From: Paramecium tetraurelia
Taxonomy: Eukaryota; Ciliophora; Oligohymenophorea; Peniculida; Parameciidae
Length of the DNA stretch: 64,000 nt
Reading direction: 5' to 3'
Assembly: GCF_000165425.1 (NCBI RefSeq)
Contig: NW_001799444.1
Location: forward strand, 186,001 to 250,000
Both the position numbers and the translations under genes were made by a program. Under the pieces are notes generated by a model, which saw only the letters and a program-made list of their open reading frames with translations, was not told the DNA's origin and made no database searches. This document shows positions 1 to 64,000 of this stretch, piece by piece; within the stretch, counting starts at the first letter, position 1; each line of letters opens with the position of its first letter.

Positions 1-192
1 TTGGTGAGTTTTAGGTAAGATGTTTCAGGAATATCATCTATTTCAACTTAAGCTCTAGTCTTCAACATAAATAGTTACCTAATTGTTATCAATAACCCAA
101 TGAAAAACAAAGGGAGTAAAATTTCACAAACAGAACAACAACAATTCCTCTTCCACAATATGTAGTTCTTTCTTAGTAAGGCTGTTAAGTGA
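1..192 (+). CDS. C-terminal end of an unknown protein (partial)
   Basis: The first frame is open from the window edge to a TGA at 190-192, giving 63 residues when TAA and TAG are read as glutamine. The readable stretch contains NINSYLIVINNPMKNKGSK and a short Gln run, a composition like other proteins in this window. No domain is recognisable. The gene enters from the left, so its start and function cannot be judged. It could also be a chance frame, since TGA is the only stop and is rare in AT-rich sequence. Confidence 0.45.
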
Positions 193-772
193 GACATGAT
201 TTAGTAATTTATTTAATACAGACTTTCTATAAAATCAAACTCTTAAATGGGAGCGTTCTATAAAAAATTTTCATTTTTATGGAACATTTTAATTTTTCCC
301 TATTTATAGTATATTCAATAAAAACAAAATATGTATTCTGTGTAATTATATATTAAATAATAATAAATTTTGTAATTAAAATTATTTAAAACTTAAGTCT
401 ATATTTCTTAAATTTCTAAGTCGAAATCCAAATGTTTCCCCACATCATTTCTTAAGATACAGTCATATTTATAGTGTTTTATTTTAAGGTTTTAAGACTA
501 TTTCGAATGGTAATTTAGATTATAGATTTAACTGATTAGTATTCAAATTTGATCTAAAGCTTTTCACAGTGTGGAATTTCAAAAGGGTAACAAATTTACA
601 ACGGTAGAATGTTGGAAACAGAAGAAAGTTAAGAAATATTTACAAATTATATTACTATAAAATATAATTGGGGAGTGAATTAAAAATTGAATATTTTTTA
701 TTAAAGAGAAGAGGGGGGTTTATAAACTTGGTAACTCTTAACTAAATTTGAATTTTTTATTTATTTTTTGAG
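193..772. other. Intergenic region upstream of the 14-3-3 gene
   Basis: AT-rich sequence with no convincing frame on either strand. It presumably holds the 3' flank of the left gene and the promoter of the 14-3-3 gene. No motif could be singled out. Confidence 0.5.
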
Positions 773-1618
773 ATGAGCAGCAGAGACGAATTGCTTTATA
801 TGGCCAGACTCACAGAGTAAACAGAGAGATTCGAGGACATGGTTAACTACATCAAACAATTAGTTAGTGTAGGATAAGAATTGTCAGTAGAGGAGAGAAA
901 CTTGCTCTCTGTTGCTTACAAAAACAGCATTGGAGGAAGAAGAACAGCATGGAGAGTCCTGTCTAGCATTGAGAACAAGGAAGAAGGAAAGGTATAGAAA
1001 TCTCACTTTTTATTAATTCAAAAACTTATACCTTATATTAAATCATCTTTATATCATTATTGTAGGCTCAAACAAATCCAGCAAGTCAAAGAAACCTCAC
1101 ATTAATTAGATCTTACAAGAAAAAAATTGAATAGGAATTGAACGGATTTTGCAATGATGTCCTCAACCTCATCGACACATCCCTCATCAGGACAGCTACA
1201 AACTCAGAAGCTAAAGTCTTCTATTACAAGATGAAGGGAGATTATCATAGATATATCTCAGAATATTCAAGCGGAGACCAACATAAGCAAGCTGCTGATG
1301 GTGCATTGGAAGCTTATCAACAAGCCTCAAATGTTGCTAATTCAGAGCTCAAAACCACAAATCCAATTAGATTAGGTCTTGCTCTCAACTTCTCAGTTTT
1401 CTACTATGAAGTCTTGAACGACCCAACAAAGGCATGCAGCTTAGCTAAACAAGTATATATATTTTCAAAATATCTTCAAGGCTTTCGATGATGCTATCGC
1501 TGATATCGAATAAATCGAAGAATCATAATATAAGGATGCCACCACAATTATGCAATTAATTAGAGACAACCTCACTCTTTGGACTTCTGAATTAGAAGAT
1601 GAAGAAGGACCCAAATGA
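773..1618 (+). CDS. 14-3-3 protein
   Basis: Encodes a phosphoserine/phosphothreonine-binding 14-3-3 adaptor of 247 residues, the normal family length. Both family signatures are visible: [10 protein letters not shown] near residue 45 and [20 protein letters not shown] near the C-terminus. The helical core between them ([26 protein letters not shown]) is typical. There are three exons, 773-991, 1066-1452 and 1481-1618, all joined in phase 0. The second intron (1453-1480, 28 nt) is ordinary. The first (992-1065, 74 nt) is unusually long for this genome but has a clean GTA...TAG. The ATG follows an AT-rich leader, and [13 protein letters not shown] matches the usual 14-3-3 start. Family members are dimeric cytosolic regulators of kinases and trafficking. 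Confidence 0.96.
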
Positions 1619-2812
1619 TAGAGGTATATGAAATATATATATATATAAAATATAAAAATATATAAATAAACACCATTAAATTAATCTAGCCTTTAATCAT
1701 AAAGGTAGATTCTTGAATCAAGTCTAGGTAAAGTTTGGGCTTAGTAAATACTTATGAAGTAAAATTTATTATATAAATATTAATATGAAAGGAAAAATCT
1801 TTTTTCTTATTTATAAACAACCATATGATATACAGCGAGTTTCCAATCTTGAATAAATTAAATGCCATTTATAAATTTTAGTACAAGTCATTTTTTTGAT
1901 TTTTAACCATTAGAGATTATTACTATTGAAAATCTTGTTTAGATTAACTTGCTTGAAATTAAACATATTCAAATCTATAATTTTGTCTAAGGAAAATAAG
2001 TTAAAGGGATCTTGAAGAATGAATCTAAATAGAATAATAGTTAATAACTTAACAAATTCAGTGTTATTTATTAATTTAGGAAAGATTTAGTTAAAATGAC
2101 ATTCCAAATATAATAGATAAATTATTATGTAATTTCATTAAGCGATTGATGATAAATAATAATATAAATCATGAATGAATGTAAAAGCATATTGGAATAG
2201 ATAAATCTCCAACATTTTGAATAGTTACTTATTTTTTAATAATATTTAAGGTTTTTGGTTTGAGAATTCTTTAAGAATGAGTTGATGTACATAATATATT
2301 ATGATATTGATGTCTGATTGCAAATTTTAACTCGCAATCTTGGTTCAGAATTAATTAAATGGATTAATTTTGTTGTAATCTTATTATGAATGCAAATCCT
2401 GATTCTAAGATTCTATATTTGGTAATAAAATTTACAATGCTTGGATTCGTTAGATATTTATTTAGCTCCTATGTTATCTCTTTTTTTTAATAATTAATTA
2501 GTTAACTTAGGGATTCATTCATTTGTATTTCTGAAATTGAAGATTCAAATAAATGTAGTGGATTAATTAGTTTTTCAATGTTTAAATTGGAAATTTCTTA
2601 AAATGAATTAATTTGATTGATGATCTCCATTTGTGATTCTTCTTATTATTTTCTTACAGGAGTCTAGAGACAAGAGGCAGTGAGGATCTGCTGATTGAAG
2701 ACATCCTTTTGTTAATGTTCAAGTATTATTTGATAGAGATTCTTTGATCTTGGTTGCAGCCAAGTTGTAGTGTATTTATATTCGGTTGACTTCATAAATT
2801 ATAAAATAATAA
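1619..2812. other. Gene-poor stretch with one doubtful short frame
   Basis: About 1.2 kb without a convincing gene. A plus-strand frame at 1862..2149 (95 residues from ATG, TGA stop) contains an Ile/Leu/Asn-rich stretch (LVQINLLEIKHIQIYN) that could be a relic of a leucine-rich repeat, but no homologous neighbour or consistent continuation was found. The rest is AT-rich with scattered TGA in all frames. A decayed gene or plain intergenic DNA fits equally well. Confidence 0.3.
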
Positions 2813-3517
2813 TCAATCATTTAGTAATGCCATTCTAACATTATTTCTACAGGATGGACATAATGGTTTTGCGTTTAGCCATTCATCAATACAAGTATCA
2901 TGGAAATAATGATTACATTTCGGGAGCTGCACTACAATTTCCTCTTATTCTAATTAGCATAAACAAATTGGACAGTCTTCTGGTTATGGTACTTGGTATT
3001 CAACCCATGGTTTTCTAGTCAACTTCAATAATTCTTCTGGAGATAATCCACGATTAACTACTGGGAAGTCTCCTCTAATCAGTCCGAAAATCACGATAAG
3101 GACAAAAGTGATTATAATGCAAAAAGAAAGAGCATAGCAAAGTGCATTACAGAGTAAAAACAAATCGAAAACCCATTAACAAATCTATTAATTGTGTATT
3201 GTACTATAATGTAGATTGATCCACTGGGAGTTTAGGCTTGGAATGAATTAACAACCTTCACAGTTGCTAAGAATATTGTCATTTCATATTCAAATCTGCT
3301 TTTCTGTTTATAGAATCTACATATAAGAAATAGAAGACCTATAAAATGCAAAACAATTTTCGATTCTTATGAGCAACAACACATTAATGCTCATCAATAT
3401 TCTTGCTTAATTAGCATTCAAATTAGGCCACTCATAAATAATAAACAAAGTAAAGAGGATAGGCAGTACATATTTGAAAAGTCCTTTTATTAAAAGTCTT
3501 ATGATATTTAAGATCAT
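2813..3517 (-). CDS. RING-H2 finger membrane protein
   Basis: Small E3 ubiquitin-ligase-like protein of about 217 residues. It starts [14 protein letters not shown], has two or three hydrophobic segments in the first 150 residues (for example [15 protein letters not shown]), and ends in a RING-H2 finger. In that finger CPIC, then CNHYFHDTC, then CPSC give the C-x2-C-x15-C-x-H-x2-H-x2-C-x10-C-x2-C spacing that binds two zinc ions and recruits an E2 enzyme. Two introns are inferred, one of 22 nt and one of 20 or 29 nt just before the sequence [14 protein letters not shown]; both lengths of the latter keep frame. The TGA is at 2813-2815. Substrates are unknown. Zinc ligands and frame are certain; the exact membrane topology is inferred. 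Confidence 0.85.
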
Positions 3518-3668
3518 TCTCAAAGTTGTTTTAGGTATAAATTTTCCTAATTTATATTTTTTAATTTAAAGAAATTCATTAAGGAATTAGAAATCAATGT
3601 ATTTTTATATAATTAATCTAATCGTATGAATAATATTTAGAAGACATAAAAATACCAAAAATATTATA

Positions 3669-4408
3669 TCATTCTGTCATTAATTATTTTTCTTTTTTAT
3701 TCATCATCAATGGCTTTTTAACCTTATTTTGGTATAATAGTCCAAGCTAAAATACTCCGAACATAATCCCTACTGTAATTACACTTATAATGTATGAAAT
3801 TCCATTTCGCCAATTGATTCCTGGATATATCTCAATTCCTGACACCAAAACATAGAACATGTTTACAATTAAATAGATAATTGCAATCACTATCAACACA
3901 ACAGATTATCTATATCTATAATATTATTTTACTTCAATTAAAATTAAATATCATTGAGTATAAAGTCCACAAAGATGAGAATGCAACTAACAAAATGCAC
4001 ATCTACATTCACCAACCATGAATTAAGTGTGTGAACATCGTCTTATGGAAATATATAGCTCCAATAAATAACCAAAATAGGTAATTCAAAGCAAAATGCT
4101 ACAATAAACAAAATATGACACAATTTCCACAAACTCTCATCAAAAAATTATTTATTAAACTTATAAAACGACACGTTCTCAATACTAACCAATCCAAAAT
4201 AAAAATAAGTAGTATAACCTCCCCATAAAGTTAAATAGAGGAAATTTTGTGAAAATGTAGGAGCCACAACACTTACTTAAATTAAAGCATAAGTCATGAA
4301 AATTGAAGCAAAAAGTCTATAGATCATTAAGTATTTAAATTAGACTCTATGAGATTAATTCATTTCATTAACAATGCCCTCATATAATAGTTGTTCTAAT
4401 TATTTCAT
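3669..4408 (-). CDS. FAR-17a/AIG1-like multi-pass membrane protein
   Basis: 238 residues with about six hydrophobic segments. It resembles the AIG1/ADTRP family, whose members hydrolyse fatty-acid esters of hydroxy fatty acids with a conserved Thr and His inside the membrane. Family-like landmarks are YLTLWGGYTTYFYFG (Thr region), a Trp-rich second half of helix 4 ending IFPQDD, and LVNVDVHFVSCILIFVDFIL, matching the family block with its invariant His. The start MKQLEQLLYEG is the first ATG. One 23-nt intron near the C-terminus restores the frame to the final helix and Lys-rich tail (a 17-nt alternative also keeps frame). The stop of the upstream kinase gene lies only 28 nt from this start, on the same strand. 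The family call rests on pattern recognition, not on a search. Confidence 0.62.
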
Positions 4409-4436
4409 TTAATATAAATTATATATATAGAATTAA

Positions 4437-5969
4437 TCAATCAATGCTTCTCTATCTTATTAACATGTGATACTTAGGAACCATAGTAGATAATGTTTTA
4501 TCTTCTTCAATAAAATCATCATCAATCACAAAATAATCATTTTAAGATTAAATTAAACTTTTGAAGTATTTAGATTCAAATTAATTTTCCTCATTTTAAT
4601 TTTATTTTTATAAGAGTGGAGAATCACAAAAACTTCCCTTTTAGCCCCACAAAGGAGTGCTGCTTTTAATAATGTTATCTTAGTTTTTACAAATGCACAT
4701 TTAAGGAACTAAATTGACTGGCAGATTACAAAAAGTTTCTGTTTTTGGATTAGTAAACCATTCATGCAATAAAGCTTCCTCGGCTGTAGGTCTTTTAGAT
4801 ACATTTTCTTCTAAAAGTAATTTCACCAAACTCTAAGCTTATTCACTAATATTTTTATTGTGAAACTTATCGTAATCGATTCGACAAAAATAATTACTCA
4901 TTAATAATTCTTCACTATTTTCATAATTAGCAAATGGCATTTATCCAGTAAGTAAAACAAATAAGATCACACCTGCTGAAAAAATGTCTACTTTATGATT
5001 ATAAGCTTAGTCCTTTAAAACCTCTGGGGCAACATAACCAACTGTGCCACATTTTTAAAATAAATAGATCTTATTTTCATTGTAAATATCAGAAAGACCG
5101 AAGTCTGCAATGACAATATCTATCATATTAGATTTAGTTCTAAAAATCATGTTTTCTGGCTTGATATCTCTATGGATTATATTCTTAGCATGTAGATATT
5201 TTAAGGAATTTAAAATATTATTCATTAGATTCTAAACAACATGCTCAGAATAATCTTCCAAAGAGTTTTATACCTTCTTGAATAGATCCCCTCCTCGCAG
5301 ATGATCTATAATTAAATACACCTTTTCCGAGTCTTCAAAAACTTCATAAAGTTGAATAACATTCTCATGGTCAAGTTTTCTCATCACATCTATCTCCAAA
5401 ACCAAGCTTGCCTAAATATAATTAAGTTCATACCACTCCTTTCTCTTTTTATACTATTTTCGCTTTTTTAAAAATTTTGACAGCAAAAATGCTTGAATCT
5501 TATTTCTTCTAGATTTTGTACACTTTTGCGTGTGATCCCTACCCAATAAGTTTGAGTATCTTATAGTGCTTTAAAAAATTCCTTTGGATTGTGTATTTAG
5601 CTATGTAGGATTTCCATTTCTAAATTACGTGTTCTTCACCAAACAACTAAAAAAATTCATTTTTCCCTGACAATTACAAACCTTGTACCTAAGCTGATAT
5701 GATATTTATACTTCGTTATGAGTTATGCTCTTTAAATTTAGATTACTTATATTAACAAAACAATTAGTTGAAATCAAGTATTAATTAACCAACTAGTATT
5801 AAGGTCTGGCAATCAATTGATCACACTGATCCTTAATGTAAATTGGGCTATCATTTGGAGATTATCGTAATTGACGATCTATTTCTGAGTATGTTGGTTA
5901 ACCTTGAATCCATAAAGATCTCATTCTTGTTGGGTATTATTCAAAGATTGAATAGTCAGATGAATTCAT
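4437..5969 (-). CDS. Serine/threonine protein kinase, CaMK-like
   Basis: 495 residues with a central catalytic domain. Visible motifs in order: glycine loop GQGSHAKVYK, ATP-lysine FAVKIFKK, catalytic loop HRDIKPEN, metal site DFGLSD, activation/APE segment CGTVGYVAPEVLKD, and DIFSAGVILFVLLTGQMPF. The order and the TVGYVAPE style are those of the CaMK group, which is greatly expanded in ciliates. All catalytic residues are present, so it should be active. The N-terminal 120 residues have no known domain, and a 100-residue Asn/Gln/Asp-rich tail follows with no EF-hands. Introns of 23 nt (before QGLQLSG) and 22 nt (after KEKGV) give an open frame of 496 codons. Substrate and regulator are unknown. 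Confidence 0.92.
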
Positions 5970-6628
5970 AATAAGAGAATAATAATGATTTCAAATAAAA
6001 AAACTGTCGAGTATTTATAGACAGAATTATGAATTTTTTGGATTATTAATATTCTGCTCATATAAATATACGAAATTTAGTTTTATTTAATTAAAAGCCT
6101 ATTCATTTATTAATTAGGATATTGTTATTCATATATTATAAATATTATTATTACCAAATTTAGATTTTTTAGAATTCCTCTAACAGGATTAAACTATATA
6201 ATGAAAAACATCATTATATACTTAACTGAAATACTTTCATTTTGAATAATATTATCGTTGTATTATATTTTATTTAAAATAATTTCAGAAGAGTTGGTGA
6301 ACCTTTCTAAATTGTGAAGTGTATAATTAATTTTAATCCACTAAATGATGAAATCCATTTTTTTCTTAGTTTTGTCTAAATGAAATATAATCATAAAAGA
6401 CAATAGTTTAGATTAACTTCTCCAAAATATATACTGGAATAGAAAGGAGTTATTTTGTTAGATTATAAATACGCTTCAAGATAGTTTAATTTCTATTTTA
6501 ATTGATTTTTTGACACTATTTTATTGGAATGTAAGAATTTAAATCTGAAAAATCACCTTCTAAAAGAAATAAAATGTTTCCCTAATATTTATTTATAAAT
6601 ATTTATAAAAAGCTGTTATTAAATTTTA
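5970..6628. other. Intergenic region
   Basis: AT-rich region between the kinase start and the degenerate frame beginning at 6629. It should contain the kinase promoter. No gene-like frame or repeat of note was seen. Confidence 0.45.
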
Positions 6629-7340
6629 ATGTCAATTAATGATCAAATTAACTTATCTATAGATAAACAATTATCTTTAGAATAGTGTTTCCAGGAAGAA
6701 AGCCCAAATATAAAATCTCTGAAATAAGTTCTTTATTAAATAAGATGATAAATTTATAGGAGTTAGGATGAATTAGATGAAGGACTTAATTCAGAGAAAT
6801 ATTTCAGTTTAAATTAGAGTCAATTCTGATATACACCCTAAAGAATTCATATTTAAAAATTGGTATTATAAAAGTAATTAGACGATCAATGGAGAGTAAA
6901 TTGTAGTATAATTGATGATTCAGACAATGAAGATGATTAATCTAGATATATCTAACATATGAAAAAATCTTAATTAATGTCATTAAAAACCAATTTACGA
7001 AAATGATTTTATCAATAGGTATAAATCTAGAATATCAAAATGTAAACTATAAATTTATTCTGTGAAGAAAAGTTTGAATCGAGATATAAAAATTAAATAC
7101 AATTCTAATTAAGATGAATCAAATCAAGATAATATAATTCGTATACTGATTCAGTTGAAATTAAATATTTTGATAATACATAAATTTATCTAGTTAGTCG
7201 TCTTTTTACCATGCAAGGAATGTTTATTTTTATTGAATAAAGGAATGAGTTCCTAATATTGTTCTTAATATTGTAATGTGAATAAGGAAGGACCATCAAA
7301 TTAAACATTACCAAAAAGATTAGCAAAGTATTTCTTGATA
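6629..7340 (+). pseudogene. Degenerate frame interrupted by four in-frame TGA codons
   Basis: One constant plus-strand frame starting MSINDQINLSIDKQLSLEQC reads as protein-like sequence for about 230 codons (DDQWRVNCSIIDDSDNEDDQ, SYTDSVEIKYFDNTQIYL). It is broken by TGA at 6746, 6827, 7004 and 7115, all in phase. No set of GT-AG introns was found that removes all four; a 39-nt intron could remove the first. The simplest reading is a decayed gene, as expected after the whole-genome duplications known in Paramecium. An unrecognised exon structure is the alternative. No family is recognised. Confidence 0.35.
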
Positions 7341-7385
7341 TTTATTTAATTTATTTTATAGATAAAACTATGTATATTAAATTAA

Positions 7386-7970
7386 TCACTAAAACTCCTT
7401 ACAAACAGTTGGATACAATGTTTTATATTATTCTAAATGAGCTATTGAAAGAGGTGGAACTTCAGGATACTTGGCGGCCAATTTTTGTAGCCATTTAGGA
7501 TCTGTTGGATCTATTAAGAATTCATAATATATTCTTGCTAAACATAATTCTATTTAAATTAGGGTATTTAATTACTTTTAAAGGCTTCTAATTAAAAATA
7601 GACAGCTGCTTGAATCAGTTATTTGAGTAGTTCACCAATAAATGGATTCACTGAGAGCATCAATTCTTTATCGTGCTAATTTAAAAATAATTAATCTGCA
7701 TTTAAAGCTCCTCCCATTATTTTTTATGGTTCAAATTTATTATGTTCATAATATTTCTTTATGTAAACAAATGCTTTATATGTTACGCAACTTTATGGGA
7801 TTTCAATGATCTTATTTAAATTTTGAATAAATTACTTCATCAGGATCATTTTCTTTCTCAAAGATTTCTTTAAAAAAACTGCTCACATTTGCAAACCTTT
7901 GGTCTATTTGTTCAATCTCTTTTTCTATCTTCAACTTAATAATTCTTAGCTCTGCTTACTGTTGATTCAT
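7386..7970 (-). CDS. Conserved-looking hypothetical protein, 177 aa
   Basis: Starts MNQQQAELRIIKLKIEKEIE, a short coiled coil, and ends in a compact segment EFLIDPTDPKWLQKLAAKY followed by a Pro-rich turn and a C-terminal helix. Two introns (25 and 26 nt, GTA...AAG and GTA...TAG) bring three exons into one 178-codon frame, which supports a real gene. No domain is recognised. Its ATG lies 7 nt from the ATG of the divergent CRAL-TRIO gene, so the two must share a minimal promoter or have leaders overlapping each other's coding region. Confidence 0.7.
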
Positions 7971-7977
7971 TAATTAA

Positions 7978-9287
7978 ATGATTAATCGATAAACCCTTTT
8001 TTAGGAATGCTATCTTTTATTCCCAAAATGTACATAATATTTTGTAATATCATTTAGAAGAAGATATTTGTTATATAGTGGATAAAATAAAGGTTAGGAA
8101 AATATTTGAAGGCTAAGTTGAGTTCGATGAGAAAGAAATGGAAATCCTAAAATAATTCGAAGCATATCTAATATCTAAACGCTTTATGCCCAAGTTCTCA
8201 CTCAATTAATTTTAGGTGGACTGAGCCTTAATTGCTGAGGATGCTTTATGCTACTAAATTTAAGTTTGAAAAGACATACGCAGCCATACAGGCCTATATA
8301 TAATGGAGAAATCAAGCATTTCCACTCAAAGAAAATTAGGAAACAACAAAATTCTTAGTAACAACTGCTGACATATATTTTTTAGTCAAGTGGTTCAATT
8401 TATCTTCATGGAAGAGACAATAGATTTCGACCAATAATAGTGGTCAATGCAATTAAATTGGCAGCATAAAAAAATATCGACATCACCTTAGATTCCATGA
8501 CAATATTTCTCGAACATGTGTTATCAAATTACATGTTACCTGGATAGATAGAAAATTGGTAAAATATAAATTCCTAACTCTATAATAGGGTTGTTGTAAT
8601 GGATTTAGGAGGTTTGGGAATTACAAGTTTGCCCAGATAACAACTCTAAAGAGTATTAGATTATCTTCAAAATAACTATCGATCTAGAATGCATAAATGT
8701 TATGTAATCAACTGTCCTAGTACAATCACCTTCTCTTGGAATATTGTCAAAGGATTTTTGGAAGAAATCACTGTAAGAAAAATCTCGTTTGAAAAATCTT
8801 CAATTCCAACCGGACTGTTTGAACATTGTCATAAATCATAAGTGGAATAAAAATATGGTGGAATTTCTTTAAATATTGATAATAAATTTTGGTATTGAAA
8901 TAGTTTATTTACTTAAGGCCTCCTCATGAGATTAGTGAATAGTACTTTTTACCAACTGATAATATAACTGATATACTCATTTCAAAGCAACAATATAATC
9001 AATTATATCAATTTGGTAAACTGTCAAAGAATCGACTTTGTAAGGAGCTTCTTGAAGACATGAGATAATCCTTACAAAATACTAATACGGAATAACATTT
9101 AGACAAAAAAATGAAAGAAGAGGTACCTGATCCAGAAGAGGAACAATAAGTTATTAATGATCTCATTTAAAATAATTAAGGTTTTTACAAACCAAGAGTT
9201 GAAGAGTCATTCGATATGCCTCTTTGTGAAACTAAAATATAATTACCTTTCAATTTTATAGCTCATAAAAAAATGCTAAAATATTGA
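7978..9287 (+). CDS. Sec14-like CRAL-TRIO lipid-transfer protein
   Basis: 401 residues. An N-terminal helical CRAL-TRIO-N segment (WTEPQLLRMLYATKFKFEKT) leads into the lipid-binding CRAL-TRIO fold. Characteristic blocks are GSIYLHGRDNRFRPIIVVNA, NRVVVMDLGGLGI, and HKCYVINCPSTITFSWNIVKGFLEE, ending at KFWPPHE. Such proteins bind and exchange phosphatidylinositol or other hydrophobic ligands and often regulate membrane traffic. Four introns (28, 22, 28 and 26 nt) were inferred, and the spliced length of 402 codons is exact. A C-terminal extension rich in Gln and Glu has no known domain. The first 20 residues depend on the first intron, so a start slightly downstream remains possible. Confidence 0.9.
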
Positions 9288-9446
9288 AAGGAAATTATTA
9301 TATATATATATTTCTATATTTAATATAGTAATATCATCTTCTAATCACTTAAATCTTAATTATTTATAAAGTATTAACATATTTAAATAGTATTAAGATG
9401 AATTATATGACTAATATATTAATTATATATTTCTAATTTAAATCAA

Positions 9447-10581
9447 ATGGGGAATGATTGTTCAAGTGCATGCAACGTATGCAAAAATTCAGAAACTGTT
9501 ATTGATGCCACTTCGTTTCCTAACGATTTAAAATAATATGAGAACACAAAAAATTTAGATTATACAAATGTGTCTAATTAACAATAATAACAATCACTGT
9601 AATAACAGAACTTTAGTTAATTTTAACATCAACCCCTCGTGACAGAAGAAATGCATTCTCCACATCCAGAATAGTTTAGATCTAATTCATAATTACAATA
9701 ATACTTCTCTTAAGCTGACAAATAGGAAACAACCAATTATCAAAATGATCTAAATGCATACCCAGAAAGAAGACCACCATTTACCTTTAAAAGTGGAGCT
9801 ATATATGATGGTGAATGGAGAGGCTAAGTACGAGAGGGTTTTGGACTTTAAATATGTAATCCTATGATCTGAAGCTAGGGCCTGATGGAGCTAGGTATGA
9901 AGGATAGTGGAAAGATAATAAAGCTTGTGGTTAAGGAAAATTTTGGCATGTGGATGGTGATATTTATGAAGGGGAATGGAAAGAAGATAAGGCAAATGGC
10001 TTTGGAGTTTATATACATGTGAATGGAGCTAAATATGAAGGATAATGGAAAGACGATTTATAAGATGGAAATGGAGTTGAAACTTGGGCTGATGGCTCTA
10101 AGTATGAAGGTAGTTATAAAGAAGGGAAAAAGCATGGGTTTGGTAGATATATATGGAATGATGGATCATCATATGAGGGCAATTGGATTGATAATAAAAT
10201 ATGTGGAAGAGGAATCTATTGTTGGACGGATGGTAGAGTATGAAATTATTTAATTATAAGAAATATGATGGGGAATGGTTAAATAACAATATGCATGGTA
10301 GAGGAGTCTACACTTGGAGAGATGGAAGAAGATATGAAGGAGAATATTAATATGATAAGAAACATGGTCAAGGAGTATACATATGGGCAGATGGAAGAAG
10401 TAATTAAGTATGATAAATCTAAGAATATGATGGACAATGGGCTTATGGAAAACAAAGTGGGTAGGGAAAGTATCATCTTCCTGATGGAACTATTCGTCTG
10501 GGTTTATGGGAAGATGGAAAAAGAGTTAGATGGCTGGAAGATGATGCATCAGTGAATAAAAGTAATCAATAACGTTACTGA
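9447..10581 (+). CDS. MORN-repeat protein A (tandem copy 1)
   Basis: 354 residues. The start [12 protein letters not shown] looks like an N-myristoylation plus palmitoylation signal, so membrane attachment is likely. A Gln-rich linker follows, then about eight MORN repeats of the type [21 protein letters not shown] running to the C-terminus. MORN repeats bind lipids or act as scaffolds; in ciliates and apicomplexans they are common in cortex and ciliary structures. Three introns (23, 23 and 24 nt) each fall inside a repeat and restore the W-x-DG pattern, for example W split by the first intron. This is the 5' member of a tandem duplication with the gene at 11153. Confidence 0.93.
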
Positions 10582-10963
10582 TCTAATCAATTTTATTTTT
10601 ATTCCATTAAATTTAATTTTTTCAATTTCTAAAAACATAAACTAAAATGTTGATATCAATATCCTGTTATTTCTGACAATCTTACAATTTCTTTTGAACC
10701 TTAGTTTTAGTATATTAAACTTCAACTAAGTTGTCCATTTCATTTTTGCAATAAAATACAAATTATTTTCATCAATAGAATTATTGCCTTTAAGTTTAGA
10801 CCTAAAAATAATAGGAGCAAACCAAATCGTCTAATATTTCGAAAGATGAAAAAGGAATATATATAATTAACAATATAGAGAATATAGAAAAGTAACTATG
10901 ACTGAAACGGAGATTTTAGGTTTTAAATGGTCTTAATCATTTTAATATATAAGTGCTACATTA

Positions 10964-10994
<31 letters not shown>

Positions 10995-11152
10995 GATGTA
11001 TCCCTAAAATTCTGAATGAGATTTAGAAAAGAATATTATAGTTGTTATTTAATCATTTTAAAAACAAAAGTGTTGATTTTAAAAGAAATAATTATAATTT
11101 TATATTGAATTTGTTGAGATCTAATTAATTATTAATTAAAAATATCAATAAA
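10582..11152. other. Spacer between the MORN copies
   Basis: Contains the duplicated 3' flank of copy A, AT-rich sequence without a gene, and a (TAAA)n run at 10965-10994. No other feature was seen. Confidence 0.5.
10965..10994 (+). repeat. (TAAA)n microsatellite
   Basis: About seven perfect TAAA units in the spacer between the two MORN genes. Non-coding and likely polymorphic in length. Confidence 0.9.
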
Positions 11153-12197
11153 ATGTAGGAAAACTAAGACTCAATAAATTAAGATCGAAATTAATAAACT
11201 AATAATTCATAATAACAATAACTGGAATAATAGAACTTCAGTTAAGTTTAACATCAGCCTCTCGAGACAGAATAAGTAGAGTCTACATATCAGGAAGATT
11301 TTAATTCAAATTCACCATTACAATAATTATTATCTTAAGATGACAGATGGGAAACTAACAATGATCTAAATACATATCTAAAAATAAGACTACCAATTAA
11401 CTTTAAAATTGAAGCTATATATAAAGGTGAATGGAGAGGCTAAGTAAGAGAGGGTTTTGGAATTTAATTATGTAATCCTATGATCTGATACTAGGGCCTG
11501 ATGGAGCTAGGTATGAAGGATAGTGGAAAGATAATAAAGCTTGTGGTTAAGGAAAATTTTGGCATGTGGATGGTGATTATTATGAAGGGGAATGGAAAGA
11601 AGATAAGGCAAATGGCTTAGGAGTTTATATACATGTGAATGGAATTATGTATAAAGGATAATGGAAAGACGATTTATAAGATGGAAATGGAGTCGAAATT
11701 TGGGCTGAAGGCTCTAAGTATGAAGGTAGTTATAAAGAAGGGAAAAAGCATGGGTTTGGTAGATATATATGGAAAGATGGATCATCATATGAGGGCAATT
11801 GGATTGATAATAAAATCTGTGGAAGAGGAATCTATAATTGGGCAGACGGTAGAGTAAGAAACTATTTAATTATAAGAAATATGATGGGGAATGGTTAAAT
11901 AACAATATGCATGGTAGAGGAGTACACACTTGGGAAGATGGAAGAAGATATGAAGGAGAATATGAATATGATAAGAAACATGGTCAAGGAGTATACATAT
12001 AGGCAGATGGAAGAAGTAATTAAGTATGATAAATCTAAGAATATGATGGACAATGGGCTTATGGAAAACAAAGTGGGTAGGGAAAGTATTATCATCCTGA
12101 TGGAACTGTTCGACTGGGTTAATGGGAAGATGGAAAAAGAGTTAGATGGCTGGAAGATGATGCATCAGTGAATAAAAGTAATCAATAAAATTAATGA
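11153..12197 (+). CDS. MORN-repeat protein B (tandem copy 2)
   Basis: 324 residues, paralogue of the preceding gene with the same three introns at the same places. The N-terminus is different: MQENQDSINQ replaces the MGNDC membrane-anchor signal of copy A, so this copy has lost the myristoylation glycine and is probably soluble. In one repeat the Trp codon TGG of copy A is TAG here, which is Gln in this code and not a stop. The rest of the MORN array is intact to the same C-terminus ([15 protein letters not shown]), so the gene appears functional. The role is presumably structural or scaffolding, as for copy A. Confidence 0.9.
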
Positions 12198-12560
12198 TCT
12201 AATCAATTTTATTTTTATTCCATTAAATGTAATTTTTTCAATTTCTAAAAACTTAAATTAAAATGTTGATATCAATATCCTGATATTTCTGAAAATCTTA
12301 TAATTTCTTTGAACCTTTTTTTTTAATATATTAAAAACTCAGTAAAAGTAAAAATTCTATTGAAAAAAAATTCTTTCCCAATCAATCAAAATATTGTTAT
12401 TCTTATTAATATTAACACACATATAGTATCAAATTCTTTATCTTCGTAATAAATTTTTCTAATTTCGTTTTTTTAACAATTTTTGCTAACATTTTTATCT
12501 CTTAATTGAATTAGAATTCTTACTAAGATAATTTTGAATGGTATTTTCATTATATGATGA

Positions 12561-13134
12561 AAGGATAAGTTGTAATTTTGCTATTTACAAATTTAAGGAT
12601 ATAATTTGAATAATTCTGTAAAATTATTAGGAAGACAATCAATTTTTATTGATTCAGATCCTTTGTTTTAAATTTCGATCATATTCCTTGGTGGTATATA
12701 AGTAATTTATCTTAATTGCATTTTATAAGTTGCTTATTAAGAGGCTCTCAGAATTAAGAACTAATGATTTGGTATTAAAGAGTAAGTGATTTCTACTAGA
12801 TTTTTAAAACTTCCTTGTAAATTTTTTCTAACTCCTTAAAGATATTCTTTTATTTTTAGGAATGTATTGCATTTTAAAAATATAAAATATGGGGAGTAAT
12901 TTAAGTCTACAGATGGTATTTTATTTCCAAAAAAATTGGTGAGATATCCATTTCAACTTCAAATTAATGTAATTAACTAGAAATTCTAGTTTATGAAAAT
13001 TCTATGTTAATTTTCCATTGTTAACTACTAAAAGACCGAAGTATTTGTATTCTTAAAATACAGGAAAGTTCATAATATCACTGAAATTTGTAGGATTGTG
13101 AAGTAAAAAAATTCCACACTTTCGTTTGTTAATC
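12561..13134 (+). pseudogene. Decayed or unresolved coding frame
   Basis: A single plus-strand frame reads as protein-like sequence (LLGRQSIFIDSDPLFQIS, IIFLGGIQVIYLNCILQVAY, then RNVLHFKNIKYGEQFKSTDG and LFPKKLVRYPFQLQINV). It is interrupted by TGA at 12765 and has two TGA codons just before 12561. No obvious ATG start exists. It looks like a relic of a protein with one or two hydrophobic segments, of no recognised family. The surrounding 12198-12560 and 13135-13523 carry the duplicated MORN 3' flank and AT-rich sequence without genes. Confidence 0.35.
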
Positions 13135-13145
13135 TTTAGATTAAC

Positions 13146-13195
13146 AGTATTATTATTGTTACTATTATTATTATTATAAATAAATAAATAAATAT
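13146..13195 (+). repeat. ATT/AAAT low-complexity run
   Basis: A run of ATT units passes into (AAAT)n. It lies in the gene-poor stretch before the Ca2+-ATPase gene. Confidence 0.8.
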
Positions 13196-13523
13196 TAATT
13201 TATTAACAGACTCAATTTGTTTGTTGTCAAACCTCTTATATAAAATAAAATTTCATAAAAATAATGTTAAAGAGATATACGAATTGATTTAACTCTAATC
13301 ATAAATTTGTAATAAAGTCCAATTAATATTAATTAAATAATCAAATAGTTTTTTACATATTAAAATCCTAAATTTAATGAAGAAACCCATCTTTCAAATC
13401 ATTATTCTAAATCCATTTTTAAACAAAATCTTAGACTTCCTATTCATTTTACTTGTTATTTTATAAAACTTGAGCTGACTAATAGAGTAATAGTATTTTA
13501 TCAAAATCGTTAATATTTTTATA

Positions 13524-16500
13524 ATGCAATAACAATATTCAAAATAAGAAAACTCAAGAGATTTTGAAGAATTTCACAATATTGAGGAGTTGAAAGAATT
13601 ATTCCTTTTGAATTCAATAAATGATGGATCAAGTTTTCAGAAAGTTTTGAAATTAGGAGGGGATTAAGGTTTGGCAAAATAATTGAAATCGCATCTATTA
13701 GTATAATTGAAAATTAATTAAAATAGAAAGGAATAGATTCTGAAGCTCAAGTTTAAGAGAATAGGGAGAAATTCGGAAATAATGATCCAATCGAAAAGGA
13801 GCCTGCATAATTATGTGAATTAATTTTAGAATGTTTTGGGGATACAATGTTATAAATTTTGTTAGCAGCTGCTCTGGTTAGCACTATAATTGGCATTATA
13901 AATGAAGGTGTAAAAACAGGATGGACAGAAGGGTATAACTTTAATCATATATCTAGAGCAACAATATTTTTAGCTGTTTTTTTAATTGTTTCAATAACAG
14001 CTGGTAATAATTATTTAAAAGAGAGATAATTTTAATAATTGAGACGTAAATTAGATGATGGAATGGTATAAGTAGTTAGGGGTGGAATAGTTGAAATATC
14101 CATAAAAGAAATAGTTGTCGGTGATATATTGTAATTTGGTATTGGAGACATTTTCCAAGTTGATGGTATTTGATTAAACTTAAATTTAGGTTTGATGATA
14201 TAGGGTTCTTAAATTAAAGTTGATGAATCTCCAATGACTGGAGAATCAGATGAAATAAAAAAATTGCCATTTAATGAAATGACTCAATCATAATCAAATA
14301 GCAAGGATCATCATCATTATAGTCCATTTTTAATAAGTGGCACTCGATGTTTAGATGGAAATGGATATATGTTAGTATTGCAGGTAGGATAAAATACAAT
14401 ACAAGGATAATTAAAACTGTTATTAAATTAAGACAATCCTCCAACTCCTCTTTAATAAAAGTTAGAAGGAGTGGCTGAAAATATTGGAAAATTGGGTACT
14501 TTGGTAGCAATTTTAACATTTATTGCTTTGATGGGCCATTTGATTTATGATGTATTTGTGGATCATAAACATGAATTACTTACATTGCTATCCTTATAAT
14601 TAATAATCGAAGCATTTATGATAGGAGTAACAATAATAGTTGTGGCTGTTCCAGAAGGTTTACCATTAGCAGTGACAATTGCATTGGCATATTCAGTAGG
14701 CAAAATGAAGGATGAATAAAATTTAGTAAAGAATCTAGCATCATGTGAAATTATGGGTGGTGCAAATAATATTTGTAGTGATAAGACAGGAACATTAACA
14801 TAAAATATTATGCAAGTAACTGCATTATGGATTGAGAATCATACTTATATGAACCAAGAAATCAATGTAACTTCAAAGATTTCAAGATAATCTATAGAGA
14901 TTATGTCTGAATCTATATGTTATAATTCAATTGCAAATCCAACGAAGGATAGGGATACTAATAGATGGACATAGATAGGGAATAAAACCGAGTGTGCTTT
15001 AATTGAATTAGCTGATAACTTTGGATTTAAATACTCTAATTATAGATTAAATGAAAGGATTCTTAGACAAATCCCCTTCAGTAGTAAAAGAAAGAAGATG
15101 GTGACTGCTATTTTAAATCCTAAAAATTAAGCTATTAGAATATTTTGCAAAGGAGCTTCTGAAATTATTTTAGCATAGTGTTTTAGATATGTTTCTACGA
15201 ATGGTGTTGAATAGGTTCTTGATAAAGTGAAAAAAGATGAAATTTTGCATAATATTATAGAAAATTTTGCATCTCACTCTCTAAGAACTATAGCCATAGC
15301 TTATAAAGATCTGGAACCTTAAAGTTAAGCAATAAAGGGATTTGTAAATGCCAAAGCACATGTACATTAAATAAATGAGGATGACATTGATAAAGATCTA
15401 ACTTTGATTGCCATAGCAGGTATCAAAGATCCAATTAGACCTGATGTTGCTGATTCTATAAGATAATGCACTAAGTCTGGAGTGACTGTTAGAATGGTTA
15501 CTGGAGATAACCTAATTACTGCTTAGTCAATTGCACTTGAATGTGGGATATTAGAGAAGAATAGAGCCTAATAGGAATTTGAAGTAATTGAGGGCAAAAA
15601 GTTTAGAGATTTAGTGGGAGGACTAGTGAGTGCTAAAAATGAAGAAGGAAAAGAAATAAAAGTAGTTAAAAATATGTAGATCTTTTCGAAAATAAGCAGA
15701 GAAATGAAAGTAATGGCTAGAGCATCTCCAGAGGATAAATATCTATTGGTTACAGGATTGATTTAGGAAGGCAATGTTGTTGCAGTAACTGGAGATGGAA
15801 CGAATGATGCACCAGCCTTAAAAAAAGCAGATGTTGGATTTGCAATGGGAATTACTGGATCAGATGTAGCAAAAGATGCTGCAGATATAATTCTAATAGA
15901 TGATAATTTTAGTTCAATTATTACAGGTACAATTTTGTCTTATCAAATAGCTATGAAATGGGGTAGAAATATATATGATTGTATAAGAAAATTCATCCAA
16001 TTTTAATTGACAGTCAATCTTGTCGCACTATTCATGTCATTTACAGGTGCTGTAATATTAAAATAATCTCCGTTAAATGCAATAGAGATGTTGTGGGTTA
16101 ATTTGATTATGGATACTTTTGCTTCTTTGGCTTTGGCTACAGAACCTCCTTCTATCAAAGTCTTGGATAGATAGCCATATCGAAGGAGCGATTAGATTGT
16201 TTCACCAACAATGTACAGAACGATTGTTGGGGCGAGTTTATATTAAATCATAGTTCTTACGTTTATATTATTTCTACTACCGAAATTCATCGATTGTTCC
16301 ATTCCTGAGGAGTTGATTGATTAAAAAGTAATTATTTTATTTATATCTATAAAGTACCCTAAGAATGTAGTGCAAATGAGTATCTTCTTTTAAGCATTTG
16401 TGTTGATGTAAGTATTTAATTCAATTTCCTGTCGATAATTAGATTATCACACTAGGAATCCTTTTGCTAATTTTTGTAATAATCCTTTGTTTTGGATAGT

Positions 16501-16825
16501 TTAAATAATCACAGTTATTGTTTAGGTCTTGCTTATTCAATATGGAGGAAAATATGTGAAAGTGTCTCATTTGACGTTGGAGTAACATTTATTATGTGTT
16601 GGTCTTGCCGTTGGTGGAATTATCTTTTCTGTTCTATTTAAATTCATTCCAGAAGGATTATGCTAAAAAATCCACTTATTTAGAGAAGAGGAGATCAAGA
16701 CAGAAAAGATGGACTATACTTTAACAAGTAAATTAAGACGAAAGTCAACTATGCGTTTGCACACTAGTTAAAGAAGTAAGCACGATTTTGGTAGTTTGAA
16801 CAAAATGAGCTCAGATAAAATATGA
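13524..16825 (+). CDS. Plasma-membrane-type Ca2+-transporting ATPase (P-type IIB)
   Basis: 1074 residues, the usual size of PMCA pumps, which expel Ca2+ using ATP. Motifs in order: N-terminal [17 protein letters not shown], transduction motif [11 protein letters not shown], ion-site PEGLPLA, phosphorylation site CSDKTGTLT near residue 403, nucleotide-domain KGASEIIL, hinge [11 protein letters not shown], and [17 protein letters not shown] in the membrane domain. The helices resemble PMCA rather than SERCA. The Ser/Arg/Lys-rich tail ([20 protein letters not shown]) could be a calmodulin or kinase target. Introns of 26, 24 and 27 nt were inferred. The 27-nt one near 16327 is a multiple of three without a stop, so it is ambiguous. 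In Paramecium such pumps sit in plasma membrane or alveolar sacs. Confidence 0.95.
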
Positions 16826-17154
16826 AGTTATTAATTATACAAATTAGTAATTTATAATAAATATCAATTTTTCAATAAAATCAAATTTGTTAAAAAATTA
16901 TATTTGGTTGAGAACCCTCTATTTGAATTCATAAGAAATTTCTATATTTACATAAATCCATTCATCAAAATCAAACTAGATTTACTCTAATTTTAGTTTA
17001 TTTTCACAAAAGTCTTTACAAGTATAAATCTAAAATAGATTTCTTACCCAAAGTACCTAAAATTAGAATATTCGGGCATTTAATCTAAAAATTCAATAAT
17101 TTTAGTAATTTTATTATTTAACTAAAGCAAAAATTATGTAAAAGTAATGATACT
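16826..17154. other. Intergenic region
   Basis: 329 nt of AT-rich spacer between two plus-strand genes. Nothing distinctive is seen. Confidence 0.5.
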
Positions 17155-18473
17155 ATGATATTTAAAAGGGAAGACGTGGAATTCACTTACAAGTACTTTG
17201 TTTATAAATACATCTACATCAATATCGTTGTTCTCTTGTTCACCCTGTATTAATTTCAAGGGGCTCCTTTTGCTCTACCTCTCGGCTGCATGATATTAAA
17301 TGAACTTGTGATTTGGATTAAATATTCAGGTGGATAGATAACAGACAATGTCGATCACGTTCTTCACATATTATTTTATGTAAGTTTGCTTCATTATTTA
17401 GATGTATGTCACAGTCATCTATTATTTAGATTTAAACTACTATATTTTTAGCAATACATTTGTAGTTTTCTCTTTCATTTTCAAGATAGCTTGTGATAAA
17501 AAATGTGAAGAGCATTATGAATATACTACAATTATACGATTAGTATTTTGTATTTATAATATAGAGTAAAATCTTTTATCGATTTTCATAATTGATAGCA
17601 ATATTTTGTATCACATTAAAATTAAATCGATATGTAGATTGGACATGGTCATAAACATTTTGGTGGTATTGGATGTTTTTAAGTGCTTTAATAGGATCCG
17701 CAATAACATTTTTATTGATTTTAATTTCAAAATTAATTAGAATCCACAATAGCGCAATAATAAACCACTATAAAAATGAAAGTATAGCCTTATAATCTAA
17801 TTTAGTTAAAATTCTTTTGTGGTTATTGTATATCGCCTCTTTAAGCAGTCTAATAGCAGGTATCTGGATAGTAAATACTTTGAATTTACTTGGAAATAAT
17901 ATAAATATCGAAATAGGAGATTTCTATATGTACATTACAATTTCTTTGAACATCCTCATTTTTTTTGGCATCTCTTACTTGCTTTTCAATTCTATTGTTG
18001 AATTTGTGATATCAATAAATTAAGTTGAATCTAGAGATTCCTCTCCAAAAATAACTACTTAGAATACGGAAAGATAAATGAAAAAAGAGTTAACAACAAC
18101 ATCAATTTTCATGTAGAAACTGTCAAATGCTTACTTCAAATAAATAAAAGATCTAGAAGGGGTGACACTTAAGGATACGAATTAGAATGAAATATTAACT
18201 GAGAGGAATGTGAATAATAAAATTATTAAAAAAAATAAAACTAGCCCCAATAATTCTAATAATAAATGCATTATTTGTTGTGAAAAGCCAAAAAATGCAA
18301 TACTAATGAATTGTGGTCACGGAGGAATTTGTTATTAATGTGCAATTCAAATGGCTTAGAAGCAAAAGGAATGTTTTCTATGCAGATAGATAATTTAGTT
18401 TATCTATGAAGTTGATGAAAAGGATGCTAGTATATTGAAAAGAGTGATTTCAAAAACTAGAATATCCAATTGA
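17155..18473 (+). CDS. Multi-pass membrane protein with C-terminal RING finger
   Basis: 424 residues. The first 300 contain about eight hydrophobic segments (for example INIVVLLFTLYQF, FLSALIGSAITFLLILIS, and NILIFFGISYLLF). A cytosolic linker follows, and then a C3HC4 RING finger with CIICCEKPKNAILMNCGHGG as its first half and CYQC then CFLC completing it. This layout is that of a membrane-anchored E3 ubiquitin ligase. Two 22-nt introns (after ILFY, and before SKIFYRF) give an exact 425-codon frame. The stop is 29 nt from the next start. The family seems to be a ciliate one; its cellular membrane and substrate are not evident. Confidence 0.85.
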
Positions 18474-18502
18474 TACTATTTTTATTAATATTTTTAACAG
18501 TT

Positions 18503-20132
18503 ATGAAATCTCAATTCGAAGTATACCTCAGACTGAAGCCTTCCAACAAGTAAGAGTAATCATGTAAAGAAGCTAATCCTAAAATGCGATGCAATACTAA
18601 ATATATCAAAATAAGAAATTACAAGTATTATTGCCTAAACATGTTAAATTCGGGTTGATTAACAACAGCAGAGACAATTTGGATTTCAATTTTACTCATG
18701 TTTTCGATCAAAAATCAAGTTAAGAACACGTTTTTACAAATGTCACTACTCCTGTAATCAATAGGTATTCAACAATTTATTCAAATTTAGTTTTTTGGAT
18801 GGCTATAATGCTACTATTTTTGCATATGGCTAAACAGGATCAGGCAAGACTTATACAATGAGTGGAGCTGAAACATGGTAGTTGAGAGGTATTATACCTA
18901 GAACACTCTCTTATATTTTTGATGAAATCGATAAAAGAAATAAATTTGAATATAAAATCTATATTTCATTCATGGAGATATACAATGAAAATGCTTATGA
19001 TTTATTAGAGAAAAAACATTTAGAAACTCCCCTAGAATAATGGAATAAAGTATTTATTTAATAAATTTTAAGATAGCATTATATGAAGATGATTAGAACA
19101 ATATTCATTTAAAAAACTTATCAATTCATTAATGTAATAATGAACAAGAAGGAATCGATTTGCTAATGATGGGAAATTTTATTAGATAAGTCAGTTCTAC
19201 TCCTATGAATTAATCAAGTTCCAGATCTCACTGTATTTTTACAGTAACTCTTGAAGGATATGATACCACAAGTGAGACTTGCTTTGTTAGCAAATTACAT
19301 TTAGTTGATTTAGCAGGATCAGAAAGAATTAGTAAATCTTAAGTAGAGGGTAATTTATTGAACGAAGCAAAATACATCAATTTATCTTTAACTTACTTAG
19401 AATAAGTTATTATAGCTTTAAATGAAAGAATGAAGGGAGCCAATAGATAACATATCCCATATAGAAACTCTCTGATGACCACATTGCTAAAAGATTCTCT
19501 GGGAGGTAATTGCAAAACTGTGATGATTGCTACAATTAGTTCTGAGAATGATAACATCGAAGAATCATTATCCACTTTACGATTTAGTCAAAGAGTGGGA
19601 CAACTAGAAAATGAGATAAGGCGAAATGAAAAAGTAGATTTGGAAGCTGTTGTAAAACGACTAGAGCAAGAAAAACTCGTTCTCATAAGGGAATTAGAGT
19701 AATATTAAAGAGGAGGGGCATCCACTTCAAGCAATAAAAAGATTTAATCACAATAATAAAATCTATTACCATAATCAAATGGAACACCTATTAGTTAAAA
19801 AGATATTTAAGAAAAAGTTGAACTTTATCTTAATGAAAGGATTCCAATGTTGGATGTAAAGAGCATAGAGGAAACACAAAAGTGCTTTGAAGCAATGAAG
19901 GATCTCTATAATACAAGAATGAAGGAGTATGTTACAGAACTGACATTCATCTCTGAAAAGTTACAAAAATATGATGAAATACTAACAAGAAAGTATACAA
20001 ATAGATAAATATATCATTAGGAAAGAACAGAGTTCCTTCCTTGAATAAAAAGAGAATAGTTCTCCTGAAGCTGAAATTTATAGAAGAAACGAGTCTCCAC
20101 AAATAACATTTAAAAAAAGGGCAAATTAGTGA
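18503..20132 (+). CDS. Kinesin-9-like motor protein (KIF6/KIF9 type)
   Basis: 509 residues with an N-terminal motor domain. Motifs: P-loop [16 protein letters not shown], switch I SSSRSHCIFTV, switch [15 protein letters not shown], and the motor end LRFSQRVGQLENEIRRNEKV followed by a short coiled coil (VVKRLEQEKLVLIRELE). The post-motor FSQRV..NE segment and the short tail resemble KIF6/KIF9 kinesins, which act in the central apparatus of cilia. Introns of 23, 26, 23 and 28 nt give an exact frame. The loop between LIEKKH and IALYED is shortened compared with conventional kinesin. Motor identity is certain; the subfamily is a reasoned guess. Confidence 0.9.
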
Positions 20133-20174
20133 TAATAAATTATATATATTTGCTAATGTAATTAATTAACCATA

Positions 20175-22048
20175 TCAAATGCTCAACGACGTCACCTTTC
20201 CTTCTAAATCTGCTACTTCTTCCTAACTAATATTCGATTATTTGGCTTGGATTTAAGCGTTTACTTATGGACCCAATTAATTAATTAAAAAGCTTAAACC
20301 TTTATGATTGACTTCTGTGGAGTTCAAATTGACTGAAAGGTTTACTAGAATTGGCAAATTATGAAGGAACTAATTTATTATAATATTTCATTACTTTGCC
20401 TAACTTGCGAGCTCCTTGTTCTGTAATTTTATTATAATGAACACTAATATTGACACTCTTTAATGAAACCCATTTATTGGCAGAGAACTATTTATTCAAG
20501 TCTGCCAATGATTTATCAGTTAATTAGTTTCTTCCAACATTAATTGTTAATTCTACAAGACTGTCAGCAAAGTTTGATACGTGTTGGATCAATCCACTAA
20601 AGCCATCGTCCTTAATAGTATTGCTTTATAATGAATATCCTGAAAGATTAAGTGTTAGTTTCTTAACTCCTTTGTATGTGGATAAGGCTTCTCCTAATTA
20701 TTGAGCTGACTTATTGTCAATTTGAGATTGACTACAGAGATATTGTATTAATATTATACCTGAAATTGAATAACACTCTTTTAACTTAACTACCTCCCAC
20801 TGATTTCACAGCCTTTGAAATATGTTAGACTGCTGAATTAACATTTGATTATTCTGCCAACACATTTACTTCTTCCAAATTAGGTAATTTCACATCTTTA
20901 AATTCAGTAAAGAAATCTTTGGCTGAGTTTGCTTACACTTATTAGGAGAATGAAAAGGTCAACACTTTTAATTGTTCTGCTTAAGAAATAGCTAGATAAA
21001 TTTAATTAATTTTATACCTTAAGCAATATGAGACAATCCAGAGGCTTTTCCACTTACTTTCCAATTAACTTGTAAATTCAATATGCTTGTTAATTTCTAT
21101 ATTGATTCTGCAATTGATTTTGACTCAGCAACTGTAAAATCTCCAATGTGAAGTATTATTCTAGTTTCTGTTGTGATCATTGTATTTAATAGCAATGCAA
21201 ATGCTTCAGCAGTCTCAATATTCAGATTCACAAAATTTTATTGTTAGATTGAAGAGTCTTCTTAGATAATGTTCAATAACTAATCACCCAATTTCTTAAT
21301 TTAAGAATTCCAAAACTTTAAAGCTAGTTCAGTTCTATCTTAAATATTCTAATTCAAACTCTATTCCAAGTTTTCTCTATAGAATTACTCTTTAGTTTTA
21401 TTCCAAACACACAATTCCTCTGGAGCATTTCTCCATGCTCTCACCTTTTTTGTGGTTGTAAACAAATATTCTGGCAATTCAGGAGCTGCTCTTAATTAAG
21501 AAATCTTTTAATTTTATAATTTTATATTACTTTATCTACAATTTCTTTTGGCTTGGGAATTGAAGCTTCCTATTCTGGATCGCTTTTCAACACTGTCTAC
21601 AAGGAATCAAATGCTTTTTACACATTGCTACTCTCACCTTGTGCATTACCAACCAATTGAGAGACAATGTTATTGCAAGCATTCTCATAACCTTATTATA
21701 ACTTTTAATTCAACTATTTAAATGAGTTAACTTGATCTTAAACTTATCTTTCATATTCTTGTTTTTTAGACTTAAAATTTTAAACAAGGGATTATGATTC
21801 AGCATCTGGAACATAGGCTAATGGAGACTTTTTGGTCAAATCCCTATTTTATTAATATATTTAAGCTATATTTACTATAAAAAGTCTTAAATAACAACTA
21901 ATTCAGATTTTCCTGCAGTTTCATGAAGTTTTTTAGTTACATGTCGAGCTGTCAATAACTTATTATTCGACACGTCTTTTGATTCGAAAACCAGAATAAA
22001 GGGTTCGTTATCGGTAGGGTCTAATAATTGAGGGAATTCGAAATCCAT
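20175..22048 (-). CDS. Leucine-rich-repeat protein
   Basis: 578 residues. The N-terminal half is helical and coiled (QLNQKLQQGYENACNNIV and so on). The C-terminal half contains ribonuclease-inhibitor-like leucine-rich repeats, seen as repeated units such as VKKLTLNLSGYSL, LVELTINVGRNQLTDKSLAD, LKSVNISVHYNKITEQGARK and VNLSVNLNSTEVNHKGL. The repeats carry the NxITxxGA pattern. Introns of 32, 26, 26, 28 and 25 nt are needed and give exactly 579 codons. The N-terminal segment ending in LETA..LL may be a small domain of ciliate LRR proteins. Function is not evident; LRR proteins are usually binding scaffolds. The start MDFEFPQLLDPTDNEPFILV is the first ATG. Confidence 0.85.
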
Positions 22049-22967
22049 TAATTAAATATTTTCTCATCCCGCCTTCACTTAAATTCAATTATATTGTATA
22101 TTCTAATTCATAGTTATTTATCCAATGAAATTTAATATAAGTTTAATATATACCCAAATAAAATTAATTGAAATTTATTAAAGTTTTAACAAGTCACACA
22201 TAATATCTGGGCTTAGAATTACATTATTACAAAAATATCCAAGTCTATCCTATATTAATCATCCTTCTAATATTTTATTTTGGTTATCTGTTTAACATAT
22301 TAATTATAATAGTACTCTATATTTTATTAATAAAGATCATAAGAAATTAACTTTTTATAAGTAGATTTATAAATTATTTGGAATCTTATCAATGGGGTAA
22401 AAAATAATTCAAATTTATTATCACTATTGTATATATCTTGAATGTTTAAAAAAATAGTTCCATAAATTTGTATCTTAAAAAGTGAAATAATATTATTAAA
22501 TATACATTCTTCAAAATAGAATTTTTTGTAATACAAGAAGTACTGAAATTTAATACTTCAAGATGTACCCAAAATGTGTATTTTATTTCATATCAAGCAA
22601 TTTATTAATGGATTATTTTCATGAACAGAAATTTGATAAATAATTTGAAGATAAATAAATTTTTTGAACAAATCTAACTCAATTCGTTCTTTTTAGATTA
22701 ATAAATTATCATCAGAATTACTAATTTTAATTCCCTCTTTGTTTATTAGATGTGTTTATAAAGCAACTTTATACAATTTGAAAATTCTTTATTTATAATA
22801 TTCTTACGTTGAGTTCTATAACAGGGTTAACAGCACTCTCTCTTATTTTTAGTGTAGTCTTTTACACATATATAAAAATAATTTATGTGTTGAAATGGTA
22901 AATTTAACTTTTGTTGATGAGATTAGAATTAATTTATTAATTATAAACATTTTATCAAAAATAATTA
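22049..22967. other. Gene-poor stretch
   Basis: About 0.9 kb without a supported gene. Around 22230-22510 a plus-strand frame gives protein-like words (NYNSTLYFINKDHKKLTFYK), but it has no start, no domain and no clear exon partner. It may be a relic. The rest is AT-rich. Confidence 0.35.
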
Positions 22968-24350
22968 ATGTTTTAACGAGAATAAAGGAATACGACTAAT
23001 TCTGGATATAAGAGTTCTTCAAATGCATATGTAATGGCAATGAAGGCACTACAAGAAAAAATAAAATTAATGGAAACACAAAAAAATCATTTGTAGCCTT
23101 GTAATAAAATGAAAATTAACGATGAAGAAAATTTGTCTTAGTAAATATAAGAACTGAGAAATTAAAATGAAACATTATCTATTTAACTATAAAGACAATA
23201 AAATGATAAAGAAAATATTAATAATTATATTTTATAAATCGAAGCTTTGCAATAGGAAAGATTAATATAATTGAAGGAATACCAAGATCGTGTTGCAGAT
23301 CTTGTTAAAAAAATAGAGGATGGTAAGAAGGAGAGATCAGAGATGTAGAGTTAAATTGATCAATTGTAAAAGCAATTAGAGCAGTATAAACTAAACGAGA
23401 GAGGTTTGATGCAGAAGGTGGATCAACAAAAATTAGATGAGAACTAGAAATAGATTGAATAGATATTGGATTTGAAGCATAGATTAGAATAAGGATAAAC
23501 CTATGCAAAGAAGCTTGAAAAGAGATATGAAAAATTATAAAATGAGAAAAACTAATTGGAATCAAACTATTTAGATTATAGAGAGAGATGTCCGATATTT
23601 AAATTGCAAGAATATGAAAAATAAATTTAGATTTATAGAGGTTAGTTGGAAGAAAAAGAAAGAGCATTTTTGAGAATGATGGAAGAAATATAGAATTAAC
23701 GTTAATCAACAGAGGATCAATTGACTCGAAGAATCTAAGAATTATTAAACAAAAGTAACGAATATTAATCTAAAATACATAAATTGACAATAGAATTGAA
23801 AGATCTAAGTTTAAAGCATCAATAATTATAATTAAGGATGGAATACGAAGAGAAAAATAATAAATTTAATCGTAAAAGATTGAGGAATGTATCATCTTCT
23901 GAAGATCCAGATCAAGATATGCCAATACACAATCCAACTTAATAATAAATAAATAATCATAATTAGAAAGTTGCAAAACTTAATTTTGAATACTTGTAGC
24001 CCTAAATGTCTAGTCCTAGATTTGAATAAAGTTTAGTTAAATCCAATGTTCTAAAGTAAGCAATAAAGGATTGTTTAGAAGATATGAAATAGACAACTCC
24101 ATTTAAGTCTGATCTACATTTTCAAGCTGATTAAAGTTTGTTATAACAGCATTCTAAAAAGAAATTGTTATCACCTCCTATGTCAGCACGAAATAATGAA
24201 ACAGAATATCAATTGAAATAATTGAATGATCGTTATGAATAGTTAATAAGATAAGCTTAAAAAGAATCAGATTTTAAACAAAAAGCCCAAATTCGAAAAG
24301 AGTTATTGGATATTGCTGAACAAATAAAGGATATAAATAGAAAACAATGA
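22968..24350 (+). CDS. Coiled-coil protein, 460 aa, single exon
   Basis: Uninterrupted frame of 461 codons starting MFQREQRNTNSGYKSSSNAY. Nearly the whole middle is a heptad-rich coiled coil (LQQERLIQLKEYQDRVADLV, IEQILDLKHRLEQGQTYAKK). It is flanked by a Ser/Pro/Gln-rich segment and a final short coil ending RKELLDIAEQIKDINRKQ. No enzymatic motif is present. Such proteins in Paramecium are often ciliary, basal-body or cortical components, but that is inference only. It is one of the few intronless genes in the window. Confidence 0.88.
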
Positions 24351-24380
24351 AAATAAATCAGCTTTGAATAATGATATAAT

Positions 24381-26339
24381 TCAAATTGATAATAGTTTTT
24401 ACTTATGCATCTCGGAGTTGAGAGAATGATAATTCATTACTTCTTCACTTGGGAATTTTCTTCTGCAGATTGGACAAATATACAAAATCAATCTAGTTTA
24501 CGCTTCTACTTGATTTATAATAGGTTTCAAAGGAGCAACTTTAACTTCTGGTTTTTTTGTTTGTTATAATTTTTCCCATTTTTTTAATTCCAATTCCGCT
24601 TTTTTCCTTATTTAGGCTTCAGTTAATTGAGGCTGTACTTTATTTATAGTTTTTGTAGGTAGAGTAGATGGCTGATCATCCTCTTTATCTGATTTTACAT
24701 CTTCTTCTGTCTCTTCAACATTTTATTATTTCTTTTATTATTAAGATTATTATTGAATTGGTAACTACTATTATTATGGTTTCGGATTATGAATTTTGGG
24801 TAGAAGTGTAGACATTAGATTCATAGGAGGAGTCGATAAAGTAAGTTTTTGTTCTTATTTCAATATGATTCTCTCTTAAGCCAATTAGGCAGCTTAATAC
24901 GGAGCTTAAATAATTGGCTACACAATAGAGACTTCTGACATTTAGATTGGTAATTATGGAATAGGTTGAGTTTATGTTGGTTGGTTGTATGGGAGAGGTG
25001 GAATTTAAGGGATTTAATGAATTGAAATAGGAGGAGGTATTGGCATTTACATTTGTATTGGAATGGGTATTTAAATTTGAGGTTATTGTTGTTATTGAAT
25101 AATATCCTATGGTTATTATGACTGTTATGATGGAATCTATGGTTGTAATGGCCCTTGTTGTTACATCACAAATTAGTTATTTGGATAGAATCTAAATTTA
25201 GTCTTGTAGTATACCCAAATGGTTTTTAGTGGTCTTCATATCGTGAAGCTCTGTTATTTCTGGAATACTAGATTATCAGTTAGTCACCATGAAGTCTGAC
25301 TTCATTTTAAGTAACATATCTATAAACATTCTCCGCGTCTTCAACACTAAAGAATTCAACAAAAGCAAAATCCTTTTATTCTTTCATTCTTGGATCCTTT
25401 GGTACTTTATTTTTGACCAATCTAATATCTTTAACAGCTGCAAGAGGAGCAAAAATATCCAAAATATCACTATCTGTTGCATCAGCTATGGACTTGATTT
25501 CAATAAGGAAAGATATACTTTTGCTTTGATCATTAAGCTAGTATTGCAGAGGGAATCATCAGTGAATCCAGTAGTAGGAGCCATCATGACACTCAATATC
25601 TTACAATTTATATTTCTTGGATTTAAACATTTATTGCATTTGTGTCTTTTGGCAAAATTCTCATAACCACATTTATCACATATCCAATCATAACTTGTAG
25701 GAGGCTAATTAATTAAACTATTTTTTAATTCATGTCTATTCTAATTATTATTATTATATTCATTACTCTTCTCTATCTACCACTAGTATCATCATAGAAA
25801 TCAACATTAAGTGTATGTTCACCTATTGATATTTTACCTTTTAAGTAAATTAAAACTTTTCTTGCATAATCAACAGTACAATATTTTATATATGCCTACC
25901 CAAATGCATTAATTATAGATATTTCCTCATGAGGAATTACATTAGCTTCCATTGCTGCTTCATTAAATGCACTATCCAATTATTACTTTGTTAAGTTTTC
26001 AGGTAAGTTCTCCAACAGTAATACCATATTATCATGATTTTTGGGCCTATATCGAGGCACTTTTTCTGAACTTGATGATGATTCAGATTAGGAAACAGAA
26101 ACAGAAACTGAAGATGACGGTCTTGACAAACTTGATGATGAATATTTTCTATTTTTTCTCTTCTAATGACGATCCTTTCTTTTTCTGTCATTTTTATTAT
26201 CATATCTATCATTTCTTTCGTTATTTCTTTCATTGTTACGATCATTATTTCTTTCATTATGCTTTTCATTTCGATCATAATTAGACTTTTCATTCACATA
26301 CTTATTATTTTTCTCATTATTTTTATGATGAAAATCCAT
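24381..26339 (-). CDS. RBM5/RBM10-like splicing regulator
   Basis: 628 residues with the domain order of the RBM5/10 family. An N-terminal Arg/Asn/Asp-Ser-rich region is followed by an RRM (MVLLLENLPENLTK start), a RanBP2-type zinc finger (SYDWICDKCGYENFAKRHKC with a final C-x2-C), and a second RRM (SLMIKAKSIADATDSDILD ... FAFVEFFSVEDAENV). A Pro/Gln-rich linker and a C-terminal C2H2-like finger follow (ICPICRRKFPSEEVMNYHS). The final finger closely resembles the one in human RBM5. A G-patch was not seen, so the C-terminus is shorter than in animals. RBM5/10 act at the spliceosome A complex in exon choice. Introns of 23, 26 and 23 nt give an exact frame of 629 codons. Confidence 0.85.
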
Positions 26340-26424
26340 TTTTTATTTAAAATAATATGAAATTATACATACAAATAATTACAATTTATTATAGTGTACT
26401 AATATTCATTTATAATTTAATAAA

Positions 26425-26679
26425 ATGAAAGCTAAATTAGATTATTGGTTAAAGCAATATTTGTAAATATAGGAATTTAATTCTCTAATGGTTTATAAAT
26501 AAGAAAATTCTTGGGTTCAAATAGAATATTTCAGAGAAAGATTTTACAGCTATTCAACTTTTACAAATGTCTATCATCCTTATTAGTTTGGATTTTAAGT
26601 ATTTTGGAATATTAATGAATAATATTTATTTTCATTTTCATAATTACAAGCATCCGTTTTATATAATTTTATATTGAAA
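26425..26679 (+). other. Upstream open frame in phase with the lectin gene
   Basis: 85 codons from an ATG (MKAKLDYWLKQYLQIQEF) run without a TGA directly into the lectin start at 26680. The composition looks coding (several Trp and Tyr). A signal peptide begins precisely at 26680, so this stretch is more likely a 5' leader, a relic or part of a separate short gene than an N-terminal extension. Transcript data would decide. Confidence 0.25.
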
Positions 26680-29157
26680 ATGAAGATGGGCTTATTAATA
26701 GTAATGGCTTTATTCATTTGTATAAATGGAATTTAGCAGAGTAATGGAATACTTGATCTCTAAAATTTAAAAGCGCATTAACTATTTACAGAAGTAAACA
26801 AAAATGTTACATAATAAGAATGTGTAATTTGATTAAGAATTTGATGAAATTCCATAAGTGGTCGTATCTATAAAATAAATAATTGGAGATCAGTTTGAGC
26901 TTTACACCAGAGCAAGTAATATCAATTTGAGAGGTAAATATACAATTTTTTACTTAGGTAAGGATTTGATTTATAGATAATCAGCTCTTCCAATATTGCT
27001 AATATAAAAATCAATTATCTTGCAATTTACGATAACTCCTTGAGTGTTATTTGTGAGAATTACCAAACAAAAAAAGATGAAATTAAAGTTCCTTTTAATA
27101 TAGAACATTCATAAGTAGCAGCATTTATTACAGGATTGAAATTGTAACAAAATGAAAATGTTTACTTCAAATTAAATTCTATAAGCAATTCGTAAGCTGT
27201 TTTTCAGACTAAATAAAAGGCAATGGGTCTTTGCTTAGTTTTTGGTGACGAAGATAAAATTGCACATTAATAATCACTTATAACATCAACTTTGGATGAT
27301 AATAAGCTGGAGTTTAATGTTGAGAATATCGAAGATTCAATAATATTGTAATATTGATTCAATATTATGATTAGACCTTTAGATAATTAAATTCTATCTT
27401 TTGATGACATTGTAAATAAATTATCAATTGAATCAAAGGAAGAATAATCAATCTAAGTGTAAGATGAAGAAGAGAAATACCTCGATATTGATAGTATCTA
27501 AATAGAAACTTTGGGGATAAATACTATTTAATAGAATATTGAAGATGAAGTAATATAATCTGTTGATATTTAATTTTTGTAACCTGAAAAAAAGAGTGTA
27601 TAGGATGAATTGTTAAAAATTGAAGAAAACCATATAGAACGAGTTTAAGAAATAATAGGTAAGGCTGTGGATTAACAAATACAATTAGAAGAGTAGGAAG
27701 AAAAAAAGTTTTTAACATAAGTGAATTAAGCAAATGTGATTGATATGCAAAATATCCAAGACACAATTGAATAAGAAATTATTATATAAGAAGCATATGA
27801 ATTAGTTCCATAGACTGTAGATGATCTTGATATGGATGCATTATATAAAGAATTCACATTGAGTCAACAACTTAATGACGATTTGTTTGGATATAATAAA
27901 AATATAATTAACTAATAATAATAATAAGTTTAATAGTAAGTACAATAATAAGAATAGTAATAATAACAATAAGAAGAATAATAGTAATAAGAACAATAAG
28001 ATTATTAAAAATAGTAATAATAACAAGAATAATAGTAATAATAACAAGAATAATAGTAATAATAAGAAGATTAGTAATAATAATAATAATAAGATTAATA
28101 ATTATAATAACCTTTATAATAATAATAGGATACTCTTGAAATAATAGAATCTGTTGATGTTGTTGAAGATTAATTAGTAAATGAAGTATAATCTGAAATT
28201 ATTACTGATAAAACTGAAACAGAAGAATAAAAATAAAAACCAGTTTAAAAGCACCCATAAATTGATGTTCCGTTGTTTGATGAGGATTTGTAATTTGATG
28301 ACATTGATGTAGAATTAGATTATAAAAAAGAAGAAAAAGTGGAAGAATAAATATCTCCTGCTTAATATATAATTGATGTGTATAAATCCTTTGCAAATGA
28401 TGATGCAGATCAATAGAATTAAAAAGAGAATGAAGATCATCCATTTGTTGAGGTGAGTACAGAAACTTAAACAGAAGAAATGTAGGATGAAGTAGAGAAT
28501 GAATTAGACGGACTGAAAGACGGGCTTGAAGGGGTTGATTTCTCTTTATTTTTTGATGAATTTTCTAAACCCGATGAAATGAATGTTAGGAGACAAACAA
28601 AATAAAACTAGGAAGAATCATATAATAAATAAAATCAATAAAAATATGAAGAACCTAAATAATTCAAATAACCAAAGGAGAAGATAGAGGATGTGATGAA
28701 AGATCTGTAAATAACCACAGATATTACAACATCAGAGGATGAAAGAAAATTAATCACTTAACTGAAACAGAAATCAGCTGAATTGAAAAAGAAATTATAA
28801 GAATAATATGATGCTGTTCCTAAGTTGGAATAAGCAAAGAAATAAACTGAAGTTTCCATTCATCCAATCACTGATTAATGTAAAATATTATAATATTTAA
28901 TAGATCCAAAAATAGAATCTGACTCCAAGATAAATTATGAAGTTGAAAGCAAGTACGTTGAATGGTCAATGAGTTAAGAGTAGAGTATAAAGAAAATAGG
29001 GTTAGATCTGACTGAAGATGATCTGAGGAATCCAAGATTCTCGTTGTTATAAATGGATCAAAGGTCAGAATTAGATATTCAGAGATAAATTAATGAATTC
29101 TTGGGATTTGATGACTTATCATTTATTATGATTAAGTAAAATCTCAGGGGAAGATGA
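26680..29157 (+). CDS. Secreted H-type lectin-domain protein with long Gln-rich acidic tail
   Basis: 798 residues. The start MKMGLLIVMALFICINGIQQ is a classic signal peptide, which is why 26680 is preferred over the upstream in-phase ATG. An H-type lectin-like domain follows: NVQFDQEFDEIPQVVVSIKQ, FELYTRASNINLRGFDLQI, and IKINYLAIYDN. H-lectin domains bind N-acetylgalactosamine and are numerous in Paramecium. The remaining 600 residues are acidic and Gln-rich, including a glutamine tract coded by TAA/TAG/CAA (27913-28128) and a final coiled region. Introns of 25, 29 and 27 nt restore the lectin strands and give an exact frame. The role could be an extracellular, trichocyst-like or cortical matrix component; that is inference. 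Confidence 0.75.
27913..28128 (+). repeat. Glutamine tract built from reassigned TAA/TAG codons
   Basis: About 72 codons inside the lectin-domain gene, overwhelmingly TAA and TAG with some CAA and scattered GAA. In the standard code this would be dozens of consecutive stops. Here it is a polyglutamine-rich segment. The TAA runs behave like a microsatellite and may vary in length. Confidence 0.9.
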
Positions 29158-29188
29158 CATATATTAAAAATAAAACATTTAATTATTT

Positions 29189-30864
29189 ATGAATGGAGTA
29201 TCGCTCTAGAACCATCTTAACAGAGAAAAGAAAATGACTATAAAAAGCTTTTATATCGTTGGAATGATTGGTTAGGGTACATTTCCTCCTTGATTAATTA
29301 ATAATAGGGGCATATTCCGAGGTTTTCGAGGCTGTTCATTTGAAGAGCAATAAAAAGGTGGCAATTAAGAAAGTATTCAAAGAATCGATCACACAATAAA
29401 ATAAACAAGCTGAAATCTATATTGAAAGGCATATGATGAAATAATATTCATTAAAGCATCCAAGTTAGTTATGATCTATGTGTTAGGTATGGTTGATTTT
29501 ATAGGGAGTTTTTAGGATAAATAGTTCTTATATTTTGTATGTGAGCATTGCCCTTTTGGAGATTTGGGAAATATAATATGGGATATTTATTAGGAATACA
29601 AAAGAGATAAATCTTAGGATGTCGAAAATCTTATTAAAATTTATATATATTAAATAGCCACAGCAATTATATATTTACATAAAGAAGGCATTGCTCATTT
29701 AGATATTAAACCAAAAAATATCATTATTGACAAAAGTTATAATCTTAGATTGACTGATTTTGCAACATGCTACTTTTTTGAAGAACATAGATAACCTCCT
29801 GAATTGATTGAGCAAATAAAAAAATTTTAACAAAATTATATAAAATCGGTTAAAAGGATTGAAAATGAAATTAGTGAATATAGATCTACTTTTGTAGGAA
29901 CTCCTGAATACATCTCTCCAGAGATGCTCAGTCATAGCTTAGCCTCTAAAGAAGCTGATTTATGGGCACTTGGATGCATTATTTATGAAGTAAAGCAAAT
30001 TCTTATTTTAGTTTTATCATGGAAAATAACCCTTTTCCAATAAAAGTGAGAATGAAGTATTTAATAGCATTTTGTCTCTAAATTACTAACTCGATGACAG
30101 TTTACCAGAGGATGTTTCTGATCTAATTAGATCATTGTTGACATTGGATCCAGAAAACCGTTTAGGCTATGAAGATTCTGAGCAAATTCTTGACCACAAA
30201 TATTTTGATAACATTCGAAATTTTGTACTATGGTAGGACGAGATTGAAATTCCTAGTCAATGCAAAATACTCTTTTAAGAAATTATTCCAAATTAAAGTA
30301 AATCAAGTTTAATTTATTAAACTACATCAACCAATGTAGAAATGAAATAATAATTGATTCGCAGAAGACAAGATCGATTAAAAACAATTATGGAAGAATT
30401 AGAAGAAACGGCAACTCCAATCCCTAACATTTTTAAAAGAACTCAAATGATTCCTTATAATACCAATGCTCCTATAATATTTGAAAAATAAATTACTTAC
30501 TCATCAAAAAGTCTTGATAATGAATAGCAATTTACTTCAAGTTTAAAGTAGTTTGATAAGTCAGTTGGATTTATTCAATTAAATACCAATAGGTGGTTCT
30601 GTATCCCTTAAATTGCTATTTTGTTTGGGTACTTAAAACCTCCCTGTCTATTGATTGATTTTATTAAAGGAGAAAAGAAATATCTTCCTATTGATGATAC
30701 AATGAAGATATCTTAGGATGGTATTTACTATGTAATTTATTAAAATTTATATATAGATTCTGGAATCATCTCAGTTTTTCTATAAATTCAAAGATGCAGA
30801 AGCAAAACCCATCAATTGGATTTAAGTTGTTCAAAAAATAAAAAATGAATATCTGGGTAAATGA
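29189..30864 (+). CDS. PDK1-like AGC protein kinase
   Basis: 524 residues. Glycine loop IGQGAYSEVFEA, ATP-lysine KVAIKKVF, catalytic loop HLDIKPKN, metal site LTDFATCY, activation loop FVGTPEYISPEML, then DLWALGCIIYEFYHGKQPF and LDPENRLG. The FVGTPEY(I/V)SPE and DLWALGC blocks and the spacing match 3-phosphoinositide-dependent kinase 1. The C-terminal part (QFFYKFKDAEAKPINWIQVV) looks like the end of its PH domain. Two departures are notable: HRD is HLD and DFG is DFA. The first removes the usual Arg and the second the flexible Gly, yet both Asp residues remain. Introns of 31, 23, 22 and 25 nt give an exact frame. The start lies 31 nt after the previous stop. Confidence 0.87.
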
Positions 30865-30884
30865 TTATAATTAATTACAATAAA

Positions 30885-33800
30885 TCATTTCCCTGAAGAA
30901 TTTGAGTAATTAAAGAATTTTGCTTTTGGAGTATCATTGCTTGAATTCCAAAATTTAGGACTCCTTTCTACAGCATAATATTTTAATTTAGTCTATTATA
31001 AATCTTTCTCCATTGACTGGTACTTTAAGCTTCTTGAAGGCTAAGCCTAAATCAAATTCTGTATTTCCTATTTGCAATCCTTAAGTAATAATTATATTTT
31101 AAATACAATGACTTCTTATAATAATAATTGAACCGATTAGATGATCTTCTCACCATCCTCTAGTTTGTTTGATCTATTTTTTTCTAATCCCAATATCTAG
31201 TATAATTTGCACATTTGACTATTTAGCCTTTAATTCTCAAGTAATAGTTTTTGCTATTTATACAAATTTGGATATTACAGTGTCATAAATTAGCTTTGAA
31301 TGAGCATCGACGCCATAATAAGATTTAAATTACCCATCTGAGAGTCTAAACCTATGAGATGAGGATGGAGTTTCTCTCATCGACATATCCTACACAGTTT
31401 CAGAATATTTTGATCCTGGAATGTGTTGACTGCCAACTGATCCTCTCTTTGATTTCAATACTTCATCTTAAAGAATTTAAACTTTAAACAAAGCCTATTC
31501 CTTCTATTTACTTATTTGCTAATTCTCATACTCTCTTTCAGCCTACAATAAAGAATGCAATTACTAATATTGTATTATGTTCCTATTCAAGTCTTGAATA
31601 TTGATCTTTGATTTGCTTTATTTCATCTTCCTATTGCTAACAAAATTGATTTGCCTTCTCATGCACTTCCTTCAATGTCTACTCGCTTTGTAATAATGCC
31701 TGCTCCAATTATTCAATAATCTGATGTTATTATAATCATTTACTTTCATTTTCTATTCTAAACTCTATTTGAGTTTCCTATTTTCTTTAGCCAATTGATC
31801 TTATGAATTGAATGAAGCATTAAGCATTGAAGCACTATTTGAATTCTAAAATCCATATTCTCTCTAAGGTGTTTTCTGCTGGAAAATTCTTTTTTAAGTT
31901 TTGCTGTCCGAACTGCCATATAGAGTTTAACCCTTTAAATAATTGATATATATTACCTTAACTCCTTTGATTGGAGAGAGCGTATTGTCAATTTTGCTTA
32001 ACAATTCAGATGCTTCATAAATTTTTTATTTTTAGCTATGTTTCTTTTCAAAGTCAAGTTACTATGATAATTTTTTAGTTTATTATTTGTAATCTTCTAC
32101 TTGCTTTTCTTAAAATTCCAATTCTCTTCTTAATCTTTCAACTTCTCGCTTATAGGATTCGCTTTGAGCATCATTTATTTGTAATTGTTACTTTAAAGAA
32201 AACAACTCTTTTGATAGATTTGTCAATTAATTAGATTATTATAATATTTGGTTAGTTTAGCTTAACTTATTTTATTCGACCTAATTAATCAAAGTATTCT
32301 AAGCCTCTAATTACTGAGTTTTGTATTTTACTTAATCAGATAATTTGTAAATAGTTTCATCCTTCTTCAAGACTTCTTCCTTCTCATATTTCATATCTTG
32401 TTGAATTTCATCTAATTAATTATTTAATTATTAATTTTCTAACTTCAATTTTTCATAATTCTATCTAATTTGCATATTCTACTCTCTCTGCTCCTATTCA
32501 GACTTCTTTATTTCCATTTAAATCTTCCTGCTCTGTTCTAGCTCCTCCTATATTGCAATAATCTCTTAATTGAACTTAGACATTTCATTTTATTATTATT
32601 AGGCTAAAACCTTATTCTTTTGTTTAGTTTCCTATATTTCCTTTTTTGAATGCTACAAATCATCCTAGACACTCTACAACTGTGCTTATGCCTACTGATA
32701 CTTTTATTGAACTTCTTACTAGCTCTTCTGTAATTCACTTACTTTTCCTTGCAATATTTACTTCTATAGTTTTATCTCTTCCAACTCCAATATCCTATTC
32801 TCTTGTTATGAAATCGATTCAACTAATTTACTTTTTTCTTATTTGTGTTATTCTACTTCTTTTTTAAGAGATACTATCTATTATTATTGATTATCCAGCA
32901 ATTTATTTAACTTCTAATTCTCTTATTTAATCTAATCATTGTCGTTCTTTTGACTTTAATATTGTTAAGAAATTTATTAAGATAATGACACTTCCTTATT
33001 TAATTTATCCACTTCTTTTTTATAGTGAATAACCCAAATCTTTTACTCTTCTACTCCCTGATTACTGGATAGTAATTATTGTTACAACTCTTTAATTTGA
33101 TTTTTGAATTAATTTGACATAATTTCTTTTTCTTTTAAAGATGCTTGTAACTTTGATTCTAATTAAATGATGGATGTCTCCTTTTTCTAGATTTCCTCTT
33201 AATAATTAATCTTCTCCTTTTCCAAGTCTTTCATTCTTTTTTCCGTAGTTTTCATCTATTGAGAACTTTATTAATTCTGTTATTTATAAACTTTATTCTC
33301 CTCTTCCAATCTCATTTGTAGATTAGCAACTTCATTTTATTTAGATTATAAAATCTCATTGAGGGATTTCATCTTTTCATCATAAATTTGAGTTGATGTG
33401 TTCTCTTTAATTTTAATATCATTTAGTATTTATTATTACTTTTCCAATTGATGATTTAATGAATCTATAGTCCCTTTCAATTCAGAATTGCAATTGGAAT
33501 ACCTATCTATTACTTTTGATGCTTCTTTTAATCTATTACTATGATCATCAAGATCCTCAGTCAATTTCTTTATTTCAACATCTTTTTGTTTGATCATTTC
33601 AAAAAGGAGATTTTGTTAATTAATGAAATCCTCATTTTGAATTTACAATTCGCTTTCCTTTTACTCAATATCTGCTCTTAGCTGTTCAATTACCGATTCT
33701 TTCTCTGGAATAGCCTTGCTTTTCAGTTCTAAACAATTATCTTCAAACTCTTTCTATTTTTCGTTAACTTAAGCTAATTGTTCTTAAAATTCTTCTTCTT

Positions 33801-36775
33801 TTGTTATTATCTCTTAAACAGCTTGATTCAACTCTTCCTTCTTAATCAAAAGTTCTTACTCCTATTATTTCATAACAGCCTTGTTCTCTTCTATTTATTA
33901 TTCTAATTTAGTTTAATTTTCTTTTAGAAGCTAAAGATAAAATGAATAATACCTCAAATTCTTTATTTTTATTTACAAGTTACAATTACTTTTCTTATAA
34001 TTCTTTATTCAATTATTAGATTTAATTTTGTAATTAATTAATTTATGTTTGAATTACTGATTCTTATTAATTAACAAATTAATCCAGTTATCTTTTGTTT
34101 TCATCTTTCAATTCTTCAATCTACATTTGATGCTTCTTCACAATGGTTTATATTTGACTTTCATACTCATTTTAAATATTGGTGTTTTCAACTTTAGAAT
34201 TCTTAATAATAGTTTGAAGTTCATTTTAATAAACTAACTCTTATTACTCTTATTTTTGAATCAATTATTTAACCTAATTCAAAAGATCATCTATTTATTT
34301 GTTATTCTATAATTAAATATCTTATTTTTCTCTATTCAATAATAGATTCTATTCTTTGAGTTCATTATTTTCTTTTAATTGAGAATGAATTTAATTAATC
34401 AAGTTATTTTATTCTTGTATAGAATTTTGTAATTAACTTAGCAATGTTTCATTCTATTATTTCTATTACTACAATGAGTTGCTTAAGTCATCTTAATTTT
34501 GATTACTTTAAACTTACAAATTTTATTTCTCAGTTTTTAAAGTTTCGATTTGTAATTTCAATTAATCGTTCTCTAACTTACTTAAATGCACTGTATTTTA
34601 TAGGGAATCTTATTATAATTTTGCCTATTCTAATTCATTTTATTATGATAAGAGTTGTTAATTCAATTACTTAACTTCTTGGTTTGCTTCCCCTATTTAT
34701 TCATTTAAATGTTGGGCTTCTTGAATATGTATTTGATTTTGTTCTACAATTTATTGTATTTCTTATTCTTTTTGAAATAATTGTTGATTTAATTATTCTA
34801 CGGCTCTGCTCTTCAGTTCCAATTATTCATTTTATTAATCTAAAGTTAGATCTCTTTATTTATGATCAATGATTTTAATTTCATCTTCATCGTGAATTGT
34901 AATACCTATTTAATCAAGTGATTATTTGATTTTATCTTCCTTTTCTACAAATTTAGTTAATTTTTCATTAATCTTTTCTTTTTCACTTTGCAATTAAGTA
35001 AACTCTTCCACTGGTACATAAACTTAAGAGAATTATTGTTAAATTTATTTTTGTAATTTCTTTCTTTCATCTAAGGATTCCTATATTAATAAATAGAATG
35101 AATTACATTGACAGTTGTTACAATGGTATTGAGCATTGATACATTCTCATTTATTTATAATTTAGCTTTTTCAACATTTTTGGCTGATCCCTCTTTGATT
35201 CTAAGACTATCAGAGAATTTCTTCATCACTGCAGCTTGACTCAACAGGGCTTTGGAGAGTTCTTCTTGATAATCATTAGATAAATCTTCAGCTCCGTTAG
35301 CGTGTTTCAATCTGACGATTTATTCGTTTTACAATCGAATAATTAATTTTAGTTGTTGTTCCAATTAAGAACTTAATTAAAATGCTTCTCGTAATTCTTT
35401 GATTCCACTTAAGTACTTTTCAATTTCTACATAAAGGGCAGTCTCACTCTCAGTAGATTGTTCAAGATATACTTTGAGTATTTCTTCAAGCTTGATATAT
35501 CTTTAATCTTTAGCATTAAGATCTTCAAAATTGATATTATGCATGACTAATTTATGATGAGTATTTTACTAATGTTTTATTTCGAAGGAGATTCTGCTAA
35601 TTTAGAGGTAGTTTAGAGACCGACAATCCATTTGGCTAATTCTTATTTTAATCTTTTGATTTCATTTTTGAGACTCTCCAAAGATCCACTTTCATCTTCA
35701 TTAACTCTAGCCTTGTTCTTGACTTGTTTGACTCTTTTAGAGAATTGAAGCGTGGAGAATGTTTCCTAATAAAATAAATTGGATTATTGTATATTTGCAA
35801 TGAGATGAGTTCTGGAATTACCTCCAAGTGAATCTTTGAGTAAGAAGGTGAGTTTTGAATCACGATAATGAACATATCTATTTTATTCTTTGTCTTCCAC
35901 TAATGAATTGATAACATTGCCCAGTATGTGGAGACTCCTATTGATTTGACAACCTTCTCGAAGTCTCTCGCCTTAAACTTGGGTATGTTTCTGTCGTTCA
36001 CTACCAGCCAGATCCACAAAATGGAATCTAGAGAATCTGTGATTGATGAGTGAATGACTTTATCTTCTGGATTCCAATTAGACAGTGAAAACACTATGAG
36101 AACGGGAAGATTCGAAATTCATTTAAGTTGATGAGATATGTCTATTTTCATTGCCTCGTTGGACTACTTCCATAGCCTCTACAACATTGGAGCAACATTC
36201 TTCAGTCAGAAATTCAACGTATACTCCTTTGTTAAGATCCTCTCGCAGTTGCAAGTTACCCAAATCAGGATTAAGAAGATCAATGATGTGTTCATTATAA
36301 ATTTCGAGATGTGAGCACTTGATTAAGTATTCAACTGAGGGATCTTTTTCTTAGTCTTCAAAGACACACCGAAAGAGATAATCGATTATACGTGGTAATA
36401 GTCCTGGTTACTGAGATGTTCCTGTCATAGTGTAAGTTTTGCCTGACCCTGTCTAACCATATACAAACACACATCCGTTGTAGCCTAAAATTACAGTTAA
36501 TCATACCTTCTAAACAATTATTAGCTTATTGCTCTCCAATCATGAAAAAAATATCTTCCTATGTAGTGTCTGGTCCAGCCACATTATCAAAGGAGAAGAA
36601 TTTCTACTCTTACTGATTCTATCCCTCTAAGATGATGGTATTCTTCAGGTTTGGATCCAATCGTATGCACGTCTTTCCTTCTTCAAACATGGGTCTAGTT
36701 ACATGTCTTTTTAATGTACTTTATTCTTATTGAAACTTGTATGTTATCTTGTTCTTGTTGTTTTCTCTCTGTCAT
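30885..36775 (-). CDS. Large kinesin-12-like motor protein with long coiled coil
   Basis: About 1900 residues. The N-terminal motor has P-loop [16 protein letters not shown], switch [12 protein letters not shown], switch [22 protein letters not shown], and [37 protein letters not shown] and [17 protein letters not shown]. The [15 protein letters not shown] and NKA.VNEDE blocks are those of the kinesin-12 (KIF15) family. The rest, about 1500 residues, reads as almost continuous coiled coil ending in a Ser-rich segment and a last helical part. Several tiny introns were identified near both ends; the middle was scanned but not spliced base by base, so internal exon limits are approximate and a split into two genes is not fully excluded. 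The stop is 20 nt from that of the convergent PDK1-like gene, and the ATG is 13 nt from that of the GlnRS gene. Confidence 0.88.
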
Positions 36776-36788
36776 TTTAATTAAATAA

Positions 36789-38885
36789 ATGCAATATTTA
36801 CTCAGAAATTTCATTCGCTTACCCCTCTACCACTATTCCTAATCCACTCCCTCTATTGCATCCACCCTTAAGAATCTCTCTCCCTCTTAGCTAACTCAAT
36901 TCAATCAACTCATATCAAATGAAGACGAGAAACAACTTAAATTAATTGCCTATTTAGTTCAAAAGCTAAAGCCAGGATTAGTACCATTTAAATAGGTATT
37001 GCTCCAATAAATCAGAAACAAATCAATTGAATCGAATTAGGATTTGGAATACGCAATCAAATTGATTCAAAAATTACAAAATCCAGAATTCTATCTCAAT
37101 GAATATATCAATACTATTCAAGAAAAGAGAATACATTCATGCCTTATTCAAATAAACTACAAATATCCTGGTCTTTGCTCAAATGAATAATTAATTAAAA
37201 TTAAATAGCAATTTCCAGAATGCACTCAAGAAATGGTCATCAAACTTACTTAACTTAAACAGTGTCAATCCAAACAACAAATATATTAGAAGATCCAAAC
37301 ATTCACACCCAGAGATATACCTGAATAGCATAATCAACCTGAACAATTAGAAAAACATAAATTTGTTACTCAAGGTAAGATTGTATTAAGATTTCCTCCT
37401 GAACCCAATGGATACCTCCATTTGGGACATGTTAGATCAATTAGATTGAACTTTCATTCTGCTGAATAATTAAATGGCCATTGCTATCTAAGATATGATG
37501 ATACCAATCCTGCTAATGAGAAGTAAATTTATATTGATGAAATTGAAGACAATGTAAAATGGTTTGGACATAAACCAACTCATATCACATATGCTTCAGA
37601 TTACTTCCCATTTATTTTTGATTGTGCACTCAAATTGATAAAAGAAAACAAAGTACATCTATGATATTTAAATTAGGCCTTCGTTTGCGAATAGAATAGA
37701 GAGGATATGAAGGAATACAGAAAAAACAAGTAGCCATCACCCTATAGGGATAGAGAAATAGATGAAAGTTTGCGTATTTTCAAAGAGATGCAGGAGGGGA
37801 AACATCCTGAAAGCAAATACACACTAAGATTAAAAATTGACTATCAACATGCCAATCCCACTCTTAGGGATCCAGTAATCTATCGAGTTTTGTATACTGA
37901 GCATCCCAAAAGTGGGGATAAATGGAAGGTGTATCCCATGTATGATTTTGCTCATTGCATTTGCGATTCAATAGAGAACATTACTCATTCCCTTTGTACC
38001 TTGGAATTTGAGATTCGAAGGGAACTTTATTATTGGATATTAACGAATCTGAATCTGTATAAGCCATTTGTGTATGAGTTTTCACGCTTAAACGTTTCCA
38101 ACAACATGCTGTCCAAACGAAAGATTGGGAAGATGATAGAAATGGGCATTGTTAAGGGGTGGGATGATCCCAGATTATTGACTTTGGCTGGACTGAAGAG
38201 AAGGGGTTACACTCCTTAGGCTATTAATGAGTTCATCGATCAAGTGAGTGTGCCAAGGGGAGGCAATGAATAAATCATCTCTATCAAACTGTTGGAGAAT
38301 TGTATAAGGAAGGAATTGGAAAAAACGGTTCCTAAGATCATGGCCATTCTGAATCCAATCTTGATTGATGTTGAAATTGATAATAATACAATAAAATAAG
38401 TTTACGTTTAATAAGATGATGTGAAGGTGGTTGGGAGTCCTGATTTCTATGGTTTAACACCAAATAAGTAGGTTTGCCTAAGGTTTTTTGGAGTAATCCT
38501 TTGTGAAAGTATCATTTCGGAGGATGAGAGGGTCAAACACATAAAAGTAAAATTAGTAACCACAGATTTGGATGAGAGGAAGAAATTAAAAGGGTAAATA
38601 AACTGGTTAGATAAAAATGATTGCATCAATGCAACTGTGAATGAGTATTCCTATCTGTTTGATACTGAGAATCCTGCTGACATTCCGGAATTCTGGAATA
38701 ATATTAATAAAAACTCATTGCGAATCTATGACGTCAAAGTTCCCAAGGCTTTAGAATACAGAATTGGAGATAGATTCTAATTTGAGCGTAACGGATTTTA
38801 TATAGTTGATTCCATTAAGGATGGGCATATCTATTTCAACAAGATAGTTGGACTTGCAGAAGGAGAAAAGAAAAGTCTAAAGTGA
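36789..38885 (+). CDS. QARS: Glutaminyl-tRNA synthetase
   Basis: 690 residues, class I synthetase charging tRNA(Gln). The HIGH motif is in [15 protein letters not shown], which is the GlnRS rather than GluRS form. [39 protein letters not shown] and [20 protein letters not shown] follow, with KMSKR as MLSKRK. The C-terminal anticodon-binding barrels ([20 protein letters not shown] and so on) are complete. A non-catalytic N-terminal YqeY-like helical region is present, as in eukaryotic enzymes. The first 30 residues ([17 protein letters not shown]) are basic and hydroxylated like a mitochondrial presequence. One 24-nt intron after KENK gives exactly 691 codons. In this code the enzyme must also charge tRNAs reading UAA and UAG. 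Confidence 0.96.
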
Positions 38886-38935
38886 AGAGTTTATACGTCG
38901 GAATAATAAAAATATATTGCTTATTTTATTTAATT

Positions 38936-41626
38936 ATGTAATAAATTACAAATTAGAAGTTTGAGTCCCTTAGAGAACAATTGGCCACTTCCTATAAATA
39001 ATCTCAAATATTTTCTACCTACAAACATCAGAACTAGCTCTATTAATCTTCAATAATCAAGAGCGAGGACAGTTGCTTGGAATATAGTAACTTTGAATAA
39101 GAGTAAGAATAAGGAACAATACATTCCTCTGTGAAATCAGTCAAGAAAAAAAAATAATAAGCTCGAGTGGTATGGATTTCATTCATTCCTTTAGATGAAT
39201 TCACAATACAACTAAAAAGAAATACTTTAAAGTGTTACTAAAAACATAATCCCAAAAATCATTATGATATAGAGGAACTATAGGAGATATTTAAATATGA
39301 AATCATTTCAAAAGAAACTTAGATAATTGAGAAATCGGAAATATGTTGTTGTTGAATTTCACTAGATTGAAAAAAATTATAATGAAGACCTAAATATTAT
39401 TGTTGGCAGATTGATGTCAGATATCAGGTAATTCTTATAAATGCTATTTAGTAAGACGTCAATCCATTTTGACTGAAGATGAATTGCTGTCTCTATTTTT
39501 GAATGTTGAGTAAATACAACAACTAAATTACAAATTCTATATTACCATACAATGTAATTACCATTTCTATTTAAGAAATTTTACAAAATTATCGACATTT
39601 TATTATTATTTCATAATAATTCAAGATTTACATCCCTTTTTTTAAAATCTATTATGATTACTGCAGCAGATTTTAATTAGAATATATAAATAAACTACGT
39701 AACACAAAAGTATTATATTGGCTTAATTTATAGGCAGAATTCAACTAGTACCTTCAGAATATTGAAGCCAGTGGACTCCTCAAGGGTTTGACGTTTGAAT
39801 CATTTCTTGTTAAACCAGTATAATAATTACCTAGATATGTGTTGATGATAGAAAAGCTAATTAAATACACAGAATTGAGTCATCCAGATTATCATGATCT
39901 TAAACAAATTCAAGAGTAATTCTATAAAATCAATGAGTAAATCAATTAGATGATGAATACGTATCAATTTCAATATTCTGTTTCTAGTACTCAAAGCAAT
40001 TTGAAATTACTGGCCTAATTCGGAACAATTGATTAATAGGAAATTGAGATGATCTAAAAAAAGTAGTTAGAAGAAGAGCAATTTCTTAAAAATTTATAAT
40101 AATAGGTGTCTATACACATTGTATCCACTTTCAAATAGAAAGATGGTATAAATACATTCATAGTCTATATAATCTAAGTAACTTTATTATTTCTATTGAA
40201 AGATTTAAATTAATAATTATAGGATCAGAACATATCAAAGGTATAGCGATTTACTGGAACTTGAAACGACTCTTTTAGACAGAAATTTTGATATAGAAGG
40301 ATTACAAAGTAACTGTGCAAATTTAATCTCAGAAAATAAATTAATCAAACTTCGTCAAGAATCCATATTATATTTCTTAAAATCCATATTCTTGAACAAA
40401 TAGATGAAGCAGTATGAAGATATTCTCATATCACATCTTGATCTACCTGAAAATTTCTTCGCAATCGATAAAATCCACAATGAAACTCTAGTTACAATGA
40501 GAGGCAGTTACACAACTTAGATGAGAAACACCCTGTTTTAAGAGGATGAATTTGAAATCAAAGTAATTTTACCAGATGATAAAAACATTACTCTGAACAT
40601 TACTTAGCACTGCAAAACTATTGATTTAATAGACACAGTGTGTAGATCCATCTTTTTAGATAGAAACTTCGATTTCAAATTGATGATCTTCTAGAACAAT
40701 ACTTGTCGATATTTAGATGACAATGAGGTTGTTTATAAGGTTATGAAAAACTACAATAACAAATAACAAAGTATGATAGTTCTTTTATAATAGATTTCTT
40801 ATCTAAATTTTTCAACGGGATATATTATTCAGTGAGTTCTAAGCAAGAGCCAAAGTTTTATTTGAAGAAATACTTGTATCTCTGCTATGAAATAGAATTT
40901 TAAGAGTTTAGTAAAAATAAAAGGAGATCTCAATTATTATTTTACTAGGAGTTATCACAAATGAAATTCAATCATTCTCACATGAGTTAGCAAGAATATG
41001 TAATACAATGTGCACTTGCCATTTGCATTCTATATAACAATGATGTTCATAAAATTAAGACATTCGAATAAGTGAGAATGTAATGGTTTCAGAACTTTGT
41101 GCCTTTACTAATTTTAAATAGTATTAAGAAAGCTGAATGGAAAAGATAAATATTCTAATAGATTCAAAACCTTTTGACAGAATTGCAAGTTCAAAAGTTT
41201 CAGCTAAGTTTGAACAACGAAATAAGAATATTGGAAATTGAGTTTCTAAACAATCTCTATAAATAAAAACTACATGGAATCAAGCTATTTACCGTAAAAA
41301 TGTTATAAAATTCATTTTTAAATTCATAAAAAAGAATGCCTATTAAAGTATCCTTAGGTATCCTTCATAATGAAATTTAAATATTTGAATAAAATTAAAG
41401 TATTCCACTGATGTCATTGCCAATTCAGTAAATGCAGCAATTGTCTATTTAGAATAGTGTAATGACAACTACTTTTCTTGAAGGGGTTATCACTTTTCAA
41501 CATTAGTCAATATTGGAAGTCTACAGATTAATGGAAGAATACTAATAAATTAGTCTTCTAAAATAGAACTTAGGTCATCCAGATATGATAGAAACGAACG
41601 ATGTCAGTTAAAGTTAAATTATATGA
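38936..41626 (+). CDS. DH-PX-FERM multidomain protein (putative Rho-type GEF)
   Basis: About 846-854 residues. An IQ-like helix (KIIMIQRNYRRYLNMKSFQK) precedes a Dbl-homology region (VVVEFHQIEKNYNEDLNIIV ... TFESFLVKPVQQLPRYVLMI). Then comes a PX domain (VSIHIVSTFKQKDGINTFIV, NNYRIRTYQRYSDLLELETT), and then FERM-like lobes (FEIKVILPDDKNITLN; EPKFYLKKYLYLCYE, LLFYQELSQMKFNH). DH domains activate Rho/Rac GTPases, PX binds phosphoinositides and FERM links to membrane proteins or actin. Introns of 28, 28, 22, 25 and 23 nt are needed, plus an optional 24-nt one without a stop. The DH and PX calls are firm by pattern; the FERM call is a little weaker. The start MQQITNQKFESLREQL is the first ATG. 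Confidence 0.8.
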
Positions 41627-41952
41627 CTTTATTTATTAATTTATAATTAAATTTTGAGTTTAATAATCATAAATGTTCAAAAATGATCTCAAATCTAAAT
41701 TATTATTTTATCTCTCCTTACTAATTCTTATTTGCTTTCATTTAATGATTGATCAGTATTGGAACTAAATTTCATATTTTGAATATATTTAGATTGGTAC
41801 TGAGTTGGATTATTTACTTTTTATTATGTTAATTCAAGCCAAGGATACTTGTTTTGAATAAGTCTATAAAATGGACAATTTTATTATTTTTGCAATCATA
41901 AAGTCAAGCATTTCTGATGAAAGATATGAAAATAAAGAGTTTCAATGAATTC
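41627..41952. other. Intergenic region between convergent genes
   Basis: 326 nt of AT-rich sequence containing both 3' ends. No feature is recognised. Confidence 0.5.
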
Positions 41953-43056
41953 TCAATAATTAAGGGATTAAGTACCTATAGATTCTTTAGGTGCTTCTAC
42001 TTATACTTAGTTCAATTACTCAATCCTCATTCCACTTATACGAAGAGCCTATTATTGGCTTATAAATTTTTTAGTTTTCCAAACACTTAGAGCACAAGTA
42101 ATTAACAATAGAACCCCTATAACAGTTCCAAAAGTAATAATTATTATTTTATTCCTTTCAATATCCCCATAATCTGATGATTCATTTGATATATAGTGAA
42201 AATCAATCGAAAATGAATCAATTGATCTGTAGATGAAATAGTTATTAATATCTTCTGTAAAATTATAATATCGAAATATGCTTTTTAGGACTTATTATTA
42301 TATAATCCAATGTAAAGGGTATTGCTTACTTCTTAACTTTCAATTAACCTGGAAAGTTCAATTTCCAAAAAAGTACCATTGGCTAAAATTACACTTTTAG
42401 ACAAGTTAGGAATTTCCAATTAAGAAATTTGTCTAAATGACAAACTATATACTTGATGTAGATTTATACAAATATACATACAGATTTATCATCTATGCTG
42501 CTATATTAATAAAGGAAGAAATTCCATTGAAAGGAGTCTAAAATTACACTTACTGGAAGCACTAGTCATAAGATAGTTGGATGAAAGTTAACAAAAGAAA
42601 CAATAAGATTTACTTACAAATTCTGGTTATTGTATCCCTGACAATCATTGATGCAACCTGATTTATAGGAATCTCTTTATAGGTTAACAAATATTCAATT
42701 TGAATATCTTATTATGATGATATTATAATAAATAGATCTAGTTAAAACAAAAGTATTCAATAAGTTATGAATTGCTATTTGATTGTATTACTATGAAAGT
42801 GATAAACATTTTAGTTTTGATTTGATTGTTTAATTTCAAATTTGAATGTCATTATCTGTAGGTCTAAATCATCATTTGATACGAAGCAGGAAGCAGTTTA
42901 ATCCTTGTTAAGAACTAAAGGTAATTAGAATTTGGTGACTATGCTTTGAACCATTTGTGTAAAATTGGTTTTCAAGAGAATAGTTTGATTAATTTGAACT
43001 GTGCCCTTATGATTATATGCATTACAAATGAGAAAGATGAATATAAGTATCATCAT
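41953..43056 (-). CDS. Putative type I single-pass membrane protein
   Basis: The start MMILIFIFLICNAYN is a signal peptide. An ectodomain with a few Cys and beta-like segments follows (LEIPNLSKSVILANGTFLEI, SNTLYIGLYNNKSQKAYF, YYNFTEDINNYFIYRS), including N-glycosylation sequons NGT and NFT. Near the end is a clear transmembrane helix (IIIITFGTVIGVLLLITCAL) and a 45-residue cytosolic tail ending in TGA at 41953. To join these parts, introns of about 54, 37 and 47 nt are needed. These are long for this genome, although the spliced total is then an exact 322 codons. Exon limits are therefore uncertain, and partial decay is possible. No family is recognised; surface receptor or adhesion-like is the safest description. 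Confidence 0.55.
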
Positions 43057-43079
43057 TATAATTATATTTTATATTTTAA

Positions 43080-43931
43080 ATGGGAAATTAATGCAAGGGA
43101 TAGTATTGTGATAATGAATATCGAGAGGAAGTGTCACATACTCCATTGGACATATTCAATAAGATTGTAAAAATATAAGCAATCATACGGGGATTCCTGT
43201 CAAGAAGATAAAAGCTTATATTGAAAAATAATAAATAATTATTAATTGAGGAAAGGAGGATCTTAAAAAAGTTTGGATTTCATAAATTGGAACACATATT
43301 AACCTGCAGGATTCTGAGGAAGAAAAACATTAAGATTTTAGTTTAGGATACCTAGGCATATGTTGGTGAAACTAATAGTTAAAATTAACCACATGGAATA
43401 GGAAGAATAGTGTACTCAAATAATAGTTATAAAGAAGGAGAATTTCAAAATGGAGAATTACGTAAAGGAATCTATTATTTCAATGATGTTATATTGCAAG
43501 GGTAATTTCAAAATAATTTATTACATGGCAGAGGCAGAACAAAGTTAAAAGATGGAACCATTTATGAAGGTGGATTTGAAAGAGGAATCAGAAGTGGATA
43601 TGGCAAATTAACAGACACCAATGGCAATATTTTCGAAGGTCAGTTTAAAAATGGATTATTAAATGGAGATGGAGAATTCGTTGGAAAAGATGGTAGATAT
43701 TATAATGGAGAATGGTTAAATGGCAAATATCATGGAAGAGGAGAATTACTGTTTCCTGATGGTTAAAAGTATGTTGGAGAATTTGAGAATCACAGAAGAC
43801 ATGGCTTTGGTCAACAAATTACCTAACATGGTTAATATATAGGAACTTGGAAAAATGGGAAATAGTGTGGAGAAGGCTAATTGCTCTTTAATGGTTAACA
43901 GATAAAATGTATTAATGGATGTTATAAGTGA
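43080..43931 (+). CDS. IQ-motif and MORN-repeat protein, probably myristoylated
   Basis: 283 residues in a single exon. The start MGNQCKGQYC has Gly2 and nearby Cys, a likely N-myristoylation and palmitoylation signal as in MORN protein A. An IQ motif (IQAIIRGFLSRRQKLILK), which binds calmodulin or related EF-hand proteins, is followed by about seven MORN repeats (YEGGFERGIRSGYGKLTDTN, YYNGEWLNGKYHGRGELL, YVGEFENHRRHGFGQQ). The protein ends after the last repeat. IQ plus MORN suggests a Ca2+-regulated membrane or cortical scaffold. The ATG is 23 nt from the ATG of the divergent membrane-protein gene. Confidence 0.9.
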
Positions 43932-44074
43932 TTTTGAAACGAATTTTCTACTTATTTTTATTTATGACTCTATATATATGAATTGTTAATCCAGTTGTTT
44001 AACCATAACTAACTAATAGATCAGAATGCTGTTAAATATATTTTATATCATAATATAAGAATTAGAACATCAAT

Positions 44075-44139
44075 CATTGGATCTCTTCAGAAAATAAATT
44101 TTTGTTATTTAAACTTAGTTTCTTCATTCATGGTCAATG
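44075..44139 (-). promoter_or_regulatory. Candidate SECIS element of the selenoprotein W gene
   Basis: Read on the minus strand, 38 nt past the stop codon. Basal helix CATTG/CAATG; 5' core ATGA and 3' core GA, able to form the non-Watson-Crick quartet; helix AGAAA/TTTCT, a C-T mismatch, then TAAGTTT/AAATTTA (one G-U pair); apical loop AAATAACAA beginning with the unpaired adenines. This matches the eukaryotic SECIS plan in core, helix length (about 13) and loop. It should recruit SBP2 and the Sec-specific elongation factor so that the upstream UGA is read as selenocysteine. Folding was done by eye. Confidence 0.85.
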
Positions 44140-44176
44140 TACCAACTCATTATATTATATCAATTTGTAAGAGACT

Positions 44177-44524
44177 TCAAGCCTCAACATAATTCTTCAA
44201 TTTATTTAATATTGGCTGGCATGTTTTCTCATTAAAGATGCCATCGCCATTCTTTTTTGAATGAACTACTGATTTGTTACCTCCTTTAGTAACTTCTATT
44301 TCAAAATAACCAGAAACCTAATTATTATTTTAATGTTTTACATTTGGAGTTTGTTCACCTGTTACCTTGGCATTAGGATAGATAATTGATAAACATTCGA
44401 CAAAGAAATTGTAGAACTAGCCATATCCTCATCCACTGCAATAGACAATATGAATTGAAAATTCTGCGTCTTTCTTTGTACTCATTTATTTAACTGATTC
44501 AGGAACTGTAGGTTTAGAGCCCAT
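44177..44524 (-). CDS. SELENOW: Selenoprotein W (UGA-encoded selenocysteine)
   Basis: 115 residues, a single exon. A thioredoxin-like Rdx-family redox protein. The active-site motif reads Y-C-S-G-U-G-Y, where U is an in-frame TGA at 44429-44431 (codon 32). This is exactly where SelW proteins carry CxxU. Downstream sequence continues in the same frame with SelW features: VSGYFEIEVTKGG and SVVHSKKNGDGIFNE, like the family's TGFFEV and HSKK-GDG blocks, to a TGA at 44177-44179. Treating the first TGA as a stop would leave a meaningless 31-residue peptide, and no intron removes it. A SECIS candidate lies just downstream. TGA is the only stop in this genome, so termination and Sec insertion must be told apart by context. 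Confidence 0.93.
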
Positions 44525-44849
44525 TTTATATATATATTATTTAAATTAATAAATCTTGTTTGTTATTAAAATATAGATAAATTATATGAATCATTTCTTA
44601 ATTTCTTAAAATTATCACTAACTTTTAATAATTGCTTCATTTAGATAAATATATTCTATATGATCCTAAAATAGATGGAGGAATTTTATATATTTATATA
44701 GATTTAAAATTTTGAAATGACTATTTCTATTATTTCCCTGTTTTGGATTCAAGAATTGTGCTTTTTTAGAGAGATTTATTATTAAAAGTTTGGAACAGCA
44801 GGGAACTTAAGTTATATTAAGAACTAGATAGAATTAACATTTAATTTTG

Positions 44850-45835
44850 AAATAGGAATTATTATCATACTAATTATTACCAATCAAAAAAATTTATCTT
44901 GAATATAGAGATGAATTTAATTGAAGAATTTCATAAGAATTAACAGAATATCAAAAATACTTAACAAAGAATAAAATGCACAAATATTTAGATAATTAAG
45001 TGGAAGACTTGAATAAGATTAACATACTGGTTTAGATGATATGTTAAGAATTAATCATATAAATGAAAATCGTAAATGGATGATTAAATTCAAAGGAAAA
45101 AATCAAAATTTATGTTTACATTAACATTATTTTCAAAGCAGCTTAATAAACTTTTTAGTACGTTAATTGTCTAAATGAGTACAATTCAACAACCGAATAT
45201 ATCTCTATAAATTGATACTACATCATCTGATTTGTAGAATTTAGAATTTTTTAAGAAAATCTTTTTTGTTTTACTAAAATAGTTGGATCCATAATTAAGT
45301 AGAGTATAAAATTAATAAACAGCTCCTTACATAATGTCAGTAGAGTAATCTTGGATCCTTATGTTTTTTAAGCAGCCACATACATAAATATATATATCAT
45401 GGTAATAACATAGGCTCCAAATAAATATTAGTGATGAGAAGTAATGGAAATGAATTCGAAATGAAATAATCTATAACCAAAGGAAATTGAGCACTTTATG
45501 TATAAGATCCGTATGATAACTACCATGAATTAAAGGAAATCAAAAGATTAAATAATCAACCATTATTAAGATTATTAAAAATACAATTGTATATATATGC
45601 TTAGTAAATTCTTTTTTAATAATTCATTAGTTAGCTAAAATTATTGACTAATAAGCATACTCAAGTTGAAAAGATTGAAGTGACCAACACATCTAGAGGA
45701 TGGTAGATTGGAAATTGAATGGTTTGTTTTATAAGGTAGATCAAAAGTGAATTACATTAAATGGTTGTAGAGGCACTAACGATTGAGTTTTCAGATACTA
45801 ATGAATGTACAATTAAAACTCACATCCTTAAATGA
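44850..45835 (+). pseudogene. Decayed frame, unknown family
   Basis: Protein-like sequence continues for about 1 kb but changes frame at least twice and meets in-frame TGA at 44922, 45488 and 45716. Readable pieces are RISQELTEYQKYLTKNK, VEQSWILMFFKQPHTQIYIY, VMRSNGNEFEMKQSITKGN, LYVQDPYDNYHELKEIKRLN and EKIEVTNTSRGWQIGN. The pattern (QDPYD..HEL) faintly recalls PAP/25A-associated nucleotidyltransferases, but this is weak. The decay fits an inactivated gene; a badly understood exon structure is the alternative. The segment 44525-44849 in front has nothing recognisable. Confidence 0.4.
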
Positions 45836-45873
45836 ATGATATTATTTGTTTTATACTAAAATCTAATTTAATT

Positions 45874-46401
45874 ATGTTTTAGGGCAAACCCTCTAAGATC
45901 TTAACCCTTCTACTTATACATCAAAATAACTAGATTTTGTTAGCCATGAAAAAGAGAGGGTTTGGAATGGGCAAATACAATGGATTTGGAGGTAAAGTGG
46001 AAAAGAATGGAGAATCAATTTTTTAAGCAGCAATAAGGGAAACTTAAGAGGAAGGTTGTATTACTCCTACAGATGCATAGTTTATTGGGTATATCAAGAT
46101 GGATTATGACTGTGAAAAAGAAACACTCAAAGTACATATCTTCAAGGCCACTCAATTTGATGGAGAAGTTAAAGAGACCGAAGAAATGAAACCACAATGG
46201 TTCGATGTTGCAAAAATACCCTACAATTAAATGTGGATTGATGATTAATATTGGTTTCCATATATGCTTGAGAACAAATGTTTTTCTGGCTATTTGCAAT
46301 TTGAAGGACATGAGAAATTAATCTTATCAGAATTAAAAGAAGTTACAAATTAAGAGTTAATGAGCATTTCAGAGATGGAATCTGAAATAAGATTGTAATG
46401 A
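45874..46401 (+). CDS. Nudix hydrolase, MTH1/NUDT1-like
   Basis: 175 residues, no intron. The start MFQGKPSKILTLLLIHQNNQ leads into the MTH1 signature LLAMKKRGFGMGKYNGFGGK and the Nudix box GGKVEKNGESIFQAAIRETQ followed by EEGCI. Nudix enzymes hydrolyse nucleoside diphosphates linked to X; MTH1 cleans oxidised purine dNTPs such as 8-oxo-dGTP. WFDVAKIPYNQMW and the Trp/Phe-rich segment after it match the MTH1 substrate pocket (MWxDD..WFP). Two details differ from the consensus: one extra residue before the first Glu, and the final box reads EEGC instead of EExG. The metal-binding Glu residues are all present. The substrate is inferred from family resemblance. Confidence 0.9.
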
Positions 46402-46465
46402 TCAATTATATTTCGTCATTAATTAAAAATGTATAATCAAAGTTCTTGTGTTTACATACAGAAAA

Positions 46466-47595
46466 ATGCATAAATTAAATTATTAAATGAAGAAAACACT
46501 TACAAGATATTTAGTTGAAATACCAACACATGAATATTAAGATAAGAAGGTCTATTATGTTATCAAAGTAACCAATTTGGAGACTAATGATTACAAAGAA
46601 GTCAAAAAACGTTACTCTGAATTAGAATCCATCCACTATAAAATTTTGGACTGGATAAGCATATTCAAAATTAAAATCCCTTAGTTATAATTTCCAAAAA
46701 AAAAACTTCTTTTCAGCACTAATCTATCGGAAGAGAGTGTTATTAAGCGAGTATCTTATTTTATTATGCTAGAGGGCTGAATTATAATAATATTTTAATG
46801 ATGTTATCCAACATCCTGAATTACAAAGTTTAGGGTCCATCGAAGAATTCATACCAGTTACAAAAAACCGAAAACTTCCTGATCAGAATTAAATTACACA
46901 AGCAACTAATAATTAATGGTCAGAAATAGAAGCATTAAAAAAGTCTTACTTGGCCAAACATGAGAATCAAGTTTTTTCATTGCCTTTACAAAAACCATAA
47001 TAATAAATTAAGTATATTTCATCGATATCTTCAAATTAGATAACAATACACTTTTAAGTTTGGAGATCATGCATTCTATGATAATTCTGCTATTTATACC
47101 ATCGAAATTACTGATCATTATGCTAATAAGAGCTGGAAATTTAATTAAAGATATCAAGACTTGAAGGAAAATCATAGATAATTAAAAAAAATCAAAATTC
47201 CCTTTGAATTGCCAGAGTTTCCCCAAAAAAAGGTCATAAATTCCATGGATAATAGTGATTTAAAAGACAGAAAAACATAATTAGAAGTGTACCTCAACTC
47301 TATCTTTAAGTAAATTTAATAGTCTAAATCTTTAGATATCATGAATTAGTTTCCAGTAACCTTATGGTCTTCTTCATTGCCAAAAGCCAATTGGATGGCA
47401 ATGAAATAGGATGTAGATCAAAAGGGCCTTCATAAACAACCCTAGAAAATTCAAGTATAAAAAGCCAATCAAATATCTTGGATTAAAATGATGACTTTGA
47501 TCCCAAACAACCGAGAAAAATTACCTGTTGATGTTCTCCTACTTAATTTGTATATATAATAATTTTAACAGTAAAATAATTAAATATTCAAATGA
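46466..47595 (+). CDS. Protein with two PX domains
   Basis: 359 residues. Two PX-like units are visible. The first has YYVIKVTNLETNDYKEVKKR then YSELESIH and a Pro-rich IPQLQFPKKK loop. The second has AIYTIEITDHYANKSWKFNQ, RYQDLKENHRQLKK and IPFELPEFPQKK. PX domains bind phosphoinositides and target proteins to endosomal membranes. Introns of 22 and 28 nt give exactly 360 codons. Two in-phase ATGs exist, 46466 and 46487; the first is used here. The TGA (47593-47595) overlaps the ATG (47592-47594) of the next gene. A 22-nt intron near 47555 would move the stop still further into it. Confidence 0.8.
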
Positions 47596-49566
47596 GCTAC
47601 AATAGCAAAACTATTGATTTGATTCTCAAGGTTTAAGAACCAAATTAAAAGTAATTCACCTCTTTCCAATAATTCTTCAAAACTAATAACCCACCGCCAT
47701 TATTATTTGAAAAAAACATTACTCCAAAAAATGTCAAAGCATAACGTTCCTTCTCTAATAAAACATAAGATTCAATTAAGGAAACTAAAAGAAAAAGTCT
47801 TAGCCAACTTAAATATCCAGAATATAGGATGCTAAAAATATATGCTAGAATTAAGCCTGGAGAATGCTAACTTAACTTTGATAAGTAATCAATTCTTATT
47901 GAAACCAACTCTTATAATTTTGATAGAGTATTTGAATAATCTGCCACACAAGTATATTAATAAATAATCAAAGGTGGAAATTTTCGATGTAGTGGCAAAA
48001 CAAACAGTAGATGATTTTCTTCATAATATAAATGGATGCTTAATAGCATATGGACAGACTGGAAGCGGAAAAACGTTTACTATGTTTGGAGAATCGAATG
48101 ATCCTGGAATAGTTTTAAGAACATTCACACATTTGTTTAAAAGAAATTAAGAAACTATTTATGTTTCAATTCTTGAAATATATAAAGATCATGTTTATGA
48201 TCTTGTTTCTGGAGTTTAAGACTTGAAATTGAAAGAAGACTTGTAATTAGGTTTCTATGTTGACGGATTAAAAAAGATTGTAACAATTTAAATAATTTAA
48301 TTTAGAAAGTTGATAAATTAGAGAGTTGCACTGAATTACTCTAGATAGCTGAAGAAAATAGACATGTGGCTGAGACTAAATTGAATGCCTTGAGTAGTAG
48401 AAGTCATCTAATCTTGACCATTTAGATGGGAAGAGCTAAACTTCATTTAGTTGATTTGGCAGGGAGTGAAAAAGTTAATAAAACTGGGGCTATTGGTGAA
48501 ACACTCTAGGAAGCAAAGAAAATTAATTATTCATTATCTTGTCTGGGACATGTCATACAATGTTTATCATAGGGTTAGGATCATATTCCATATAGGGATT
48601 CTAAGCTTACTAAGTTATTGATGGATAGTCTACAGGCAGACTGCAGAACATCAATTGTAATATAATATATGAGATTTCTAGATTGTGGCGATATCACCTG
48701 AAAATAAAAATTAAGATGAAACTGTTTCATCTTTAAAATTTGCTTAGAGAGCTAGATTTATCAAAAAGGAAATCAGGATTGCCACATAGAAAAAAACATA
48801 CAGAGATTTAGAATTGGAAATTAGTTAACTCAAATAGGAATTATTGGAAACAAAATAGAGAATGAGCTAGACAAGTTCAGTTTCACATTTTCAATGTCGA
48901 TATATTACTGATTCTGAAATTCCTTGTTCTGACAGTTTAAGATTGACTTATAGAAGTTTGAACACTGAAAACAAGGAAAACTGTTTGCCCAATCTCAAAA
49001 TGCAAGAAAATAGTGCTTAATTAGAATTAGATAAAAAGATCAGTTAAATTCAGATAGAATTACAAGGATTAAATAAAGAGTAGAATTTAGATAATGTTAA
49101 AAAGCAACTTTCAAAAATAAATGAGTTAACTATTGAAATGAAGAAATCCTATAAACTCTTAGTTAGTACTCAAGGTTTGAATAACAATCATTTACAAATC
49201 CAAAGTTAATTTATAGAAACTTAATAAGAACAAAATAAACAGTTACAAAAAATTGCAGAGTAAATCTCAAATATGGACTCTAGCAAACCAAGTTTCAATA
49301 TTGCCATTAATAATATGATTAAGAATCTCTAGTAATAATAGAAATAAAACATTGAAGATATGCAAAGTAAATTAGAAAAAATGTATTATGATATTAAAAA
49401 AACTACCATTGCTTAAGACTATAATTTAAGTCATCTGGCATTAAAACTAGTTGCATCTCCTAATAGATAACAATAATACTAATAATAACAATATTAATAA
49501 ATAAAAAGATCGAAATCAAAAACAAGCATGAATCCTTCTGTAAAGTATTTGAAAAATAAAAAATGA
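47592..49566 (+). CDS. Kinesin-like motor protein with coiled-coil tail
   Basis: 633 residues. After a 90-residue N-terminal extension, the motor starts at LKIYARIKPGECQL. P-loop IAYGQTGSGKTFTMFG, switch I LSSRSHLILTI, switch II LVDLAGSEKVNKTGAIG, YRDSKLTKLLMDSL, and SSLKFAQRARFIKKE ends the motor. A Gln/Lys-rich coiled coil and a basic tail follow (KRSKSKTSMNPSVKYLKN). The motor is complete, so it should move on microtubules. The subfamily is unclear; loop lengths are short, as in several ciliate-specific kinesins. Introns of 22, 26 and 25 nt give exactly 634 codons. The ATG chosen overlaps the previous stop; a start at the in-frame Met at the beginning of the motor is possible. Confidence 0.9.
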
Positions 49567-49600
49567 TTATAATTAATCCATATATTATACTATATAAAGA

Positions 49601-50762
49601 TCATTTCATTTTTCCATTTGATTTGAGCTCTTTTCTGACAATTCTTGAAAATGGTCCAATATATCCATCAAATATGTATGCTAAAATTGCTAATGTGTAA
49701 TTTGTATGGTATGGCAATTAATCATAGAATTCAGGGGCGATTTTCTTAACTAGAGGTAATCTAGACCAAGGAATGTTTGGGAAATCATGATGTTCGGTAT
49801 GATATCCTAAATTTAAAATAAAAAAGTTGGCAATGCCGAGATAATTATATGTTTCTAATCTATTAATAAATTCGTAATGTTCTGTGATTAGGTGAGCAGC
49901 TAGAGGGTGTACACTATTTAATATTGATTAAATTAGTACCTTAATCCAAAATAGGTTGATAATATTAACCATCCCAAAGCTGATGGTCCTATGTACATAT
50001 ATATCAGTGTATTTGATACTATTATTGATACTAAGTTTAAGATTTCATATTTATTTGGCACCAATGGTCTGATAAACATTGGTCTAAGCGAATAGAATAA
50101 AGGCAAAAAAAGCATAAATAAAAATTTACGCAATGGTCCTTTGATATGATCTATCTCCCATTATGATGGCAAATCGGGATCTAGATCAGGCAAATTCATA
50201 AACGTGTGGTGATCTGAATGATATCTATTAAATAAAAATAAAAATATACCTTCCAAAAGTAATGGCAGATGGAACTCCCTATCCAAAATTCAAGAAGATG
50301 GCCATTAATTTATTGTATTACACACTCTCAAAGCACAAATAATGGGTAAAATCATGCATTAAAGCATGAAGAGCATGGCTTAAGACCGCTCCGATGCAGT
50401 AGGATGAGACTATATACAATAACCAATTTGTGGTTGCAAAGAAATTTAAACACCAAAATTGAGCCAGAACGATGCCAATCCCTAGCCATGCTGACATAAG
50501 GTCTGGACCAAAAAGAATTTTTATTTCTGGGTGTTTTTAGAGTATTTGTTTCCTTCTTTATGCATGGGGTTCCTCATGTCCTTGAAATATTGAATTATAT
50601 CATACCCATGATATGAAAATAAGTCTTATTTTTTTCAAAATTCGTTTTTGAAAAAATTGAGTCATTCGAGGAAGAAGAAATGTGTCCATTTTTCAGCACT
50701 TGTTCTTTAAGGAGCTCAGGCTCATTTGTATCTTCTAATAAGCCTTGTTTGTTAAGGAACAT
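49601..50762 (-). CDS. Sphingolipid delta(4)-desaturase (DES1/DEGS-like)
   Basis: 361 residues. The three histidine boxes of membrane desaturases are present: HALMHDFTH, RYHSDHHTF and GYHTEHHDFPNIPWSRLP. Additional signatures of the sphingolipid desaturase family are HEEPHAQRRKQILQKHPEIK near the N-terminus and VHPLAAHLITEHYEF before the last box. The enzyme uses a di-iron centre, cytochrome b5 and oxygen to introduce the delta-4 double bond of ceramide in the ER. Three to four hydrophobic segments are visible (FFATTNWLLYIVSSYCIGAV and others). An extra 50-residue N-terminal extension precedes the family start. Introns of 25, 25 and 26 nt give an exact frame of 362 codons. Confidence 0.94.
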
Positions 50763-51442
50763 TTTGAAATAAATTATTAATATGTATGAATTTTTTTAGA
50801 TTTCTGTTTTTGGTTTAATAATATTATAGCAGAATTTATTAAAATATTGCATTAAAAATAATAATACGTATTATTATTAGGAGAAAATTTTGGCTAAATA
50901 ACACTCAGAAGGTTAGAATTTTACTGTGTCTATTGTTCTTTTTGTTATTTTTAATATTGCCTTAATCTAGTAGGGAAGACAATTTACTTTTAATATTCCT
51001 TACATTCCTAGTTATTTTGCAAAATACATTCTTTAAAGCACTAAGTTTACATATAATAGATGAAATAAGTGTTGTTTTAGGTTGATAACCACAATTAAAT
51101 GATAATCAGCGTATGAAAAGCTAAAGGTTATACTTTCTTTAAATGTAACAAAATTCAAATAAAAATTATCAATTCATACTTGAATGATAAATATTTAAAA
51201 GGATCCTTTAAAGAATACGTAAGTAATAAAAATATAAAGGAAAACCTAATAAATTTTACAAAAGCTTTTTAAGGGACAAGTAGAACTTCATCAACATTCA
51301 ACCTTTGAGAAATAATTTATTTTAAATAAAAAAATTCCTTTTGTAAAAAAAGTCATTTTTTTAATATAAACAATTATTATATTAAAAGTATCTAAATTAA
51401 TATAATTTATGAATTGCGTTTCTAATTGAATTGATTATAATG
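50763..51442. other. Intergenic region with a perfect palindrome
   Basis: 680 nt upstream of the desaturase and downstream of the coiled-coil gene. It contains the 22-nt palindrome at 50857-50878 and otherwise AT-rich DNA with no gene-like frame. Confidence 0.5.
50857..50878. repeat. 22-nt perfect palindrome centred on TACGTA
   Basis: The two 11-nt halves are exact reverse complements, with centre TAC|GTA and ATT-type arms. It lies about 95 nt upstream of the desaturase ATG. It could be a binding site for a dimeric regulator, but simple AT repeats can form such palindromes by chance. Confidence 0.6.
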
Positions 51443-54053
51443 TCAAGCTTTTTAAGCAGTTGATAATAAACTTAATTTTTATTGAATTGACTTAATGTAA
51501 AGTGCGTCTACCTCTTATGCTTTTTCTACTGCTTTTAGCGGTTTGGTAGTCCAAGAAGCTTCTACTATCTAAAAAAATAAATAGTTAATTATACAGATTC
51601 CATGCTTTTAGTTTATTTTTCTAATCTATTTACTTAATCTGCCTTTTTTTTCAAGTAACTCTCTTGTTATGATGGTTCACCATAGGTTTTATCATCAATA
51701 TACTAAGATAATTAGATAATGGCTTACTTTTTTTTTAATTTTGTCAACCTTTTAATTATGCAAAGCCAATTTCTTTTTTCTTAATTCGTCTTTCTACTCT
51801 TCATCTAAATCATTTATGTTAACGACTTTTCTTGGTGTTTATTACTCAAGACCTTCTTCTCTCTTTCGTCTTTCTTCTTCTTTTCTTCTTTCTTCTTCCT
51901 TAATTTTCTCCTCCTTTTCTAATCTTTCTTTTTCCTTTCTTTCTTCTCTTTCTTTTTTAGCTTATTACAAAACTTCTTATAAATAATCATGTCTCTCAAG
52001 CTAAATAAATTAGAATAATTAGTACTGTTCCTAAGGTTTAGTTTTTAATAATTTTTGGAGTGGAAGTGATTTGAGGTAATTCTAACTTTTTCTTTTTCTA
52101 TTATTCTTGGAGTAATTTCAATTATTTTTCTCTCTCTTCTTTTTCTAATTCGAGAGCCTTTTAATGTAATTCTCTAAATTCTTTTAAATATTCCTTTCCT
52201 TTTTATTTGGCTAGGGTTTCTTCATATTCGTAATCAAATTCATCCTTTTTCTTCTTATCTTCTTCTTTCTATTTACTCAATATGATTGACTATTCAAGGT
52301 CCTTTTTAGCTTTCTCTTATAATTTTCTATATCTCTCCAATTCTTTTTCTTTAGTTTCTTTTTCTTTCTATTATCTTGCTTCTTCTTGTCTTTAGAATAT
52401 TTCAAACTCAGGTTCTTTTTCTTATTCTTTATCATTTTTTTTGACCATTCGAATGTATCTCTCAGGATGAATTGTTTTATCCCTTTAAACCATTAATTCT
52501 TCTTCTTTTTCTTTATCTTTTTGAATTTTAATGGTTTCTTTTACTTTCTTATCATAATCAACGATTTTTTATTTTTTTTCTTTTGCTTAATTAATTAAAG
52601 TCTCTTTGGGTATGATTGAAATATCATCAAGTGATTTATTAACTCTAGACTCTTATAATAACCAGAGCTTTGAATCAAAACTTGCATTAACATTTTAACT
52701 ATATTTACCAGCTTCTAAACCTAATTTTTCAAGGGCCTTCATTCTTTTTTCTTCATATTCTCTTTTTTTCATTTTAAGTTTCTTTAAATATTCTTTCATG
52801 TGATCCTCATATTCTTAATTATAAAATTCATTCTTTTCCATTTTCAATTTCCTTTCCAAATTCACAATTTCCTGTTATTTTTGTATTTTTTTATTAAACT
52901 TATCGAGTACCCTCATATACAATGGTTATTCAATTTCAATTTTTTTGGGTGGATGTATTAATTTACTATTGGGAGATGCACTTTTGGGTCTAATTTTTTT
53001 CTTTTTATCCTTTTTTTAACCCTCATTTTTGTATGGTTTCAATTAAACCTTAGGAATATCGACGGATGCAATTAATGATCTTTCTTTATTCATTTTAGAT
53101 AATTTGTCATTTAAACTCTTGAAATATTCATCTTCGATTTTATCCATTTTCTCAAGTCTTTGTTTCTATTTTGCTTTCAAATCTTCTATATTTTCTCGTA
53201 ATTTAGCATGTAACTGTTCTTTCAATTATTTCCTATATAATAATAAGGCTAATGATTACGTTTTGACAGCATCTTCTAATTTTTTCCTTTCTTCTTCTTC
53301 CTTCTCTCTCTTCTCTTTCTCACTCAATATTTTATTGGTTTTTTCTCTTCTTGTCTTGGCTTCATTTTGGATCTTCTAGACTGTCTCTTGGGCTTGTTGT
53401 TACTTGTTCAGATTCTCTTCTTGCATATACAATTTGAGAGTAGGTTAACTATAGGCACTATAGGCATTGTTGATTTTCTGGCTCTTGAGTGTTTTCAATT
53501 CAGTATCAACATTTTATAGTTTGGTTTACAATTGATCTTTTTCTTTTTCAACAATCAAGACTTTTTTATCCATCATATGTCCTTCGACATAGTTATATTT
53601 AGAATTCTTATAAAATATTAAGTTTCTTTTTTACTTCTAATTACAAGACTCCCTTGCGAATTGCATTAAGAATTTTATCTTCAACCCTTTCGGCATTTCT
53701 TAAAGAGAGCTAAGAATAGAATAAGGAATAACCTTTTGAGAGATGGAATCTTGCTTACTTTTGAGCGTTTCAAAATACTTATTTTAAAAGTCCATCATTG
53801 TTTGCTTCATCTTTTGGATGTGATCCTAAAGGTCATAAAATATTAAAATTACTATATCATTAGTGGCAGCTTTGACAGTTTCTTTTTTGGGTGAAGATGG
53901 CTGGACAGTTTTTGGTTATTGGATCGGCTGTTGTTGTTATGGTTGTTGTTATTTTTAATCAGTAGGTTTGCCAGTAGTTTTGGGAGGATCCTTGGCAGGA
54001 GGTTGTTGTTATGGCTATTATTTTGTAGGTGGTGCTACGGGATTTTATTTCAT
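51443..54053 (-). CDS. Long Lys/Glu-rich coiled-coil protein
   Basis: About 830 residues. The N-terminus is Pro/Gln-rich (MKQNPVAPPTKQQPQQQPPA). Helices around SLRNAERVEDKILNAIRKGV follow, and then very long charged coiled coil (ERKEKERLEKEEKIKEEERR, MKEYLKKLKMKKREYEEKRM) interrupted by a Ser/Pro segment (KKIRPKSASPNSKLIHPPKK). It ends KSIQQKLSLLSTAQKA. Several tiny introns (27, 23 and 26 nt near the ends) were seen; internal ones were not all placed. No enzymatic motif. This composition is typical of basal-body, axonemal or cortical structural proteins, but the role is not shown by the sequence. Confidence 0.8.
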
Positions 54054-54091
54054 TATTTATAAATATTAATTTGCACATTTTGCGTATAAAC

Positions 54092-54301
54092 TCAATAACA
54101 ATTCTTTGCAAATCGAGCATAAGTTTCATCAAGATTTCCTTTCATATTCTAATCAATAGCCCATTGTCTTTAACAAGCATCCGATGTAACAACACTTAGA
54201 CCGGCCTGAATCATCCAATGAATAGGCACCACCACTATCAGAAGTGTAAGAATTGTCATAATGAGAGTTTTGGTTTCTTTTATTTTGAGTTCGTAATACA
54301 T
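54092..54301 (-). CDS. Small single-pass membrane protein, 69 aa
   Basis: A 70-codon frame from ATG to TGA, too short for most ORF filters. It has a charged start (MYYELKIKETKTL), one strong hydrophobic helix (IMTILTLLIVVVPIHWMI), then a polar tail with two Cys (SDACQRQWAIDQNMKGNLDE ... FAKNCY). The frame also stays open upstream of the ATG. It sits between the carboxypeptidase and the coiled-coil gene on the same strand. No family is recognised. Composition and clean topology argue for a real gene rather than noise, but length limits certainty. Confidence 0.55.
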
Positions 54302-54388
54302 CTCTAACAAGTCCTCTTTGATAATGTACCTATTATTTTTATTAATTTGAATATATATATTTGTAATAATACTAAAAACTATAAAAAT

Positions 54389-55880
<1,492 letters not shown>

Positions 55881-56388
55881 ATTTTTAATTGTTTAATGAC
55901 TTACTTTATAATTAAGACATAAGAAATTATTCTAATAATATCATTATTCTAATTAAGTCATTTTACTTTTATAAATAAAGTGTATTACAATAACAAAAAT
56001 AAAGATGTTGATATTTAAGAATAAATCAATTACAAAGTAGATGTAATAATTATTGAAATTACAATACCAACAATTGAAAACATTTATTTGAAATTAATCA
56101 AACAATATTGTATAAATTAATCAAAACATACTAAAGGATAACCAAACTAATCATTGTTGTAACTTAAAATTATTTATCTACTTTTTTTTTTATTGATAAA
56201 AATCAATCAGCCTATCTATGTTAAGATAATTTAATAAAAATCCAAATACTTTTGTAGAAAATTCATAATTTACAAATACGTATTACATTAAATGGAAGAG
56301 AGATGTTTAAAATTAAATAATTTTAGAAAGGTAGAAGTAAAACTATGCATATTTGAAATAATTAAGTTAATAAAATGATCATCTATAC
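55881..56388. other. Intergenic region
   Basis: 508 nt of AT-rich spacer with no recognisable gene. It should contain the promoter of the carboxypeptidase gene. Confidence 0.5.
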
Positions 56389-57112
56389 TCATTTCTTATG
56401 CTTCTTTGACTTTTTTTCTTTTCTTCTACTTCTACTACGACTTTCTTCTTTTTTGACATCAGCCTCTTAAGCTCCTTTTATTTATTGTTGTTATAATGCA
56501 AGCTCTTTTAATCTCTTTTTCTCAGCTTTCTTCTATTCCTTTAATTAAATTAAACGCTCAGCCTTTCTCATTTCCCTTTCAACTTTTCTTTCTAATCTAG
56601 TTTTCTCTTCAGCATCAAAATCAAAAGCTGTGCCTGGCTTGAATTATTCTTTATCAATTCCAAAAGCATCTCCAATCTTTTTCTCCTACTCTTCCTTCTT
56701 TTAGGTTTTGATGTGAGTATCTGCAACATGACTAAAATATTAAAACACTTATTACTCTAATTGATATTCACCTTTATTTAACATGTCCTTCAATTTATCC
56801 TCCAATCTTTAAACTCTTTATTAAATTTCTTCTTCTGGCATTCCTCTTGCTTCTAATTCCTCTTATAATGTAATTTTCTTCAATTCAATGTCTCTCTTCA
56901 TTTCGTGTAAAATGATTTCTGGATTTGCCTTCTTTCTTGCTTATATAACATTTTCCTAAATTTTATTAAATAGTAATCTCTACTTTCATAGCCTTAATTT
57001 CTTTAAGAAACTCATCTTGCTTCCTTGTTGGTTTAATATGAGCTAGATTTTTTTATACGTATCCAGAGGTGCCACTACCTCTGGGAGTCATGAGACCAAT
57101 ATTATTGTACAT
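56389..57112 (-). CDS. CWC21: CWC21/SRRM2-like spliceosome protein
   Basis: 223 residues. The first 20 residues, MYNNIGLMTPRGSGTSGYVQ, are the hallmark of the Cwc21/SRRM2 (SRm300) N-terminus, which binds Prp8 in the catalytic spliceosome. The cwf21 helical domain follows (NPEIILHEMKRDIELKKITL, GMPEEEIQQRVQRLEDKLKD). The C-terminus is Lys/Glu coiled and ends in a short Ser/Arg-Lys tail (EESRSRSRKEKKSKKHKK), so it is yeast-like in size rather than the giant animal SRRM2. Two introns (28 and 24 nt) give exactly 224 codons. Confidence 0.93.
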
Positions 57113-57261
57113 AATTAATATGTAAATTAATTTAAGTAATATAATTTATTATCATCCAAGAATAAGAATATTCATATTTTTGATAAATTTGATTCCTGTA
57201 GATCACTGATTAATGTTTACATTTGTGATAAGTTTGGTTTAGATTTACAAAATTAAATATA

Positions 57262-58518
57262 ATGAATTATTTTAAGTCAATTTTCCAAAAAAAAAAAAAT
57301 AGAAACGTGATTGATTAAACATCGTCTGAAACTTCTACTATTTATGATTAAAACTCCTTAACGGTTCATCTAGATGATATTAAGGCGATTATTAAATGTT
57401 AGTAAAGGAGGAGGGAACTCTATTTTAGGCCGACGAAATCCCTATTAGAATAATTAAAGGTGCTCTACTCATTACATATGATGATAATATCGGAATAAAT
57501 TAATGATGAGAATGAATTAATCGAATGTTTTTCATAAGGAAAGGTATTGTGTTTACATGATTGAAGATAATTTGTTAGTAATTTAATGTTTAAAGATGTG
57601 CATAGAGTTCTTTTGTCAACAACACAGTCGGAGGATAAACGAATCATAATTCAAATGAAGTTTAAATGAATTATTCTGAAGTAAAAACTATTGATATCAT
57701 TCAAAAGTATCCCATTAAATTTTATAATGTTGAAATCGAGTTTGCTCAATAATATTATTCATACTTGCAAAGGGTGGCCAATAACATGGATATTTATTAT
57801 GCATCTCAGAAAATGCAATATCCATACTTAGAAGAGAATTAAAGCAGGAAAATAAGGTTTTTGTGGCTATTTAAATTAACAAATATGATCAATTTCAAAA
57901 TATCAATGATTCCCATGATTTAAAAGATAATATTTTAAGAGTCCGATTTCACTGTAAGTCATTTAGTTATACATAGTAAATAACAAAAGAAATCACTATT
58001 TTAATATATAAAGATTGCATAAATGAATATTTATTCATAAAAAAAGAGATAGAAGAATAATTGGAACAGTATTAGCAGCAGAATGTCAAGGATAGTATCA
58101 AATTAATTAATTATTAGCAATAAGCTTATATGAATTATATATTCAAGCTAAATAAATCACTAATTCTCTTAAATTATTTTATAATATAAGAAATCACTTT
58201 TTGAAGTATGAAAGGATTGAAAAATTCAATTGGCTTCATTTGGAGAAGCAACAAGAGAAAGATGTGGAATTATATGTTGAAAGAATTAAACTAATAAATT
58301 CATCGTAGTTTAAACACACCTTAAAAGTACCCTCTTAAAAAGACATTTACGATAATTTATAATAAAAAATGACTTAATCAAAAATAAAATCAAAATCAAA
58401 AAAAGTAATTTACTAATATAAAAAGGGACGACGTATTCTTGAACATCTATCTCCGAAAACAGATAATAAGAAATAACAATCAAAGCAAAATAGTCATAGA
58501 ATCATTATACAATCCTGA
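57262..58518 (+). CDS. Hypothetical protein, about 388 aa
   Basis: No family recognised. The start MNYFKSIFQKKKNRNVIDQT includes a 13-A run, then HLDDIKAIIKCQQRRRELYF, a central beta/alpha segment (GGQQHGYLLCISENAISILR, KVFVAIQINKYDQFQ, NILRVRFHCKSFSYTQQITK), a coiled part (KKEIEEQLEQYQQQNVKDT), and a helical end with NHFLKYERIEKFNWLHLEKQ and a basic tail. Three introns (23, 44 and 23 nt) join these into exactly 389 codons. The 44-nt one is long and overlaps a competing open frame, so the middle is the least certain part. The region 57113-57261 upstream is shared with the divergent CWC21 gene. Confidence 0.55.
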
Positions 58519-58699
58519 TATTTTAATTTTCTTTGCTTTAACTTATATTAATAATTTATATTCTAAACATCAAATTTTTCGAAAATAATAATATAAATCA
58601 ATTAAAATTAAGAAGACATTTCTAATTAATAAATATGTTCTTTTTTATTGATTATAGGTTTCAGCAAATATCTCATCAAATACTCCCTAAGGTTTTTGA

Positions 58700-60100
58700 C
58701 TTTAAAAGCATCAAACTCAAAAGTTTCAAATGAATCAAAAATTGCTCCCAATGAATTGTAATTTAATAATAAGCAAAATTAAACCAAGCTTATAAAACCA
58801 AAATGCTTTAGAAACCAGAAATAGAAGAATAAAAGAGCTATATTACAGAACTAGAGAAATTTAAGGACAATAATTATACTGTTTTATTAGCTTTATATAT
58901 TGACTTTTATGCTGAAATATATTATTATGTAACCTGCTTCTAAAGAAAAAATGATTAAATATAGATCTTATGGAGCTCCTCCTAAATTTTACATTATTTT
59001 TAGAATAACACCATATTATATTTTTAGAGGTTAAGAAGAAGTCCTATTTAATTAATGGCAGCTATAAAATATATGCCAAAGTAAAGAAGGAATAGTATGT
59101 TGGCAATATTAAAAGAGATTTAATGGTTTAAAAATATCTCATATTTGATAATGGGTAAACTGGAAAAATCACAAGGTATAAACTAATTAAGGAAATAGAT
59201 AATTAGGGGTTATTAATTATTGCTAGCCTTATAAAAAGTGATTGCATTCAGTTTAAGTATTGAATTTCAACATATTAGACATTTATCCCTGAAGAAATTT
59301 TACTGGTTAATTGTATGAATTTAAGGATCATTCAATTTATGCGTCAATTATCGATAATTAAGACAATGTAATAAATCTAGTAAATAGAAAATCTCAATGA
59401 ACCTCTTCATATAAATGCTACAGTTAAAATTTTATGATAGAATATTTAAAAGTTGGTCATTTCATTTTGACTTAAAGAGGAAGTGAAAATCTCAGTTTCA
59501 TTATTTCACAAAAATGATAATAGAGAATTTTCCTTGATTTTTCTTATAAACTTATTGCAGGTTAAATTTTTTGTATTGCTTGGGTGTAAATAAAAAATGG
59601 GTTCAGAAATAATTATTAAATGAATATTATTCTAATATAGAATTTTATGATCCATTTACTTATATAAATAAGATAGAGTCATCAGTGGTTTTATAATGTA
59701 AATAGTTTATGTTAGTTTAGGTTCAAATATTTCTAAGAGGATCTATACGTAATTAAGGCAAAATTATAATTATTTTGAAATGTAATACCAAAACTAAAGA
59801 GGAGGGGAGATAAAGTATAAGATTGTAGAATTAGCATGGATTTTGTTAAAAGGGGGAAGTAATAATAGAGAAATGAAAAATTAAAATTTATTTAGAGTAT
59901 TTCCTTTTATTTTGATAAGGAATGATCATTTTATTAAGGCAAAAGTGGTAAAAGAAGTGCTTTAAAGGGTGCTTAACATTATTATAGAGATGAGAGAATT
60001 TACAAGTAGGTAATAAGGGGGATTTTAGAAATTTAGACTGAATTGTCGGTTTTTTCATTTATTTTCAATTATTTATATTGAACAATAATATCAAAGATGA
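58700..60100 (+). pseudogene. Decayed or unresolved coding region
   Basis: A plus-strand frame stays mostly open from about 59027 to a TGA at 60098, with several in-phase TGA codons (the first at 59261). Parts read well: SYLINGSYKIYAKVKKEQYV, KYLIFDNGQTGKITRYKLIK, and after a possible 38-nt intron NFTGQLYEFKDHSIYASIID. Later pieces alternate between frames (FYDRIFKSWSFHFDLKRK). Not all breaks can be explained by introns. A decaying gene is the best guess; a gene with atypical introns is possible. Upstream 58519-58699 is AT-rich spacer, and around 58840 a Glu/Lys-rich helix (KSYITELEKFKDNNYTVLLA) may belong to it. Confidence 0.4.
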
Positions 60101-60136
60101 ATAATAAAATTAAAAAAACAAAAAGAAAACCTTACT

Positions 60137-60526
60137 ATGTAAACTAAACCTTGCGATTGGATTTGTGTAGAATGCAGAAACTTGAATTACTCATTTAGAA
60201 AGATTTGTAATAGATGTCAGTAGTGCACAAGAGATACGCCAGGAACTCGATTTATTGCCAACAAAGTTGATTAGGGATAATAAATACTTGAAACCCTAAA
60301 GCTATAGGAAATAGATTTGGGAGGGAGCAGTCACAGTTCGACAGACAGCAATGAAGATGATGAAGATGGAGTATTTTCTCAAGCCTTATTTCTTGAGGAT
60401 CTATCCAAAAGCTCTTAGAGTGTCAAAAAATCATTCTCTTTCTTGAAAAAATGTTAAGTATGCTGCAATTAGAATTACTTTTACTAATAAAAGTGTGGTC
60501 ATTGTGGATATTCTTCGTTTATTTGA
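60137..60526 (+). CDS. Small RanBP2-type zinc-finger protein, 129 aa
   Basis: Single exon. An N-terminal zinc finger of the RanBP2/NZF type reads PCDWICVECRNLNYSFRKIC then NRC, the W-x-C-x2-C-x10-C-x2-C pattern that binds ubiquitin, RNA or Ran. A Ser/Asp/Glu-rich acidic middle follows (SSHSSTDSNEDDEDG). The C-terminus has a second Cys cluster (KKCQVCC, KCGHCGYSSF), likely another small zinc site. The protein is short and probably an adaptor. The ATG is followed at once by TAA (Gln), again requiring the ciliate code. Confidence 0.8.
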
Positions 60527-60875
60527 TTCTTTATTTACATATTATATATATGAGTCTTATATTTCCAATAATCTATATAAATTTTGCACCAATAGATCTA
60601 GAACTAAATTTAATCGATAACTTCAGTTAGAAAAAGGAGATGAAAAAATTTAAATTACATCTCAATAAACTGAAATTTATAAATTAATATATAAATACTA
60701 TTGCAGATTATAGTATTAAATATAGTGGAGATTCAATTTGAAAATACGTTCTAGTTAAGATCAAAGGATTAAATTATTATGATTTCTTAATTTTGATTGT
60801 GTGTCGTGTTTTTATAGAATCGGATTAATTTTCTATCATTTGTAATAATAAATAAAATTGAGTTAATAATTTTAT
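60527..60875. other. Intergenic region between convergent genes
   Basis: 349 nt, AT-rich, holding the two 3' ends. No feature is recognised. Confidence 0.5.
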
Positions 60876-63800
60876 TCATTTAATTTCAAATTATATCGAC
60901 TATGGTAAAGCAGTGATTTTTGATTTATCGAGAGGGGGTCTCATTAGTGGTGGTGCAAATAAGTATTCAAATTATTACCCTCTTACAACCTTTCCGACTG
61001 ATGAAACAAGCCTTCTTCCAAACCATGCGATAACAGTTTCAGATTCATCTAATACTGATAAAAACAAATAACTTTCCATGTTCAAACTAGTCGTATCAAA
61101 AAGGAAAGCAAACTTCATGTTATTAAAGAATGCCACTTTTTGTACATTATTAACCTTATCAGTCTTAAAAGAACAAATTTAATTATTCTTATCTAAAAGA
61201 GGTTTGCTATCCATCATTAGAAGTCCTTTAATAATCAGTACTGCCTGATCTAGAAATCCATTGATATTGATAAGCACAATTAATAATTTATCAGTATTTT
61301 CTGTGGAGTTCATAGTTCTTCTTGATGCTATTTTTGCTACCTATTCACTAGGAATAGATTATTAAAATTTTGATGTTCCGCTTTTATGAATTTAAGGACG
61401 ACTTTCTTGAATTTCATCGTCATTGTATTCTTAATTTGGTTTATAGTCAAACCTAACAGAATACGAAATCTTTGTATTTATTTTTTTAATAGCCGTGTAA
61501 TCTACAGGAGGAGCAGGTACTTCTCCTTAAAACAATTTACCAACAAACTCTGAACTATTGAGTTGACCATTCACAAATAATTGGAAACTTATCCATCCCA
61601 AATCTTGAAAGGAGATGAAGACATAAAACTTATCTAAATCGACTTTTTTATGTAAAAGTTAAGTGAGTGGTAATTTAAAATAAGCAAATCCATTGATGAG
61701 TACACTTTAATTAGCAGATGCTTGATATTTTTTAGAACTAGTATAAGCACATATGATTCCATCTTCATCAATTGCTGGTTCATTCCCATTGTAAATTTAT
61801 ATTGTAAAATCTACTGATTTCTAATTCACATAATCAGTTAAGGAATCGATTTAAATAACTAATCCTTTATTTTAATCGAATTAAAGATTTTCTTATTTTT
61901 CTTTGTTGTGTTGAGCATACTTTGGTGTTTCTTCGATATCATTTAGATTTAAATTTTCTTCTTGAATGAAGAAGTACATTTATCGATTTGTCTTTTTCCC
62001 AATTTTGCCACTGCCATCCAAATCATGAACAAATACACTTTATTATCCAATGTTTAGTGTTCCACTACTTGTAAACAAATTCATTTAACAACTTCCAATA
62101 ATTTCATTTTTGTAGATAAAATTAAATAAATAAGCTAATTTCTTAAATGTCAATGTATAAGTATCGATTAGATATCTTGTACCAATACGCAGAATAATTG
62201 TATGATTTACAATCATTTCTCCTTTGCCTTGCCCTTCAAATATTTCAATATTATCATGTCTAATACATTGTCTATCCAAAACATCTATAATAATATTCTC
62301 TCGTTCTATTACAAAAGTTTTCATAATGAAATCTTCCTTTTATGAGAAATTTTTTAAAAGTGTGATGTCCAATCTGATTTAAGTGTTCCATTTAGGATTT
62401 GCAACACTGTAAAGTTTCTTTTTCTATTCTCTATCTTCTTCTGTTAGCACTAATAAAATTAAATGATGATGACTTACATTTTTAATCGAGCTTATAATTA
62501 TCATAATTTGGCAATTAAAGAACCCTATCATCATCTTACATAATGATAAAGTTGATTTAATTATTAGTTCTCTTGGTTCTATTTAAATTAAAAGGAGGTG
62601 CTTAACCTGGTGGTCCGTACAGATTTTCAGAGTAGATGCCACTCCTTATTTTATATTAATCGTCTGTAAAATCAAAGACTTACAAAGCGTGCCAACCAAA
62701 TAAATCTATTTTATCTTTGAATATTGCAATAAATAAATAAGTATTCAAGATATCTTCTTAATTCTACTCCTGAAAATAGTTGGTTAGATTTAAATCAAAA
62801 GTAAAGGTTTCAGTATAATTAAAATAATTATCGCCTTTTTCATCAGGTTCTAATTCTTTATTGAATACACACATGTTCTTAGAGTCATCTTCTATTAGTT
62901 TAATATTTTGGAAGAGTGCTAATTTCATGTAGAACGATGTAATCGACCCAGCATGTAGTTGAGATAGTGATCTTAATTTAAAGATTATTTTCCTTGGTTT
63001 TGTAGACATTATAGTACTTTTTTCTTTCTCTTAAACTCTTTAAGCACTTCTGCCTTCTTATATTTTTTACATTGAAGTATCAGCCTTACTATCAGGTCGT
63101 TAGGAAAGTTCTTTATCTCTTGACTTTGATTTATTTGTATTAGGTGTTGGTGTTCCCTTCTTTAATGCTAGTCTCTACTTAAATGTTAGCATTGTGCGTT
63201 TTTTGTCTGTTTATCCTCTTAATGCTGTACCTTGCTTACCAAAGATTCTTCTATTGGGTCTATTTAAACGATTCTATTATCTTTCATTATATTCTAACTA
63301 TTGCTATTTCACTGCTGCTTATTGTTCATTGAGGAAACCAAAGTCCATCAGTTTGTATACATTAGGAGGAAGTTCAGATTTCCATAATGAAGGATTGTTG
63401 CATTGCATATATAGAAGTTCTTTTGGAATAGGGAATACTCTATGTTCTTTAAATTTAAATTGCTTTTCCAGATCTATAACATCCTATTACTTTTAATGCA
63501 AAGGCTGTAACTTATAATCAACAATATTCATTATCTTGGTATCCATGTCCAACACAGCGTCACCAGGCATGCTGATTCGCAAACCCAATTTGATTTCTTA
63601 GATTTCCACCTGCTTATGTAAATCAAATGTGAATGAAGCATTGTAAAATGGTAAAAGAAAACATCCTGAAATTAGATTCTCTTCATCAAACACTTTATGC
63701 AGAGTCCATCCTACTTAAAATGGAGCTGCACCGTTACCATAATCTTAATTGTAACACCACAGAATCATATAAAGATATGTATCCTTGTATACCTCATGAT

Positions 63801-63882
63801 TTCTTTCAACAAACCTTTCCTATATTATACATTTCTTCTAGAATATATTTTCTTAGGTACACTCATGTGATTAAGTAGTCAT
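60876..63882 (-). CDS. Large uncharacterised protein with C2-like domains, 992 aa
   Basis: A start MTTQSHECTQENIFQKK and one 28-nt intron (near 62455) give exactly 993 codons. The N-terminal beta-rich domain (TYLYMILWCYNQDYGNGAAP, GWTLHKVFDEENLI, FTFDLHKQVEIQEIKLGLRI) is followed by a Gln/Arg linker (NRLNRPNRRIFGKQG) and a Ser/Lys segment. Then come at least three further C2-like blocks: KIIFKLRSLSQLHAGSITSF, VANPKWNTQIRLDITLLKNF, and LLIVLINI ... LKTDKVNNVQ-type strands near the end. A DLDGSGKIGKK loop resembles a Ca2+-binding loop. The whole looks like a membrane- or cilium-associated C2 scaffold. No named family could be assigned; C2 recognition is by strand pattern only. The apparent plus-strand frames here are antisense. 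Confidence 0.8.
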
Positions 63883-64000
63883 CTTTGTGTGAGGCTCATC
63901 TAAACTAAGTTATTAAATGAACATTACTTTCTAATAAATAACCCATAACTAATCTTGACATGTTCATAAATAATGGGTAATTTATTTACAAAATCTAATC

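Follow-up and report, generated by a model that had tools for sequence, protein, structure and literature searches.

A predicted selenoprotein W gene of Paramecium tetraurelia in which UGA would be read both as selenocysteine and as stop

Selenocysteine (Sec) decoding in a ciliate with UGA as its only stop codon was reported in 2008 for Tetrahymena thermophila, in which a tRNA-Sec and SECIS-bearing genes were described (PMC2612030). The available part of that report gives six putative selenoproteins, comprising two glutathione peroxidases, three thioredoxin reductases, and one SPS2. The original prediction of a selenoprotein W (SelW) gene in the DNA studied here overstated its novelty, as Sec decoding under a UGA-only stop was already on record. 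SECIS elements in ciliate genes include cases in PMC7409322. The accessible portion of that paper has P. tetraurelia among its species and states that no Sec-tRNA was found in the tested ciliates with the exception of Tetrahymena species and Ichthyophthirius. Ciliate predictions were adjusted by hand in PMC4561486, according to the part of its text at hand. Among the open-access matches listed, in the portions available, no description of a Paramecium selenoprotein was found; an earlier description is possible.

The window referred to throughout is the whole stretch of 64,000 nucleotides that was analyzed (C182:186001-250000). The genome to which it belongs totals 69.07 Mb, divided over 231 contigs, and was also searched. 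The window has a GC content of about 27%, and UAA and UAG occur inside those of its frames that match known families. The predicted SelW coding region, including the stop, is located on the minus strand at 44524..44177 and begins with the ATG at 44524. It is composed of exon 1 (44524..44342) and exon 2 (44317..44177), and the spliced protein is 107 aa in length. The candidate Sec-UGA is codon 32 (TGA, 44431..44429, minus strand) and sits in the sequence CSG-TGA-GYG, a CxxU motif, with YCSGUGY at residues 28-34. The terminator UGA (TGA) is at 44179..44177 on the same strand. Both the minus-strand CSG-TGA-GY at codon 32 and the second TGA as terminator are present as the original prediction had them. 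Two neighbors were recognized. A MORN-repeat/IQ protein (43080..43928, plus strand) is convergent, with about 150 nt between its end and the SECIS of SelW, and a NUDIX-domain protein (45805..46398, plus strand, 41.2 bits) is divergent and upstream of SelW. A second SelW gene, SelW2 (L013), likewise has a MORN-like frame immediately upstream.

For the family searches, the TGA was given to the programs as C. The unspliced frame scores 32.8 bits against Pfam Rdx (cut-off 22.6) and 40 bits against NCBIfam TIGR02174 (SelT/SelW/SelH, cut-off 34.2). It also matches the solved selenoprotein W 2npb (residues 23-99, E 4.8e-5), and these three matches uphold the SelW identity first proposed. The closest protein found, P0001, comes from Paramecium pentaurelia and carries the UniRef name ‘Selenoprotein W’; the match points to a Paramecium as the source, probably one of the aurelia species. 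A duplicate in the same genome was identified at C203:204312-204654 by a search with the spliced protein. It aligns in two pieces that are 79 and 87% identical, keeps the TGA, and has the identical end, NYVEA-stop. As judged from sequence, the window gene very probably makes selenoprotein W, with UGA codon 32 read as Sec and the second UGA as stop.

SelW had been described as lying in one frame. The family assignment holds and the continuity does not, since an intron of 24 nt (GTA..TAG, 44341..44318, minus strand) had been missed and translated as VKHQNNNQ. The length of the intron is a multiple of three (3n), and it contains no UGA. It is positioned in the middle of the TP-VSGYFE block of the family. 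Its removal raises the Rdx score from 32.8 to 36.2 bits and the TIGR02174 score from 40 to 46.9 bits, so that the spliced protein is over both curated cut-offs. The VKHQNNNQ segment is absent from P0001. At the identical offset of 183, the C203 duplicate is interrupted by an intron of 22 nt whose sequence differs. Over 95% of the introns in Paramecium measure 20-34 nt, and 3n introns without a stop are depleted in Paramecium (PMC11334263, in the part available); the window SelW intron is of this disfavored class. In a metagenome protein of 79 aa, P0002, the SelW region is first translated in the wrong frame and comes into frame at VSGYFEVEV, which is what a non-3n intron at the matching place in a relative would produce.

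An orthologue with the TGA spliced out had been named in advance as evidence against Sec, and P0001 is a database model of this kind. It lacks the UGA segment, and the stretch that it skips is longer than 30 nt. In the window, a 30-nt GT..TAG stretch spans the UGA in frame and has the length of a Paramecium intron. If it were an intron, the UGA would be spliced out and no Sec would be made. Removal of these 30 nt, however, deletes the CxxU redox motif and lowers the scores from 36.2 to 16.9 bits (Rdx) and from 46.9 to 25.6 bits (TIGR02174), which are below the cut-offs. P0001 is itself below them, with 17.9 (22.6) and 24.3 (34.2) bits, and appears to be a gene-finder artefact. The 30-nt stretch begins with GTC, not with the GTA given as canonical for the genus in the available text of PMC11334263. 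Such splicing would need the acceptor TAG, whose counterpart in the C203 duplicate is TCA; the frame and TGA are kept there. The SelT and thioredoxin reductase genes described below also have TGA at their own Sec sites. Splicing of the UGA is very improbable, and codon 32 is taken here as a translated Sec codon.

The window gene and the C203 duplicate differ, over the 75 codons after the TGA, by 29.8 synonymous changes in 46.7 sites and 11.2 nonsynonymous changes in 178.3 sites. This gives a dN/dS of 0.046 at a dS of about 1.4, with a Fisher p of about 2e-16 on rounded counts. The 31 codons before the TGA have a dN/dS of 0.057, calculated from few changes (7 and 2). Evolution is alike on the two sides of the UGA, as in a single protein. 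The sequence that follows the UGA is under strong protein-level constraint and would therefore be translated. In a more divergent pair, formed by SelW2 (L013, on C195) and the SelW gene on C42 (L079), synonymous sites are saturated, with a pS of 0.82 and a pN of 0.27. The same values bear on a dead or terminating gene, in which the UGA would be a true stop and the downstream similarity a relic. Nothing beyond the UGA codon itself speaks for such a gene, and the dN/dS of 0.046 past the UGA at this dS speaks against it, which leaves it extremely improbable.

Eukaryotic SECIS elements have an ATGA/GA core, a helix II, and an apical run of A. The candidate SECIS of the window gene, which is type-I-like, is at 44129..44084 on the minus strand and has the sequence GAATGA-AGAAACTAAGTTT-AAATAACAA-AAATTTATTTTCT-GAAGA. 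The ATGA is at 44127..44124, helix II and the apical loop are at 44123..44089, and the 3’ GA is at 44088..44087. Helix II is composed of two 13-nt arms with 12 standard pairs and one mismatch, and the A-rich apical loop is AAATAACAA. The SECIS-like hairpin had been placed 38 nt past the stop; the hairpin was recovered, but its quartet lies at 49 nt.

A SECIS descriptor, written after the candidates had been seen, was run on 638 tiles of 200 nt from both strands of the window. Any match was present in 9 of the 638 tiles, and an equally good one in 3, the window SECIS included. A leave-one-out covariance model, R2, was built from the SECIS of SelW2, SelT1, and SelT2 and one Tetrahymena SECIS from the available part of PMC2612030, with the window gene excluded. 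The window SECIS scores 29.7 bits under R2 (E 0.007 over 93,634 bases) and is first in the window, with a runner-up of 21.2 bits, for a model of only four sequences, three of which were chosen by eye and two of those N-padded in the loop. Only R2 was counted as evidence; another model, R1, contained the window gene itself. MAFFT, given unpadded SECIS, misaligned the arms in A1 and A2, and these two alignments were dropped; A3 and A4 are N-padded in some loops. The hairpin of the C203 duplicate scores 24.8 bits under R2, and the outer-helix changes between the two copies keep or improve pairing, as judged by eye on the alignment. A hairpin without any SECIS score had been listed as a point against Sec decoding; R2 supplies a score, though Rfam SECIS_1 has no match at the locus or genome-wide. 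The Rfam scan of the locus gave a single chance match (SpF22_sRNA, E 1). The fold energy of the window hairpin is ordinary, with a z of −1.15 and 24 of 200 shuffles as good.

The genome is predicted from sequence to hold at least eleven Sec genes, which can be sorted into five SelW, two SelT, and four thioredoxin reductases. For finds that rely on the SECIS, this number is a minimum. All five SelW genes found have TGA at the CxxU position (the window gene, C203, C195:250363, C42, and C195:273515). The two SelT genes, on C224 and C6, read YCTS-TGA-SYK. Mammalian thioredoxin reductases end in GCUG. The thioredoxin reductase type on C200, C14, and C24 ends in KEGC-TGA-G-TGA after an inferred GTA..AG intron, and the type on C56 ends in EKHGC-TGA-A-TGA. 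A SECIS-type hairpin is placed 25-126 nt past the stop in all eleven genes. Eight of them are outside R2, and six of these eight exceed the best background of 21.2 bits (the window gene, L060, L061, L067, L076, and L080), L067 barely so with 21.7 bits. L063 (20.3 bits) and L079 (18.3 bits) are under this mark, and their SECIS calls rest mainly on position; L079 tops the background of 13.7 bits in its own small search.

The Pfam Rdx search of the genome gave 10 matches, three of which have TGA at CxxU (L009, L011, and L013). In the frames inspected, the remaining seven lack a TGA at the equivalent position. This search missed the window gene, C203, C42, and C195:273515, which were found by protein search, so family searches are lower bounds. 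One of the seven Rdx matches without TGA, a SelT-like frame (L018, C11:167732-167821), has CNRT instead of CxxU and is possibly a Sec-less relative. Pyr_redox_dim gave 15 match rows, four of which end in the double-UGA motif. Six glutathione peroxidase matches cover the active site (L026, L030, L031, L032, L033, and L034), and a TGA is present there in none of the six. Cys occupies the site in four (NVACSCGLT or NVACSCRLT), and two have neither Cys nor Sec (NVAIDSPEL). No Sep15/SelM was found in the genome, and no relative was found in viral contigs.

SelW2 (L013, C195:250363-250668) has no match with E <= 0.001 in a word-based search of 5.8 billion proteins. Two candidates shared words with it, and neither passed. 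This gene appears to have been overlooked by gene finders. The original prediction had held that gene finders miss or truncate such genes, and it is borne out by SelW2, which has no database match, and by the P. pentaurelia model P0001, which appears mis-spliced. Automated gene models thus hide Sec genes.

A tRNA-Sec is located at C88:80276-80362. It scores 64.3 bits (cut-off 47), is called SeC by ARAGORN, and has the anticodon tca (UCA). It is the only one of the 16 matches listed that is over the cut-off, and seven of the others were checked and are tRNA-Ser(tga) by ARAGORN. This tRNA-Sec conflicts with the Sec-tRNA result in the accessible part of PMC7409322, provided that a Paramecium genome was among those tested there. 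The fourth domain of eEFSec is present at two loci (68.4 and 67.6 bits, cut-off 27) and has no match in 14 prokaryote controls. Absence of tRNA-Sec or eEFSec from the genome had been put forward as an argument against Sec, and both are present. SepSecS matches with 362.2 bits. SelD, the selenophosphate synthetase, is found in two exons, whose scores of 104.9 and 89.1 bits both fall short of the cut-off of 125 for the whole protein. Among NCBIfam families, both pieces match SelD models best, and the selD family also gives sub-cut-off matches in 14 of 14 control genomes. The selenophosphate synthetase found here (L020, C162:410118-410537) has Cys, in KGCGCK, at the position where SPS2 has Sec. 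A PSTK-like kinase on C138 has TIGR03574 as its best NCBIfam match, with 59.8 bits and far below the cut-off of 290.5, and KTI12 as its best Pfam match. SBP2, the third factor to be looked for beside tRNA-Sec and eEFSec, was not recognized among the 25 of 30 L7Ae matches inspected, which are presumably ribosomal and snoRNP L7Ae proteins.

This machinery also bears on which amino acid would be placed at codon 32. A rival reading is that the SECIS directs some other amino acid, chiefly Cys, into this codon. In mammals, the Sec pathway can insert Cys when selenium is low. For Euplotes crassus, the available part of PMC4695839 states that UGA serves for the insertion of Sec as well as Cys. In the present genome, however, tRNA-Sec, SepSecS, SelD, and eEFSec all occur, and a general reading of UGA as Cys does not fit with UGA terminating frames here. 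Insertion of Cys or another residue is very improbable, and Sec remains the amino acid proposed for codon 32.

Sec insertion would probably follow the standard eukaryotic route. The SECIS in the 3’ UTR would recruit an SBP2-type protein, eEFSec, and the Sec-tRNA, and at codon 32 the recruited complex would outcompete eRF1, which is specific for UGA. The UGA at the end of the frame would stay a stop, perhaps because it is too near the SECIS. The distance from the stop UGA to the SECIS quartet is 25-49 nt in all seven SelW and SelT genes, and that from the Sec-UGA to the quartet is about 270 nt or more in these genes, with the SelW3 distance computed after removal of an inferred 25-nt intron. 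A disputed minimum of 51-111 nt from Sec-UGA to SECIS is quoted in the available part of PMC4967479. That Sec or stop is decided by SECIS distance together with a one-shot (non-processive) rule, with no other stop codon available, is a tentative and somewhat doubtful proposal. The base after the UGA fails to separate the two roles, as G or T follows the Sec-UGA and A or G follows the stop-UGA.

The four thioredoxin reductases have their UGAs 6 nt apart, both 57-132 nt from the SECIS, and distance therefore cannot decide there. Three of them contain a strong hairpin (L060 from 1914, L061 from 1917, and L063 from 1917 of the reverse complement) with energies of −15.1 to −22.3 kcal/mol and z values of −4.3 to −6.7. 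It starts 0-3 nt past the stop and 6-9 nt past the Sec-UGA, and changes between the copies keep pairing, as judged by eye. Sec redefinition elements are known from animals, and the place of this hairpin recalls them; one UGA of the pair may be under its influence. The double-UGA thioredoxin reductases, under one SECIS, are a natural test of one codon meaning both Sec and stop.

Compared with the selenoprotein W family (2npb), the window SelW shares the CxxU motif, the family profile, and the GExTPxVxGYFE and HSKKxGDG blocks, and differs in having about 19 extra residues at the N-terminus. Its tiny 3n intron and the reading of UAA and UAG as Gln are further differences. Condylostoma magnum and Parduczia are ciliates with context-dependent UGA, Sec included, but differ from Paramecium in that their UGA also encodes Trp and no stop codon is dedicated, according to the available part of PMC4967479. 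Tetrahymena, as far as the available part of its report describes it, has in common with Paramecium a UGA that is both sole stop and Sec codon, a tRNA-Sec, and SECIS elements in the 3’ UTR. Against the Tetrahymena set in that text, the predicted Paramecium set has five SelW, two SelT, and four thioredoxin reductases, with the selenophosphate synthetase in a Cys form and no Sec in the six glutathione peroxidase matches over the active site, and the two sets overlap in thioredoxin reductase only. The present genes would extend Sec decoding of the Tetrahymena type to Paramecium, with a predicted selenoproteome of at least 11 genes and the greater part of the machinery for Sec.
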